This document shows positions 1 to 49,782 of a DNA stretch of 49,782 nucleotides, one piece after another. The stretch is from a virus. Numbering within the stretch: position 1 is the stretch's first letter; every line of letters begins with the position of its first letter. Below the pieces are notes generated by a model. It was not told the origin of the DNA. It saw nothing but the letters and a program-made list of their open reading frames with translations, and did no database searches. Made by a program: the position numbers and the translations under genes. Location of the stretch: IMG/VR virus record IMGVR_UViG_3300032285_003041, positions 1-49,782 of that record; one strand, 5' to 3'.

Positions 1-819
1 CTTAATACGAGTAAGAGAGAAACTCGTTTGATGGGTGCTGTAGAACGTCACGTTCTATCTAAGCCCTTTGATGAGCGTGACATGAGTTACATTCATCCTT
101 CAGATATTATTAAAGATGACTGGTGTGCATTAGCACAATACCATGCTGTGCTAGGTAATTACGTAGAGACTCGTGACAAGACTACAGCTCGTCTTGCTTC
201 TATCTTTGAAGAGGGTCATACTATCCACGCTAAGTGGCAAAACTGGTTTAAAGAGATGGGTGTTCTTTACGGTAAGTGGCAAGAAGAGCACGGTACTCCT
301 TGGGCTCTTTCTGATATTGTGGATTCAAATGCTAAGTATCTAGAGGTACCTCTACGTAGCAACAAGCATATGATCCGTGGTCATGCTGACGGTTGGATTC
401 GAGGACTCGGTGATGATTGTCTTATTGAAATTAAGTCTATCGGCTCAGGTACTCTTCGCTTTGAGGCACCTGCCATTCTTCAACAAGCTAATGGGGATAT
501 AGAACAAGCTTGGAAGAATATTAAAACCCCTTTTCGTGTACATCAGTTACAGGGCCAGGTATACCTACATCTTTGCCACCTAATGGTTGAAGAAGGTTTG
601 TTGGATGTTGCACCTAAAGAGATTGTATTTATTTATGAGCTTAAAGCTAACCAAGATTACAAAGAGTTTGTTGTAGCTTACAACCCAGACTTTACTAAAG
701 AGATCTTTGATAAAGCTTTGGATGTTGCTTGGGCTGCGGACAATAAGCGTCCTCCCTTATGCAGTATTGATCCTGCTAAAGGGTGTAAGCGTTGCGAACC
801 ATTTCAGGAGGCAAAGTGA
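1..819 (+). CDS. Cas4/RecB-like PD-(D/E)XK exonuclease (possibly 5' partial)
   Basis: Predicted single-strand exonuclease of the Cas4/RecB-like PD-(D/E)XK superfamily, likely acting in phage DNA recombination or repair. Counting from TTG at 28 (ATG at 31), the visible protein is 263 aa. Seen: an N-terminal IHPSDI segment typical of Cas4-like folds, then the active-site series RGHADG near residue 118 and EIKS near residue 133, and a C-terminal CKRCEPF cysteine pair that could help bind an Fe-S cluster or zinc. The frame is open back to base 1 and no good ribosome site precedes 31, so the gene may begin outside the window. It overlaps the next start by 4 bases (GTGA), which implies translational coupling. 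Confidence 0.8.
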   Translation, partial: LNTSKRETRLMGAVERHVLSKPFDERDMSYIHPSDIIKDDWCALAQYHAVLGNYVETRDKTTARLASIFEEGHTIHAKWQNWFKEMGVLYGKWQEEHGTPWALSDIVDSNAKYLEVPLRSNKHMIRGHADGWIRGLGDDCLIEIKSIGSGTLRFEAPAILQQANGDIEQAWKNIKTPFRVHQLQGQVYLHLCHLMVEEGLLDVAPKEIVFIYELKANQDYKEFVVAYNPDFTKEIFDKALDVAWAADNKRPPLCSIDPAKGCKRCEPFQEAK

Positions 820-1298
820 GTATCAGTAGAGATGTACTAGCTGCAGTTAACGAGCTAGGGTTTTCATTAACTCCAAAGCCAGAGGTAGATATTCCCATGC
901 TTCCTCGTGATATTACTGAGCTGGATGATGAAGGTCTAATGGATCTATTTGTACAGTTTACTCAATGGAATGATCACCTTGCCGGTGCTCAAGCTATTGC
1001 TGTTATCAATGAGCGTGAAGCACAGCGTAATCTAGACAACGCAGAAGCCAAGGCAATGCTTAAGCATTGGACTGGTGCTAAAGGTGACCGTGTAGCTCTT
1101 GTAAAAGCACAGATTGCTGATAGCCAAGAGATTCAAGATCTGCAACATGAGCTTGATGTTAAGTATGCTTTTCGTAAACTAATTGAGACTAGAACTATGA
1201 ACGTAGAACGAGACTCGCAGCTTGTATCACGTGAGCTTACACGCCGTACTTCAGATGGTGGTGGGATGAGGGCTAGAACTAGGAGGTTCAATACATGA
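816..1298 (+). CDS. Conserved phage-type hypothetical protein, helical
   Basis: Unrecognised 160-aa protein, mostly charged helices. GTG at 816 is preferred over the earlier in-frame TTG at 792 because AGGAGG lies at 806-811, five bases before it. The sequence has an acidic N-terminal part and a C-terminal basic tail (RTRRF). It lies between a Cas4-like nuclease and a dNMP kinase with 4-base overlaps on both sides, so it probably belongs to the DNA-metabolism operon. An accessory factor for the nuclease is possible, but no motif shows this. Confidence 0.85.
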   Translation: MSISRDVLAAVNELGFSLTPKPEVDIPMLPRDITELDDEGLMDLFVQFTQWNDHLAGAQAIAVINEREAQRNLDNAEAKAMLKHWTGAKGDRVALVKAQIADSQEIQDLQHELDVKYAFRKLIETRTMNVERDSQLVSRELTRRTSDGGGMRARTRRFNT

Positions 1299-1849
1299 TC
1301 GTAGGATTAACAGGTTACGCACAGTCAGGTAAAGATACTGTAGCTAAAGTCTTAGTAGAGAACTATGGTTTTACTAGAGTAGCTTTTGCAGACAAGATTA
1401 GGGAGTATCTTTACGAGGTAAATCCTATGTATGATTCTATTGTCGGAGAGCCTATGTTTGTAAGGGCAAAGGTAGATCGTGACGGTTGGGATGATGCTAA
1501 GCAGCATCCTCAAATTAGACGCTTATTACAAAATGCAGGTGTAGGTGCTCGTAAACTTTTTGGCGATGCTTTCTGGGTTGCCAAAGCTGTAGAGGGTTTA
1601 GACTGGAACAAGAACTATGTTTTTACTGATGTTAGGTTTACTAACGAAGCTAACCTACTTAAGAAGTGGACACCAGAAAATACTCAAATCTGGCGTATAA
1701 AGCGTGTAGGTGTTCAGGCTGTAAACGGACATGTTTCAGAGCATGAAATGGATGGGTATAAAGTAGACCAGATCTTTGCTAACAACGGGACTATTGAAGA
1801 CCTAGAGCTTATGGTTAAAACAAGGATGGTGGCATACGCAAATGGCTAA
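1295..1849 (+). CDS. Deoxynucleoside monophosphate kinase
   Basis: Phosphorylates dNMPs to dNDPs, feeding the phage dNTP pool together with the ribonucleotide reductase at 17.5 kb. The 184-aa protein starts with a P-loop (GYAQSGKDT, residues 7-15), where the SGKDT form is characteristic of phage dNMP kinases. It continues with a VAFADKIRE segment as in the substrate-binding region and FTDVRFTNE near residue 110, typical of the family. ATG at 1295 overlaps the previous stop (ATGA). Confidence 0.88.
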   Translation: MIVGLTGYAQSGKDTVAKVLVENYGFTRVAFADKIREYLYEVNPMYDSIVGEPMFVRAKVDRDGWDDAKQHPQIRRLLQNAGVGARKLFGDAFWVAKAVEGLDWNKNYVFTDVRFTNEANLLKKWTPENTQIWRIKRVGVQAVNGHVSEHEMDGYKVDQIFANNGTIEDLELMVKTRMVAYANG

Positions 1850-2294
1850 AGCTTCTATTGATTATAATATTATGACTGAGCTTCCAGAAAGATTTTGGGA
1901 TAAAGTTAATAAGACCGATGATTGCTGGTTATGGACAGGTAAAATAGATGACGGCTACGGTAGGTTTCCATACAAAGGCATATCCTATTTAGTTCATAGA
2001 CTTGTAGTGGCAACCTTAAAAGAGCCAGTACTTACCAACATGGTTGTTGATCATATTTGCAGAGTAAGAAATTGCTGCAATCCTGATCATTTACGTCAAG
2101 TAACTATTTCAGAAAATACAAAATTAAAGCAAAAACAAGAGGACCCAACCAGCTGTATTAATGGGCACCCATTAGTTGGGGAAGACGCACAGATTCATAT
2201 CAGTGAGCGGCGGACTCGTCATAGCGGTGATACTGTTTCTGTTACCTGTAAAGTTTGCAATTCCATACGTAGACTATCTGCTGTTGCAGTATAG
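1842..2294 (+). CDS. HNH endonuclease (homing type)
   Basis: A 150-aa HNH nuclease of the kind found as free-standing homing endonucleases in phages. Seen: CWLWTGKIDDGYGRF near the N terminus, the HNH core VVDHICRVRNCCNPDHL at about residues 68-84 with metal-binding His and Cys residues, a SENTKLK stretch, and a C-terminal pair of cysteines (TCKVCN) that may form a zinc ribbon. It overlaps the kinase by 8 bases, so an insertion, if there was one, has been integrated into the operon. It could cleave a rival phage genome at this site. Confidence 0.88.
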   Translation: MAKASIDYNIMTELPERFWDKVNKTDDCWLWTGKIDDGYGRFPYKGISYLVHRLVVATLKEPVLTNMVVDHICRVRNCCNPDHLRQVTISENTKLKQKQEDPTSCINGHPLVGEDAQIHISERRTRHSGDTVSVTCKVCNSIRRLSAVAV

Positions 2295-2309
2295 ATAAGG
2301 AGACAATAT

Positions 2310-2666
2310 ATGCCTAGTCAGAGTAGGAAACATCGTGGCTATAGATCACAAAAGGTTGTGGCAAATTACCTGGCAGAACATGGGTTCCCGTTTGCGGAGT
2401 CCACAGGTGCTGGTAGACCTGGCACTGATATTACCGGTACTGTTGGTATTGACTGGGAAGTAAAAGCACGCAAGGATTTCAGCCCTAGCACGGTCATTAA
2501 GCAGCTTAAAGAGCGGTCTAATGGAAAAGACCTACCCGTAGCTGTACTGCGCTTAAACGGGCAGGGAGAGGCCAATATAGGGGAATGGGTGACCATCCTC
2601 AGGTTAGAAGATTTTGTAAAACTTTTACGAGCAGCCGGTTATGGAGACCCAGAACCTAAGGTGTAA
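2310..2666 (+). CDS. Holliday-junction-resolvase-like PD-(D/E)XK nuclease
   Basis: Small 118-aa nuclease of the Hjc-like PD-(D/E)XK type, likely resolving branched DNA before packaging. Seen: an N-terminal basic region (KHRGYRSQKVVANYLAEHGF), the catalytic series GRPGTDITG (Asp near residue 40) and DWEVKARKDF (Glu and Lys near residues 50-52), and a C-terminal helix. AAGGAGA at about 2297 gives a good ribosome site before ATG 2310. Exact family membership (Hjc, VRR-NUC or related) is not certain. Confidence 0.8.
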   Translation: MPSQSRKHRGYRSQKVVANYLAEHGFPFAESTGAGRPGTDITGTVGIDWEVKARKDFSPSTVIKQLKERSNGKDLPVAVLRLNGQGEANIGEWVTILRLEDFVKLLRAAGYGDPEPKV

Positions 2667-2673
2667 TGTATAT

Positions 2674-2704
2674 TAGTCCTAGGTGGGCATAAACCTAAGG
2701 ACTA
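2674..2704 (+). promoter_or_regulatory. Stem-loop overlapping the Shine-Dalgarno of the SpoVS-like gene
   Basis: Bases 2674-2680 (TAGTCCT) pair with 2698-2704 (AGGACTA), and 2681-2684 (AGGT) with 2693-2696 (ACCT), leaving one bulged A and an 8-base loop. The only plausible ribosome site for GTG 2711, AAGGA at 2697-2701, is buried in the 3' arm. This suggests translation is repressed unless the hairpin is opened; that function is inferred. Confidence 0.5.
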
Positions 2705-2710
2705 CAAATC

Positions 2711-2992
2711 GTGATTGAAAAAGAAACAGAAGAAAAGTTCCTGCGTGTAAGCGCCGGATCTAATGCACAATCAGTCGGCTCAGCTATTGCCCACGCTCTA
2801 TATGAATCTCCACAGATCAAATTGCGTGCAGTAGGAGCCTCAGCAGTAAACCAAGCAGTAAAAGCAATAGCCATCGCTAGAGGATACGTAGCCCCTAGAG
2901 GACTAGATCTTAGCTGTCGCCCAGGTTTTACAACCGTGGAGTCGAGAGACGGATCTATCTCCGCAATTGTCTTTACTATCTCGGTCAATTAA
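2711..2992 (+). CDS. SpoVS-like (stage V sporulation protein S / Alba-like) protein
   Basis: A 93-aa protein closely matching the SpoVS family, small Alba-fold nucleic-acid-binding proteins. Seen: FLRVSAGSNAQSVGSAIAHAL, VGASAVNQAVKAIAIARGYV and PRGLDLSC, which follow the SpoVS consensus along the full length. In bacteria SpoVS affects sporulation and septation; in a phage a nucleoid or RNA-binding role is more likely, which is inference. The start is GTG at 2711. Its ribosome site lies in a stem-loop (2674-2704), which suggests controlled translation. Confidence 0.88.
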   Translation: MIEKETEEKFLRVSAGSNAQSVGSAIAHALYESPQIKLRAVGASAVNQAVKAIAIARGYVAPRGLDLSCRPGFTTVESRDGSISAIVFTISVN

Positions 2993-3022
2993 CATAGAGC
3001 TCTCTAACAGTTAGGTACCATA

Positions 3023-3373
3023 ATGGCAAAGTCAGATCTAGACACTGCGGTAGCCGCAGAAAACACACAGGGTCGTCAATCAGAAGGCCGTGAAGGAACA
3101 AAGTTTTCTTCACCATCAGCATCTCCTAAGAACGGAACACTCGTTGGCAAGAAGAATGTTGCAGCTGGAGACCCAGCAATTACAAACCCAGGTATTCGTG
3201 CAAATGCTCCATATGCTGGAGAACGCAAGGGTGCTGCTTATTCAATTAAGGCAACATACATGAAGCAAACTGCTCCAGAAGCCGGCATGACTCAGGCTAA
3301 CGGTCGCATTGTTTCACCAGCAATCGTTCGTCAGAAGGATTCTTGGACCCAAGGAATGGAAACTTCCTACTAA
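3023..3373 (+). CDS. Hypothetical protein, low-complexity, possible virion component
   Basis: Unrecognised 116-aa protein rich in Gly, Ala, Ser and Lys, without Cys or predicted membrane segments. It looks mostly disordered, with repeated GxxN/PxI turns (GTLVGKKNVAAGDPAITNPG). ATG 3023 has only a weak ribosome site (TTAGGT). It is the last gene before a strong hairpin at 3385-3420. A structural or DNA-coating role is possible but not shown. Confidence 0.75.
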   Translation: MAKSDLDTAVAAENTQGRQSEGREGTKFSSPSASPKNGTLVGKKNVAAGDPAITNPGIRANAPYAGERKGAAYSIKATYMKQTAPEAGMTQANGRIVSPAIVRQKDSWTQGMETSY

Positions 3374-3379
3374 ATCGTA

Positions 3380-3420
3380 TATAATAATAATAGGGCCTTT
3401 TAACTAAGGCCCTATTATTA
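3380..3420 (+). promoter_or_regulatory. TATAAT box followed by 15-bp stem-loop
   Basis: TATAAT at 3380-3385 is followed by a perfect stem, 3385-3399 with 3406-3420, loop TTAACT. It lies between the stop at 3373 and the ribosome site GGAGG of ATG 3434. It can be read as a terminator of the upstream operon or as a promoter whose transcript begins with the GGGCCTT/AAGGCCC hairpin. No T-tract follows the stem, which favours the second reading. Confidence 0.5.
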
Positions 3421-3433
3421 GCTGGAGGGCGCA

Positions 3434-3673
3434 ATGAGTTTAGATGCTTTATATTCAAAAGCAAAAGAAGAAAACCCTTATGTAGCAGGTAAGTGCGTTG
3501 TTGGCGCATGGGCTACAAATCTTAATGAGAACGATAGCAAAGCTTTTATTGACTCATTAAATGATGATGACTTTTCAACACGTAGTCTTCATAGTCTTTA
3601 TAAAAATGCAGGAGCAACATTCGGCCTAACGTCTCTTAAAGAGCACAGAAATGGAAACTGTTCATGTCGCTAG
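3434..3673 (+). CDS. Small protein, possible helix-turn-helix partner of the phosphoesterase
   Basis: Unrecognised 79-aa protein. The region FIDSLNDDDFSTRSLHSLYKNAGATFG looks like a compact helical bundle, perhaps a helix-turn-helix, and the C terminus ends NGNCSCR. It has a clear GGAGG ribosome site and overlaps the metallophosphoesterase start by 10 bases, so the two are co-translated. DNA binding is inference only. Confidence 0.78.
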   Translation: MSLDALYSKAKEENPYVAGKCVVGAWATNLNENDSKAFIDSLNDDDFSTRSLHSLYKNAGATFGLTSLKEHRNGNCSCR

Positions 3674-4833
3674 AAGGTGCATACAATACCGCTAAAGAAG
3701 AAGCTGCTGCATCCAGTGGTTTAAGTTCTATTGATAAGTTGCTTAAGGCTAATGGCCTAAGCCCAGAAGATGTAGGCAAGATCAGTAAGGTCAGCCTATC
3801 TAGTAATCCTGATGATACTAAGATTGTTCTCTCTCCTAAGTGGAGTGACGGTCCAGCTTGGCAACCAGTACAGCCAGCAGATCCAGTAGTCATTAATCCA
3901 AAAATTCCCCAGACCCCTGCTTTGATCAGCAGTGGCTGGAAAGTAGCGGTTGCGCTACCTGATCCACAGATTGGTTACCGTAAATATGAAGACGGTAGTG
4001 TAGATCCATTCCATGATGAAGCAGCTATGGACGTTGCTTTACAAATCGTCGGACTCGATCACGGCCATGCAGTGGACCAAGTTATTAACCTAGGAGATTT
4101 CCTAGACTTACCTATGTACGGAACTTACGAACAGGAGTCTAACTTTGCACACACTGCTCAATTGGCTATTAATCGTGGGCATCGTTTCCTTGCTGAGCAA
4201 AGAGCTAATGCCGGGATGGATGCAAGAATTATCCTTCTTGAGGGTAATCACGATAAGCGTCTCAATCGTTTCATTACTAACAACGCTGCTGCTGCTTACG
4301 GTATTAAAGTAGCAAACATGCCGGATTCATGGCCGGTTTTAAGTTTACAAAATCTGTTACGTTGCGATGAACTTGGAGTGGAGTTTATTGATGGTTACCC
4401 TGCTGCTGCACATTGGATTAATAAGCGTCTCCGTGCTATGCATGGTGATAGGGCTAATGCCTCCGGTTCAACGGCTGCTCAATATGCAAATTCGAATCCG
4501 AATATATCCACGCTATTTGGTCACACTCATAGGATGGAACAGCAATCAAAAACGGTATTTGATCGTGACCAGGCAATTAAAAGCGTCTCTTTTAGTCCGG
4601 GATGCCTCTGTCGAGTTGATGGAGCAGTTCCCTCTGTCAAAGGTGGGGTGGATGTTAAGGGGCAAGCTCTCCAGTATTTTGAGAACTGGCAACAGGGTGT
4701 AAGTGTTATCTTCTTTAAAGATGGAGATGATGACAGCTTCCACTTTGATCAAGTTCATATTCATAAAGGCAAGACAATGTATCGTGGTCAAGAAATTCAC
4801 GCCACGGTAGATGTGGCGGGTAATCCGCTATAA
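3664..4833 (+). CDS. Calcineurin-like metallophosphoesterase
   Basis: A 389-aa two-metal phosphoesterase that hydrolyses phosphomono- or diesters, possibly DNA or nucleotides. The first ~95 residues are a helical, probably DNA-interacting extension whose start (MSLEGAYNTAKEE) resembles the previous gene's MSLDALYSKAKEE. The catalytic domain shows DPQIG near 102, GDFLD near 145, GNHDK near 197, MHGD near 260 and GHTHR near 282, in the correct order for the family. The GNHD and GHTH metal ligands are intact. It is followed directly by a bidirectional terminator. Confidence 0.88.
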   Translation: MSLEGAYNTAKEEAAASSGLSSIDKLLKANGLSPEDVGKISKVSLSSNPDDTKIVLSPKWSDGPAWQPVQPADPVVINPKIPQTPALISSGWKVAVALPDPQIGYRKYEDGSVDPFHDEAAMDVALQIVGLDHGHAVDQVINLGDFLDLPMYGTYEQESNFAHTAQLAINRGHRFLAEQRANAGMDARIILLEGNHDKRLNRFITNNAAAAYGIKVANMPDSWPVLSLQNLLRCDELGVEFIDGYPAAAHWINKRLRAMHGDRANASGSTAAQYANSNPNISTLFGHTHRMEQQSKTVFDRDQAIKSVSFSPGCLCRVDGAVPSVKGGVDVKGQALQYFENWQQGVSVIFFKDGDDDSFHFDQVHIHKGKTMYRGQEIHATVDVAGNPL

Positions 4834-4840
4834 ATAAAAA

Positions 4841-4864
4841 AGCCCCCAGCAATGGGGGCTTTTC
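4841..4864. terminator. Bidirectional rho-independent terminator
   Basis: AGCCCCC (4841-4847) pairs with GGGGGCT (4854-4860) around a six-base loop, with a run of A before and T after. It sits between convergent genes ending at 4833 (+) and 4874 (-) and can serve both strands. Confidence 0.9.
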
Positions 4865-4873
4865 TATTTATGT

Positions 4874-4966
4874 TTAATGTTCCGCCCACCACATTCCAAT
4901 GGCAGTAATAACGACTAGCGTTACTAAGAATGTTCCTTGGAATGTAACGTGGGTTAGAAAGTACAT
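4874..4966 (-). CDS. 30-aa single-span membrane peptide, lysis cassette
   Basis: A very short frame starting at ATG 4966, directly coupled to the endolysin stop (TAATG). The peptide begins MYFLTHVTFQG, continues with one hydrophobic helix (TFLVTLVVITAIGMWW) and ends AEH. Its position after the endolysin, the hydrophobic span and the stop shortly before the terminator suggest a real gene, perhaps a small holin or holin modulator. No homologue is recognised, and the reading frame is short enough that chance is possible. Confidence 0.55.
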   Translation of the reverse strand: MYFLTHVTFQGTFLVTLVVITAIGMWWAEH

Positions 4967-5709
4967 TAAATAAGATCCATTAATGCTGCCCAAGTCTTAG
5001 GGCCAACAATTCCATTTGAATCTAGGTTAGCGTGGTTATTTTGGAATGCAATAACCTTTGCCTTTGTAGCAGGACCGTAGTCACCATCTTCAACTAGTGT
5101 AAGAGCATGTTGAACAGCCTTAACAGCTTCTCCCTTATCGCCAGGCTTAATTTGTCCTGGGAATGCAGGCTTAAGAGCTGGGACCGGATCAACATGTACT
5201 TCATTACCTACATAGTTAGGGCGACCAAAGCCTTCAATAAATACTGGGATACCCTTAGCATTCTTCTTGTAGGCACGGATCTTCTTTACAGCTTCTCCGC
5301 CATTTGCCTGTGAACCAGACTTCTTCTTGTCACCAGAAGTGTTACCTTCCATAGTTGTGACAGTTCCATCGCCATTGTCCTTAACAACAATGCCTACGTG
5401 CTCAATTGGAGCACCGCCTGCCATAAAGTCAAAGTAAACAATATCGCCAGGTTCTGGCTTAGCTACTGCTGCGTCTGTCCAAGTGCCAAGCTTCTTAAAT
5501 GCTGCTGCACCTGCCATTGTTGAAACAGTGTTAGGAATCTTTACGCCGGCTTGGTTTGCTACCCACATGCAGAATGAACCGCACCAAGGTAGGAAGTTAG
5601 CCTTTGTAAAAGCGCCGTACTTAGTTTCGTTGTCTTTTGGACCTTCTACATAGCCTTCTTCTTTGAGGGCAATTTCTACCATCAATGCGGCTGTGCCTTT
5701 TTCTGCCAT
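4966..5709 (-). CDS. Endolysin: CHAP peptidase with peptidoglycan-binding domain
   Basis: A 247-aa cell-wall hydrolase that cleaves peptidoglycan peptides or amide bonds at lysis. The N-terminal CHAP domain (about 1-170) shows PWCGSFC with the catalytic Cys43, IEHVGIV with His104 and MEGN with Glu121/Asn123. The C-terminal 60 residues (KPGDKGEAVKAVQHAL to VGPKTWAAL) are a PG_binding_1 repeat that anchors the enzyme to the wall. There is no signal peptide, so it needs a holin. A strong AAGGAG precedes ATG 5709. It heads toward the 30-aa membrane peptide. Confidence 0.93.
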   Translation of the reverse strand: MAEKGTAALMVEIALKEEGYVEGPKDNETKYGAFTKANFLPWCGSFCMWVANQAGVKIPNTVSTMAGAAAFKKLGTWTDAAVAKPEPGDIVYFDFMAGGAPIEHVGIVVKDNGDGTVTTMEGNTSGDKKKSGSQANGGEAVKKIRAYKKNAKGIPVFIEGFGRPNYVGNEVHVDPVPALKPAFPGQIKPGDKGEAVKAVQHALTLVEDGDYGPATKAKVIAFQNNHANLDSNGIVGPKTWAALMDLI

Positions 5710-5719
5710 GTCTTACTCC

Positions 5720-6058
5720 TTAGTTATAATCTGGGTGGTCTTCAGGCGCCTTAGCTGCCTCTGGTGCGATTGTGATAGCTGCTCCTGTTTGATTAGCTTC
5801 AACCTGTAGGTCAGCCGCTGTCTTAGAGTTAACATCTACTGCAGCAAATGCTGAGTTGATTTCATCTAGTGATAGCTTGCCATCATTCATAAATCCACGG
5901 GCTAGCTTCTCAACTACTGCTGCGACTGCTGTTAGACCAGCTACTGTTACAGCTTTTAGTACAGAGATTCCAGCAATGGAACCAGCACCGATAACTCCAA
6001 GACCGCTAGCTGCAAAAACAGCTACGATACGGAGCAAAATATTTCCGAACATTTTCAT
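5720..6058 (-). CDS. Membrane protein, holin candidate
   Basis: A 112-aa protein with two hydrophobic stretches (about residues 5-28 and 33-50), followed by MNDGKLSLDEINSAF, a segment resembling an EF-hand-like loop, and an Ala/Pro-rich soluble tail ending DHPDYN. It begins at ATG 6058 overlapping the previous stop (TAATG) and lies directly upstream of the endolysin, the usual position of a holin. A second in-frame ATG at 6052 could give a dual start as in some holin/antiholin pairs (inferred). Confidence 0.8.
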   Translation of the reverse strand: MKMFGNILLRIVAVFAASGLGVIGAGSIAGISVLKAVTVAGLTAVAAVVEKLARGFMNDGKLSLDEINSAFAAVDVNSKTAADLQVEANQTGAAITIAPEAAKAPEDHPDYN

Positions 6059-6240
6059 TATTCATCCTTAGGGTTGCGAAGTCGTAGGGTAAGAATCCAC
6101 ACAATAAAAGATGCGAGGGTTACCTTACCGATTACGGTCTTAGCCGAACCTGTTAGAACAAGCCATGCTGAAAATAGCCCCACAAATGTCCAGATCTCTG
6201 AAAAGAAATCTGAAGATATATCTTTAAAGAATTGCTTCAT
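6058..6240 (-). CDS. Small two-span membrane protein
   Basis: A 60-aa protein with two predicted transmembrane helices (roughly residues 15-32 and 37-54) separated by a short GSAKTVIGK turn, and a charged C terminus (RLRNPKDE). It is coupled to both neighbours by one-base TAATG-type overlaps in the lysis cassette. A holin or antiholin role is likely from context; the family is not recognised with certainty. Confidence 0.78.
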   Translation of the reverse strand: MKQFFKDISSDFFSEIWTFVGLFSAWLVLTGSAKTVIGKVTLASFIVWILTLRLRNPKDE

Positions 6241-8519
6241 TAGTTACCGAATCTCCTTCTTACGGCGGCAATGACGGTTGTCAATACCAAGATTTTTTTA
6301 GCTTTTTTACGTGTAATAGGTGACATATCGTTACCAATGTTTGATAAAGCAACGAATGCATGATTTAGGGCTTGAACACCCGGCACTACCGCTAAAGCTC
6401 CTTCAATAGGAGTTTCGATTACGGGTACGGCAACGTCAGGTGAGTTAAATGTTGTGCCGCCTGGTTGACCGATAAATGTATCGGTTAAGGTTATCGCATC
6501 CTCAGGAATAGGGAGGCCTGAACCTGGTGGTGGAGGTGGAGGTGTTAGCTGTCCATCTTCACCAATAACTTGTGGTTGTGTCTTAGTTCCAAAGAACTCA
6601 ATACCACCATTTTCTACACCAGACTTATCTACCTGTACGTGTGGAACCAAATTTGACTGATCGGGTAGTTTCGGTATAGAATCAGGTAAGGAATCAGGAT
6701 TATTAGGAATTAAACCGGGAGTAGAAGATGAGTCTTTGGTGGGATTTGCATCGGGTGCGGGAGCAGGTTGAGGATCTGCAGGTACGTCTGGAGTGTCTGC
6801 GGGAGTGTTCTCTTGAGGAGCAGGGGCAGGTTCCGGATTGGGTGTTTCGTCTACAGCGGGAGCTGGGTCTGGCTCTGGAGCTGGTTCCGGCTTGGGATCA
6901 GCTTCTGGGGCAGGGTCAGGTGCGGGAGCGGGTGCTTCAGGTGCTGGAGCGTCTGGAGCAGGATCCGCAACATCAGGAGCTGATGGCACGTCTGGCTGTA
7001 TCTGAGGCGCAGGATCGGGTTGTGGAGCTGGAGCAGGAGCTGGTTGAGGCGCAGGAGCTTGTGCAGCAGCGGCAGCAGCAGCTTCTGCAGCAAGTCGAGC
7101 TGCTTCAGCGGCAGCAGCCTGCTCAGCCGCTAAACGAGCAGCAGCTTCAGCAGCTTGCTGAGCTTGTAGCTGAGCATCCACATATTGATTTATAACCTGA
7201 GTAACAGTATTAACTGCTGTATCTAAAGCAGTTTGAGCAACAACAACTTTGTCAGCTGCCGCAGTAGCTAAAGTTGTAGCTGTAGCAACAGATGCTGTAG
7301 CTGTTTCAGTTAACTGTGTTAATAGAGAGATTGCGGCTTCTTTAACTTGAGTTTTATCTGCCACAACAGCTTCAGCTGCAGCTTTATTATCTTGAAGTGT
7401 AACAAGAATAGCAGTATCGTTATTGAGAGTTTCAATAGCTGCTTGAGCTGCTGCTACAAGAGCTTGATCTTTAGTGGTAGTTGTAGTACCAAAATTAGGT
7501 GCAGTAGGGCTTGTAAAGTACCCTGTTCCGTCAGCCCTAAAAATAGCCCATCCAAGGGTACATACCGCACCCCCACCATTCTCATAGTACCAAAGAATAA
7601 AGTTCTGTGACTTGTCAGTAGTAACATCATAGACTGGGCTATAAGGACTCCATGTAGGTCCTTGATCTCTCCAGTTATTGATAGCTAATTGACCGTCAAT
7701 ATAAAGCTTTGCGCCGTCATCTGAGTAAACAGCATATTTTACAGCCACTGCATCTTGAGGAGCTGTAATTGTTCCTTCATATTTAACAATAACACGATCT
7801 GATGGTCCACCTTGTACAGAACCGCCACCCCAGTTATTAATAATCTGTGGAACTGTGGTTGTAAGAATAGGGGTGGTTTGCTCAGTTGGCATTGGAGGGT
7901 TACTTCTACCAGTACTATTATAAACCGTAGCTTGTACGCCATTAGTTGTAACAGTGACTGTTGACGCATCAGCAGCTGCTTGAGCATCTGAAGCATTTGT
8001 AGTGTCTGTAGCTACTACTACAGTCTGTGATTCCACAGCGGCTGTAGCTAAGTTTAGAGTAGATGTAGAACTATCTAAGTTCGTAGTTGCAATAGCTACT
8101 ACAGCAGTTTGAGAGTCTACCTTTTGTAGATCTAAAGCAGCGGTAACGGTCGCAGTTTCTGCAGCTTGGATTGCCACATGGGCATCATTAATAGCAACTG
8201 TAGCTGAGCCAATAGCTGCAGTAGCAACTGTGCTTGACTCTACAACTGTCATTTTTTCTTGTGTATCTACAATTGCAATTACTGCATTACTAGAATTTTC
8301 CACAGCTGTGTTCAGAGTTACAGTGGCCCCATCTACAGTCGAAATAGCGTTAGCTAAAGCAACCGGAAGAGAAACTGTGGCTGTTGAGGTATCTGAGGCA
8401 GGGGAAACCGCCACCTGTTCTGCAGGTGTTAGGTCGTCTGCGTGTGCTACAAGTTGTGAAACAGATAAATATAGGACTGATGCAAGAAATAGTTCTACGA
8501 TTAGACGTAGTTTTCTTAT
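6240..8519 (-). CDS. Exported PA14-domain, Ala/Pro-rich surface or fibre-like protein
   Basis: No ATG, GTG or TTG occurs in frame before GTG 8414, yet the frame upstream encodes a complete signal peptide: KLRLIVELFLASVLYLSV then VAHA|DD. AAGGAG stands seven bases before an ATA at 8519, so I propose ATA as the start (759 aa). Order: signal peptide 1-27; Ala/Thr/Val coiled region to about 200; PA14 carbohydrate-binding domain about 225-330 (KYAVYSDDGAKLYIDGQL); Ala-rich coiled coil; long Pro-Ala-Glu-Asp linker; poly-Pro; a weak hydrophobic C-terminal segment ending RRRFGN. It is in the lysis operon. A role in surface attachment, late cell-envelope change or host binding is inferred. If the signal peptide is ignored, the start would be GTG 8414 (724 aa). 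Confidence 0.8.
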   Translation of the reverse strand: MRKLRLIVELFLASVLYLSVSQLVAHADDLTPAEQVAVSPASDTSTATVSLPVALANAISTVDGATVTLNTAVENSSNAVIAIVDTQEKMTVVESSTVATAAIGSATVAINDAHVAIQAAETATVTAALDLQKVDSQTAVVAIATTNLDSSTSTLNLATAAVESQTVVVATDTTNASDAQAAADASTVTVTTNGVQATVYNSTGRSNPPMPTEQTTPILTTTVPQIINNWGGGSVQGGPSDRVIVKYEGTITAPQDAVAVKYAVYSDDGAKLYIDGQLAINNWRDQGPTWSPYSPVYDVTTDKSQNFILWYYENGGGAVCTLGWAIFRADGTGYFTSPTAPNFGTTTTTKDQALVAAAQAAIETLNNDTAILVTLQDNKAAAEAVVADKTQVKEAAISLLTQLTETATASVATATTLATAAADKVVVAQTALDTAVNTVTQVINQYVDAQLQAQQAAEAAARLAAEQAAAAEAARLAAEAAAAAAAQAPAPQPAPAPAPQPDPAPQIQPDVPSAPDVADPAPDAPAPEAPAPAPDPAPEADPKPEPAPEPDPAPAVDETPNPEPAPAPQENTPADTPDVPADPQPAPAPDANPTKDSSSTPGLIPNNPDSLPDSIPKLPDQSNLVPHVQVDKSGVENGGIEFFGTKTQPQVIGEDGQLTPPPPPPGSGLPIPEDAITLTDTFIGQPGGTTFNSPDVAVPVIETPIEGALAVVPGVQALNHAFVALSNIGNDMSPITRKKAKKILVLTTVIAAVRRRFGN

Positions 8520-8617
8520 GGCAAGTCTCCTTCTATGATCTTAGATAGTTTAACATTACACGGTGTATTTTTGTCGGCATACTACATCCATTGTCACGAC
8601 AAGACCCGGAGAGATAT

Positions 8618-8917
8618 ATGTCAGCTTCAGACTGGGCCACCGTAGTTTATTCTTACTTCTTTGTTACAGCTGGAGTAGGCAGCGTTTTGTGGTTTATTGC
8701 AAAGAAGGCTATCCATCATGTAATTGAGGAAAGCAAAGCAGATCTAAAAGTTATTAAGAGCGAAGTAACACCTAATCACGGCTCTTCAATCCATGACAAG
8801 ATCAATTTAGAGATTATTCCTATTCTCAAAGATCTTAAGACAAATCAAACAGAAATTGCGGCAAAAGTCTCCAAGCTAGAAGGTCGCTTCGAACAGCACG
8901 TAGTAGAGGGTGATTAG
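8618..8917 (+). CDS. One-span membrane protein with coiled coil (DUF2746-like)
   Basis: A 99-aa protein: one transmembrane helix (WATVVYSYFFVTAGVGSVLWF, about residues 6-27), then a soluble coiled coil (LKDLKTNQTEIAAKVSKLEGRFEQH). The organisation resembles DUF2746-type proteins found in actinophage lysis cassettes. ATG 8618 with GGAGAG just upstream is chosen over TTG 8591. It diverges from the PA14 gene, and the ~100 bases between them must hold both promoters. A holin-related function is inferred. Confidence 0.78.
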   Translation: MSASDWATVVYSYFFVTAGVGSVLWFIAKKAIHHVIEESKADLKVIKSEVTPNHGSSIHDKINLEIIPILKDLKTNQTEIAAKVSKLEGRFEQHVVEGD

Positions 8918-8967
8918 ACAAGTTTTGGTTTATCCTATAGAATAGATATAAGCCCCAAAAAGGGTTT
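8914..8967 (+). promoter_or_regulatory. Promoter with 5' stem-loop before the 9.0-kb membrane gene
   Basis: TTAGAC (8914-8919) and TATAGA (8936-8941) are spaced 16 bases. About ten bases later AAGCCC (8951-8956) can pair with GGGTTT (8962-8967). The layout matches the other -10-plus-hairpin sites in this window (for example 46339 and 34262). Confidence 0.45.
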
Positions 8968-8984
8968 AACTTAAAAGGAGAAAC

Positions 8985-9176
8985 ATGAACAAGCAGATCC
9001 AAGCAGTACTTGCCTCATATGGCCGTACAGCATTCTCAGCAGTACTTGCTATGTACCTAGCTGGAAACCATGATGGTAAGGCTCTTGCAAGCGCAGCTAT
9101 TGCTGCCGTAGCTGGCCCACTACTTCGTGCATTGAATCCAAAGGATTCAGCATTTGGTATCGGCGCTTCAAAGTAA
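8985..9176 (+). CDS. Small hydrophobic protein, holin-like
   Basis: A 63-aa protein of the type MNKQIQAVLASYGRTAFSAVLAMYLAG...ALNPKD, a compact hydrophobic helical hairpin resembling small holin-like proteins common in aquatic phages. It has a strong AAAAGGAG ribosome site before ATG 8985 and is followed by a textbook terminator, so it may be a monocistronic, strongly expressed unit. The holin assignment is by resemblance and context. Confidence 0.8.
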   Translation: MNKQIQAVLASYGRTAFSAVLAMYLAGNHDGKALASAAIAAVAGPLLRALNPKDSAFGIGASK

Positions 9177-9191
9177 CAATATTAACCAATC

Positions 9192-9218
9192 GGCCGGAGG
9201 TACACCCTCCGGCCTTTT
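9192..9218 (+). terminator. Rho-independent terminator
   Basis: GGCCGGAGG (9192-9200) pairs perfectly with CCTCCGGCC (9206-9214), five-base loop, then TTTT. It ends the 8985-9176 unit. Confidence 0.93.
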
Positions 9219-9229
9219 GCATTTAGGGG

Positions 9230-9241
9230 TATTATTTAGAC
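9230..9241 (+). promoter_or_regulatory. -10 box positioned for leaderless start of the 9242 gene
   Basis: TATTAT at 9230-9235 ends six bases before ATG 9242, so transcription would begin at or next to the A of the start codon. The only ribosome-site-like string, AGGGGT, is 12 bases from the ATG, too far for good pairing. Leaderless mRNAs are common in Actinobacteria. Confidence 0.45.
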
Positions 9242-9787
9242 ATGGCTAACTCACATAATAACTGGCAGTATCTTGGAGCCAGCGGTTACATCGGTGCTTA
9301 TACAACCACCGGTGGTGGAGGCACGCCTGTAGTTCCTCGTAGTGCAATGGACTTTGCCCGTATGGGTGTTGGTCGTGCCCCTCAAGCAGAGTATCCAGAC
9401 GGTTACCTCGGAACAATTCGTTCACGTCGTGATGATAAGGGAAAGCCTTACGCAATCTCCGACACAGTTCTTGACTCATTAAAAAATCGTCAGAACCAAC
9501 GGGCGTATCAACGTGGTGTTCACAAAGGTGAACGCATTGATCCAGCATCATATATGTGGCCAGAAAATTTACAACCTGATCGTCGTTTAAAGCCTAACCT
9601 TTTTAAGGCAATGGATAATGATGGGTCTCTTGTCATGATGGGTAAGCGCAATGCTCCTAAGATGGCATTAGCACCAGCTCCTCATCTAGTAAACGATGGT
9701 AAGGCTGATGTATCAGCAAACGTACCTGCAGAGTTTAATCCACGTACTGGAGCACTCTTTGCACATTTGAAACCGAGGTGGCAATAA
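9242..9787 (+). CDS. Hypothetical protein, first gene of the small-gene array
   Basis: Unrecognised 181-aa soluble protein. The N terminus carries a Gly-rich stretch (YTTTGGGGTPVVPRSAMDF), and the middle is rich in Arg and Lys (RNQRAYQRGVHKGERIDP). It heads a run of about twelve overlapping genes and probably shares one long transcript with them. It may be leaderless (see 9230). A virion or assembly role is a guess from the array's resemblance to the genes near 38-42 kb. Confidence 0.8.
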   Translation: MANSHNNWQYLGASGYIGAYTTTGGGGTPVVPRSAMDFARMGVGRAPQAEYPDGYLGTIRSRRDDKGKPYAISDTVLDSLKNRQNQRAYQRGVHKGERIDPASYMWPENLQPDRRLKPNLFKAMDNDGSLVMMGKRNAPKMALAPAPHLVNDGKADVSANVPAEFNPRTGALFAHLKPRWQ

Positions 9788-10014
9788 TGCCTATGTTCTA
9801 TGATCAAGAAAATGATGAAGGCGGAAGCTACGAGCCACAACATGTTTCTATGGCAAAAGTTACCGGACGTACACACAACAATCTAGGTCACGGCCCTACA
9901 TGCGATCACTGCAATGATGCTGTATTATCAGACATGAGTAGCAGAATGGGACACCTTACTAACTTTAAAATTGGTCGTCTTGAACATAAGTTTAACGAGG
10001 GGAAGTGGCGTTAA
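9787..10014 (+). CDS. Small CxxC zinc-binding-type protein
   Basis: Unrecognised 75-aa protein containing one CDHC motif near residue 40 and several His residues (HNNLGHGPTCDHC), consistent with metal binding. ATG 9787 overlaps the previous stop (TAATG), which decides the start over GTG 9778. It is coupled to the next gene by the same overlap. Confidence 0.75.
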   Translation: MPMFYDQENDEGGSYEPQHVSMAKVTGRTHNNLGHGPTCDHCNDAVLSDMSSRMGHLTNFKIGRLEHKFNEGKWR

Positions 10015-10757
10015 TGTCACGTCGTAAAAAGTCAGTTCCAATGCCACCATGGTCTGAAATTTCTGCCGGAACCTCCGTACCAGCTCACATTGAAAGTTTA
10101 GCTAAAGATAAAAGTAATGAAGGTTTTGCACCAGTTGGGTGGACAGAGCCTATTGAAACACCTGCTAGTACTAAAGCACCTAGGCCTATAGATCCTGAAG
10201 GCATACCCTTTTTATACAACGATGAGGTTGCACCATCTTTAGGTATAACATCTCCTTGGAATTTTAAACATGCTGCCTATGGTGAAGTACCTCACTACAC
10301 AGAGGTTAAAAGCACAACAAACCCACAAAGTAACCGTGTCTATTTTGCATTAAAGGACATAGCTAATCACTTTGCAATTAAAGCCGGAGAAGTACCTGGT
10401 CAAGAAGTTCCCGTAGAAAAAAAGAGTGCAGATCAATTAGCTCATGGTTCCAGGCATCGTCTTTGGAAACAACGTTACGAACAAGGACTGGCTGCAGTGA
10501 AGGCTCAAAGAGAAGCCGGAATAAATACCGGAAGCTATACCAATCAGCCATGGCCAGGACATAAAGATATTCATACACGCTTGCACTATGGTGTTAGAAG
10601 GAAGACTGTAGAAGGCGCAGAGTTTGGTAACAAAGTTGGTACTACAAATGCTACCGGCTCTGGTATTGATAACCCTATTCGCCATGGCCATATGGCACCT
10701 TTAGATGTTGAATCAGATTCAATAGATGTTATGGATCCTAGAAGGCCACGCCGATAA
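10014..10757 (+). CDS. Hypothetical protein, basic, Pro-rich
   Basis: Unrecognised 247-aa protein, no Cys, basic, with Pro-rich N-terminal third (MPPWSEI, VGWTEPIETPAS) and KHAAYGEVPHYTEVKS in the middle. ATG 10014 sits in a TAATG overlap. No membrane segments are visible. Likely soluble and possibly virion-associated by context only. Confidence 0.8.
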   Translation: MSRRKKSVPMPPWSEISAGTSVPAHIESLAKDKSNEGFAPVGWTEPIETPASTKAPRPIDPEGIPFLYNDEVAPSLGITSPWNFKHAAYGEVPHYTEVKSTTNPQSNRVYFALKDIANHFAIKAGEVPGQEVPVEKKSADQLAHGSRHRLWKQRYEQGLAAVKAQREAGINTGSYTNQPWPGHKDIHTRLHYGVRRKTVEGAEFGNKVGTTNATGSGIDNPIRHGHMAPLDVESDSIDVMDPRRPRR

Positions 10758-11116
10758 TGATGAATCAAGATGGGGTCTATGATCATAGTAAGGGCCGTGG
10801 TGTTGTAAGCGAAGATCCAGAACCATCGTTACTTCGTTATGATTACATGGGTCCTTTTGCTAATATACAAGAGGCTTTCATGGCCCGTGCACTTAAGTCT
10901 GTAACTATGCCCGCACAACTAATTCCGGACATTGTTAGGCCACCACTTCCACAGATTAATATGTTCCCACCACGTTATGGCTACCGTACCCGTGAGATCG
11001 GAATCATGGATGTTATGGATGTAAATAACGAATTCCAACCAACTCGTGTAGACTTTACCCGTGAGCCTGGAGGCATGCAGGGAACTGCCCGCAACGTATC
11101 AGAATCGGTATGGTAA
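10757..11116 (+). CDS. Hypothetical protein
   Basis: Unrecognised 119-aa protein with a Pro-rich central part (PAQLIPDIVRPPLPQINMFPP) followed by RYGYRTREIGIMDVMDVNNEF. It is coupled on both sides by TAATG overlaps. No domain can be assigned. Confidence 0.78.
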   Translation: MMNQDGVYDHSKGRGVVSEDPEPSLLRYDYMGPFANIQEAFMARALKSVTMPAQLIPDIVRPPLPQINMFPPRYGYRTREIGIMDVMDVNNEFQPTRVDFTREPGGMQGTARNVSESVW

Positions 11117-11280
11117 TGGAAGACATTAACATTGAGACTGTCTATGAAGGTAGTCGCATTTGCCCTAAGTGTGGTCATCTAATGACTCCTCTTGAGGTTA
11201 TGTATGCCGGTGGAGATATCTGCCCAGATTGCAGAAATGCAAGGTATGAAAAGCATGCAAGGGGGTTCATGAATTCATGA
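11116..11280 (+). CDS. 54-aa zinc-ribbon protein
   Basis: A short frame filling the gap between 11116 and 11277. It begins ATG in a TAATG overlap and ends in an ATGA overlap with the next gene. The protein carries two CxxC knuckles, CPKCGH (residues 16-21) and CPDCR (36-40), separated by 16 residues, the pattern of a zinc ribbon. A nucleic-acid- or protein-binding adaptor is likely; a specific role is unknown. Confidence 0.75.
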   Translation: MEDINIETVYEGSRICPKCGHLMTPLEVMYAGGDICPDCRNARYEKHARGFMNS

Positions 11281-11474
11281 AAAGCAAACAATTTAGCTCT
11301 GTAGAAAGTTGGGATAAAGCCTCAACCGGCACATGGACTGGAGGAGTTGCCTCTGGTCTTAATCCAGGGTCTAAGACAGCTTCTACTAAAAGAAGGCAAA
11401 AGACTAGCCACGCTAGGGGTAAAAAAGTAATTCGTCCACGGGTTCAAAAGCACCATAACCCTGACAAAAAGTAG
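11277..11474 (+). CDS. Small basic protein
   Basis: A 65-aa protein, very Lys/Arg/His-rich in the second half (KRRQKTSHARGKKVIRPRVQKHH), starting in an ATGA overlap. Such proteins can bind nucleic acid or be internal virion proteins; neither is shown here. Confidence 0.7.
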   Translation: MKSKQFSSVESWDKASTGTWTGGVASGLNPGSKTASTKRRQKTSHARGKKVIRPRVQKHHNPDKK

Positions 11475-11495
11475 AATACGGGAGATAATCTAACT

Positions 11496-11651
11496 ATGGC
11501 TAAAAAGATTCTTACTCCAGAGGGTAAACCAATGGACTATAAGGTTAAGAAGCTTAAAGCTAAAACTTCAGAAGATAAAATCCGAGAAGAGCTTAAAGCT
11601 AAAGCCGCAGCAACAGAAAAGAAACCAGCAAAGAAGAAGGCAAAGAAATGA
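11496..11651 (+). CDS. 51-aa Lys/Ala-rich protein
   Basis: Starts at ATG 11496 after GGGAG and ends in an ATGA overlap at 11648. The protein begins MAKKILTPEGKPMDYK and becomes a Lys/Ala-rich tail (KKPAKKKAKK), like histone H1 tails. Probably a nucleic-acid-binding or packaging-associated peptide; inferred from composition. Confidence 0.68.
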   Translation: MAKKILTPEGKPMDYKVKKLKAKTSEDKIREELKAKAAATEKKPAKKKAKK

Positions 11652-11851
11652 AAGCACTTGATAGGTTTGTACGTGCTCGTAAAGCTGTAAAAGCTGATCG
11701 TGCAACAGAACAGGGTATTGCTGGACATCAAGCTGCAATGGCTGCCCTTAATCCTAGAAAAGGTTTAAAGGGTATTCCAGTTGGCATCTCATACGAAGCA
11801 GCTTCTGCACTACAGGACCCTAACTATGAACCGTCTTCTCGGTTTAAGTAA
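11648..11851 (+). CDS. Hypothetical small basic protein
   Basis: A 67-aa protein with a basic helical N-terminal half (LDRFVRARKAVKADRATEQG) and the segment LNPRKGLKGIPVGISYEAA. It begins in an ATGA overlap. No family is recognised. Confidence 0.72.
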   Translation: MKALDRFVRARKAVKADRATEQGIAGHQAAMAALNPRKGLKGIPVGISYEAASALQDPNYEPSSRFK

Positions 11852-11871
11852 AAAAGAAAAGGACATAGATA

Positions 11872-12153
11872 ATGGCAACTAACGAATCACGTTCACTTAA
11901 TGGTGGATTAACAGAAGGTGCAACAGACGGTAAGTACCGTAAGGTTCGCCCAAATACTGAAGTAGCAGTTGGTACTGGTGATGATCTCACTCTTGCTAAC
12001 CGCCGTGGACTTCATCCATACTGGAACTATGACTTTATTGATCAAGCAGCACCTTCAATGGTAGGCCCTGCATCAACATCAGCATCTTCAAAGCCACGCT
12101 CTCCAATGCCAGTAGCAGATACATTCAATAACCAAATGGGTGCTAACTACTAA
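11872..12153 (+). CDS. Hypothetical protein, possible virion component
   Basis: A 93-aa protein, polar and probably partly disordered, with GLHPYWNYDFIDQAAPSMVGP in the middle and a Ser/Pro-rich end. The ribosome site is AAAGGACA before ATG 11872. It loosely resembles the 3023 and 45917 proteins in style (short, Gly/Ala/Pro-rich, no Cys), which may indicate structural proteins. Confidence 0.75.
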   Translation: MATNESRSLNGGLTEGATDGKYRKVRPNTEVAVGTGDDLTLANRRGLHPYWNYDFIDQAAPSMVGPASTSASSKPRSPMPVADTFNNQMGANY

Positions 12154-12154
12154 C

Positions 12155-12523
12155 ATGGACGATATGGGCACTCCGGGTCCTAACCACCCTGCCCACAGGG
12201 GGTTAAAAGCCCCTGATAACGTTGTTAAGATGCCTGGAATGGGAATGCGTAAAGCACGTTTGTTTAAAAACAATATGCTTGATGCAGTACTAGGTCCAGT
12301 AAAAGTAACATATAATGAAGATCATGATGATGATGATTCAGATGAATCACATCTAGACAATTACATAAATAGTTCTATTGAGAACTCTGGTCATAGTGAA
12401 GAACTAAATCAGATGCTTGGTAGAAATAACAATGATTTTCACGAAGCCCGTATTATTTCTATGGGTAAGTTTAAAGAAGACAAAGCTAATAGAGAGTTGA
12501 TGGAGAAGAACAGTGGAGAATAG
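12155..12523 (+). CDS. Hypothetical acidic protein
   Basis: A 122-aa protein with an acidic patch (NEDHDDDDSDESHLD) near residues 54-68. ATG 12155, one base after the previous stop, is preferred over GTG 12140. No domain recognised. Confidence 0.72.
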   Translation: MDDMGTPGPNHPAHRGLKAPDNVVKMPGMGMRKARLFKNNMLDAVLGPVKVTYNEDHDDDDSDESHLDNYINSSIENSGHSEELNQMLGRNNNDFHEARIISMGKFKEDKANRELMEKNSGE

Positions 12524-12770
12524 TCCTAAAGATCGTGCTAAGGATCGTCGTCCTATTCGTGTAGGAATGAATGCACATCCATCTAAAAAGTCTCATGATG
12601 TAGCTGGAGAAATTGCTCGTCTTCACACACTTTGGGTAAAAACTGGTGGCGCAGAAGGCGAACCAGATGATGATAAGATTAATATGCCTGGCGGTATTCG
12701 TGACGCAAAGGGCAACATTCACCCAGATGCTATCAAGAACTTACGTACTGACGTAGATCATGGTGTCTGA
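12513..12770 (+). CDS. Hypothetical protein (GTG start)
   Basis: An 85-aa protein from GTG 12513, overlapping the previous gene by 11 bases. GAGAAGAACA upstream may serve as ribosome site. The sequence is charged and soluble (RRPIRVGMNAHPSKKSHDVAGEIARL). It ends in an overlap with ATG 12770. Confidence 0.72.
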   Translation: MENSPKDRAKDRRPIRVGMNAHPSKKSHDVAGEIARLHTLWVKTGGAEGEPDDDKINMPGGIRDAKGNIHPDAIKNLRTDVDHGV

Positions 12771-13516
12771 TGGCAAGCTTTGAAGACGAAAATTACGAAG
12801 GCAGCCATTTAGAAGGTAAAGAAAAAAAGCACGAAAGAACTGAGCTTGTTGCTGGCCAGATTTTACCTCCACCAAATAACTTTGAAAGCCAACGCACCCA
12901 TAAGGCTAGAAACTTTGATAAGCCGGTTCGTTGTGGTAAAAAGAACTGCAAATCTAATGCAGATGCCCGTGTAACTACTTACGCCGAAGGACCAAAGAAC
13001 TTTTGCTTTGAGCATTGGAATAGCTTCAAAGGTAATAAAGATGCTTATGACCCTAAGAGCTTTACGGTAATTAATCCTGAAGAAGGTACAGATTGGCGTG
13101 GAGAAGATCGAGTAAATAGACAGCAAAGCCGTGCTGCTGCAGAAGCAATTCTTGCTCCACTTAGAGGGTATCACATTCCTGTCCAAGGACCTGGAAACCC
13201 ACGAGAAGTTACAGATCCTGAAGCTGAGATTGAGACAGAAGACCACGTAACTCCGGTCATAAATAATGCCATTGAAAATGGTGGAAGAAATACGTGGGAA
13301 ATGCCTTTAGTTGATTTTAAAAAGCTACTGCATCAACGCCAAATTGGTGGAAAAATCCCTACCAATGATGAAGAAGTAGAAACAAGACTACGGGAATATG
13401 AAAACGATCCTTCTTCTAATAGCGGAACTACAATTCAATCCCTTATGTCTAATGACTATGCCCCAACACGTCGTGAAATAGGCCTTGGAAGTGGCGAGGC
13501 TCCAGACAGCAATTAG
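12770..13516 (+). CDS. Hypothetical protein with Cys/His cluster
   Basis: A 248-aa protein. An early segment CGKKNCKSNAD...FCFEHW (about residues 55-82) has the C-x4-C then C-x2-H spacing of a small zinc site. The rest is charged and helical. It is the last gene of the array that starts at 9242, after which a new promoter-like site appears at 13537. Confidence 0.78.
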   Translation: MASFEDENYEGSHLEGKEKKHERTELVAGQILPPPNNFESQRTHKARNFDKPVRCGKKNCKSNADARVTTYAEGPKNFCFEHWNSFKGNKDAYDPKSFTVINPEEGTDWRGEDRVNRQQSRAAAEAILAPLRGYHIPVQGPGNPREVTDPEAEIETEDHVTPVINNAIENGGRNTWEMPLVDFKKLLHQRQIGGKIPTNDEEVETRLREYENDPSSNSGTTIQSLMSNDYAPTRREIGLGSGEAPDSN

Positions 13517-13548
13517 CATTATCCCAAATTATCGGATATAATAAATAT
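13513..13548 (+). promoter_or_regulatory. Promoter candidate upstream of the 13572 gene
   Basis: Perfect TATAAT at 13537-13542 with a weak -35 (TTAGCA, 13513-13518). A start of transcription near 13549 leaves a short leader with GGGAG as ribosome site. Confidence 0.5.
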
Positions 13549-13571
13549 AGAGCGTTAATAGGGAGAGCATA

Positions 13572-14153
13572 ATGAGTATTCCAATTCTGGGTCAAGGCGG
13601 ACAATCTGCTGACCAAGGAACATATACAGAAATCAAGGACGATGGTCCTAAGATTCGCCTGCTTTATTGCTATAACTGTAAGACTATTGAAGAACTCCCT
13701 GATTTTGAGGGACACCCAGATGATGACGTAATGCTGCAAGTATTGGTAGATCGTCATGAATCTGCGGGAATTCCGCACACCGGATTTCTATCTAAGATCG
13801 GTGTAAAACTCTACTCACGTCCTGAGGTACGTAAGCAAGTAATTGAAAACCTACGTAATCGTGTAGGTGGAGGTCTTGCTGATATTGACCCAGACTATTA
13901 CACAACCAAAGCAACATTCCACGAGGATGCTATGAAGTGCTTTAACCTTCACATGCGTCCTTCTGAAGGCTGCATGGATTGGAAGCGTGAGAGCAAGCGT
14001 CTAGTACCTAAAGGTACAGACGATATTAGAAAAGATTTAGGCTTGGAAAGTGCAGCAAAGTCGGCTAGCACAAAGGTTTACCTTTGCGATTTCTGCCCTG
14101 CCAAGACCTATGTGGTTGAACAAAACCGCAAAAAAGCCGGACTATACGAATAG
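13572..14153 (+). CDS. Zinc-finger protein, unknown function
   Basis: A 193-aa protein with two CxxC pairs: CYNC near residue 35 and CDFC near residue 173, plus extra Cys at about 123 and 136. The paired knuckles could form one or two zinc sites. It is the first gene after the TATAAT box at 13537 and is followed by the 14164 gene. No family is recognised. Confidence 0.78.
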   Translation: MSIPILGQGGQSADQGTYTEIKDDGPKIRLLYCYNCKTIEELPDFEGHPDDDVMLQVLVDRHESAGIPHTGFLSKIGVKLYSRPEVRKQVIENLRNRVGGGLADIDPDYYTTKATFHEDAMKCFNLHMRPSEGCMDWKRESKRLVPKGTDDIRKDLGLESAAKSASTKVYLCDFCPAKTYVVEQNRKKAGLYE

Positions 14154-14163
14154 AGGAAAAGAC

Positions 14164-14436
14164 ATGTCAGAAGAAACAACAACTCCAGTAGAAGAAACAA
14201 CTGCACCAGAAGCTCCAAAGATTGCCTTTGGTTTTGCTGTGCTTGTTACTGAAGAAGGTAACGTTTTTGTAGAGCGTACAAAGGAAGCATTTGCTCTTCC
14301 AGTAGAACGTGATGCAAGTTTGCTAGAAGTTCGCCGTTATACATCTGAAATCCTTATGGATTTGCAGGCACAGTCAGCCGCAGAGTATGTAACTTTGCGC
14401 CTATCAGCCGCAGAAAAGGCAACACCTAGCGCATAA
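14164..14436 (+). CDS. Hypothetical small protein
   Basis: A 90-aa protein with a Thr/Glu/Pro-rich disordered N terminus and a folded remainder (IAFGFAVLVTEEGNVFVERTKEAF, then a helix EVRRYTSEILMDLQAQ). ATG 14164 follows GAGGAAAAG, which decides against earlier in-frame starts. No family recognised. Confidence 0.75.
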   Translation: MSEETTTPVEETTAPEAPKIAFGFAVLVTEEGNVFVERTKEAFALPVERDASLLEVRRYTSEILMDLQAQSAAEYVTLRLSAAEKATPSA

Positions 14437-14487
14437 CCAATCTCCTCAAGCCGAGACGTAACGACTAAGAAGAGAGAGAATAAGCGC

Positions 14488-15402
14488 ATGGATTTTGAGA
14501 GATATGAAGACGCACCCAGCATTACACCTGGGTCTACTTCCTATTTCAGTGCGCCTTCATCTAACTTAGATCCTAAGCTTTTTCAAGGTGATCACCTAAA
14601 TGCTTGGGTTCGTTCTGGCGTCCTAACTATGCTCTTTGAGTATTTGGTTAAGCACTACGCTGAGCCACATACATGGACGCACGCATGGCTTGCAGGATCC
14701 GGAGTTTCTTTTCAATGGGAAGCTTCAAGGGAACCAGGTGACCTGGATTGCTTAGTGGGAATTGATTACGTCAAGTTCCGTCAAAGCAATCCAGAGTTCA
14801 TCGGTTACTCAGATTTGGAAATTGCAAAGACTTTCAATGAAGGCTTCAGTGCAGACCTTATGCCTAGTACACGTAACTGGGAAGGCTATGAGCTTACATA
14901 CTATGTAAATCCACAATCAGATATTAGGGATATTAATCCTTATGCTGCATACGATCTGACTGCGGATCTTTGGACTGTATACCCAGACCGTAATCCTCAA
15001 CCACCATACAGCCGTGCTTGGGAACAAAAGACTATGCGGGATGAGGATATGGCAAAAGATATGCTTCGTAAGTATTCAGATGCTTTAAACGAAGTTCGTA
15101 ATACTGCCAACCCTGCATACCGTATCAATGCGGAGCGTAAGCTTCGCCTAGCAATGGAACAAGCCGTTGCTTTCTATGACGATATTCATCAAAATCGTCA
15201 CGTAGCATTCAGTAAGACGGGGGCAGGGTATGCAGACTTTAACAATTACCGTTGGCAAGCTGGTAAGCGTTCTGGTGTAGTGCAGGCCCTAAGATCTATC
15301 AAAGAACATAAAACATCTTTGGATGCTGAAGTTCAAAAGCAAACTTACGGCATAGAGTTACCGGATGCATCTACTGTAGTCCGGAGAACATTGCGTGGTT
15401 AA
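14488..15402 (+). CDS. Nucleotidyltransferase-fold protein
   Basis: A 304-aa protein with the signature of the Pol-beta-like nucleotidyltransferase superfamily: AGS at 69-71, thirteen residues, then DLDCLV at 85-90 (pattern G-S-x13-D-h-D-h). The third carboxylate cannot be fixed by eye. Members add nucleotides to RNA, proteins or small molecules; the substrate here is unknown. The C-terminal half is helical (LRKYSDALNEVRNTANPAYRINAERKL) and could act as a partner domain as in MNT/HEPN pairs, which is inference. It overlaps a 33-aa zinc knuckle gene. Confidence 0.68.
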   Translation: MDFERYEDAPSITPGSTSYFSAPSSNLDPKLFQGDHLNAWVRSGVLTMLFEYLVKHYAEPHTWTHAWLAGSGVSFQWEASREPGDLDCLVGIDYVKFRQSNPEFIGYSDLEIAKTFNEGFSADLMPSTRNWEGYELTYYVNPQSDIRDINPYAAYDLTADLWTVYPDRNPQPPYSRAWEQKTMRDEDMAKDMLRKYSDALNEVRNTANPAYRINAERKLRLAMEQAVAFYDDIHQNRHVAFSKTGAGYADFNNYRWQAGKRSGVVQALRSIKEHKTSLDAEVQKQTYGIELPDASTVVRRTLRG

Positions 15403-15496
15403 TTGCATAAGATGTAAACACCGTATGGATTATGGGGTTTGCGAAGTAGAAGATTGTAAATGTATTTGTGCACGAGAAGGTACACCGGAGGATTAA
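15395..15496 (+). CDS. 33-aa cysteine-rich zinc knuckle
   Basis: GTG 15395 overlaps the end of the previous gene, has GGAG eight bases upstream, and its TAA directly touches the next ATG (15497). The peptide has CIRC at residues 4-7, then C16, C21, C23 and C25. The spacing and gene coupling argue for a real metal-binding miniprotein. Confidence 0.65.
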   Translation: MVNCIRCKHRMDYGVCEVEDCKCICAREGTPED

Positions 15497-15961
15497 ATGG
15501 CTACAGCTCTCATCTCAGTTGAGGGAGTAATGAAGACTGAAGGTGGAGACCCAATTCAAGAGGGCATCCGTCTTTATCGTATTCTTGCTGAACAATATCG
15601 TGTGGTTATCTGCTCTGACCAGTCTAATGAATTAACTGAGCACTTTCTCCGTAGCAATATGATTGTTGGGTATGCCGATATCTATGATGATAGGCATTTT
15701 TTTGAGGGCCAGGATTTGAGGGCCCGCCATCTTGATATGGCTTTAGCTCGTGGTAAAGTCGCATTGTTTATTGACCCGGACGCAGACCGTTGCGCCTATG
15801 CTCTATCTAAGAACGTAACTACCCTTATGTTTGCTGAGCCTAAATTTGTACGTACAACCCGTATGGTAAAACCTTGGGAAGACCTTAAGGTAGAGATTGA
15901 ACGCCAACGGGATGCCTTGCTTGAAGCCCACCTCGGAAGCCAGATTAAGCGCTACGAATGA
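15497..15961 (+). CDS. HAD-like protein with altered catalytic motif
   Basis: A 154-aa protein resembling HAD-superfamily phosphatases: a hydrophobic strand then SVEGVM where the active family has DxDGT, a middle SDQS (motif II-like) near residue 41, and ALFIDPDADRCAYAL near residue 88 as in motif IV. The first Asp is replaced by Glu/Val context, so catalysis is doubtful. It ends in an ATGA overlap with the TGT-like gene, suggesting a joint role. Confidence 0.6.
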   Translation: MATALISVEGVMKTEGGDPIQEGIRLYRILAEQYRVVICSDQSNELTEHFLRSNMIVGYADIYDDRHFFEGQDLRARHLDMALARGKVALFIDPDADRCAYALSKNVTTLMFAEPKFVRTTRMVKPWEDLKVEIERQRDALLEAHLGSQIKRYE

Positions 15962-17436
15962 ACATAGTCTTCATGGGCGGAGAAGTACCCTCACATAGAA
16001 CTCTCCTGACTGGTGTCGGGGTTAAACACATTAGCATCAACTACTTCAGGCTGGTTAAGCGTGGACTCCCAAAGACCAAAGATTATCTGCTCAAGGGTAG
16101 GTTCCCTGATGATGTCCTGATCTATGTAGATGGTGGTGGGCATCAAATCAATGATCTGAATATGACACAGCGTGAGCTTGAAGAGTACGCCGCTAACTAT
16201 CAGGATTGGGTTGCTATTAATGAAGATAGAATCCACCTTGCCACAGAGTTAGATGCCACAGCTTTAGGACCTAATTGGATTAATCACCAGCGTCGTACTT
16301 TTTGGGAAGACTTTGGTCTAGAACGCACCTCTATGGTGTGGCACTCAGAAACAGGCCACACTGGTCTCTACAACCTCGCAGAACAATATCTCAACGTTTC
16401 TATCTTGGGTGAGACAATTGAGGACGATACGAGCCTTTCAGCCCGTTCTAGAGCCCTTTTGAGCCAGTTCCCAGACCTGCAGTTGCACGGAATCGCATGT
16501 GCTAAGCCAGATAATTTGAGGCAAGTACCTGTAACTACGGCTGCTACCCTGTCTTGGTTAAGTCCGATGATGAGAGGCGAGACAATTGTCTGGGATGGCA
16601 CTAGACTAGTCCGCTATCAGAAGAAACAAAAAGACCAGGCTCGTCCCCGCTACAAAGCGATCATCGAGAAGGCCGGATTAGACTTCGACAAGATTATGAA
16701 TGACGATAGTAACGAGGTTACCCGCCTTGCTATCTGGAGTTACCTGCAGCTCGAGAAATCATTAGACAAACAAAGGAAGCCCATGTTATCTGATAACAAC
16801 GATCCATTAGATAGTGCAGGATCTGCGGAAACCCGTGGGGTCAGTCCTGATAATAGAGGTGTTGAGGTGCGGAAAGATTTGACTGCCCGCAAGCCTGAAG
16901 AGATGACAACGCTGCCCGTTTTTGGTGTTACAACCAAGACAGTTTTTGAAAAAGACATTGATGGAAGAGACATTTTGAGAGATGCTCCGGTCTTAGAGAG
17001 TACTCAAACTTCCTTCCGTCAGTGCAATACCTGCTTCGTGGCAGCCAATTGTCCGGCCTTCAAACCGAACAATTCTTGCGCCTTCAGCCTTCCAGTTGAG
17101 ATTAAGACCAAGGAGCAACTCAAGGGATTACTTAACGCAATTATCGAAATGCAGGGCGCTAGAGTCGCTTTTGCACGTTTTGCTGAAGAATTAAACGGCG
17201 GATACCCGGATCCAAATACCGGGCAAGAGATTGACCGACTCTTTAAGATCGTAAATGAGGTCAAGAAATTAGAGGAGAACAAAGAGGTTCTCCGCATGAC
17301 CGTGGAGCGTCAAAGCTCTGGTGGAGTCATGTCGGCACTATTTGGAGACCGGGCAAATACCCTAAAGGAATTGTCTGGAAATGGTTTAAGCGAAGGGGAT
17401 GCCAGCAAAATAATCAAAGACCAATTAGAGGGGTAG
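15958..17436 (+). CDS. TGT/DpdA-like protein with Cys-rich C-terminal extension
   Basis: A 492-aa protein. Residues 1-240 follow the order of motifs of phage tRNA-guanine-transglycosylase-like (DpdA) enzymes: GGEVPSHR near 7, YVDGGGHQIN at 57-66 in place of the catalytic DSG loop, LDAT near 98, WHSETGHTGL near 129, LHGIACAKPDNL near 178, then TTAATLSWLSPMMRG. DpdA exchanges guanine for a 7-deazaguanine in DNA. No preQ0 synthesis genes lie in this window. The C-terminal half has CNTC-x5-NC-x7-C near residues 352-372, a possible zinc or Fe-S site, and a charged helical tail. Assignment rests on motif order only. Confidence 0.5.
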   Translation: MNIVFMGGEVPSHRTLLTGVGVKHISINYFRLVKRGLPKTKDYLLKGRFPDDVLIYVDGGGHQINDLNMTQRELEEYAANYQDWVAINEDRIHLATELDATALGPNWINHQRRTFWEDFGLERTSMVWHSETGHTGLYNLAEQYLNVSILGETIEDDTSLSARSRALLSQFPDLQLHGIACAKPDNLRQVPVTTAATLSWLSPMMRGETIVWDGTRLVRYQKKQKDQARPRYKAIIEKAGLDFDKIMNDDSNEVTRLAIWSYLQLEKSLDKQRKPMLSDNNDPLDSAGSAETRGVSPDNRGVEVRKDLTARKPEEMTTLPVFGVTTKTVFEKDIDGRDILRDAPVLESTQTSFRQCNTCFVAANCPAFKPNNSCAFSLPVEIKTKEQLKGLLNAIIEMQGARVAFARFAEELNGGYPDPNTGQEIDRLFKIVNEVKKLEENKEVLRMTVERQSSGGVMSALFGDRANTLKELSGNGLSEGDASKIIKDQLEG

Positions 17437-17477
17437 TACCTGATAACAGTGAGAATATATAAGAAAGAGGATATGTA

Positions 17478-19508
17478 ATGTTTTCGTTTAAACTAGCAGA
17501 AGATTTTATCAGCGGCTACCGTTCGAAGAAGGTGCCTTGGGGATACCAAGATGCTGCCGGTAACTCCGTAGGGGAGATTACCTTCCTTCGTACCTACTCT
17601 CGTCTTAAAGAGGATGGAACTAAGGAAACTTGGACTGATGTATGTGAGCGTGTCATCAACGGCATGTACTCATTACAGAAAGACCATGCAAAGCAAAACC
17701 GCCTACCTTGGTCAGATATCAAGGCTGCCTCATCCGCTAAAGAAGCCTTTGACCGCCTATGGAACCTAAAGTGGACCCCACCTGGACGTGGACTCTGGAT
17801 GATGGGTACCCCACTCGTTAATGTTCAAAAGAACTCTGCAGCGTTGCAGAACTGCTCCTTTGTATCTACAAACGCTATGACCAAGATTGATCCGGCAAAG
17901 CCATTTGCATTCCTCATGGAAGCATCTATGCTGGGAGTTGGCGTAGGGTTTGACGACAAGGGTGCAGACAAAGACTTCACTATCTATGATTGCACAGAAG
18001 GAGACACCTATGTCATCCCCGACACCAGAGAAGGCTGGGTTGAATCCACAGCCGCCCTCATCAATAGCTACCTTAAGCCAGATACGAAATGCCCTGTATT
18101 CGACTACTCGCTCATCCGACCTGCAGGCACTCCGATTAAAACCTTTGGAGGCACCGCAGCCGGAGCAGAACCGCTAATCAAACTTCATAATCATATCTCT
18201 AAGATCTTTGGAGGTCGTGCAGGTGGCAAGCTCACTCGTCGTGACATTGCGGATCTTGGAAACCTGATTGGAGTATGTGTCGTATCTGGAAACGTTCGCC
18301 GCTCAGCTGAGCTACTTATTGGTCGTATTGACGATGAGGAATTTCTGAACTTAAAGAATTCAGAAGCATTCCCAGAGCGTAACTCTTATGATCCGGAAGC
18401 ACCAGGCTGGGGTTGGATGTCTAACAACTCTGTTGAGGTATCTGTTGGTCAGGACTTAACTCCCATCATTGAGGGTATTGCCCGCAACGGTGAGCCAGGA
18501 GTTATCTGGATGGACGTAACTCGTAAGTACGGCCGTCTATCAGATCCTGAGAATAACAAAGACTGGAGAGCCGCTGGGTACAACCCATGTGCTGAACAAT
18601 CATTGGAGTCAATGGAGTGTTGTACTCTTGTTGAGACATACATCAACCGCCATGACAGCCTAGATGATTTCAAGCGTACCTTGAAGTTTGCATATCTCTA
18701 CGCTAAAACCGTTACTTTGATTCCTACTCACTGGGAGGAGACCAACGCTATCATGCAACGCAACCGTCGCATTGGTACGTCAATCTCCGGTATCGCCAAC
18801 TTCGCTGATACAAAGGGTCTCCCACTTCTTCGTACATGGATGGACGAGGGCTATGCCGTCGTAACTAACTATGACAAGAGTTATTCTGAGTGGTTGGGTA
18901 TCCGTGAGTCAATCAAGATGACAACTGTAAAGCCATCAGGCACAGTCTCAATTTTGGCGGGAGAATCCCCAGGAGTTCACTGGACTCCAGGTGGAGCGTA
19001 CTTCCTACGTACAATCCGCTTCTCAAACAATGATCCAATGTTGCCTCTATTTAAGATGGCTAACTACCGTATTGAGCCTTCAAGTACGGACCCAGACAAT
19101 ACATCTGTTGTTTACTTCCCAATCAAGTCGCAGGCAATGCGTTCTGAGAAAGATGTATCTATCTACGAGAAGATGGCTCTTGCTGCAACTGCACAGCGTT
19201 ACTGGTCAGATAACTCTGTATCTGTAACTGTGTCGTTTAATCCTAAGACAGAAGCCGAAGCTATTGGCACCGTACTACACATGTACGATGGTCAATTAAA
19301 GACTGTGTCATTCCTTGCCATGGATGATACTCTTTACCCCCAAATGCCGTACACCCAGAGTACTGCTGAGGAATATGAAGAAGCCCGCATGACCCTGTTT
19401 CCAATTGATTTGGCCGGGGTATATGAAGGTATGGCGTTTGATGCTGTAGGAGAGGCCTATTGCACCACAGACGCTTGTGAAGTAAAGCTAGTAAGAGACA
19501 ACGCCTAA
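17478..19508 (+). CDS. Adenosylcobalamin-dependent class II ribonucleoside-triphosphate reductase
   Basis: A 676-aa monomeric class II RNR that converts ribonucleotides to deoxyribonucleotides with coenzyme B12. Seen: ALQNCSF with Cys126 (redox cysteine), NPCAEQ with the thiyl-radical Cys371 and Glu373, PSGTVS near residue 478, and a C-terminal redox pair Cys662/Cys667 (CTTDAC). The length matches the RtpR type. A single enzyme of this class works aerobically or anaerobically if B12 is supplied by the host. GAGG precedes ATG 17478. It is followed within nine bases by the acidic 55-aa gene. Confidence 0.93.
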   Translation: MFSFKLAEDFISGYRSKKVPWGYQDAAGNSVGEITFLRTYSRLKEDGTKETWTDVCERVINGMYSLQKDHAKQNRLPWSDIKAASSAKEAFDRLWNLKWTPPGRGLWMMGTPLVNVQKNSAALQNCSFVSTNAMTKIDPAKPFAFLMEASMLGVGVGFDDKGADKDFTIYDCTEGDTYVIPDTREGWVESTAALINSYLKPDTKCPVFDYSLIRPAGTPIKTFGGTAAGAEPLIKLHNHISKIFGGRAGGKLTRRDIADLGNLIGVCVVSGNVRRSAELLIGRIDDEEFLNLKNSEAFPERNSYDPEAPGWGWMSNNSVEVSVGQDLTPIIEGIARNGEPGVIWMDVTRKYGRLSDPENNKDWRAAGYNPCAEQSLESMECCTLVETYINRHDSLDDFKRTLKFAYLYAKTVTLIPTHWEETNAIMQRNRRIGTSISGIANFADTKGLPLLRTWMDEGYAVVTNYDKSYSEWLGIRESIKMTTVKPSGTVSILAGESPGVHWTPGGAYFLRTIRFSNNDPMLPLFKMANYRIEPSSTDPDNTSVVYFPIKSQAMRSEKDVSIYEKMALAATAQRYWSDNSVSVTVSFNPKTEAEAIGTVLHMYDGQLKTVSFLAMDDTLYPQMPYTQSTAEEYEEARMTLFPIDLAGVYEGMAFDAVGEAYCTTDACEVKLVRDNA

Positions 19509-19516
19509 GGAGAAAT

Positions 19517-19684
19517 ATGTCAGACGAACTAAACCCAGACCTATTTGACGAAGAATTCGAAGAGGACTTTGAAGATGGCCTAGATGAACTAGACCTTGAC
19601 GAAGAAGACTTGGAAGATCTTGAAGCAGATCTAGCAGATGATGAGGGATGCAGCTGCGAAGAAGATTGCATTTGTGAGGCCTAA
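19517..19684 (+). CDS. 55-aa very acidic protein with CxC...CxC tail
   Basis: ATG 19517 with AAGGAG, directly after the RNR stop. About half of the residues are Asp or Glu, with regular Leu (DELDLDEEDLEDLEADLADD), and the C terminus reads GCSCEEDCICEA (C45, C47, C51, C53). It may be a redox or metal-binding helper of the RNR or a DNA-mimic-like protein; both are inference. The terminator follows 22 bases later. Confidence 0.68.
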   Translation: MSDELNPDLFDEEFEEDFEDGLDELDLDEEDLEDLEADLADDEGCSCEEDCICEA

Positions 19685-19691
19685 AAAACGG

Positions 19692-19703
19692 CCAACACAA
19701 ACA
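19692..19703 (+). repeat. Copy h of the CCAACACAAACAA element (12/13)
   Basis: CCAACACAAACA in the sense direction of the RNR transcript, eight bases after the stop at 19684. It is the only plus-strand copy; the other seven are on the minus strand at 20948-29477. Confidence 0.6.
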
Positions 19704-19706
19704 TTT

Positions 19707-19733
19707 GGCCCCCCGCTCAATGAGCGAGGGGCC
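19707..19733. terminator. Terminator between convergent transcripts
   Basis: GGCCCC (19707-19712) pairs with GGGGCC (19728-19733), and CGCTC/GAGCG extends the stem at the tip. It lies between the acidic gene (+, ends 19684) and the 19749 gene (-). Confidence 0.82.
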
Positions 19734-19748
19734 ATTTGTTTGCCCTTA

Positions 19749-19958
19749 TTAACTAGCCAATACTCTACCCGAGTTATCCATCAACTCAAAATATTGGGTG
19801 TCCGAGTCTTCTATATCTTCATAGCTCTCCAACTCATCAGGGTATGTATCCCCTGCAAGTAGCTGTTCGTATATATCTTTAGCGTGCTCAGCATTATCAG
19901 CATCAAATATTAATGTGCCGTTTTTTGTTGCACTGAACATTACTCTGAACTTAGCCAT
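19749..19958 (-). CDS. Hypothetical protein
   Basis: A 69-aa acidic protein beginning MAKFRVMFSATKNGTLIFDADNAEHAKDIYEQLL, reminiscent of small beta-alpha folds (strand, strand, helix). It overlaps the preceding zinc gene by 8 bases and is the last gene of the minus-strand block before the convergent terminator. Unknown function. Confidence 0.78.
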   Translation of the reverse strand: MAKFRVMFSATKNGTLIFDADNAEHAKDIYEQLLAGDTYPDELESYEDIEDSDTQYFELMDNSGRVLAS

Positions 19959-20085
19959 TAGTACTCTCCTTATCAGCTATGCATTCGCATGGTTCTACAT
20001 CGTATTCGTTATCATCGCCATGGTACGTAACTCCCGTACCATGGCATATTTGACATGTCTTAGGCAAGACGGTTTCCATATCCAT
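19951..20085 (-). CDS. 44-aa DnaJ-type zinc knuckle protein
   Basis: Starts at ATG 20085 in a TAATG overlap and runs into the next gene's start. It has CQICHGTG at residues 11-18 (the CxxCxGxG repeat of DnaJ zinc fingers) and CEC at 33-35, enough for one zinc site. Size and coupling match the other zinc miniproteins in this window. Confidence 0.72.
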   Translation of the reverse strand: MDMETVLPKTCQICHGTGVTYHGDDNEYDVEPCECIADKESTNG

Positions 20086-20372
20086 TAGGCGTCAGCTTTC
20101 CAACTTAACTCACCTGATAGATGTGTAGGCTTACCGGCATCATTTGTAGCACCGATTACCATCTTGATTGACTTACGTGGAGTGTTATCAATTACATATT
20201 GCTTTAGATAACGCTTTGCTGCTGATGGATTAGCCCATGCAGAGTGAACGCCTGGACCAGCAGAGATAGCACCACTAACACCTTCGGTGATAGTTAAGAG
20301 CCATGCCCCACCTTTTTCTACTGCTGTGTTCTTAGTTAGTGCTGCGTTTAGTGTTCGTGTTACTTTAGCCAT
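20085..20372 (-). CDS. Hypothetical protein, possible HicB-like partner
   Basis: A 95-aa protein. The stretch GGAWLLTITEGVSGA followed by a helix NPSAAKRYLKQYVI loosely parallels the strand-helix layout of HicB antitoxins. It lies directly downstream of a HicA-like gene (ten-base gap), the usual toxin-antitoxin order. The sequence match is weak, so this is offered as a hypothesis. Confidence 0.75.
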   Translation of the reverse strand: MAKVTRTLNAALTKNTAVEKGGAWLLTITEGVSGAISAGPGVHSAWANPSAAKRYLKQYVIDNTPRKSIKMVIGATNDAGKPTHLSGELSWKADA

Positions 20373-20382
20373 TTTGCCCTCC

Positions 20383-20619
20383 TTAGAGCTTTATGTCTTT
20401 GTTGAAGCCAACTTTCTTAAGATCTCGCAAGATATTCTTGCCAGCTCTTCGGTCACCCAAAGATTGTGGCCCAAAGAAGACTACCTTCTTGGTCTCGGGG
20501 TTAACCACTTTAACATGGTGCTTACCTGGGGTTAGACTGACTTCTAAGCCAGCTATCTCCAAAGCTTCCACCAGTTTCCTTACCTCTTTAGTTTTTATTG
20601 GTATTGACGCAAAGAACAT
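20383..20619 (-). CDS. HicA-like (YcfA) mRNA-interferase-fold protein
   Basis: A 78-aa protein with the HicA dsRBD-like layout: an N-terminal helix (KTKEVRKLVEALEIAG), the GKHHVKV strand containing the conserved His (residues 34-35), and a C-terminal LRDLKKVGF helix. HicA toxins cleave mRNA. In phage genomes solitary HicA-fold proteins can also be RNA binders. The start ATG 20619 has AGGAG at longer than usual spacing (11). It may pair with the downstream 20085 gene. Confidence 0.75.
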   Translation of the reverse strand: MFFASIPIKTKEVRKLVEALEIAGLEVSLTPGKHHVKVVNPETKKVVFFGPQSLGDRRAGKNILRDLKKVGFNKDIKL

Positions 20620-20687
20620 TTACATCGTTTCTCCTATCTTGGTGTATTATTACGAGTGTTAGCTCTCAAAGAACAGAGTTCACACCC

Positions 20688-20912
20688 TCAAGGCCCCGGG
20701 ATTGCGCCCCGGGGACTTACTTCCTCTATAGACTCAATATAGCTTTCTTCGCCTGGACGATTCAAATCATTGACATTCCACCATCTCTCTAGGTTTCTGT
20801 CGTAGACTTTTAGAGCCCATTCTCGATTAGATATATTGCTTTGATCATCTATTCGCCAGCGTTTTAGCTTTACTCTGAATGTGACACGTAGATCATACAT
20901 ATCGTTATCCAT
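20688..20912 (-). CDS. Hypothetical protein
   Basis: A 74-aa protein rich in Arg, Trp and Asp (VTFRVKLKRWRIDDQ, LERWWNVNDL). The end of the gene contains a CCCCGGG/CCCGGGG stem (20694-20700 with 20708-20714), which may act as an attenuator for downstream genes. No family is recognised. Confidence 0.75.
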   Translation of the reverse strand: MDNDMYDLRVTFRVKLKRWRIDDQSNISNREWALKVYDRNLERWWNVNDLNRPGEESYIESIEEVSPRGAIPGP

Positions 20913-20947
20913 TTATCCCCCTTCTCTTATATTCCATTCTAGCGGGA

Positions 20948-20960
20948 TTGTTTGTGTTGG
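20948..20960 (-). repeat. Copy a of the CCAACACAAACAA element
   Basis: Perfect 13-mer on the minus strand, one base after the stop of the 20962 gene, in front of the 20688-20912 gene. Confidence 0.7.
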
Positions 20961-20961
20961 G

Positions 20962-21156
20962 TCAAATTTCCTCACCACTATCGTTGTAGATAGATCCGAT
21001 TTCAGTCCACCCAGCCATTTCATCTTCTCTCCATAGATGAGATTCACTATTGGTTATAGTGTCCTCAGCCATAGCTTCGGCTTCATTTCTGCTGCTTGCT
21101 TCAACCACGTAGTCATAGATTTTATGCTCATGGATTGTTACTCTATACATTGACAT
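20962..21156 (-). CDS. Hypothetical protein
   Basis: A 64-aa protein (MSMYRVTIHEHKIYDYVVEASSRNEAEAMAEDTI), with a strand-strand-helix layout similar to the 19749 and 22174 proteins. These may form a family of small beta-alpha proteins. ATG 21156 is preceded by GGAGAGG, which decides against the upstream ATG at 21204. It overlaps the DUF4192 gene by 14 bases. Confidence 0.75.
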   Translation of the reverse strand: MSMYRVTIHEHKIYDYVVEASSRNEAEAMAEDTITNSESHLWREDEMAGWTEIGSIYNDSGEEI

Positions 21157-21625
21157 AATGTACCTCTCCATCTTGTGTGATTGTTGTTGCCCCATCAGCT
21201 CCATAACAAGCTTCTACTACTATGGGGTCTAACTCTTTACGCATTGTTTGGAATGCATCTGCCGGCCAACCAGCTGACATTACCCTTTTCAACAATTGGG
21301 CTAAAGAATAATCTTTATCCAATCTAAGAGCATAGTTCAACAGCATAGTTGATTTTTCTACATTACCTAGCTCATAGTAAAACATAGCTTGTAGTGTTAC
21401 AAATGGTGCTAGGTCTTCAGATGGTGCATGCACACATAGATACTGCATGAGTTTGATGCCCTCATCCAATGTCCAGCGAGTAGGCAAGCCCATGAGCCAA
21501 TCACGGACTTGTACATCAGAGTTAACTGCAAGAATAACTGCTTCCAGCTTTTCTCCTGTTAACTCGATGTCATTGTTAAGTGACTCTGCGATTAATTCAC
21601 AGACTTGCTTGCGTGTCACTATCAT
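21143..21625 (-). CDS. DUF4192 C-terminal-domain protein
   Basis: A 160-aa protein matching the C-terminal half of actinobacterial DUF4192 proteins: VRDWLMGL, then APSEDLAPFVTLQAMFYYELGN, then ALRLDKDYSLAQLLKRVMSAGWP. The family is nearly confined to Actinobacteria and its biochemical role is unknown. Full host proteins are about twice as long, so this is a half-length phage version. AAGGAGAAAAAG precedes ATG 21625. The family assignment supports an actinobacterial host. Confidence 0.78.
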   Translation of the reverse strand: MIVTRKQVCELIAESLNNDIELTGEKLEAVILAVNSDVQVRDWLMGLPTRWTLDEGIKLMQYLCVHAPSEDLAPFVTLQAMFYYELGNVEKSTMLLNYALRLDKDYSLAQLLKRVMSAGWPADAFQTMRKELDPIVVEACYGADGATTITQDGEVHYVNV

Positions 21626-22079
21626 TCTTTTTCTCCTTTTTCTCAGTTGTACGGAATGTACGATCTGGTGTAGGCCAGCTGTACGGTAGATCGTCCGGCA
21701 CATCAAACCTATAATGAATAGGGTCTTTGCGCTTTAGATTAGATTTATGGGAGCGGTGAAACTTGCGTTTACCCCACCACCACGGTGCATCCCAACCTTG
21801 CAAGTCATACTCTGCATGTATTTCTTGCAGCCTTGCTTGCACGTTGTCTTCAAACCCACGAAGTCTCCATTCCATGCACATAGCATTCGTGTACATATAT
21901 AGAAAACCTTCGTGTCCTCGCCACATTACTGCAGCGGGATGGTTGCGCCATCCTTTGGTTAGACCCAAGTTGGCCCTTAGAATCTGCAACGCTTCTACAC
22001 GTTGTTTTCCAAGTCTCCTGTTGTCTAAGGATTTAGCTGTTTTTGTCATATCAGGCCAAGGCAGAAATGTGTTAACCAT
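21597..22079 (-). CDS. MSMEG_6728-family protein (pyrimidine-dimer-glycosylase-like)
   Basis: A 160-aa protein with NTFLPWPDMTKTAKSLDNRRLGKQRVEALQIL at the N terminus, GWRNHPAAVMWRGHE in the middle, and HRSHKSNLKRKDP near the end, the hallmarks of the MSMEG_6728 family, which is related in sequence to DenV-like pyrimidine-dimer DNA glycosylases. A role in UV repair fits a sunlit-water phage but is inferred. The stop overlaps the start region of the DUF4192 gene. Confidence 0.78.
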   Translation of the reverse strand: MVNTFLPWPDMTKTAKSLDNRRLGKQRVEALQILRANLGLTKGWRNHPAAVMWRGHEGFLYMYTNAMCMEWRLRGFEDNVQARLQEIHAEYDLQGWDAPWWWGKRKFHRSHKSNLKRKDPIHYRFDVPDDLPYSWPTPDRTFRTTEKKEKKNDSDTQASL

Positions 22080-22174
22080 TATTCCTCCTTAAGTAAGAAC
22101 TCTAATAGTTCATCATCGGTCATTTCCCAGAGTTGTTTACCTACACGCTTTTGCAAGTAGATTAGATCTCCCAT
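22079..22174 (-). CDS. 31-aa peptide, unknown
   Basis: A short frame from ATG 22174 (TAATG with the upstream stop) to a TAA that overlaps ATG 22079 of the next gene. The product begins MGDLIYLQKRVGKQLW and ends LLEFLLKEE. The perfect coupling on both sides is the main support; the AAGGAGG near its end is the ribosome site of the next gene. Confidence 0.5.
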   Translation of the reverse strand: MGDLIYLQKRVGKQLWEMTDDELLEFLLKEE

Positions 22175-22368
22175 TAGTTAACCGAAATTGCCATGGTAAC
22201 TTGGTTATCTTGAGCCCATTCTTCTGGCTCAGAGATAGATTCGATAGTTAGGTTTGCACCACCATCAGCTAGGTCTTCAGATGCATACAAGAGCCACATC
22301 TGGGCACTCTCGTAATCATTAAATGGACCTATCAATGTCTCAGTGAGACTGTCGAATATAACATGCAT
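22174..22368 (-). CDS. Hypothetical protein
   Basis: A 64-aa acidic protein (MHVIFDSLTETLIGPFNDYESAQMWLLYASEDL), which resembles the 19749 and 20962 proteins in strand-turn-helix layout. AAGGAGAG precedes ATG 22368, with a CCAACACAAACAA element directly upstream of that ribosome site. Confidence 0.75.
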   Translation of the reverse strand: MHVIFDSLTETLIGPFNDYESAQMWLLYASEDLADGGANLTIESISEPEEWAQDNQVTMAISVN

Positions 22369-22379
22369 TTTGCTCTCCT

Positions 22380-22392
22380 TTGTTTGTGTTGG
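22380..22392 (-). repeat. Copy b of the CCAACACAAACAA element
   Basis: Perfect copy directly adjoining the TAA of the VWA gene and followed at once by the AGGAG of the 22174-22368 gene. Confidence 0.72.
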
Positions 22393-24249
22393 TTAACGGC
22401 CACGCTTTTTGATAGCGCCTGTTACTACTGCCTTAGCAAATGGTAGAAGATCACGAGCAGACTTGATACGACCATATACTTCAGTACCATGACGCCATGT
22501 TTTTTCCTCTATACCACGGTTTTCGTAGTATTCCATTTCTTTATCATCCATGATCAATGTCATGACTGTTAGGACACCACGCTTGGAAATACGTTCGATA
22601 ACTTCATCATTCTTGTTAGCATCAAACGCACCATCGGTGATTAAGAACAGCATCTTATTCTTCTTGCGGGAAGAGATAAGCAACTGCTCTGCAGCAAGCA
22701 ATGTAGAGTACGGATTAGTACCACCATTGCCATAGATGAACTTGTATTGTGTCTTACTAGCCATCTCATTACGGCCGTAAGCTAACTCAGCCTGATCATC
22801 AAAAGCATAGACTGTAACTGGAGAACCAATCTGTTCTAGAGCACGTTTGATAGTCCAGCATGCAACTGATGCATGCATATCATTACGTCCACTAGACATT
22901 GAACCTGATCTGTCTACCATGATTACTGCTTCGATATCGGCACCATCAGTACCCTCATCCCAACGGTCAAAGGCTTCGTCAATCTCACAGCCTCTGATTA
23001 CACGTTGGACATTGAGCTTACCGCTGGCTTCTTCTTTGTGCCATGCTGGTTCACACTCATCACGCAATCGCTCTAACTCACGAGCAAATTTACGATAGAG
23101 AACAACAGACTCAGGAGGCACAGTTGTTAGATCAAACCGGCCTTTCTTGAGTACGTCTTCGTGCTTACCATCGCCACCTACAATTACTTTTTGCTTCGTC
23201 TTAACATCCTGCTGAACATCTTTACGTTCTAGCACTGCCTGGATGGTATCCTCAAGCAACTCATGTAGATTGTCTGGTATTCCACCAACGCTTTGCACAT
23301 GGCCTTCACCAGCAACAGGTATTCCATCTAATGGTTTACCTTGTTCTTGTGATTGCTCTCTAAGTGCTAGAGCTTCTGCGGCTGTTTGTGGTTGCGGTGG
23401 TTTGTTTGTGTTGGAAGGTTGACTTGGGTTAGGCTTTTGAGTTACTTGTGTAGACTCAGCTTTGCCCATGCCACCTGCACGACCAGCGTCTCTCTCCTGT
23501 GCTTTGCCAGGTTCAGGACGACCCTTACCTACTGGGTCACGAGAACTACAACCATTAGGACCTTGAGGCATTTTAGGAAACGGAAGTTTCTGTAGTACCT
23601 CATCATTCCAACGCTTGATTAATTCCTGTGCCTTGGCATAGTCACGTGGAAATGCCAGTAAACGATATTGATCTACAATATCTGCAATTACTGGGATTAG
23701 TTCAGGCTTAGCAAACATATCTCTGAATGCTTGCCTGATTTCAATTGGTAGATACCTACGACCACGAACTAGCATATAGTTACCTATTGCTTCGTCCGGT
23801 GTACTTGATAGCCACCTAGCACACGTAGCTGTTAGATACGGTGCGACTGATGGATAACGAGCAACTAGTAGAGTTTCGATACGCTGGTCTTCCAGCATAT
23901 TTGCTGCCTCCATGTAGTTGTTATCTATTACCCACTTCATGAATGTGGTACCACGACGTGGAGTATAAAGGTGATGAGCAAGCTCATGATAGTTGAGGCC
24001 ATTGATTTGAGTTAGTGTCTCAAGATCAATCTCCTCAATCTCACTAGCATTAAAGGTAATAGAAGCACCGTCAGACCAAGCTGGTGCTGGACCGTCTTCC
24101 ACTACGTTAATGATTACCGGATCTCCGGAGAGAACACGGTCTGCTTGTTCATACACACGACAAAGAGCATTGAGTCGCACAGCACGAAGCTGTGTTTCCT
24201 CACTGTCATCTCGTCTATACCACGCTTCATTCAGGTCTTCTTGAAACAT
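22393..24249 (-). CDS. HExxH plus VWA protein (CobT/NorD-like), partner of AAA+ ATPase
   Basis: A 618-aa protein. N-terminal part: NYHELAHHL (residues 87-95), an HExxH motif as in putative metallopeptidases, then NMLEDQRIE near 117-125, the segment found in CobT/NorD-like proteins. Middle: a Pro/Gln/Gly-rich linker (225-325). C-terminal VWA domain with an intact MIDAS, DRSGS (D446, S448, S450), NGGTNP and ITDGAF. Such proteins act with a MoxR/CobS AAA+ ATPase, here the gene just upstream, in metal insertion or protein remodelling. The target is unknown. Confidence 0.87.
   Translation of the reverse strand: MFQEDLNEAWYRRDDSEETQLRAVRLNALCRVYEQADRVLSGDPVIINVVEDGPAPAWSDGASITFNASEIEEIDLETLTQINGLNYHELAHHLYTPRRGTTFMKWVIDNNYMEAANMLEDQRIETLLVARYPSVAPYLTATCARWLSSTPDEAIGNYMLVRGRRYLPIEIRQAFRDMFAKPELIPVIADIVDQYRLLAFPRDYAKAQELIKRWNDEVLQKLPFPKMPQGPNGCSSRDPVGKGRPEPGKAQERDAGRAGGMGKAESTQVTQKPNPSQPSNTNKPPQPQTAAEALALREQSQEQGKPLDGIPVAGEGHVQSVGGIPDNLHELLEDTIQAVLERKDVQQDVKTKQKVIVGGDGKHEDVLKKGRFDLTTVPPESVVLYRKFARELERLRDECEPAWHKEEASGKLNVQRVIRGCEIDEAFDRWDEGTDGADIEAVIMVDRSGSMSSGRNDMHASVACWTIKRALEQIGSPVTVYAFDDQAELAYGRNEMASKTQYKFIYGNGGTNPYSTLLAAEQLLISSRKKNKMLFLITDGAFDANKNDEVIERISKRGVLTVMTLIMDDKEMEYYENRGIEEKTWRHGTEVYGRIKSARDLLPFAKAVVTGAIKKRGR
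23402..23414 (-). repeat. Copy c of the CCAACACAAACAA element, inside the VWA gene
   Basis: Perfect copy inside the linker of the VWA gene, read in frame as SNTNK. A partial copy (GTTTGTGGTTG on the plus strand) lies just before it at 23383-23393. Confidence 0.55.
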
Positions 24250-24258
24250 TTACCCTCC

Positions 24259-25668
24259 TTAGACTGTGGCTGATTGTGCTGTTACCCATTGTGCTAGCTG
24301 GGTATCAATGTCAACATCTTTTTCCTTCTCGACTTCAATAGGCACTTCAATGCCAAAGTCAGTCTTGATGTTGTGTTCGTGTGTCTGGAATACCAAACGC
24401 ACAGATGCTTGCTCATCTGCTGAGAAGTGAGCAATGAAGTTCTCAACTGCAAAGTCATAACCAAGATCTTCATCCTTGATGAACTCCTCGATTTCCATGA
24501 GCATATTGGTTGAGATTGGAGTTTCATACTGACCCTTAGCTGCTTCAGCACGCAATTGCTTGACTAGAAGTAGCAAAGACTTAGATGAAACAAGCTTGGC
24601 CTCGACTGCGTCGTCGTAATCCCACATGAACTGCATGTCGAAACGATTACGCATAGCGAAGTTAAGCGGAGTTGTACCGATGTATTCTGGGTTCATGGTT
24701 GCAAAGATTGTTAAGTCTTTGTGACCTACGATTGTTTCACCCATGTGGTCTAGCAATGTGATGGTACGACGACCATCAGTCAATGGATAGAGCGTGGTGT
24801 AGATCTTAGGGCTGATGAAGTTAAACTCATCAAGCAATAGAACGCCACCATTACGCACTACGTCTGTAACTGGACCGTCAATCCAGCCATAGCTACCAGT
24901 GCCATCAGGAATAAAGCCGCCGAATAGTTGGCGAGATTCCATAGATGCATTACCAGATACTGTAGCCATACGAAGGCCACGAGCTGCGGCCCACGCTTCT
25001 ACAGCTGTTGTCTTACCAGGACCGGTTGGGCCATAGATAAGAACGTTGATGTGCTTCTTACGTGCTTTATCGAAAGTCTTGAAGTCTTCGACTCCGTAGA
25101 TCTTACGATGAATGTATCGTTCCGCCAATTCGATTGGAGGAACTGTAGCCAACGATACTGCAAACGATTTGGATGTTGTCTGTTGTTCAGGGGCAGCATC
25201 TTCGTTTGTTTGTGTTGGAACTGGCACTACCAATGGAACTGTAGTGCTAGTTGAAGCACGATTATCTGTTACGTATGTTTCCAATGAATCATCTCCCATA
25301 CTGATTTGTTCGTAGAAGTTACAAAGAACATCTACTAGTGGTGTTGTATCTGTTGTTGGTTCAGCCTTGGCATGCTTGTCGCAAGCCTTGGTACCCAACA
25401 CTGGTGAGTATCCCTTGGATGTCATTGCACGTTCATCTGCTGGAGTAACATATACGCCAACAGGTGTTCGTGTCAATATCTCACTATCCAAGATGTTACC
25501 GGTTAGTTCATCAAGAGTAGTTTCCTCCCACTTATTGTGAGGGCCCTTTGTTCCGTCAGTTAACCGAGAGTACACACGCACATTATTGTCGTGTGGAGTA
25601 ATGAGAACTTGACGGCGCTTACCATCAAGGTTCTCACTATGTGATTCAGTGAACATTGCTATGTCCAT
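24259..25668 (-). CDS. MoxR/CobS-type AAA+ ATPase
   Basis: A 469-aa protein. The first ~175 residues are a variable domain ending in a Pro/Thr/Gln-rich linker. The AAA+ domain shows Walker A GPTGPGKT (213-220), Walker B VLLLDE (276-281), sensor 1 FATMNP (322-327) and RNRF with a putative Arg finger (340-343). The layout is like CobS and MoxR ATPases that drive a VWA partner; the VWA gene follows ten bases later. Known phage relatives include CobS-like proteins of aquatic phages. With a B12-dependent RNR in the same genome, a cobalt-chelatase-like role is possible but unproven. Confidence 0.87.
   Translation of the reverse strand: MDIAMFTESHSENLDGKRRQVLITPHDNNVRVYSRLTDGTKGPHNKWEETTLDELTGNILDSEILTRTPVGVYVTPADERAMTSKGYSPVLGTKACDKHAKAEPTTDTTPLVDVLCNFYEQISMGDDSLETYVTDNRASTSTTVPLVVPVPTQTNEDAAPEQQTTSKSFAVSLATVPPIELAERYIHRKIYGVEDFKTFDKARKKHINVLIYGPTGPGKTTAVEAWAAARGLRMATVSGNASMESRQLFGGFIPDGTGSYGWIDGPVTDVVRNGGVLLLDEFNFISPKIYTTLYPLTDGRRTITLLDHMGETIVGHKDLTIFATMNPEYIGTTPLNFAMRNRFDMQFMWDYDDAVEAKLVSSKSLLLLVKQLRAEAAKGQYETPISTNMLMEIEEFIKDEDLGYDFAVENFIAHFSADEQASVRLVFQTHEHNIKTDFGIEVPIEVEKEKDVDIDTQLAQWVTAQSATV
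25206..25218 (-). repeat. Copy d of the CCAACACAAACAA element, inside the ATPase gene
   Basis: Perfect copy inside the AAA+ gene linker, read in frame as PTQTN. Confidence 0.55.
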
Positions 25669-25691
25669 TTGTTACCTTTCTCTTGTTTGGT

Positions 25692-25928
25692 TTAATCGTC
25701 ACCCAGAAGCTTGTCTTCCATTATGGTGGCGAAAGTGAACATGGCTTGTTTTGCTTCAGGCCATTCTGTTATTAGTTCAAACAATATGTCATGGTCAATT
25801 GCTTTTTCCATGACCTTTCTGAACTTTTCAACTGCATAGTCCAGAAATTCTTCTTGTTCTTCTTCTGGAATCATGTCAAGAGTAAACTCTTGTGGTTCGA
25901 CTCCTTCATCATCACATTCGTGACACAT
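25692..25928 (-). CDS. Small acidic protein with CxxC
   Basis: A 78-aa protein from ATG 25928 (GAAGGGAA upstream): MCHECDDEGVEPQEF then an acidic helical region (IPEEEQEEFLDYAVEKF). The upstream frame to 26117 is discarded because it runs through a non-coding inverted-repeat region. After its stop a shortened ACCAAACAA element precedes the ribosome site of the AAA+ gene. Confidence 0.72.
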   Translation of the reverse strand: MCHECDDEGVEPQEFTLDMIPEEEQEEFLDYAVEKFRKVMEKAIDHDILFELITEWPEAKQAMFTFATIMEDKLLGDD

Positions 25929-25945
25929 ATGTTTCCCTTCTCTTG

Positions 25946-26118
25946 ATTGTTTGGTTGGCCTACTCTCGAGGCCTAACAGAGGCTGGTTATATGCCCGCAC
26001 CGTTTGGCAGGCAGACCAACACTGGTTGTTACACTCAACTGTGCTGCTGTTCGCTACGTACTCGGGGTCTAGGGGGATAACTAGTATGATCGGAGATGAG
26101 CTTGGCCAACCAAACAAT
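25946..26118 (-). ncRNA. 173-base inverted-repeat leader (candidate structured RNA)
   Basis: ATTGTTTGGTTGGCC (25946-25960) is the perfect reverse complement of 26104-26118. On the minus strand the second arm reads GGCCAACCAAACAAT and ends about 18 bases before ATG 25928. Inside are small hairpins (for example GGCCT/AGGCC). It lies in a 200-base gap without coding sequence and could be a regulatory leader. No tRNA or known riboswitch could be recognised. No target-site duplication flanks it, so a mobile element is less likely. Confidence 0.45.
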
Positions 26119-26128
26119 GGTGGCTAAC

Positions 26129-26425
26129 TTAGAGTTGCCATCCGGTTGAGACACGAACAGTCCCGTCTAGGTCATACTGTTCTAAATCTACTTTACGTTT
26201 CCAACGGTCAAGAATTACTCTACGACCACTTTCACGTGTAGATTCAAAGCACCCAAGATATGACTCATGATAGTGTTCATATCCTTTGCGCCGTGTATTG
26301 TAAATTTCCAAGAACTTTTGATGTGCTTGGATTCGACGACCACAATTGCCACAAGAGTTTATGTCTTGTGTCAAATCATCTCTCGATGGTAGATCGTCTA
26401 TGCCTGATGTATCCATATCGGACAT
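26129..26425 (-). CDS. Hypothetical zinc-binding protein
   Basis: A 98-aa protein with CGNCGRR near residue 25 and HESYLGC near residue 53, enough for a C2HC-type zinc site, followed by a basic helix (RRVILDRWKRKVD). The ribosome site GAAAGGG precedes ATG 26425. It follows a CCAACACAAACAA element. Confidence 0.77.
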   Translation of the reverse strand: MSDMDTSGIDDLPSRDDLTQDINSCGNCGRRIQAHQKFLEIYNTRRKGYEHYHESYLGCFESTRESGRRVILDRWKRKVDLEQYDLDGTVRVSTGWQL

Positions 26426-26448
26426 TGGCTACCCTTTCTCGGGTGGGT

Positions 26449-26461
26449 TTGTTTGTGTTGG
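26449..26461 (-). repeat. Copy e of the CCAACACAAACAA element
   Basis: Perfect copy directly adjoining the TAA of the 26462 gene, upstream of the 26129-26425 gene. Confidence 0.72.
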
Positions 26462-26962
26462 TTAGTACTTACCTTGAGCTCTCTCAAGCTCAACTAATTG
26501 ACTAGCATTGGATGTGCTATTCAAAATTAGGGACCGGAACATATCACTGTTCATCTTCTTGTTCAATGCGTTAGCAACTGTAGACAAGAAGTTCCCGGCG
26601 TTGTCTGGTTTGTTACGTAGGATTGCACGTGTAGCCAGAACTGTTTCACCCCATGCAAATGACAATGGGGCTAGGTACTCGCTGTATGTTTTAATGGTGT
26701 TACCCATTTCATCAGGAGTAGATGCAACAGCAGCAGAAAGTAGTTGCACTACATTCTTTGCGTTATCTCCATCACAGGATGTGACAAGATGATTGATGAT
26801 TGCATCTCTGAAGTTGGTAGATATCTCGGAAATCTGTACTAGATTTACGGGCATCATTCCATCTTTAAGCAACTCAGCAGCAACGACAGGGTCTGTTGTA
26901 TCCCTAGTCATGTACGCTCCTACTGAGATGTTTGGATCATACTTAAGATGTAGGTCCAGCAT
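26462..26962 (-). CDS. Hypothetical protein
   Basis: A 166-aa helical protein without Cys clusters (one Cys). It contains VVQLLSAAVASTPDEMG and LATRAILRNKPDNAGNFLSTVANALNKK. ATG 26962 lies inside the end of the preceding gene (20-base overlap). No family is recognised. Confidence 0.78.
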   Translation of the reverse strand: MLDLHLKYDPNISVGAYMTRDTTDPVVAAELLKDGMMPVNLVQISEISTNFRDAIINHLVTSCDGDNAKNVVQLLSAAVASTPDEMGNTIKTYSEYLAPLSFAWGETVLATRAILRNKPDNAGNFLSTVANALNKKMNSDMFRSLILNSTSNASQLVELERAQGKY

Positions 26963-27677
26963 AGGAGGCTACTATCCTTTCTAGTTCGGTTAGTGGTTTT
27001 CTTACTATGTTGCCATTCTCTACCTTGATAGGGGAACCATCCCAAGCTAGAGAAACTCGTTTACTGCCGTAGTCACGCTTGCCAGTTCCATTACATGAAA
27101 AGCAATGTTGTGTGCGTTTAGTTGCGTGACCTCTTCCATCAAGGCCATGTTCACATGGCAATGAGTGCCATCTACTGTATGAATTCATTTGAACAGCATC
27201 AGGGTGTGTTGGGCAAACATATTTACCATTTACCACATCACCTTCCCAACAAGTTGGAGCGTTGCACCAACCATCTACCTTTCCTGTTTTAGAACACATA
27301 CGACAGCCTTGTATCTTAGACGGTGTTAGCTTTGCATCTTGTTCATACAATTTGTATTGAAAATTGCGTTGCACAATTTCAATGCCAGTGTATTTATAGA
27401 TAGTAAACCTAACACTATAGGCACGCAAAGGGTTCCAACTGCCACCCCAATGTGTTGTAACTGTGCCTGGTGATTGAATAGTCTGTGTGTTATCAGTATG
27501 GATAGTAATCAATGGATAGTTATTAATCCATGGCATTACTATCTGAATATCACTAGACTTATTAAATTTGTTTTCATATTGAATGCGATAACCACGGTCG
27601 TATAGAGTACGTTCATACTTTTTACGACCACCTGCTAGGTAATCTTGCCATTCAGCATGAGTGTGAAGTCTCCACAT
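26943..27677 (-). CDS. Protein with two DnaJ-like zinc-finger pairs
   Basis: A 244-aa protein. The first ~120 residues are beta-rich and aromatic. The second half holds CRMCSKTGKVDGWC, CWEGD, CPTH, CEHG and CFSCNGTGKR, in a DnaJ-like CxxCxGxG style (residues about 125-210). It may bind RNA or unfolded protein. It starts at ATG 27677, overlapping the previous stop by one base. Confidence 0.78.
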   Translation of the reverse strand: MWRLHTHAEWQDYLAGGRKKYERTLYDRGYRIQYENKFNKSSDIQIVMPWINNYPLITIHTDNTQTIQSPGTVTTHWGGSWNPLRAYSVRFTIYKYTGIEIVQRNFQYKLYEQDAKLTPSKIQGCRMCSKTGKVDGWCNAPTCWEGDVVNGKYVCPTHPDAVQMNSYSRWHSLPCEHGLDGRGHATKRTQHCFSCNGTGKRDYGSKRVSLAWDGSPIKVENGNIVRKPLTELERIVASYAGPTS

Positions 27678-27991
27678 TAGTTAGCCTCCGCTGTCTCAAA
27701 TAGACCTGCATAGCAGGCTACAGGAGCTGGATCCTCCATGTCAACATACTGTAGTTCGATGACACGTTCACGGTCACGTTCTAACTTTTGTGCAGGCTCA
27801 TCATCTTCATACCAGACAGATGTGAGTGATATCACAGATGATTCAGGCTTCAACATCTTGAGGGCAAACCCCAAGCCATCCATCAAACCACTGTAATAAG
27901 CACGAGCATTTTGTTGCTCAAGCACGTGAAGTTCAGCGTGCTCTTCCAATATCTGCTGCTCAATGGCAGCGATAACTTTTTTCTTACGCAT
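27677..27991 (-). CDS. Hypothetical coiled-coil protein
   Basis: A 104-aa protein from ATG 27991, inside the end of the previous gene: MRKKKVIAAIEQQILEEHAELHVLEQQNARAY, a helical coiled coil, then an acidic strand region. The longer frame to 28225 is not used because it overlaps the 27984-28256 gene and lacks a ribosome site. Confidence 0.72.
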   Translation of the reverse strand: MRKKKVIAAIEQQILEEHAELHVLEQQNARAYYSGLMDGLGFALKMLKPESSVISLTSVWYEDDEPAQKLERDRERVIELQYVDMEDPAPVACYAGLFETAEAN

Positions 27992-28256
27992 TTGTTGCCA
28001 CCTTACCTGGATCATATGTAAATGGTCCATCGTATACTTTGCCAGTCTTCCAATGTGGAATTGACTTGTGGTTCCAACGACCACCTTTTGCTTTCCATGC
28101 TTCACGTAATGCGTTGTTCTCAGGACTGCGTCCGTTGATATGTGTGAAGTTGGTTTTGGGTGTTTGAGCAGGGCCAGGATTCTTTTTGAATGCCTTGCCA
28201 TTAGGGCGATTGTCGTTGCGACCACCGCTCTTTGCTCCGCCTTTTCCTTTTGCCAT
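27984..28256 (-). CDS. Small basic Gly/Asn-rich protein
   Basis: A 90-aa protein that begins MAKGKGGAKSGGRNDNRPNGKAF and contains GGRWNHKSIPHWKTGKVYDGPF. The basic disordered start suggests nucleic-acid binding. GAAAGGATAG precedes ATG 28256. Unknown family. Confidence 0.75.
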   Translation of the reverse strand: MAKGKGGAKSGGRNDNRPNGKAFKKNPGPAQTPKTNFTHINGRSPENNALREAWKAKGGRWNHKSIPHWKTGKVYDGPFTYDPGKVATNA

Positions 28257-28272
28257 TTTCTATCCTTTCGGC

Positions 28273-28428
28273 TTAGATTGTGATTGACTCTACACTGTCG
28301 TATAGAGTATCAATGCCATCGTTCCATAGCATTAATGCTTCTTTGCGGGTACAGCCGTGAAATAGCTGTGCTTCTAATAAAAATAAGAGTTTGTCTGTTG
28401 TGGCGGCGGTTGTTTGTGTTGGTGACAT
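28273..28428 (-). CDS. 51-aa hypothetical protein
   Basis: ATG 28428 in a TAATG overlap with the 28428-28688 gene is preferred over an upstream start in the same frame (28464). The first codons contain a CCAACACAAACAA element (SPTQTT). The rest is a short helical protein (FLLEAQLFHGCTRKEALMLW). Confidence 0.68.
   Translation of the reverse strand: MSPTQTTAATTDKLLFLLEAQLFHGCTRKEALMLWNDGIDTLYDSVESITI
28410..28422 (-). repeat. Copy f of the CCAACACAAACAA element
   Basis: Perfect copy five bases after the stop of the 28428 gene, in the first codons of the next one (SPTQTT). Confidence 0.65.
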
Positions 28429-28688
28429 TATCTGTGCCAATCTAATAGATATGTTGTTCCCCATTTACGATAGGGTGCATCTATGATGCTGTATAACTTC
28501 CACCATCTATACCCAGCCTTAGGCATAGTTTCTTGGTTTTCATATTTAATTTCATACTTCAATGCTTTATGCAATGGGTATGAAGATAGATGATTGCACC
28601 AATTAGCAAACCACCGGAGTGGCAAGATATTAGTTTTGTGTTCCGGTATGTCTGTGAAATCAAACCGGCCGTGAAAATCTTCTTCCAT
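28428..28688 (-). CDS. Hypothetical protein
   Basis: An 86-aa aromatic-rich protein (LPLRWFANWCNHLSSYPLHKALKYEIKYE, then YRWWKLYSI). GAGAGGAGAAACA precedes ATG 28688. It is the first protein gene after tRNA-Arg. No family is recognised. Confidence 0.77.
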   Translation of the reverse strand: MEEDFHGRFDFTDIPEHKTNILPLRWFANWCNHLSSYPLHKALKYEIKYENQETMPKAGYRWWKLYSIIDAPYRKWGTTYLLDWHR

Positions 28689-28803
28689 TGTTTCTCCTCT
28701 CTATATGAGTAATGAGCAGTTTTAATGGACGTGCTCAGGTCCTCTAGCGTAAGCGAGGGAGGTTTTCGCATCCAATGCTCCCGCCATCCGTGCTGTACTA
28801 GCG

Positions 28804-28876
28804 TGCCCTCAGCCAGAATCGAACTGGCAACACTCACCTTAGGACGATGATGTTCTATCCATTGAACTATGAGGGC
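28804..28876 (-). tRNA. tRNA-Arg (anticodon CCT)
   Basis: A 73-base cloverleaf: acceptor GCCCTCA/TGAGGGC, D stem GTTC/GAAC, anticodon stem TCATC/GGTGA with loop GTCCTAA (CCT, reads AGG), T stem GCCAG/CTGGC with loop TTCGATT, discriminator A. CCA is not encoded. It reads a rare arginine codon in many bacteria. Confidence 0.93.
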
Positions 28877-28959
28877 TAACGAGCCTTTTTACCTCAGGTC
28901 ATACTCAGGACCAACCACATTCCGTATCTCTGTACAGATTAATGTGTTATTAAATTGTT

Positions 28960-29409
28960 TTACTTGATATAGCGAAAGAGATTGTTCTTAATTGAGACCT
29001 TGATCTCATCTTCTTCTGCTGCCTTGAATGCAGCGATGTTAGCCTCTAATTCTTCAATAGGGCTAACACCACGATATTCAGCACGGTCCCAGGCAGGACG
29101 GCAATCCTGCTCTGGATACTCACCGATAGCATCAATTACCTTATCTGGGGTAATGTCTACAGTGAAACGAATACCCTTGTTGTGGTAATTGTTTTTATAT
29201 ACCGATGTATCTTCATTAACAAATGAAGATCCGTTCTTTTTAAACCAAGCACGGGCTTTTTTATCCCATGCTTTTTGTTTATCAGATAGAACTGCATTTT
29301 CTTTTTCCCATGCGTCTATCTCTTTCTTCATTTCACTAACACGAGTCTCTAGTTTCTTTAAGATAACTGAGCGCTTGAACGTTAGTGACGTAGTTGCAGT
29401 TGAAGCCAT
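28960..29409 (-). CDS. Coiled-coil hypothetical protein
   Basis: A 149-aa protein. Residues 10-55 form a coiled coil (KRSVILKKLETRVSEMKKEIDAWEKE). The C-terminal part (IEELEANIAAFKAAEEDEIKV) is again helical. AAGGAGGG precedes ATG 29409, and the long leader upstream holds the 29465 repeat and the hairpin cluster. Function unknown. Confidence 0.78.
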   Translation of the reverse strand: MASTATTSLTFKRSVILKKLETRVSEMKKEIDAWEKENAVLSDKQKAWDKKARAWFKKNGSSFVNEDTSVYKNNYHNKGIRFTVDITPDKVIDAIGEYPEQDCRPAWDRAEYRGVSPIEELEANIAAFKAAEEDEIKVSIKNNLFRYIK

Positions 29410-29464
29410 TGCTGGCCCTCCTTATATTTATTGGCGTTACCCATACCACGGCTGTGGCGGGGCA

Positions 29465-29477
29465 TTGTTTGTGTTGG
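29465..29477 (-). repeat. Copy g of the CCAACACAAACAA element
   Basis: Perfect copy in the leader of the 28960-29409 gene, about 55 bases before its start codon. Confidence 0.68.
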
Positions 29478-29850
29478 AACACGTGTTTTATAGACCACAC
29501 GCTCTGTGTCTTTTAATTGACACTACATATTTCTTTCGGTCATCATACGTAGCCAGTATCGTGTGAACCCACGAAGTTTCACGAGGATAAAGGGTCCGGG
29601 CCATGGGGTCGAATACACCTATTAGCGACACCTATTCTCATAGGGCTAGCGTTCGGAGTCTTAGCACATGCCATTCCTCGCCCGTCATGTCAGAGCCGGT
29701 AGTGTTCCTTGGATTGTCTATACAATCCAGTATGAGCAGGACCATCCTGCTCATACTGCATCGTACAGATAAAGATAAGGCCGGGGGAGAGTACCCTCAC
29801 ACTCTCAACCCCGGCCAGTCTAGCGAACGGGCTAGACTTCTCAGTTAAAC
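29478..29850 (-). ncRNA. Non-coding region with four consecutive hairpins
   Basis: About 440 bases between 29410 and 29850 carry no convincing gene. Four adjacent stems occupy 29711-29838: 29711-29717 with 29722-29728; 29729-29740 with 29746-29757 (12 bp, 5-base loop); 29779-29792 with 29801-29816 (14 bp with two bulged bases); 29817-29824 with 29831-29838. On the minus strand they follow the stop at 29851. They may form a structured RNA, a terminator array or a processed leader. The rest up to 29700 shows nothing recognisable. Confidence 0.5.
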
Positions 29851-30111
29851 TTAGTGTTCTCTTTCTTCATACGCACTGAGGGCGTGCTCTAGTTTGTTGA
29901 AGTATTCACCACGAGAACAACTGCCTCGTTCGTGATTGTATGTCCACACTACATAGGGATCGTATGGGCTACCAAGTGATGCGTCACACAGAATTACATC
30001 TGTGTATTCATCAGCCTCTTTGTGCTTGATGATGACAGCACCAGTTGAGGCACCACCATCTCCCTGAAGGATTGTTCCTTCTTTGATTGTTACGATTGTT
30101 TCACCAGCCAT
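29851..30111 (-). CDS. Hypothetical protein
   Basis: An 86-aa protein (MAGETIVTIKEGTILQGDGGASTGAVIIKHKEADEYTD), mainly beta strands, with two Cys (LCDAS and GSCSRGEYF) and an acidic C-terminal helix. GAGGAGG before ATG 30111; overlaps the previous gene by 11 bases. Unknown family. Confidence 0.78.
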   Translation of the reverse strand: MAGETIVTIKEGTILQGDGGASTGAVIIKHKEADEYTDVILCDASLGSPYDPYVVWTYNHERGSCSRGEYFNKLEHALSAYEEREH

Positions 30112-30388
30112 TGCAATAGACCTCCTCAGTCTTTGGGTGCCATTTTTGTACGGTTGTTTCGGGGATATCTACCCAACGAATAAATTCGTGGGCACATTTA
30201 TGACAGAGCATAAATTTAATAGGTGGTTCAAAGACATTATCTATGAACATCATATAGCCACCATCTATGGTGACCTCTAATGCCACAGGTATCTCAGAGT
30301 CCATAGATAATGGCTTGAATACCTGCGGTGCGTTACATTTGGTGCACTCAACTATGGTGATAGTTGGTGTATCTAGATTGGTATCCAT
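30101..30388 (-). CDS. Zinc-binding hypothetical protein
   Basis: A 95-aa protein with CTKC near residue 15 and CHKC near residue 62, a split zinc ribbon enclosing beta strands (VALEVTIDGGYMMFI). It starts in a TGATG overlap. It may be an adaptor or nucleic-acid-binding protein. Confidence 0.78.
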   Translation of the reverse strand: MDTNLDTPTITIVECTKCNAPQVFKPLSMDSEIPVALEVTIDGGYMMFIDNVFEPPIKFMLCHKCAHEFIRWVDIPETTVQKWHPKTEEVYCNGW

Positions 30389-30522
30389 CAGCTGGTTTCC
30401 AATAGTTGATAGATAAGTCTGAGCATATGTAACTCAGCCTGTATCTCAGCCATTTGTCGTTGTATTGCTGTTACTTGGTCTGATATTTCAAGCAACTTGT
30501 TTAAGCGTTCTTCATCAAGCAC
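30388..30522 (-). CDS. 44-aa coiled-coil peptide
   Basis: GTG 30522 overlaps the end of the WhiB gene with GGAAGGAAG upstream. The product is one amphipathic helix (LDEERLNKLLEISDQVTAIQRQMAEIQAELHML). The longer frame to 30750 runs antiparallel to nothing useful and through the WhiB gene, so it is not used. Possibly a WhiB-associated peptide. Confidence 0.62.
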   Translation of the reverse strand: MLDEERLNKLLEISDQVTAIQRQMAEIQAELHMLRLIYQLLETS

Positions 30523-30763
30523 TTTGCTTCCTTCCTGCTTGGAATGACATAGGCGATACAAAGCCCACGCCATAGTATTCTTTGCCACCCCAGATACCAT
30601 ACAGCCCCGGTGTGGTCTCAGCGTATTCACGACACGCTGAAAGTAATGGACAGGCTTTGCACATAGCAATAGCCTTAGGTGTATTTGGATCACTCTTACT
30701 GGTAGGGAAGAAAATCTCCCCATCAGTCTGAGCACATAGTTGTGAACCATTCATCTGAAACAT
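30515..30763 (-). CDS. WhiB-family Fe-S transcriptional regulator
   Basis: An 82-aa WhiB-like protein. The four cluster cysteines are C10, C35, C38 and C44 (CKACPLLSAC), followed by GIWGG (57-61), the family's turn motif. WhiB proteins bind a [4Fe-4S] cluster and the host sigma factor; phage versions can redirect host transcription. The family is confined to Actinobacteria and their phages. The usual basic tail after GIWGG is short here. Confidence 0.9.
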   Translation of the reverse strand: MFQMNGSQLCAQTDGEIFFPTSKSDPNTPKAIAMCKACPLLSACREYAETTPGLYGIWGGKEYYGVGFVSPMSFQAGRKQSA

Positions 30764-30865
30764 TTACTGCCTCCAGTCGTGGTCTTCTTGGTCAATCTCG
30801 TACTGCTTCTTGATTAGGTATGCAACAAAGCCCATACCTATCAGTAAGAAACCTACAATGAACAC
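30764..30865 (-). CDS. 33-aa single-span membrane peptide
   Basis: GTG 30865, inside the end of the previous gene, with AGGGGGAG before it. TAA 30764 is immediately followed by the WhiB ATG. The product starts with one hydrophobic helix (FIVGFLLIGMGFVAYLI) and ends in a charged tail (KKQYEIDQEDHDWRQ). Small membrane peptides in early operons may act on host membranes; this is inferred. Confidence 0.55.
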   Translation of the reverse strand: MFIVGFLLIGMGFVAYLIKKQYEIDQEDHDWRQ

Positions 30866-31092
30866 ATCTCCCCCTCTCTCAGCAATTCAACTGCCAAACT
30901 TTCGGGGGATTTTTCGGGGGAACTTACTGTCATTACACGCTTTGTGTAAGTGATGTGAGATAAAGTATGGACAGAGCCATCAGAGTGCTTAACAGTCAGC
31001 CTGATAGTCTCAGTCTTATACTCAAGGGTATTTATCACGCCCCACCTGCTTTCTACTCCACATAGGGAGTGAGAGGGACATAGGCCAGACAT
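30853..31092 (-). CDS. Hypothetical protein
   Basis: A 79-aa protein with a beta-rich centre (TIRLTVKHSDGSVHTLSHITY). An 11-bp inverted repeat encloses its start (31074-31084 with 31117-31127), which may control translation. Only a weak ribosome site (GGTAAAG) is seen. Unknown family. Confidence 0.7.
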   Translation of the reverse strand: MSGLCPSHSLCGVESRWGVINTLEYKTETIRLTVKHSDGSVHTLSHITYTKRVMTVSSPEKSPESLAVELLREGEMCSL

Positions 31093-31127
31093 ACTTTACC
31101 GTTTAAGTTATACACACCTATGTCCCT
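31074..31127 (-). promoter_or_regulatory. Inverted repeat enclosing the start codon at 31092
   Basis: AGGGACATAGG (31074-31084) is the perfect reverse complement of CCTATGTCCCT (31117-31127). In the minus transcript it forms an 11-bp stem around the ATG and ribosome site of the 30853-31092 gene. Confidence 0.45.
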
Positions 31128-31169
31128 TTCACCACCTACGAAAAGGCAAAAAAAATTGCGGGGAACTAC

Positions 31170-31373
31170 TTATCTACCAGAACTCCTACCGTGCCTAAGG
31201 TCATCACTATTGGCATAGACATAGGTAAAGCCCTGCTTAGGCATAAGAATAAGCCTGAGATTAGACTGACGCTCTTGTAGTCCTTTAACTACGCAAGCCT
31301 TGTCCATACAATAGGCATAGCCAGCCTCTGCCCGTAGTTCAGGTATAGGCTGTCCGCAATAGATACAGATCAT
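31170..31373 (-). CDS. Zinc-ribbon protein
   Basis: A 67-aa protein with CIYCGQPIP (residues 3-11) and CMDKAC (22-27), the arrangement of a small zinc ribbon, then a positively charged helix and a basic C terminus. It may bind nucleic acid. AGGAGGAATAACT precedes ATG 31373. Confidence 0.75.
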   Translation of the reverse strand: MICIYCGQPIPELRAEAGYAYCMDKACVVKGLQERQSNLRLILMPKQGFTYVYANSDDLRHGRSSGR

Positions 31374-31375
31374 AG

Positions 31376-31456
31376 TTATTCCTCCTCGTGATTACAGTAT
31401 GGACAGGCAAATGAATAAAAGTCATCGTATGACTCTTTACACTTAGAACAGGTCAT
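31376..31456 (-). CDS. 26-aa zinc-ribbon miniprotein
   Basis: ATG 31456 with AAGGAG eight bases before. The product MTCSKCKESYDDFYSFACPYC has two CxxC pairs (C3/C6, C18/C21), the minimum for a zinc ribbon. The gene ends with GAGGAGGAA, which doubles as ribosome site of the following gene. Confidence 0.62.
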   Translation of the reverse strand: MTCSKCKESYDDFYSFACPYCNHEEE

Positions 31457-31465
31457 AATTGCTCC

Positions 31466-31537
31466 TTACTTATGGCAAGCACAAGCACATTGCTTGCTTG
31501 GCTTCTTAATGTGATGAGTGCGACATACACAAATCAT
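31466..31537 (-). CDS. 23-aa Cys/His-rich peptide
   Basis: ATG 31537 in a TAATG overlap. The product starts MICVCRTHH and ends QCACACHK, with five Cys and three His in 23 residues. Probably metal-binding if made. It is so short that support is limited to the coupling and the Cys/His density. Confidence 0.45.
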   Translation of the reverse strand: MICVCRTHHIKKPSKQCACACHK

Positions 31538-31767
31538 TAGATAGCCTTTCTTGGTGCTGGAATACAGAGATGACAGTAAAAGCCTGAGCCATCCTTGTAT
31601 CCTGCTGGGTCGCTACAGATAGAGCAAGGTACAAACTTACCCTTCTGATGACGAGATGTTTCCATACGAGAGATGACACTCTCGCAGTTACCGCAACCAC
31701 ACTTGTCCCGTAGGACGTTGATAATGCTGAAGTAATCCTCAGCAGATAGTGTTAGTTGAATTGCCAT
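31537..31767 (-). CDS. Zinc-binding hypothetical protein
   Basis: A 76-aa protein with CGCGNC (23-28), CSIC (48-51) and CHLC (65-68), likely two zinc sites. AAAGGAGAAG precedes ATG 31767. The neighbouring 31466 and 31376 genes are also zinc miniproteins. Confidence 0.77.
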   Translation of the reverse strand: MAIQLTLSAEDYFSIINVLRDKCGCGNCESVISRMETSRHQKGKFVPCSICSDPAGYKDGSGFYCHLCIPAPRKAI

Positions 31768-32045
31768 AATCTTCTCCTTTCTAAGAGAATAGATAGATAC
31801 CTGATAATAGATAAGCCACCAGCCGTATAACCTGGTCTTACCGATAGGTAAGCATTACGGCTATACGGCCAGTGGCTATCTTGGATATAGTCAATAAGGC
31901 AGGTCATCTCCTTGCGTGGCATACCACAATGCCACATCGCTGTGTGGGTGTCGTGGTAGTAGCAGCCCCTACCTATGCCCATAGCGGTAACTATGGACAT
32001 AGATAGAGGCAGGGAGCGCCTAAGCGCCCCCTACCCTACTAGGTG
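31768..32045 (-). ncRNA. Structured non-coding region, several long stems
   Basis: No gene is supported here; one long frame (31752-32000) lacks a ribosome site and crosses strong stems. Stems: 31814-31829 with 31862-31877 (16 pairs, 2 mismatches) enclosing 31837-31842/31847-31852; 31916-31922/31929-31935; 31973-31984/31991-32002 (12 pairs, 1 mismatch); 32012-32019/32024-32031. The last one may end the 32046 gene's transcript. A structured RNA in the leader of the 31767 gene is suggested. Confidence 0.5.
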
Positions 32046-32597
32046 TTAGGCGTTTGCCATCTCCTTCACCTTGTTACCGAGATACTGCTTACGCAATTCA
32101 TCGGCTAATGCCACAACTTCCATAAGAAGTGCGGTGTTAGGCTCTGTTTCCACCAATGCGGTGTTACGAGCCTGTGAGAGTGCCTTCTTAGCAGCCGTAA
32201 AGACCTCATTAGTCTTTACGCCATTAAGAGCATCTTTAGCAGCCTGTTCTGCCTTCTCAGCAGAATAGACAGAAGCAACACGCTCAATTTCAGCGTTCAT
32301 CGCTGTGATGTCCTTAGACACAGTAATGCGGTGAAAGTTCTCACCAAGCAATTCTGTATCTATCTTGCTTAGGTCATAAGCAGGACAGACAGACTTGATG
32401 TAGCCTGCGAACGCCTCACCTAACTTGGTCTGACCCTTGAGTCCGACCGCAATAAGGTGTGCGACTGTGATAGCAGAGTCCTGTGAGAACAACTTAGACC
32501 AGTCCTCAGCGTGCCAAGACTTGGCGTTGTTGTGCTTGTCCACATAGGACTTGACAGCACTCTGCGATGCAGCAGATAGAGTTACTATTGCGCTCAT
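32046..32597 (-). CDS. Hypothetical helical protein, first gene of the minus-strand block
   Basis: A 183-aa protein from ATG 32597 (MSAIVTLSAASQSAVKSYVDKHNN), helical throughout, no Cys cluster (one Cys). It is the first gene after the divergent region and therefore likely strongly or early expressed. The longer frame to 32651 has no better ribosome site. No family recognised. Confidence 0.78.
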   Translation of the reverse strand: MSAIVTLSAASQSAVKSYVDKHNNAKSWHAEDWSKLFSQDSAITVAHLIAVGLKGQTKLGEAFAGYIKSVCPAYDLSKIDTELLGENFHRITVSKDITAMNAEIERVASVYSAEKAEQAAKDALNGVKTNEVFTAAKKALSQARNTALVETEPNTALLMEVVALADELRKQYLGNKVKEMANA

Positions 32598-32951
32598 CTG
32601 TATAGCCTTTCTAGTATCCGGTAGGCAAGACCTTCCTGCCCCCGCTCCCACTACCTAGCCTTGCGACTAGGTAGTGAGCGTAGGTGCAGGAGATGACCTC
32701 CTTACCACTTTGCCCCTGATGGGTTACACCATAGTTTTAATCTATACAGACCACCCCACCCTTAAACGCCTCGCCACACGCCGATTAGCGAGGTGAGATG
32801 CACTAGTAGCTCCTAGATCGGGTAGACAGTGGCCTAAATCTCAAAATGTGATAAGGGTCACAATATTGCAAAATAAGGCAGTGGCTTGAACTATCTATGA
32901 TCATAGTTTTATTGGAGCGAAAATTGGCGGGGAGCTGTACAATCAGGAGCT
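32598..32951. promoter_or_regulatory. Divergent control region
   Basis: 354 bases without a gene, between the minus-strand block and the plus-strand late region. It holds a 10-bp stem (32649-32658 with 32667-32676), CCTCGC/GCGAGG (32769-32774 with 32788-32793), a perfect AAGGAGGT on the minus strand near 32696-32703 that has no start codon after it, a possible minus-strand TGTATAGA extended -10 near 32740 and a 12-base palindrome CTATGATCATAG (32895-32906). Promoters for both directions must be here, but exact boxes are uncertain. Confidence 0.55.
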
Positions 32952-33065
32952 ATGGATGACAAAGAGCGTCTTAAGCGTTGGACATGTTGTTTCTGTGGGA
33001 AAGTTTATGTAGTTCCAGGACTAGCGAGGGATTGTGAAGAAAGATGCGTAGAGAAGAGCACATAG
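32952..33065 (+). CDS. 37-aa zinc knuckle protein
   Basis: ATG 32952 with CAGGAG upstream. The product has WTCCFCGKVY (C12, C13, C15) and CEERC (C28, C32), a compact zinc site. It overlaps the following gene by 22 bases. First plus-strand gene after the control region. Confidence 0.62.
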   Translation: MDDKERLKRWTCCFCGKVYVVPGLARDCEERCVEKST

Positions 33066-33526
33066 GTCACAACATAAGTGATGATGAACGTAATAAGCAG
33101 TTCAACATTGCTGCGGCCATGTATGGCTTCGCTGATCCTGCATTTCGGGATAAACCACCAGATGATCCATCAGATGGTTATTCGTCAGAATTCGGGGATG
33201 GCTGGGAGCTTCAACCTGCTCCATCAACAGGTCTAAGGCGTAGAGCCTGGTTCGTTGCATATCATCGTGGTATGGAGATCCTAGTAGTGGTCTTTACAAC
33301 CAAGACACGGAAAACATCAAAAGGCCGGGAACATTATGGTTCTGTACGTCCAATGTTCAAATACTTTGAATGTTCAGAGGATATGTGGGGCGGACTGCTC
33401 AAGTCGGGATCTACTGGTAAGTGGCTCCATGATAACTACACTCCGGGTAGCGATAACTATGCACCTACAGATAAAAGAGATATCGAAGAGATGACAAAGG
33501 ATTACAAGAATTCTCTAGGTAAGTAA
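33044..33526 (+). CDS. KTSC-like domain protein
   Basis: A 160-aa protein. The C-terminal part (about 80-150) reads ILVVVFTTKTRKTSKGREHYGSVRPMFKYFECSEDMWGGLLKSGSTGKWLHDNY, which in segments follows the KTSC layout (strand, Tyr-containing strand, then xxGS/T-G helix). KTSC domains are small and of unknown function. The 35769 gene holds a second member. The first 75 residues are polar and probably flexible. Confidence 0.62.
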   Translation: MRREEHIGHNISDDERNKQFNIAAAMYGFADPAFRDKPPDDPSDGYSSEFGDGWELQPAPSTGLRRRAWFVAYHRGMEILVVVFTTKTRKTSKGREHYGSVRPMFKYFECSEDMWGGLLKSGSTGKWLHDNYTPGSDNYAPTDKRDIEEMTKDYKNSLGK

Positions 33527-33532
33527 TACACC

Positions 33533-33547
33533 TGCTATAATTAAATT
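33533..33547 (+). promoter_or_regulatory. Extended -10 box with leaderless start at 33548
   Basis: TGCTATAAT (33533-33541) is an extended -10 motif whose last T is six bases before ATG 33548. Transcription would start at the ATG. No ribosome site precedes this ATG, so the mRNA is probably leaderless. Confidence 0.6.
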
Positions 33548-34252
33548 ATGGATAAAAAGATAAAGTTCATAGCTGCTTCAGATATGAAGTACGAGAATGA
33601 TGATGCACCTATTCCTGCATCTTCGGCAGTACCAGATTGGTATCGCCAATCTCCAGCTACAACTTATGAAGGTGATATCAAGTTCGGTAGAGATATGTCT
33701 ACTATCAAAGCTTGTACACCATTCCTAGACTCAATCACAGCTGGATACTTCATAACTGCTCCAGATGATATCCACGTATCTACAAAGCCAGATGGTGAGA
33801 AGAACTTCACCTATGTTGTACCTACAGATAATGACTTTGCTAGAGAACGTGAAGGTCGCACCGGCTATCTACCTATCCCAGTTGGATATCATCCACATGT
33901 GTGGCGTGCATCACTCTATCCATGTGTAGAGACTCCAGAAGGCTACAGCACCCTCTTCATCCACCCGATGAATAGATTTGAGCTTCCCTTCTTATCTATC
34001 TCTGCCATAGTGGATACTGACAAACCCCTCCCGCCGGTAGCTGTGTCATTCTACATACGAGAAGACTTTGAAGGCGTGATACCTAAAGGCACTCCGATGT
34101 TACAAGCTATTCCGTTTAAGAGAGATAATTGGAAGTCAGATGTCAAAGCTCCCTATTCTTCCAAGATTGCTGAGGAAATTGGCCGAGCTCTTGTAAATGA
34201 CGAGAAAAGAAACTATTTAAAGAAATTCTGGCATAAAAAGACGTTTCGCTGA
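33548..34252 (+). CDS. Hypothetical phage protein, probably leaderless
   Basis: A 234-aa protein, beta-rich and Pro-rich: KFIAASDMKYENDDAPIPASSAVPDWYR, TAGYFITAPDDI, then YHPHVWRASLYPCVETPEGYSTLFIHPMNR. Similar-looking hypothetical proteins occur in aquatic phages, in my memory; I cannot name a family securely. No ribosome site, but TGCTATAAT stands at the right distance for a leaderless mRNA. Confidence 0.75.
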   Translation: MDKKIKFIAASDMKYENDDAPIPASSAVPDWYRQSPATTYEGDIKFGRDMSTIKACTPFLDSITAGYFITAPDDIHVSTKPDGEKNFTYVVPTDNDFAREREGRTGYLPIPVGYHPHVWRASLYPCVETPEGYSTLFIHPMNRFELPFLSISAIVDTDKPLPPVAVSFYIREDFEGVIPKGTPMLQAIPFKRDNWKSDVKAPYSSKIAEEIGRALVNDEKRNYLKKFWHKKTFR

Positions 34253-34261
34253 TTTATCCAC

Positions 34262-34293
34262 TATAATTAATATAGAGACGCCAATCGGGTCTC
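34262..34293 (+). promoter_or_regulatory. -10 box with 5' stem-loop before hsp20
   Basis: TATAAT at 34262-34267; the predicted start near 34274 is followed at once by GAGAC (34275-34279), which pairs with GTCTC (34289-34293). AAGGAG of the hsp20 gene lies downstream. Confidence 0.5.
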
Positions 34294-34324
34294 ATTTAAC
34301 TAGTTATCGTCTAAGGAGATAATT

Positions 34325-34840
34325 ATGGCTCATATGCCCATGCACGGAAATCCCAAAGATCCATTTCCTAATCGTTACCCAGAACCATGGTCTAAGGAAT
34401 ATCCGAAAATCACAAAACCAGAAGCACCTCTAACGATCACATCCCTATTCCCACAGTTTAATCGCTGGGCAATCGGATTTGATCCCCTCTTTGACACCTT
34501 CAAGGAAGTATCTTCATCTGTAAAGGCAAGCGGTTACCCGCCTTATAATATTTACAAGAAGAAGGACCAATACATCCTAGAACTGGCTGTGGCAGGCTTT
34601 GCTAAGGAAGATATCAAAATCTCCGTACAAGAGCTCACACTGACCGTAGAAGGCGAATTAGAGGCATCACAGGAGGAAGCTATCCATAAGGGAATCGCTA
34701 CCCGTGACTTTAAGCAAGACTTCGTTTTAGCGGAGTATGTAGTAGTCAAGGGTGCAGAACTTAAGGATGGTTTGCTTAGGATCACTCTCGAGCAGGAACT
34801 TCCAGAAGAGAAGAAAGCAAAGATTATCGAAATCGCATAA
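34325..34840 (+). CDS. HSP20/alpha-crystallin small heat-shock protein
   Basis: A 171-aa small heat-shock protein that prevents aggregation of unfolded proteins. The alpha-crystallin domain runs from YPPYNIYKKKDQYILELAVAGF (about residue 72) through ISVQELTLTVEGEL to LKDGLLRITLEQELPEE (about 165). The N-terminal region has LFPQFNRWAIGFDPLFDTF, typical of IbpA-like proteins. Aquatic cyanophages also carry HSP20. AAGGAG precedes ATG 34325. Confidence 0.92.
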   Translation: MAHMPMHGNPKDPFPNRYPEPWSKEYPKITKPEAPLTITSLFPQFNRWAIGFDPLFDTFKEVSSSVKASGYPPYNIYKKKDQYILELAVAGFAKEDIKISVQELTLTVEGELEASQEEAIHKGIATRDFKQDFVLAEYVVVKGAELKDGLLRITLEQELPEEKKAKIIEIA

Positions 34841-34847
34841 TCCCTGC

Positions 34848-34897
34848 TATAATTAATAAAGAGCCCCTGGTTTCTACGGCGAATACGTGGCCAGGGG
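34848..34897 (+). promoter_or_regulatory. Extended -10 box and stem-loop between hsp20 and the tRNA cluster
   Basis: TGCTATAAT (34845-34853) is followed by CCCCTGG (34864-34870) pairing with CCAGGGG (34891-34897), then TTTCTTT. It can be a promoter for the tRNAs with a 5' hairpin, or a terminator for hsp20 with a chance -10 match; both may apply. Confidence 0.5.
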
Positions 34898-34903
34898 TTT
34901 CTT

Positions 34904-34976
34904 TGGTCTTTAGCTCAGTCGGCAGAGCGTAGAGCTGTTAACTCTAATGTCCCTGGTTCGAGTCCAGGAAGACCAG
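34904..34976 (+). tRNA. tRNA-Asn (anticodon GTT)
   Basis: A 73-base cloverleaf: acceptor TGGTCTT/AAGACCA, D stem GCTC/GAGC, anticodon stem TAGAG/CTCTA with loop CTGTTAA, T stem CCTGG/CCAGG with loop TTCGAGT, discriminator G. CCA is not encoded. Confidence 0.94.
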
Positions 34977-34982
34977 CACGGA

Positions 34983-35143
34983 GTATGAGTCTGAACAACT
35001 CATACAAAGTTAGTTGTACCGAAACCTACCCTGTGAGCGCATCATACGAAGGTGTTCAGACCGATGGAGATTGCTCTGCTAACTCACTAGGTACAACAGT
35101 CAGCAGGTGGTTTAGATTAAGAATCAAAGCCGTGGCTGACACA
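34983..35143 (+). other. Non-coding spacer with nested inverted repeats
   Basis: Between tRNA-Asn and tRNA-Met. GTATGAGT (34983-34990) pairs with ACTCATAC (34998-35005). GTTGTACC (35013-35020) pairs with GGTACAAC (35090-35097), enclosing GTGAG/CTCAC (35033-35037 with 35083-35087) and CATC/GATG. The outline is tRNA-sized but I cannot find a T-loop or an anticodon stem, so I do not call a tRNA. Confidence 0.4.
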
Positions 35144-35144
35144 T

Positions 35145-35219
35145 TGCGGAGTAGAGCAGTTCGGTCAGCTCAGCAGCCTCATAAGCTGAAGGTCGTGGGT
35201 TCAAATCCCTCTTCCGCAA
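35145..35219 (+). tRNA. tRNA-Met/CAT-anticodon tRNA
   Basis: A 75-base cloverleaf: acceptor TGCGGAG/TTCCGCA, D stem GAGC/GCTC, anticodon loop CTCATAA (CAT), T loop TTCAAAT, discriminator A. The anticodon stem has a G-A mismatch at its base and the T stem one T-T. CAT could be elongator or initiator Met, or Ile if the C is modified to lysidine; I cannot choose. Confidence 0.9.
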
Positions 35220-35383
35220 CGGAGTAACACTTGTATGGCGGTATATATTTTAGTTAGCTACTAAAAAGAACGTTGACTGTTTACGCAAGTATGTAGGGGT
35301 TTCTAGAGCAGCCTACACGGTCTCGTCAGGGGACTCGGTTACAGACCTTACGGCGTGGTGAAAGATAAACCGACCTGACACAT
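35220..35383 (+). other. Non-coding spacer between tRNAs
   Basis: 164 bases without a supported gene. TTTTAGT (35248-35254) pairs with ACTAAAA (35260-35266). GTAGG/CCTAC and GGTCT/AGACC pairs follow. No tRNA core can be found in it. Confidence 0.4.
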
Positions 35384-35454
35384 TCTCCATTCGTCCAACG
35401 GCAGGACTCCTGTTTTTGGCACAGGCAATCGTGGTTCGAATCCACGGTGGAGAG
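35384..35454 (+). tRNA. tRNA-Gln (anticodon TTG)
   Basis: A 71-base cloverleaf: acceptor TCTCCAT/GTGGAGA, D stem GTCC/GGAC, anticodon stem CCTGT/ACAGG with loop TTTTGGC (TTG), T stem CGTGG/CCACG with loop TTCGAAT, discriminator G. CCA is not encoded. Confidence 0.94.
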
Positions 35455-35500
35455 CAAAGTGTAGTTACAATGGCTACCCCGCCGAAAAGTTTAGGAAGTT

Positions 35501-35608
35501 ATGGAAGAGTTAAAATTAGATGTGCTCTGCTTCAATTGTGGAGTGATGTACAAAGTACCTGTTGGAACTAAGCAACCAACAACTAAATGTCCGGAGTGTT
35601 CAGACTAA
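35501..35608 (+). CDS. 35-aa zinc-ribbon protein
   Basis: ATG 35501 with AGGAAG upstream, ending in a TAATG overlap with the FmdB-like gene. The product has CFNC (10-13) and CPEC (30-33) around a short beta hairpin (GVMYKVPVGTK), a typical zinc ribbon. Confidence 0.68.
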   Translation: MEELKLDVLCFNCGVMYKVPVGTKQPTTKCPECSD

Positions 35609-35769
35609 TGCCTAAGTATGATTACCGATGCAACAAGTGTAGTGGGACTCAAGAAGTTGAACGAGGCTTTGGTGAGGATTATGAACCTACCTGTTGCCAG
35701 GAGACTATGAGCCGTATCTGGTCTGCTACACCTGCTATATTTCGTGGTGGAGGCTGGGGAGGTAAGTAA
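35608..35769 (+). CDS. FmdB-family zinc-ribbon protein
   Basis: A 53-aa protein with MPKYDYRCNKCSGTQEVER, the start of the FmdB/CxxC-CxxC regulatory zinc-ribbon family, then CCQETMSRIWSATPAIF, which matches the family's second half. The first knuckle is standard; the second is CC rather than CP.CG, so one ligand position differs. It is coupled to the next gene by ATG overlap. Confidence 0.8.
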   Translation: MPKYDYRCNKCSGTQEVERGFGEDYEPTCCQETMSRIWSATPAIFRGGGWGGK

Positions 35770-36194
35770 TGTCAGATAGATATCGGGCTAAGAGGTTTAT
35801 GCCTTCAGTTGACCCAGATAACTACGCTGCTATTGCTGCTGCTCTAAAGCATGACCGTGAGACCAGTAGAGTCTGCGGACCAGGTTATGAAGAGATATAT
35901 GCCCCTCAATCTGACCCTCTACGGCCTAGAGCCCAAAAATGCTGCTATAACCCTGCAACTGAGACTTTAGTTATTGTAATGACAGACCCCGGCTTCGGTG
36001 GTAGACCGAGATACACCTGGATCCAGTATGATAGTGTTATCCCTGAAATGTGGGAAGAACTAAAGGAAGGTTCTTCTACAAATGAGTTTGTAACTCAGGC
36101 GCTTAATGGATGGCCTTGGTTAACTACATCATTTGGACAATTGCCACGAACTCGTTCTGAAACATTCGAAATGGGTTTTCAAGAGTATTTGTGA
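35769..36194 (+). CDS. KTSC-like domain protein
   Basis: A 141-aa protein. Residues 55-105 (CCYNPATETLVIVMTDPGFGGRPRYTWIQYDSVIPEMWEELKEGSSTNEFV) follow, in order, the KTSC layout: strand, Gly-rich turn, Y-T-W strand, 'Y.SVIPEMWEEL' helix and GSS turn. It is a paralogue-like counterpart of the 33044 gene. Function unknown. Confidence 0.65.
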   Translation: MSDRYRAKRFMPSVDPDNYAAIAAALKHDRETSRVCGPGYEEIYAPQSDPLRPRAQKCCYNPATETLVIVMTDPGFGGRPRYTWIQYDSVIPEMWEELKEGSSTNEFVTQALNGWPWLTTSFGQLPRTRSETFEMGFQEYL

Positions 36195-36221
36195 TACGCT
36201 AAGTCTCTACGAGAGGGTAAG

Positions 36222-36788
36222 ATGACAACATTAGTAGCAATTCAAGGTGACGGCTGGTCTGTTATCGGATGCGACTCTCGTGCATCTGGTGAAGATGGCC
36301 GTTATATGGAATTAGCAACACCTAAGATTGTTGATAACAACGGTGTGCTTATTGCTGTCTCTGGCGCATCCCGTGGTGGAAATATTACTCAATTTGGTTG
36401 GAAGCCACCAAAACCTCGTGCTAACGAGAATTTAGACATGTTTGTAACAAAGCGCTTTATTCCTGAGATGCGTGAAGCTTTTATTAAAGCCGGTTATGAT
36501 GCCAAAGATGATGGCGATGCTGCAGGACACGACTCTAACCTAATTGTTTCAATTCGTGGCGTCCTTTACCCAATCTTTGAAGATTACTCTTGGGATCGTG
36601 AAGCCCGCAACGTTTACTACGCCGGTAGCGGCGGAGATGTGGCTCTTGGCGCACTTGAAGCTTTAGACTACTCTAAGGCTAAAAGTCCAGCGGCTGCCGA
36701 AAAAATCTTACGCAGAGCTGTAGAGATTGCCTGTAAGCACGATATTTATTCTGGCGGAAAGATCATTACACACATACAAGAAGCCTAA
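36222..36788 (+). CDS. Proteasome-beta/HslV-like Ntn hydrolase
   Basis: A 188-aa protein with the proteasome beta-subunit signature: MTTLVAIQGDGWSVIGCDSRAS with Thr2 as N-terminal nucleophile after Met removal, Asp18 (D17 in mature numbering) and Lys35 in TPKIV (near canonical K33). SGASRGGN, then HDSNLIVSIRGVLYPI and YYAGSGGDVALGALEAL follow as in beta-type subunits. It may be a protease for head maturation, a decoy subunit or a protease acting on host proteins; choice not possible from sequence. AGAGGG precedes ATG 36222. Confidence 0.78.
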   Translation: MTTLVAIQGDGWSVIGCDSRASGEDGRYMELATPKIVDNNGVLIAVSGASRGGNITQFGWKPPKPRANENLDMFVTKRFIPEMREAFIKAGYDAKDDGDAAGHDSNLIVSIRGVLYPIFEDYSWDREARNVYYAGSGGDVALGALEALDYSKAKSPAAAEKILRRAVEIACKHDIYSGGKIITHIQEA

Positions 36789-36795
36789 TCCTTAA

Positions 36796-36829
36796 TATTA
36801 TAGTCCAGTCCCTAAGTGCACCGGGACTG
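36796..36829 (+). promoter_or_regulatory. -10 box followed by stem-loop before the 36858 gene
   Basis: TATTAT (36796-36801), then CAGTCCC (36806-36812) pairing with GGGACTG (36823-36829). It may be a terminator for the 36222 gene or a promoter with a 5' hairpin, like the other such sites here. Confidence 0.45.
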
Positions 36830-36857
36830 AAAACCCTCTATATAGAAAAGGTAAATC

Positions 36858-37826
36858 ATGGCAACAAATAACAATGGCAACTTGGTGGATTCATCTGGCA
36901 ACGTTGCAGTAGATTTTGTATGGGGTAATTTCCCTATGCGACCAAACGACGATCGCACAGACGGAACCGCTTCAGTTGTAGTTGCAGCAAATGCATCTGA
37001 CAACAATCAGTGGTCAGGATACTCAGTGTATCCAAGTGCTCGTCTTAACCCATCTTATGATAGCCACGCTATCGCAGAAGCAGAGTGGGCTAACTACCCA
37101 TCATTCATCGCAGCTGAAGGTAACTACATTGTTACTGCTGTATCTGGAGATGGAACAACAGTTACATACACATCTCAAAACTACTTCAAGGGTGGAGAGA
37201 CTGTAAACATTACAGGTCTTACAGCTTCAGCTTATAACCTTTCAAATGCAACAATTGCATCAGCTAACAAGCTTTCTTTCACTGTAACTAACTCAGCTAA
37301 CGCTGGTTTGATCACAGGACAGTACGGCAAGGTTCAATCAACAACTGCTGTTACAGCAGCTGACGGTGCAGGCATTGCTTACATCGTAGTTCCTTCAGTA
37401 CTTGGTAAGACAACTGCTCTTGCTATTGATGCTCTTAAGGATGCAGGCTACGAAGCAGCTAGCATCACAACAGCTACAGCTGCAACTAACACAGCTACAC
37501 AACCAACTCAGATCAACGTTACTTCAACCACTGCTGCAACTGTAACAGTTGCTGGTGGAACAGGTACATGGCCAGTAGGTACAAAGGTAACTATTGCTAC
37601 AGGTACAGGTATCCCAGCAGCACTTGTTGGAACTTGGACTGTAACAGGTGGTACTTCAAGCACACTTGTTATCGCAGGTTCAGGATGGACAGTCGCAGAT
37701 TCAGGCGCTATCACACCTGGTACAAAGCTTACTGGTGCTACTGGAACAGTCAAGACCCAGTCAACAGCTGCAAACGCTTCATCTATCGCAACAACATCTA
37801 CAATCACTATCACACCTTGGGCCTAA
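36858..37826 (+). CDS. Putative virion protein with PASTA-like segment
   Basis: A 322-aa Thr/Ala/Gly-rich, beta-rich protein of the kind seen in phage capsid decoration or tail proteins. A PASTA-like unit, VPSVLGKTTALAIDALKDAGYEA, begins near residue 177. The C-terminal 110 residues are repetitive beta strands. It has AAAAGG before ATG 36858 and a terminator after, so it is probably expressed alone at high level, as major virion proteins are. The exact virion position is unknown. Confidence 0.72.
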   Translation: MATNNNGNLVDSSGNVAVDFVWGNFPMRPNDDRTDGTASVVVAANASDNNQWSGYSVYPSARLNPSYDSHAIAEAEWANYPSFIAAEGNYIVTAVSGDGTTVTYTSQNYFKGGETVNITGLTASAYNLSNATIASANKLSFTVTNSANAGLITGQYGKVQSTTAVTAADGAGIAYIVVPSVLGKTTALAIDALKDAGYEAASITTATAATNTATQPTQINVTSTTAATVTVAGGTGTWPVGTKVTIATGTGIPAALVGTWTVTGGTSSTLVIAGSGWTVADSGAITPGTKLTGATGTVKTQSTAANASSIATTSTITITPWA

Positions 37827-37844
37827 TAAACCCTCAAGTAAAAG

Positions 37845-37871
37845 GCCGGGAGTTCACACTCCCGGCTTTTT
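37845..37871 (+). terminator. Rho-independent terminator
   Basis: GCCGGGAG (37845-37852) pairs with CTCCCGGC (37859-37866), six-base loop, then TTTTT. Confidence 0.93.
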
Positions 37872-37893
37872 GCTTTAGTGGGATACTATTCCT

Positions 37894-38091
37894 ATGACCG
37901 ATTTAATGGTAGAAGAAGAGCTAGTATTAAACCTCAGGGAAAGCTGTGATCAATGCTCAGCAAGGGCATTTGTTATGGTAATCTTGCCCTACGGAGACCT
38001 AACTTTCTGTATGCACCATTATAATCAGAACGCCCAAGCACTTACAGACCAGGGCGGAATTGCTAAACTTTTGTCTGTAAATGAAGACTAG
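37894..38091 (+). CDS. DUF7455-like zinc-binding protein
   Basis: A 65-aa protein with ESCDQCSARAFVMVILPYGDLTFCMHHYNQNAQAL, which follows in segments the actinobacterial DUF7455 layout (CDxC, hydrophobic strand, FCxHH then helix). A TACTAT box at 37884-37889 stands four bases before the ATG and no good ribosome site is present, so it may be leaderless. Confidence 0.72.
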   Translation: MTDLMVEEELVLNLRESCDQCSARAFVMVILPYGDLTFCMHHYNQNAQALTDQGGIAKLLSVNED

Positions 38092-38103
38092 ATCGGAAAT
38101 CAT

Positions 38104-38889
38104 ATGAATTTTGGTAAAGGCGGACAAAATATTGTTCAAGCCGGAAACAATAACCCTAACGTATTCAAGGGTGCCGGTAATATTTTTGGATCTATTCTTG
38201 ACATGAAGCTTTGGAAGCAAAAGCAAGATTATTTACACCAAAACCGTAAAGACCTTGAAACTCATAAGGCCGGTGTACGTGTAGCATCAAATTATGCTGA
38301 AGGAATGCTAGCACCTCAAATGTGGGGTCAATGGCATGATTATGCAAATAAAACTCATGAACAACATTTTAAAGAGACTGGCGAATGGCACCCAAGCTAT
38401 GACGAGAAGAGCATGTCTCCTAAAGATTACCTACACCCTACATTGCAGGGCCATGTAGAAAAATACGGAATTGTTACAAGTAAGCAAGGGCCTATGCCTG
38501 GAGCTCCAACTCGAGGTGAAATCTTTAACAGGACTAGAGGAGACGGTGGAAATACCCCGGTTGAATCTAAAACAGAAAATAAAGTAGATACTTCATCTGC
38601 GGTTGCTTCCTCACCGGTTCGTGGATTTAACCCTGAAGAAAATGATATCCAATCAGCTTTGCATCAAAACAATGCTACAAATTATTTCCCATTTGAATCC
38701 ACTGCAGGTTCATCTGGTAAGTTTAGCCCAACAAAATTTGATAACGAACAACCTGTATTTAGTGAGCTAGATGCAGAAGATATTCGTGCGGAAAATAAGA
38801 AAACACCTTTTGATACAAGAGCAGGATATAAAGAGCGTACATCCCATCTAACAGATGGCATTAACGACGGAACAGGCGGAAATAAGTAA
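38104..38889 (+). CDS. Hypothetical protein, possibly structural
   Basis: A 261-aa protein: Asn/Gly-rich N terminus (NFGKGGQNIVQAGNNNPNVF), helical middle (LWKQKQDYLHQNRKDLETH), long polar tail. No Cys, no membrane segment. It overlaps the next gene by one base (TAATG). Probably co-expressed with the 811-aa disordered protein. Confidence 0.77.
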   Translation: MNFGKGGQNIVQAGNNNPNVFKGAGNIFGSILDMKLWKQKQDYLHQNRKDLETHKAGVRVASNYAEGMLAPQMWGQWHDYANKTHEQHFKETGEWHPSYDEKSMSPKDYLHPTLQGHVEKYGIVTSKQGPMPGAPTRGEIFNRTRGDGGNTPVESKTENKVDTSSAVASSPVRGFNPEENDIQSALHQNNATNYFPFESTAGSSGKFSPTKFDNEQPVFSELDAEDIRAENKKTPFDTRAGYKERTSHLTDGINDGTGGNK

Positions 38890-41324
38890 TGGCTGGTCAA
38901 TTTGATAAGTGGAAAAAGATTCTCTCAACATCTGATTCACGTCCAGATAGGTACAGGCGTGAGCCGGATGTTAATGCAGAGGGAAGAATTACTCGCACAT
39001 ACCCAGAGATTGTTGCGCCAGCTCCTACCTTTAAGGGATCAGATGAAGATCCTAATAAGAACCGCTCTCTACCTGTAAACGCAGATCTTAAAGCACAAGA
39101 AGATAGCCTTAATATAGGACAACATGCTGTTGATACTCAATGGGGTGAAGTAGCTAAAAATACTCGCAAGCGTATGCTTGAAGGCCTTAAGACTACAACA
39201 ATGCGCCTTGACGAGAATACAGGTGAGGCATATGATCTAGAAGATCGTAAGCCAACTCCATCAGGTCGTGTTAAGCCTGCACGTAAAGCTAACCCTAAGT
39301 ATTTAGCTGCGGATGTTCAACGTCAAAATGAAGATCTTGCAACCTTTACTGAGGCAGATCGTCGTAACTCAGGCATTATCCGTAACGATGACAAACTAGC
39401 TGAAGAATCATTTAACGACCGTGAAGCAAAATCTGGTTCAACACTTCGTTCAGTAAACGGCTACACATATGATCTTAGAGAATTTTCTAATAACGGTGAT
39501 ATGGATCCTCTTGAAAAGGGCGGACCAATGCGCCAAGAGCGCCCTTCTACTCACGATCTAGAACAAGAAACTTGGGGCGACTCATTAGAGGACGCTAGAG
39601 AAAAAGGTCGTGCTAAAGGAAAAACTTATAGGCAAGTCCCCCCTGCACCAGTTCAATCTGGTCCATCTAGTATTGTTCCAACAAAGCCTTTAAATAGCAA
39701 GATGGCTGAAACTAGGGAAGAAGAAGTAGAGCCAGAAGAGAGCGCTGAAGATACTGCTCAAAGAGTACAGCTCAAAGAAGTACGTGAATACGAACAAAAG
39801 AGCAAGGGCCCAACTAAGGTTGAATATGGCGATACTCTTTCTGAAGCTAACAAGCGTAGTAAGTTTGGCCCACGTAAAACAAGAATTGAAGAACGTCCAG
39901 TATATGAGCGTCCAAAGGCCTACACTGAAGGCGATATTGATGAATCCGCCGCATACGAAGGTGACTGGAAAAAGAATTCTAAGACTGGAAAAGTTGAGCG
40001 TATTGATACAGGAAAGCTTAAGCCAGGATATGATGATCCTAATAGCATTCTAAGTACAACTATGCGTGAAGAAGACCTAGAGGGTCCTGCAGCCCCTGCT
40101 GGAACTAAAAAGGTTAAAGTTATTTCTCCACGTGAGTCTCTTCCATATGACAAGCCAGAAGTTACTAAGCCTGGACATGTAATTCCACCAATCATGATTG
40201 ACACTTATACAAGTGGAGAATCTGATGAAGGTAAAACTCTTGAAGAGATCGAAGAGGCAGATAGCAAGAAAAATAAGAACCTTATTCCTCCTCTAAGTAC
40301 TACTGTTTACGATCCTAACAACATGCCAGGAAAAAACACTACCGGTAGAACTCCTCAACGCCGTGCAGTTCAAGCGGCTATTCGTTCACAGCGTGCTGCT
40401 GATCTTGCTGCTGAAGGCAAGACTATGACTACGGTTCGCCCTGAAATCATGGATTCTGCAAAAGCTCTTGCAAAAACTTCTAGGTTTGGCATTACTGATG
40501 AATCATACTTTGACACACCTGAGTTTTTGGATCACCCAGCTATTCAGGAAGCCACCATTGCTCACGCAACCGGTACTCACCATGACTTTAGCTTAGTTCA
40601 AAATGCTTTGGGTAAGGTTGCTCCAGAAGCACAACGTCGTAGAGAAGCATGGTATAAAGTTGCACAACGCAAGTTAAATGGAAAAGCTGAAAAAAAGAAG
40701 GGTGAGTTTGAAGTACTTCAATCTCTAGTTGGTAAAGGACGCTCTATTACCGGAGTTACAAGAAATATTGAATCCGGTAAAAAAGCAGGAATTACCATTA
40801 ATGGTCAATCTCCTACACTTGCTGAGCCAGCACCTATTGCAGATGTAAGAACCCCCACACGTGCAGCTGATCGCAGAACGCATGCAAATACTGCGGCTAA
40901 CCTTATGTTCCAGCAACAGCAGGCCGCAAGAGACGTTCATAAGCAATTTACTCAGAATCCATTAAGCACTACAACAATGCGCCTTAATGAAAGCACTGGC
41001 GAGGCGTATGATACTGATAACGAAGAAGAGCTATTGGCTAATACAGCAAACTCTTCTGGTGGTACTACAGCCGGTATTGCTCCTGCAGGTTCAGATACCG
41101 TTACTGTTAGCAACAGGAACAAACCTGGTGTGGCTCCGGTAACTCGTCCATTTAACCCTGTAGAACTTAGGAATAAAAAGAATGTGCCATCTGTAGATGA
41201 TTCCCGTACCGGTGCTTTAGGATCTACAGGAACAACATCAGTTTCAGTCCCAAGAAATTCTGAAAATTATGCAGACACTATTATGCAAAGACTTCAGGCT
41301 GGTAAAAAAGACTCTGACGAGTAG
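38889..41324 (+). CDS. Large disordered protein with repeated TTMRL motif
   Basis: An 811-aa highly charged, mostly disordered protein. A motif TTMRLDENTGEAYD near residue 102 returns as TTMRLNESTGEAYD near residue 694, with shorter versions LSTTMREEDLEGP and LSTTVYDPNN in between. The DNA also repeats (39192-39209 and 40968-40985 are the same 18 bases). One folded part around 520-620 is helical. It may be a scaffold-like or assembly protein that binds partners through the repeats; this is inferred. Confidence 0.78.
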   Translation: MAGQFDKWKKILSTSDSRPDRYRREPDVNAEGRITRTYPEIVAPAPTFKGSDEDPNKNRSLPVNADLKAQEDSLNIGQHAVDTQWGEVAKNTRKRMLEGLKTTTMRLDENTGEAYDLEDRKPTPSGRVKPARKANPKYLAADVQRQNEDLATFTEADRRNSGIIRNDDKLAEESFNDREAKSGSTLRSVNGYTYDLREFSNNGDMDPLEKGGPMRQERPSTHDLEQETWGDSLEDAREKGRAKGKTYRQVPPAPVQSGPSSIVPTKPLNSKMAETREEEVEPEESAEDTAQRVQLKEVREYEQKSKGPTKVEYGDTLSEANKRSKFGPRKTRIEERPVYERPKAYTEGDIDESAAYEGDWKKNSKTGKVERIDTGKLKPGYDDPNSILSTTMREEDLEGPAAPAGTKKVKVISPRESLPYDKPEVTKPGHVIPPIMIDTYTSGESDEGKTLEEIEEADSKKNKNLIPPLSTTVYDPNNMPGKNTTGRTPQRRAVQAAIRSQRAADLAAEGKTMTTVRPEIMDSAKALAKTSRFGITDESYFDTPEFLDHPAIQEATIAHATGTHHDFSLVQNALGKVAPEAQRRREAWYKVAQRKLNGKAEKKKGEFEVLQSLVGKGRSITGVTRNIESGKKAGITINGQSPTLAEPAPIADVRTPTRAADRRTHANTAANLMFQQQQAARDVHKQFTQNPLSTTTMRLNESTGEAYDTDNEEELLANTANSSGGTTAGIAPAGSDTVTVSNRNKPGVAPVTRPFNPVELRNKKNVPSVDDSRTGALGSTGTTSVSVPRNSENYADTIMQRLQAGKKDSDE

Positions 41325-41335
41325 TAGGGTTTAAA

Positions 41336-41512
41336 ATGTCACGTTTAGAGGTTTTTACCCCACAACCTGTTGAGAATAAAATGCCTGCTAATCTTCGCTA
41401 TAAAGCAAGAGAGGCTGCCGAATATCTTACTGGGTTGAAGCCTACCCAAGCTGATGACTCACACGTTATCACACGTCAAAAGTATGGCCGTTCATCAGGG
41501 ACAAATAACTAA
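41336..41512 (+). CDS. 58-aa hypothetical protein
   Basis: ATG 41336 shortly after the 811-aa gene; ends in a TAATG overlap with the next gene. It reads MSRLEVFTPQPVENKMPANLRYKAREAAEYLTG, a single helix with a polar tail. Unknown function. Confidence 0.7.
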   Translation: MSRLEVFTPQPVENKMPANLRYKAREAAEYLTGLKPTQADDSHVITRQKYGRSSGTNN

Positions 41513-41796
41513 TGGGACGCTCTCGTAAAGAACTTCACTATGGATCAAGAGATGGCGATGGCAGAATTATTCGTAAGTCTGTAACCGACCGTAGCTCTAA
41601 GTCTGCACGCCCTTGGAATGATCCAGAGGTAGTTGATGCTTCTGAGCGTTATGGCAAACCATTTTCCAGCTTTAAAGGCGTTGTATCCCACGAAAACGCT
41701 CTTGAAGGCATGGGATCATTAAATGAGTCAGAACGTATGACTTGCAATTTTTGTGGTAGATTTAAGTCACATCCAGATCATGAAGGGCACTTCTAA
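41512..41796 (+). CDS. Hypothetical protein with C-terminal zinc knuckle
   Basis: A 94-aa basic protein whose C terminus CNFCGRFKSHPDHEGHF carries CxxC and three His, a C2H2-like site. The rest is Ser/Arg/Lys-rich. Coupled to both neighbours by overlap. Confidence 0.75.
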   Translation: MGRSRKELHYGSRDGDGRIIRKSVTDRSSKSARPWNDPEVVDASERYGKPFSSFKGVVSHENALEGMGSLNESERMTCNFCGRFKSHPDHEGHF

Positions 41797-42101
41797 TGTC
41801 AAAATCACCAGCATGGCAGCGTAAAGAAGGACAGAATCCTAAAGGCGGTTTAAACGCTAAGGGTCGTGCTTCTGCTAAAAAAGAAGGACACAATCTTAAA
41901 GCACCAGTAAAGTCTGGTGATAATCCACGTCGTGCTTCATTCCTAGCACGCATGGGAAATGCATCGGGGCCAGAGCACAAGCCAAATGGTGAGCCAACAC
42001 GTTTGTTGCTCTCATTACAAGCTTGGGGTGCATCTTCTAAGGCTGATGCTAAAAAGAAAGCTGCTGCTATCTCTAAGCGTAATAAAGGTAAGAAGAAGTA
42101 A
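41796..42101 (+). CDS. DUF6321-like basic protein
   Basis: A 101-aa protein: WQRKEGQNPKGGLNAKGRAS near the N terminus, then RRASFLARMGNASGP and LSLQAWGASSKADAKKKA, the segments of DUF6321 found in actinobacteria and phages. Very basic (DNA- or RNA-binding is likely). Function unknown. TAATG on both sides. Confidence 0.8.
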   Translation: MSKSPAWQRKEGQNPKGGLNAKGRASAKKEGHNLKAPVKSGDNPRRASFLARMGNASGPEHKPNGEPTRLLLSLQAWGASSKADAKKKAAAISKRNKGKKK

Positions 42102-42259
42102 TGGCTAAAAAAGTTTGGGATACTCCTGACCCAACAAAAAAGGATAAGAAGCTTTCACTTAAGAAAAAAGCTGCTGCTAAAGCTCGTGCTAAGGCTGCAG
42201 GTCGTCCATACCCTAATCTTGTAGATAATATGAACGCTGCAAAGAAAAAGGGCAAATAA
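42101..42259 (+). CDS. 52-aa Lys-rich protein
   Basis: ATG 42101 in a TAATG overlap, stop in TAATG with the HNH gene. Sequence begins MAKKVWDTPDPTKKDKKL and continues with Lys/Ala-rich stretch (KKKAAAKARAKAAGRPYP). Histone-like composition, probably nucleic-acid binding. It resembles the 11496 product in composition. Confidence 0.7.
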   Translation: MAKKVWDTPDPTKKDKKLSLKKKAAAKARAKAAGRPYPNLVDNMNAAKKKGK

Positions 42260-42555
42260 TGGCTACTAAGAAAAAAGAAGTAGCTGGTGGCAAAGAATAT
42301 AAAGGATCCGCTGCTAATGGCGGCCGCAAAATTATTGTTGAGCACTACAAGGATTCACACGGTAAGTGGCACACTACCTCTAAGAATGCTGCTAAGGCTA
42401 AATATGAAAAGAAGCATGGCAAGCTACCTAAGGGAACTGACGTAGACCACAAAGATAATAATCATGATAATGATTCAACCAGCAATCTGCGCCCGCTCAA
42501 GCATGGCAAGAATACTGCCAAGGAGAACAGGCGCAGAGCCGGAAAGAAATCTTAG
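42259..42555 (+). CDS. HNH endonuclease-like protein
   Basis: A 98-aa protein with VDHKDNNHDNDSTSNLRPL at about residues 63-81, an HNH_3-type core (DH, N, N-L-R), plus a basic tail (KENRRRAGKKS). A N-terminal Gly/Lys-rich stretch precedes it. Near the head genes it may help packaging, as HNH proteins of some phages do, or be a homing nuclease. Its stop overlaps the convergent 42552 gene. Confidence 0.83.
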   Translation: MATKKKEVAGGKEYKGSAANGGRKIIVEHYKDSHGKWHTTSKNAAKAKYEKKHGKLPKGTDVDHKDNNHDNDSTSNLRPLKHGKNTAKENRRRAGKKS

Positions 42556-43067
42556 ACCGAGGGTACTGCTTTCAACCAGTATTGAACCACTCCATTATAT
42601 TGCTGGTTTGTTCCAGCTTTCCATGCTGTCCAGTTTTTGCCCTCAGCAGACATTTTAAAGGCTACTTGGGCGTTGGTTACAGGATCATATAGGTCAGAGG
42701 CTGAACTAAGCTTATATTGGCTTATACGGGCTTTTAAAGGCCCATACAGGTTCACTTGGAAGAGACCGTAGGAATTATCCCCGGTACGGGCATTGCCGTT
42801 GTGGGATAGGGGGTTTCCATGGGACTCCTTCATAGCAACTGCCCAAGCTGTTTTTAAAGCTTTTCCTTTAAAGCCGGTTAGGCGTAAAAGGTCATAAAGC
42901 TGCTCTTGGGTTAGCTTATGCATCTTGGAGTATTTCATTATGGGGCTCACGCACATGGGAGCTACCTTTGCTTTTACAGCATTAGCTGTTTGTGTAAATG
43001 TATTTGTTATGACCAAGGTAAAGGCCATAGCTATTACAAATAGTTTACGTTTTCCATTAAATGTCAC
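42552..43067 (-). CDS. Secreted lytic-transglycosylase/lysozyme-like protein
   Basis: A 171-aa protein on the strand opposite to all neighbours. Residues 1-30 form a signal peptide (KRKLFVIAMAFTLVITNTFT...TANA). The catalytic fold shows AVAMKESHGNP with Glu81 and SYGLFQVNLYG (99-109), the SLT/lysozyme-like pattern. It would act outside the membrane on peptidoglycan, possibly in superinfection exclusion or to weaken the wall. Its own leader has a hairpin at 43101-43125. Could be a moron-type gene. Confidence 0.83.
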   Translation of the reverse strand: MTFNGKRKLFVIAMAFTLVITNTFTQTANAVKAKVAPMCVSPIMKYSKMHKLTQEQLYDLLRLTGFKGKALKTAWAVAMKESHGNPLSHNGNARTGDNSYGLFQVNLYGPLKARISQYKLSSASDLYDPVTNAQVAFKMSAEGKNWTAWKAGTNQQYNGVVQYWLKAVPSV

Positions 43068-43297
43068 ACTATCTCCTAGGCTAGAGGGCCAACCCGAATC
43101 TTTTATCTACTGTCACTAGATAAAAAATAGCCCAGCGTCTGTCTGCCGAGCTAGTTGCAACCCTTTTGTTACGTAGTTAGTGTTAGGGAGGTTTATTTCC
43201 CTATATCTATCCTAGCAGTAAATACAGGGTTGGTGCAACCGCCAAACCAAAATATGGTGTAAGATATATCACATAAAAGTAAGGAAAAGGCATAAAT
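43068..43297 (-). promoter_or_regulatory. Leader region with stem-loop between divergent genes
   Basis: 230 bases without a gene. TTTTATCTA (43101-43109) pairs with TAGATAAAA (43117-43125), loop CTGTCAC, in the leader of the 42552-43067 gene. TATATC near 43265 may serve the plus-strand 43298 gene. No known riboswitch could be proven. Confidence 0.4.
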
Positions 43298-43474
43298 ATG
43301 GCAAAAACAGTAAAATGTATGAATTGCACTGATGATGCATACTATGGAGTTGACAATCCTGGGGCTAACTATCAAACTTTCTGCAAGGTTCATCTACCAC
43401 CCTTTTTAACAAAGTTTGCAAACCCAAACGACCTACATCCGATGATTAAGATCATAGCTAAGAATGTAAAATGA
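43298..43474 (+). CDS. 58-aa zinc-binding protein
   Basis: ATG 43298 with AAGGAAAAGG upstream; overlaps the next start (ATGA). Contains CMNC (7-10) and FCKVH (28-32), the same layout as the 37894 protein (CxxC, then C-x2-H), so it may be a diverged DUF7455-like paralogue. Confidence 0.7.
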   Translation: MAKTVKCMNCTDDAYYGVDNPGANYQTFCKVHLPPFLTKFANPNDLHPMIKIIAKNVK

Positions 43475-43752
43475 GAATTGTACAGAGGGTAGTAACAAAG
43501 CAGGGGCATCCAGTACCGTCTAGCTCTCATGCTCCTCGTGGACCATTTCCACCCGAGTTGTTTATAGAGCCAGAAATTATTACAGATTACACACCATTTG
43601 ATGAAGAACACCCACGTGGTGCCACAGCACAGAACGATTTTAAATCGCCTAAGCTATTTCGATGTTCTATCTGTGCTGTGATAGTATTAGAGAATGAAGT
43701 GCCAGATCACTGGTGCGATGGGGCGGATGAGGAAGATGGCGCAAACACATGA
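43471..43752 (+). CDS. Hypothetical zinc-binding protein
   Basis: A 93-aa protein with CSICAVIVLENEVPDHWC near residues 65-82, a C2HC zinc site, after a Pro-rich N-terminal half. ATGA overlap at the start; 17-base overlap with the next gene. Unknown role. Confidence 0.75.
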   Translation: MRIVQRVVTKQGHPVPSSSHAPRGPFPPELFIEPEIITDYTPFDEEHPRGATAQNDFKSPKLFRCSICAVIVLENEVPDHWCDGADEEDGANT

Positions 43753-44029
43753 TGTTGGGAAGTTTTACTGGCATTTAATGACGTACCCAGTAAAACCACC
43801 CGTAGTAATAGAACGAGCAGAAACCCAAGAGATTGATGGTCAGTATCGTTTTGGCAAAGGTTGGTGCTTACGACTTCCTTTAACACGCAGATCTGTAGTT
43901 GTTGGTAAATGGATAAAGTCTTACACAGAAGGTGAAGCCCTAACTATTGCCATAAATGGTAGAGGTATGAAGCAAGACGAAGTTGATTGGGATAAAATCA
44001 GATATGGGGCAGAAGATGAAGATCTTTAA
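43736..44029 (+). CDS. Hypothetical protein
   Basis: A 97-aa protein. ATG 43736 with GAGGAAG is chosen; ATGs at 43694 and 43727 are alternatives. Sequence: FYWHLMTYPVKPPVVIERAETQEIDGQYRFGKGWCLRL, beta-rich. It lies two genes before the terminase. Confidence 0.7.
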   Translation: MAQTHDVGKFYWHLMTYPVKPPVVIERAETQEIDGQYRFGKGWCLRLPLTRRSVVVGKWIKSYTEGEALTIAINGRGMKQDEVDWDKIRYGAEDEDL

Positions 44030-44255
44030 TCGTAAAAGCAAAACTACAAAAGAATTAACAAAGGTTCAACGCAGAGTAAATTCCTTGCCTACTCAAGAGC
44101 TACTTACCTGGACAGATCAAATTATGTACTCGGTTGGTCGTAACTTGTCTGCTTGGCAAAAAACTCAGTACAAAGACAATTTAGCAGAGGCAAAACTTGG
44201 AGCAGAATCTTTAAGCGCTATTTTAGATACCTTAAGTGAAAGACACGGCCTGTGA
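44016..44255 (+). CDS. Hypothetical helical protein before terminase
   Basis: A 79-aa helical, basic protein (MKIFNRKSKTTKELTKVQRRVNSLPTQELLTWTDQIMY), overlapping the terminase start. By position it might be a small-terminase-like or packaging partner; no clear helix-turn-helix is seen. ATG 44016 is used. Confidence 0.7.
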   Translation: MKIFNRKSKTTKELTKVQRRVNSLPTQELLTWTDQIMYSVGRNLSAWQKTQYKDNLAEAKLGAESLSAILDTLSERHGL

Positions 44256-45829
44256 GCGAATCCCAGTTTGATGAGTTAGAACCGGAAGATTTTGACGAAG
44301 ATGGCAATGTCCTGCCAGAAGAGGTTGAAGACGACGGTTTAGATGAGCTCTCTAAGGAGTTTGTTAAAGCTCTTGTAAATAAAATCATGGACTTTCAAAA
44401 AGTTCTTGTCGGCCATGAGCTGCACCCATATCAGACACCTCTAGCTAGAAGGTTGATAGAGTCAGTCATTATCAATGACGGTGAAGAAATCACAGCTCTT
44501 GCCTCTCGTCAGAGTGGTAAGTCAGAGACCATTGCTAATACAGTGGCCACACTCATGGTTATCCTTCCACGCCTTGCAAAGATGTATCCAGAGCTACTTG
44601 GTAAGTTTGGTGATGGAATTATGGTGGGTATGTTCGCACCGGTTCAATCACAGGTAGAAACCCTATACGGCCGTACAGTATCCCGCCTTACTAGCGAATC
44701 AGCCCTAGATGTTCTTGGTGATCCTGAAATTGACGATATGGTAGCTAAAACACCTGGCGTAGTAAGGAACATCCGACTTAAGAACTCAGGCAGTAGCCTT
44801 ATGATGATGACAGCAAACCCTAGAGCTAAAATTGAATCTAAGTCCTTCCACCTAATTATTATTGATGAGTGTCAAGAAGCTGATGACTTTGTAGTGGCCA
44901 AATCAATTGCCCCTATGGGTGCTTACTACAACGCTACTATGGTTAAGACCGGTACACCTACTACACACAAAAACAACTTCTATAAAGCTATTCAGTTTAA
45001 CAAACGTAGGCAAACAGGTCGCAATGCCCGTCAGAACCATTTTCAATGGGACTGGAAAGATGTTGCAAAAGTAAACGCTAACTACGAAAAGTTTATTAAG
45101 AAAGAAATGCTGCGTATTGGAGAAGACTCAGACGAGTTCCAACTCTCCTATAACTGTAAGTGGTTGCTAGAACGTGGTATGTTCGTAACATCCAGTATCA
45201 TGGAAGACTTAGGCGATACCTCGCAGGAACTTGTAAAGTCTTGGCACCGTTCACCAGTCGTAGTGGGAATTGACCCAGCACGCAAGATGGACTCAACTGT
45301 AGTAACTGTTGTGTGGGTAGATTGGGATCGCCCTGATGAATATGGATACTATGATCATAGAGTATTAAATTGGTTAGAACTGCAGGGAGATGACTGGGAA
45401 GAACAATATTTCCAGATACAACAATTTCTTGGAGCATACGATGTGCTTGCTATAGGAATTGACGCCAATGGTGTTGGTGATGCAGTGGCCGGAAGATTAA
45501 AAGTTCTTATGCCTCGTGCTGAAGTAATTCCGGTTACATCAAGCCCTACAGAACAATCTAAGAGATGGAAGCATCTCCAAGCGTTAATTCAACGCCAGAT
45601 GGTCTCATGGCCTGCCCATGCTAAGACTCGTCGCCTACGTATTTGGAAAAAGTTCTACCAGCAAATGACGGATGCCGAAGTTCAGTACAAAGGCCCTAAC
45701 TTTTTGGTAGCTGCTCCAGATGAAGCCCACGCCCACGATGACTTTGTGGACTCTTTGGCTTTAGCATGTTCCCTCACACAAGAACTAGTTATGCCAACAA
45801 TTGAAGTTTCGGCAAGTCCTTTCTTCTAA
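44252..45829 (+). CDS. Terminase large subunit
   Basis: A 525-aa DNA-packaging motor. ATPase domain: SRQSGKS (Walker A, near residue 86) and LIIIDEC (Walker B, near residue 202), TGTPTT coupling motif near 230. Nuclease domain: VVGIDPARKMDST (near 339), AIGIDANGVGD (near 405) and HDDFVDSLALA (near 500) supply the acidic residues of the RNase H-like site. GTG 44252 starts in a TGTGA overlap. Confidence 0.95.
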   Translation: MSESQFDELEPEDFDEDGNVLPEEVEDDGLDELSKEFVKALVNKIMDFQKVLVGHELHPYQTPLARRLIESVIINDGEEITALASRQSGKSETIANTVATLMVILPRLAKMYPELLGKFGDGIMVGMFAPVQSQVETLYGRTVSRLTSESALDVLGDPEIDDMVAKTPGVVRNIRLKNSGSSLMMMTANPRAKIESKSFHLIIIDECQEADDFVVAKSIAPMGAYYNATMVKTGTPTTHKNNFYKAIQFNKRRQTGRNARQNHFQWDWKDVAKVNANYEKFIKKEMLRIGEDSDEFQLSYNCKWLLERGMFVTSSIMEDLGDTSQELVKSWHRSPVVVGIDPARKMDSTVVTVVWVDWDRPDEYGYYDHRVLNWLELQGDDWEEQYFQIQQFLGAYDVLAIGIDANGVGDAVAGRLKVLMPRAEVIPVTSSPTEQSKRWKHLQALIQRQMVSWPAHAKTRRLRIWKKFYQQMTDAEVQYKGPNFLVAAPDEAHAHDDFVDSLALACSLTQELVMPTIEVSASPFF

Positions 45830-45916
45830 AAGATACACCTTTAGGCTGACTAATGCCTAAATAGAAGCGAGAATTATGCCCGAGGACCTCAATCCCAATC
45901 CTATAGGAGAATAAAA
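45830..45916 (+). promoter_or_regulatory. Leader with short hairpin after terminase
   Basis: TTAGGC (45841-45846) pairs with GCCTAA (45855-45860). AGGAGA near 45905 is the ribosome site for ATG 45917. A 12-codon frame at 45876 is ignored. Confidence 0.4.
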
Positions 45917-46324
45917 ATGGCAGTAGAAAATATCGCCCCAACACCTCAGTTCCCTGAGCGTCCGGGCAACTCTTACGAACGTAAGATGTCTCCTGCAACA
46001 CCAGGCCTTCGTGGCCCACTTCGTTTCGAAGAAGGTATTGCAACAGACACAGATGTACCAAATGACTTCCAACTTGGTTTGGATCAAGGTTATGACACTC
46101 CAGAAGGACGTCCTAACCACAATACAAACGTATTTGAAAAGTATGCAGATGAGACAATGCGTGAGCGTGCTCACGTCGGTTCAGCTGCATGGGTTGAAGC
46201 TCCAACATACCTAGGCGAATTCGCACAAGGTAACTTTGGAGACCACTCAACAGTCGTTATTGAAGAGGTTGTACGCAATGGCTCACGCCAGGAGCGTATG
46301 AACCCAGCTTCTGTCTTAGACTAA
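45917..46324 (+). CDS. Hypothetical protein, probable virion component
   Basis: A 135-aa polar protein without Cys: TPQFPERPGNSYERKMSPATPGLRGPLRFEEG near the start. It has its own ribosome site and is followed by a strong stem-loop, between terminase and portal. Small head or neck protein is possible; not recognised. Confidence 0.75.
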   Translation: MAVENIAPTPQFPERPGNSYERKMSPATPGLRGPLRFEEGIATDTDVPNDFQLGLDQGYDTPEGRPNHNTNVFEKYADETMRERAHVGSAAWVEAPTYLGEFAQGNFGDHSTVVIEEVVRNGSRQERMNPASVLD

Positions 46325-46384
46325 AAAATACGATAGACTATACTGGTCTCCAGCTCTGTACCCCTTTCTCCGGAGCTGGAGACC
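46316..46384 (+). promoter_or_regulatory. Promoter-like boxes followed by 12-bp stem-loop
   Basis: TTAGAC (46316-46321) and TATACT (46339-46344) have 17-base spacing. GGTCTCCAGCTC (46345-46356) pairs perfectly with GAGCTGGAGACC (46373-46384). GGAGGAG of the next gene follows. No T-tract, so a 5'-leader hairpin is at least as likely as a terminator. Confidence 0.5.
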
Positions 46385-46400
46385 TCTATAGGAGGAGACA

Positions 46401-46667
46401 ATGGCACAACCAAGTAATCCAAAGTTGTACAACATGTTATTAGCGCAAGCTAAAGCAAAGTTTCCTTCGCACAAACCAAATGGTCTAAGCTTTCCAGCTG
46501 CTAAATGGTTTGGCAATGAATACGCAAGACAGGGCGGTGGCTTTGTAGATTCAATTAAACAAGTTGATCCAAAGTTACGTGACTTTAAGCAAGAAGAGAT
46601 AGAGAAAGAAAAACGCAAAAAAGCATTAGAAGAAAAAAAGAAGAAACAATCAGGTTTCGTCGTTTAA
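46401..46667 (+). CDS. Small protein with Lys/Glu-rich tail
   Basis: An 88-aa protein with a compact start (NPKLYNMLLAQAKAKFPSHKPNGLSFPAAKWFGNEY) and a Lys/Glu-rich helical tail (EEIEKEKRKKALEEKKKK). AGGAGGAG precedes ATG 46401. It stands just before the portal. Unknown. Confidence 0.75.
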   Translation: MAQPSNPKLYNMLLAQAKAKFPSHKPNGLSFPAAKWFGNEYARQGGGFVDSIKQVDPKLRDFKQEEIEKEKRKKALEEKKKKQSGFVV

Positions 46668-46700
46668 GTTGGGGGCAACTATGAAGTCAGGATGTAATCA

Positions 46701-48416
46701 ATGAGCGGTGGTATGGATTTTTCACCTCCCAGTTATAGGGCGGCGTCATCTGATTTAACCATCTCCATTTCTCCACTAGGTCTTGTGGAACTTGCTGATG
46801 AAGAATTTGAAGTACACGGTCCACGTCTAAACCGTTACTCACTTAACTGGGCCATGTATCTTGGTCACCACTGGTCTTATCGCCGTGAAATTGGCGAATC
46901 ACAGATGGTGTACAACTACTACCGTGCCTTTACAGATTTTATTATTAACTTTACATTTAGCCGTGGAGTATCATTCCGCAGCCCTGTTCAAACAGAAGCT
47001 ATTATCCCTGACATCCTAAAGCGTGTGTGGGAAATTGATAACGATAAGCATGGTATTCTTTGGGAGATGGGCCAGCAAGGCGGAGTCTCTGGAGACTGCT
47101 TTGTAAAAGTAGCTTACGAAGAAGCTTATGAAGATTCTACGGGTCGTCCACATAGAGGCCGTGTACGTATTCTTCCTCTCAATGCTTCTTTCTGTTTCCC
47201 AGAATTTCACCCACACGATCGTTCACGCTTGATTCGCTTCAAGCTTAAGTACCGTTTCTGGGGCACTTCAGTAGAAGGCACCCGTCAGGTGTATACTTAT
47301 ACAGAAATCTTGACCGATGATCGTATTGAGGAATATATTAATGACGAACTTATTGACTCTCGTCCTAATCCTATTGGAGTGGTTCCTGTCATTCATATTC
47401 CTAACGTTAGGGTTTCTGGTAGTCCTTGGGGTCTGTCTGATTGTCACGACGTTATCACCCTTAATCGCAATTACAATGAAGTTGCGACGGACATTGCGGA
47501 CATCATCAACTACCACGCTGCACCGGTAACAGTTATTACAGGTGCTAAAGCATCTGCCCTTGAAAAGGGTCCCAAGAAGGTTTGGGCAGGTCTTCCTAAG
47601 GAAGCTCAGGTCTTTAACCTTGAAGGTGGCGGACAAGGTCTACAAGGTGCTATGGAGTACCTAAAGATCATTAAGACTTCTATGCATGAAATGGTGGGAG
47701 TACCTGAGACTGCTCTTGGTCAAGTACAGCCTATCTCTAACACCTCTGGTGTTGCCCTTGCTATTCAGTACCAGCCTCTGATGAATCGCTACCACCAGAA
47801 GCTTGTACAATATCAGGAGGGCCTACGACGTATCAATGAGTTAGTTCTTCTAACTCTTGCATTTAAAGAGCCAGAGTCATTTATCTATAACCCAGAGGTT
47901 AATGGCCCAATCAAGCCAGGACAGCTTGCAAGGCTGGATCTAGCTAACCCAATTACTTATGAGTCAATTGTTCATATGCCTCCTCCACTTCCACTAGATA
48001 AGCTCATTGTTCTCAATGAAATCCAGCAGAAGATGAATATGAACCTAGAAAGCCGTGAAGGCGCTCTTCGCCAGCTTGGTGAAGAATTCCCAGATGAGAA
48101 GCTTGCCGAAATTCGTGCAGAGCTTATTGCTGATGCCAAGGCTGACGGAGCTATTGCTCTTGTCAAGCAGCAGATAAATTCAGCAATTACCTCACTTACT
48201 GGTATGATGCCTGATGGAACTCTTCCTCCTGGTGCAGAACCTGGAGATGGAACTGGCCCTGGTCCTATGGGACAACCTGGTGTCGTAACTCCATTTGAAG
48301 AGCAGACAATTACAGAACTTCAGCAAGAAATGGTTGTAGAAGCATATGGAGCTCGTGTTCCATCGCAAACTGCAAACACACAGGTTGACACACCTAACTC
48401 TGAAGAAAACCAATGA
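46701..48416 (+). CDS. Portal protein (SPP1 gp6-like)
   Basis: A 571-aa portal that forms the DNA entry ring at the capsid vertex. The N-terminal wing, the RVRILPLNASFCFPEF region, PIGVVPVIHIPN and GLSDCHDVITLNRNYNEVATDI segments, then the long helix with MVGVPETALG and NTSGVALAIQYQPLMN (about 330-360), are characteristic. The C-terminal 100 residues are flexible and Gly/Pro-rich. The order terminase-portal-scaffold-capsid supports this. Confidence 0.92.
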   Translation: MSGGMDFSPPSYRAASSDLTISISPLGLVELADEEFEVHGPRLNRYSLNWAMYLGHHWSYRREIGESQMVYNYYRAFTDFIINFTFSRGVSFRSPVQTEAIIPDILKRVWEIDNDKHGILWEMGQQGGVSGDCFVKVAYEEAYEDSTGRPHRGRVRILPLNASFCFPEFHPHDRSRLIRFKLKYRFWGTSVEGTRQVYTYTEILTDDRIEEYINDELIDSRPNPIGVVPVIHIPNVRVSGSPWGLSDCHDVITLNRNYNEVATDIADIINYHAAPVTVITGAKASALEKGPKKVWAGLPKEAQVFNLEGGGQGLQGAMEYLKIIKTSMHEMVGVPETALGQVQPISNTSGVALAIQYQPLMNRYHQKLVQYQEGLRRINELVLLTLAFKEPESFIYNPEVNGPIKPGQLARLDLANPITYESIVHMPPPLPLDKLIVLNEIQQKMNMNLESREGALRQLGEEFPDEKLAEIRAELIADAKADGAIALVKQQINSAITSLTGMMPDGTLPPGAEPGDGTGPGPMGQPGVVTPFEEQTITELQQEMVVEAYGARVPSQTANTQVDTPNSEENQ

Positions 48417-48422
48417 TTTAGG

Positions 48423-48448
48423 CTGACAAATTAGCAATAATTTGTCAG
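48423..48448 (+). promoter_or_regulatory. 11-bp hairpin with GCAA tetraloop
   Basis: CTGACAAATTA (48423-48433) pairs with TAATTTGTCAG (48438-48448) around GCAA. It lies between portal and scaffold; no T-run follows, so a processing or stability element is likely. Confidence 0.5.
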
Positions 48449-48523
48449 GCTATATACCAAACTAACCCGCAGGTCATCGTGGCATTAAATCGGACAACGA
48501 CCTCTAAACCTAAAGGAATACGC

Positions 48524-49297
48524 ATGTCAGAAACAACATCACCTGTTGTTGATAGTGCAGTGGCTCAAGAAGCATTTGCTTCTGAAGTTAACGGCACAGC
48601 ATCACCAGCACAGCAAGAAGCAGTGGCTCCTGTTACAGATTCAAAACCAGGATACACAGAAGTAGATCTTCAACGAGTTCGTGAACAAGAGAAGTCAAAG
48701 CTTTATCCTCAAATTGATTCACTCAAAGAAGAAATTAATCTACTTAAGAAGGATCGTGAAGCGCAGCTTGCAGAAGCTAACCGCATTGCGAAAGAGAAAG
48801 AAGAAGAAGCCCGTAAGAAGGCAGAATCTGAAATGGATGTTCGTTCACTTCTTGAAAAGAAGGAACAAGAATGGGCAGCCCAACTAGAAGAAATCCGTCA
48901 GGAGAATGCTCGTAAAGATGCACTTCTAGAGCGTGAGCGTCAGTATGCTGAACTTACAGCTTACCGTAATCGTCGCCTTGCTGAAGAGCAAGAGAACATT
49001 ATCCCTGAGCTTGTAGATCTAATCTCAGGAAATAGTGCAGACGAAATTGAACAGAGTATTACAGGACTTAGGGATCGTTCCACTAAGATTCTGGAGTCGG
49101 CGCAGCAGGCTTTACAGTCAGCTCGTCGTGACATGAAAGGCACAAGTACAACTTTGCCTCCGACTATGGAAAACAATTCGGGACAACAACAGTTCACAGC
49201 GGATCAAATTGCCGCAATGTCGGTTACTGAATACGCAAAATACAGAGATCGTTTGTTCCCAGGAGCAAGCAATCAAAATAAGGGAATCTTCGGATAA
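48524..49297 (+). CDS. Capsid scaffolding protein
   Basis: A 257-aa protein with a disordered Ala/Pro/Val N terminus, a long coiled coil (about 45-150) and a C-terminal short region ending in a helix and YAKYRDRLFPG. Position between portal and major capsid and the coiled coil are as expected for a scaffold. ATG 48524 with AAAGGA is preferred over GTG 48479. Confidence 0.85.
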   Translation: MSETTSPVVDSAVAQEAFASEVNGTASPAQQEAVAPVTDSKPGYTEVDLQRVREQEKSKLYPQIDSLKEEINLLKKDREAQLAEANRIAKEKEEEARKKAESEMDVRSLLEKKEQEWAAQLEEIRQENARKDALLERERQYAELTAYRNRRLAEEQENIIPELVDLISGNSADEIEQSITGLRDRSTKILESAQQALQSARRDMKGTSTTLPPTMENNSGQQQFTADQIAAMSVTEYAKYRDRLFPGASNQNKGIFG

Positions 49298-49342
49298 TCC
49301 AAACCCCCAATTAACTTAAAATGAATAAGGAGTAATACCGAC

Positions 49343-49782
49343 ATGGCATCAGCCGTAACAGGTACCGGCAATTTAGCCGCAGCCCCAACAGCGTACTCTG
49401 GCGCAAATAGCCAGCTTACACAAGCAATCCAGACCATCTGGTCTAAGGAAATTCTATTCCAATCAATGCCTATCCTTCGCTTCGAGCAATTCGCAGTAAA
49501 GAAGACAGAACTTGGCGTAGCTCCTGGACTCCAGATCAACTTCATGCGTTACAACAACCTCGGCTTTGCAGCTCCATTGGTTGAAGGCGTTCGTATGTCA
49601 ACAAATGCTTTGACAGCGCAACAGTTCTCAATCACAGTTGCAGAACATGGTTATGCAATCGCAGTATCAGAACTTCTTCTTAACGCATCATTCGATGACG
49701 TTATGGCATCAGCTTCACGTCTTCTTGGACGTAACATGGCTCTCTACCTTGATGGCCAGGCTCGTGACACACTTATGGCTGC
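49343..49782 (+). CDS. Major capsid protein, N4-gp56 family (3' truncated by window)
   Basis: The first 146 codons of a capsid gene. Seen: IQTIWSKEILFQSMPILRFEQFAVKKTELG, then FMRYNNLGFAAPLVEGV, FSITVAEHGYAIAVSELLL and LLGRNMALYLDGQARDTLM, the series of N4-gp56-type major capsid proteins (HK97 fold). AAGGAG stands before ATG 49343. The gene runs off the end of the window. Confidence 0.92.
   Translation, partial: MASAVTGTGNLAAAPTAYSGANSQLTQAIQTIWSKEILFQSMPILRFEQFAVKKTELGVAPGLQINFMRYNNLGFAAPLVEGVRMSTNALTAQQFSITVAEHGYAIAVSELLLNASFDDVMASASRLLGRNMALYLDGQARDTLMA

Follow-up and report, generated by a model that had tools for sequence, protein, structure and literature searches.

The tRNA-guanine transglycosylase (TGT) superfamily includes phage DpdA, the DNA 7-deazaguanine insertase, and the question raised by this locus is whether a phage protein bearing the name of such an enzyme still exchanges bases. 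The window, i.e., the whole stretch of DNA analyzed, is a single virus record of 49,782 bases. It contains an ORF of 492 amino acids (15958–17436, + strand, ATG start), exactly where the first-pass annotation had placed it. That annotation had pointed out a resemblance to TGT and DpdA and proposed that the protein, if active, may insert a deazaguanine into phage DNA or act on tRNA. Our analyses support the resemblance and suggest a different function.

A two-part protein of the PHROG 887 family

The protein matched PHROG 887, "queuine tRNA-ribosyltransferase", over residues 1–472 and the full profile length (E 1.6e-51). No Pfam or NCBIfam family matched it, a PDB sequence search gave no significant match, and PADLOC had no defense-system model for it or its neighbors. 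At least 507 confirmed candidate relatives were detected in IMG/VR, and none with the C-terminal pattern was found among 84,980 bacterial and archaeal genomes; thus, by that test, this is not a host gene. Cultured relatives (31–32% identity) occur in Streptomyces phages BRock, GiJojo, pSt2308, LuckySocke and Alone3. BRock gp36 and GiJojo gp181, which also belong to PHROG 887 and are annotated as "queuine tRNA-ribosyltransferase" and "dpdA-like tRNA-guanine transglycosylase", are full-length homologs with the same fused, two-part architecture. For residue counts, 173 distinct relatives were reduced to 91 representatives at <90% identity.

The N-terminal part (residues 1–272, 15958–16773) is a barrel domain of TGT/DpdA fold. 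It is followed by a variable linker (residues 273–318, 16774–16911) with pLDDT below 50 and weak constraint, and then by a Cys/helical half. The extra four-Cys half reported in the initial annotation is indeed present, as about 220 residues after the barrel: it carries the motif C356-x2-C359-x5-C365-x8-C374 (17023–17079), a probable metal site, and a helical block (residues 385–440, 17110–17277), which is the most conserved stretch of the protein, is helical in the models and has the consensus EMQ..R..F.R..EE.NGGY.DPN..EIDRLFK. The dN/dS ratio was 0.06–0.12 over the whole ORF and 0.045–0.096 in the barrel (eight pairs); in the linker it was 0.06–0.84, usually the highest among the segments. 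Values of 0.05–0.10 indicate strong constraint and therefore a gene that is not decaying, which rules out the decay of a useless gene as an explanation.

Fold and DpdA ancestry of the barrel

An AlphaFold2 model built with 35 relatives had a pLDDT of ~90 for residues 1–272 and low confidence beyond. The nine best PDB matches of the model in Foldseek were all TGTs. VIA-align gave Z scores of 17.4–17.8 against bacterial, archaeal and human TGTs and 17.4 against the DpdA crystal structure 7ui4, so that the comparison with DpdA and TGT structures called for in the first-pass annotation returned a TGT-type (beta/alpha)8 barrel. Moreover, hhalign aligned the protein with a profile of seven phage DpdAs at 96.6–97.9% probability (E 6.5e-10 to 4.5e-13), and, when whole records were scanned, the DpdA profile picked out the fused protein in BRock and GiJojo and in two IMG records (E 1e-14 to 8e-20). 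The ancestry is therefore backed by sequence as well as by the predicted fold. The family shares this fold and ancestry with the DpdAs of phages CAjan, 9g and Rosebush, and the His of their LHxxG strand is kept.

DpdA2 of Vibrio phage nt-1, another member of the TGT superfamily (PMC6884629), is similar in length to the window protein. Membership in DpdA2 was ruled out: the hhalign probability to nt-1 DpdA2 was 0.2%, with no detectable profile similarity, and DpdA2 has no counterpart of the conserved DpdA His (His196), whereas H177 is present in 91/91 representatives. Unlike the window family, nt-1 DpdA2 also keeps the Asp residues of its VDSGG and YDSS motifs and has no Cys cluster.

Loss of the catalytic aspartate

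The TGT reaction involves two Asp residues: Asp280, which attacks the sugar, and Asp102, which assists the incoming base (PMC6165067). The equivalents in CAjan DpdA are D206 (SCDSSSW) and D63 (DSGAF). Our hhalign alignments placed A196 of the window protein, within TAATLSW (residues 194–200, 16537–16557), on CAjan D206, and D58, within YVDGGGHQ (residues 56–63, 16123–16146), on D63. The latter segment had been described as the catalytic loop. It has the reported sequence, but it is the base-recognition loop; the nucleophile position is elsewhere, and the nucleophile is lost.

This loss extends to the whole family. Position 196 is Ser in 82 representatives, Ala in 6 (the window protein and five others) and Thr in 3, and in none of the 91 is it Asp. 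BRock gp36 and GiJojo gp181 show the same loss (SVSSTSW / SVASTSW) and, unlike the window protein, keep a DSG recognition loop. Position 58 has drifted, with Asp in 45 representatives, Glu in 20, His in 16, Thr in 7, and Ala, Asn and Ser in one each; at least 8 changes of residue class were counted on a quick tree with some long branches. Other positions are fixed. H177, N88, E97, R112, W200, G207, T209, W212 and the four Cys do not vary among the representatives (91/91), and only Glu or Asp occurs at position 208; the active DpdAs aligned have non-acidic residues at the sites that match 97 and 208. A basic stretch, RYxKKxKDQARxR (residues 219–231), is nearly invariant. These patterns suggest that TGT chemistry as known is gone while the protein stays under selection.

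preQ0 genes and phages with a split form

QueC, FolE and QueD-type PTPS were absent from all 22 fused-form records searched (the window and 21 related ones, most near 100 kb and some perhaps incomplete), whereas positive controls were detected. Thus, for QueC, FolE and QueD, the earlier remark that no queuosine genes are in view holds for the window and extends to these related records. Given the lost nucleophile, the drifted recognition loop and the absence of the preQ0 genes searched for, base exchange would not be expected, and we consider it quite improbable as the function of this protein. The deazaguanine insertion into DNA or exchange in tRNA proposed earlier is accordingly not favored by our data. 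In addition, a second DpdA was found in none of the 15 fused-form records tested. The Pfam ParB_N profile detected no ParB-like partner gene, but it likewise failed to detect the one annotated in StAugustine.

Hutinet et al. 2019 (PMC6884629) described phages that have a singleton DpdA and lack the pathway genes. Phage Orion, which has only dpdA and whose host has no pathway, had no modified bases in its DNA, and the question was raised there whether such singleton subsets have diverged in function. The text searched mentions neither Streptomyces nor BRock.

A different arrangement was observed in three distant phages, in which two separate, adjacent genes encode the barrel and the Cys part: Bacteroides phage BS162P1, human-gut phage MT835482 and IMG/VR record 3300034102_001739 (L274). 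Both halves are homologous to the fused protein. In contrast to it, the split DpdA halves keep TDSGAF and the nucleophile Asp (SVDSVTW, SSDSS, SVDSTSW), and the pair adjoins QueC. QueC, FolE and PTPS are all present in BS162P1, and QueC also in MT835482 and L274; in L274, a QueE-like gene, assigned by eye, also follows the pair. As the three phages are mutually related, they provide one contrast rather than many, and the nucleophile and the preQ0 genes may have been lost in one event, with no repeated association between the two losses. Nevertheless, the two arrangements, split and fused, offer a before-and-after pair for a base-exchange enzyme losing its chemistry under strong selection. In MT835482, the DpdA-like gene (L257, 1518–3716) apparently contains an intein with a homing-endonuclease-like middle, located inside the catalytic motif (SSDSS / ... 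VVHN / TTWLGG).

The C-terminal module and terminase-annotated proteins

Since the four Cys are invariant in 91/91 representatives, the cluster is not due to chance. The first-pass annotation had treated the Cys-rich half as an oddity; instead, the module proved to be common to the partners of split DpdAs and to proteins annotated as terminase small subunits (TerS). In the split form, the Cys protein encoded on its own matched PHROG 887 at E 8e-20 and the Streptomyces fused proteins at E 7e-11 to 9e-12 in tblastn, and the split Cys proteins share the CxxCx5Cx8C spacing.

The module has further homologs at the C-terminus of proteins of 447–544 residues that are annotated as TerS or as hypothetical and whose genes lie immediately upstream of terL in phages of Gordonia, Rhodococcus and Tsukamurella. 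With eleven TerS-annotated proteins, hhalign gave 91–93% probability (E 1e-6 to 2.8e-7) and a score of 48.4, whereas none of 60 column shuffles scored above 20.0; an earlier profile comparison with five TerS sequences had reached only 22%. The exact CxxCx5Cx8C spacing was present in all eleven, and these proteins (PHROG 16015 and 6902) have a similar GG-D-EID block. In whole-phage scans, the family C-terminal profile detected the TIN2 TerS at E 9.6e-7, missed the Jumbo TerS and matched nothing in two phages with an ordinary DpdA. The reverse TerS profile hit the correct gene in BS162P1 (3e-5), L274 (0.002), BRock (0.014) and the 100-kb record L119 (0.02), and did not match the window protein itself. 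A scan of IMG/VR with the Mbo2 TerS gave no matches. The N-terminal halves were only marginally comparable: their score of 28.1 exceeded the shuffle maximum of 20.2, yet the probability was 8%. When modeled alone, the C-terminal domain gave a low-confidence structure (pLDDT 62, pTM 0.34) that matched nothing in the PDB at E 1e-3.

Neighboring genes

Two conserved genes precede the DpdA-like gene. The first encodes a protein of 304 amino acids (14488–15402, + strand), which is 39% identical to BRock gp39 and matched nothing in Pfam, NCBIfam or PDB sequence searches. By motif (GS...DxD...E, with an ExT), we assigned it as nucleotidyltransferase-like; G70, S71, D85, D87 and E135 are invariant in 77/77 sequences, and the gene occurs in 205 of the 208 loci with enough flank. 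The second, which lies between it and the DpdA-like gene, encodes a 154-residue HAD-like protein (15497–15961, + strand; 187/208 loci) that was assigned by eye, has few invariant residues and is 29% identical to BRock gp38. The same two upstream genes accompany the homologs in BRock and GiJojo, with one extra gene (gp37) between them and the DpdA-like gene in BRock. The record L119 (IMGVR_UViG_2522125155_000001) has genes for the fused and the HAD-like proteins, and a BRock-type nucleotidyltransferase was not detected in it. A class II ribonucleotide reductase gene follows the DpdA-like gene in 182/194 loci; this adjacency may be mere genome order. The terminase large subunit gene of the window (44252–45829, + strand) is 28 kb from the DpdA-like gene, and the corresponding distance in BRock is ~71 kb. 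No TerS was recognized near terL in the window, and none is annotated in BRock.

Possible function

The fused chain goes back to two phage proteins, a DpdA and the Cys protein that was its partner. The explanation we prefer, with a probability of about 55%, is that this TGT-superfamily protein no longer exchanges bases and has been repurposed to bind nucleic acid without inserting deazaguanine. The Asp that forms the covalent nucleic-acid intermediate is lost family-wide, which would leave the protein incapable of base exchange, while strong purifying selection preserves the barrel fold, N88, E97, R112, H177 and an acidic residue at 208. TGT and DpdA barrels grip nucleic acid and the basic stretch is retained, so nucleic-acid binding is the simplest reading. 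The barrel would then serve as a binding platform, presumably for DNA, with RYxKKxKDQARxR as a candidate contact; the probably metal-binding Cys/helical module may provide a partner or DNA-end function, and the protein probably works with the products of the upstream nucleotidyltransferase-like and HAD-like genes. A point against this explanation is the Ser that occupies the nucleophile position in most of the family, at which a different chemistry is conceivable, although the window protein and five others have Ala there.

A rival explanation, on balance doubtful, is that the protein initiates packaging or acts as a small terminase subunit, with a dead DpdA barrel and a TerS-type Cys module that recognize phage DNA. 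It is consistent with the homology of the module to proteins encoded next to terL, with the recovery of BRock and the split Cys proteins by the reciprocal profile, with a Foldseek match of our model to the Gordonia Jumbo TerS (E 9e-5) and with the lack of a recognized TerS in the window and of an annotated one in BRock; the N-terminal score above shuffles weakly suggests a degenerate barrel in those TerS as well. However, the gene is far from terL here and in BRock rather than directly upstream of it, and the N-terminal match has a low probability. The TerS names of the relatives are based on gene position and annotation, and we know of no experiment behind them. Furthermore, the Cys module sits in preQ0 operons of the split-form phages, which points to a modification-linked origin. 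It is rather unlikely on present data that a base-modifying transglycosylase without its chemistry, joined to the Cys module, gave rise to a TerS-type DNA-recognition or packaging protein and that the TerS-annotated proteins of the Gordonia, Rhodococcus and Tsukamurella phages are other offshoots of this DpdA-plus-Cys lineage. About as likely as a packaging role is a new enzyme, in which the barrel would have been refitted with new acids around E97, H177 and E208 and would act, together with the nucleotidyltransferase, on a nucleotide or a nucleic-acid end. The invariance of E97, N88, R112 and H177 and the constant acidity of position 208, set against non-acidic equivalents in active DpdAs, indicate that there could be new catalysis rather than none, and the neighbor with catalytic-type residues is nearly always present, also in Streptomyces phages; but its superfamily is known by motif only and it was not detected in L119.

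An active DpdA or TGT supplied with its base by the host, as the first-pass annotation envisaged, would need a substituted nucleophile and is improbable. The fold is intact, H177 and mostly D99 (D156-like) are conserved, D58 is kept in about half of the family including the window, and hosts can in principle supply queuine precursors; a DpdA whose host provides the base has no strict need of phage preQ0 genes. Against these features stand the lack of the nucleophile Asp in all 91 representatives (it is Ala in the window), the replacement of the recognition Asp/Glu by other residues in 26/91, the absence of the QueC, FolE and QueD genes from the 22 records searched and the unmodified DNA of Orion (PMC6884629). 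By analogy with QTRT2, the eukaryotic non-catalytic subunit that pairs with the active TGT QTRT1 and sets a precedent for an inactive TGT paralog without base exchange (PMC6165067), the protein might instead be such a subunit; this is very improbable, as no second DpdA or TGT with which it could pair was seen in the 15 fused-form phage records.

The label attached to PHROG 887, "queuine tRNA-ribosyltransferase / dpdA-like", probably misstates the function. It has been copied onto phage proteins incapable of the TGT reaction by the known mechanism, this family alone having hundreds of members in IMG/VR, and label-based counts of deazaguanine-modified phages would therefore be inflated. The shared C-terminal module also connects DNA-modification genes with DNA-packaging genes, a connection that is testable in the cultured Streptomyces phages.

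Other features of the window

Several other genes in the window were observed. A pair on the minus strand (22393–25668) encodes a MoxR/cobaltochelatase-type ATPase-like protein (PHROG 249, "porphyrin biosynthesis") and a CobT-like protein; the pair is conserved in many relatives, and the phage also has the class II (cobalamin-type) ribonucleotide reductase. The product of another gene (36222–36788, + strand, PHROG 1040) resembles HslV-family peptidases and may be either a protease of the prohead or a peptidase of proteasome-like type. There are also four genes for tRNAs, namely Arg(CCT), Asn(GTT), Met(CAT) and Gln(TTG), at 28803–28876 and 34904–35455; tRNA-Asn(GTT) carries queuosine in many bacteria. 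A deoxynucleoside monophosphate kinase (PHROG 139) is encoded at 1295–1849 (+ strand), and genes for such kinases accompany modified-nucleotide pathways in some phages.
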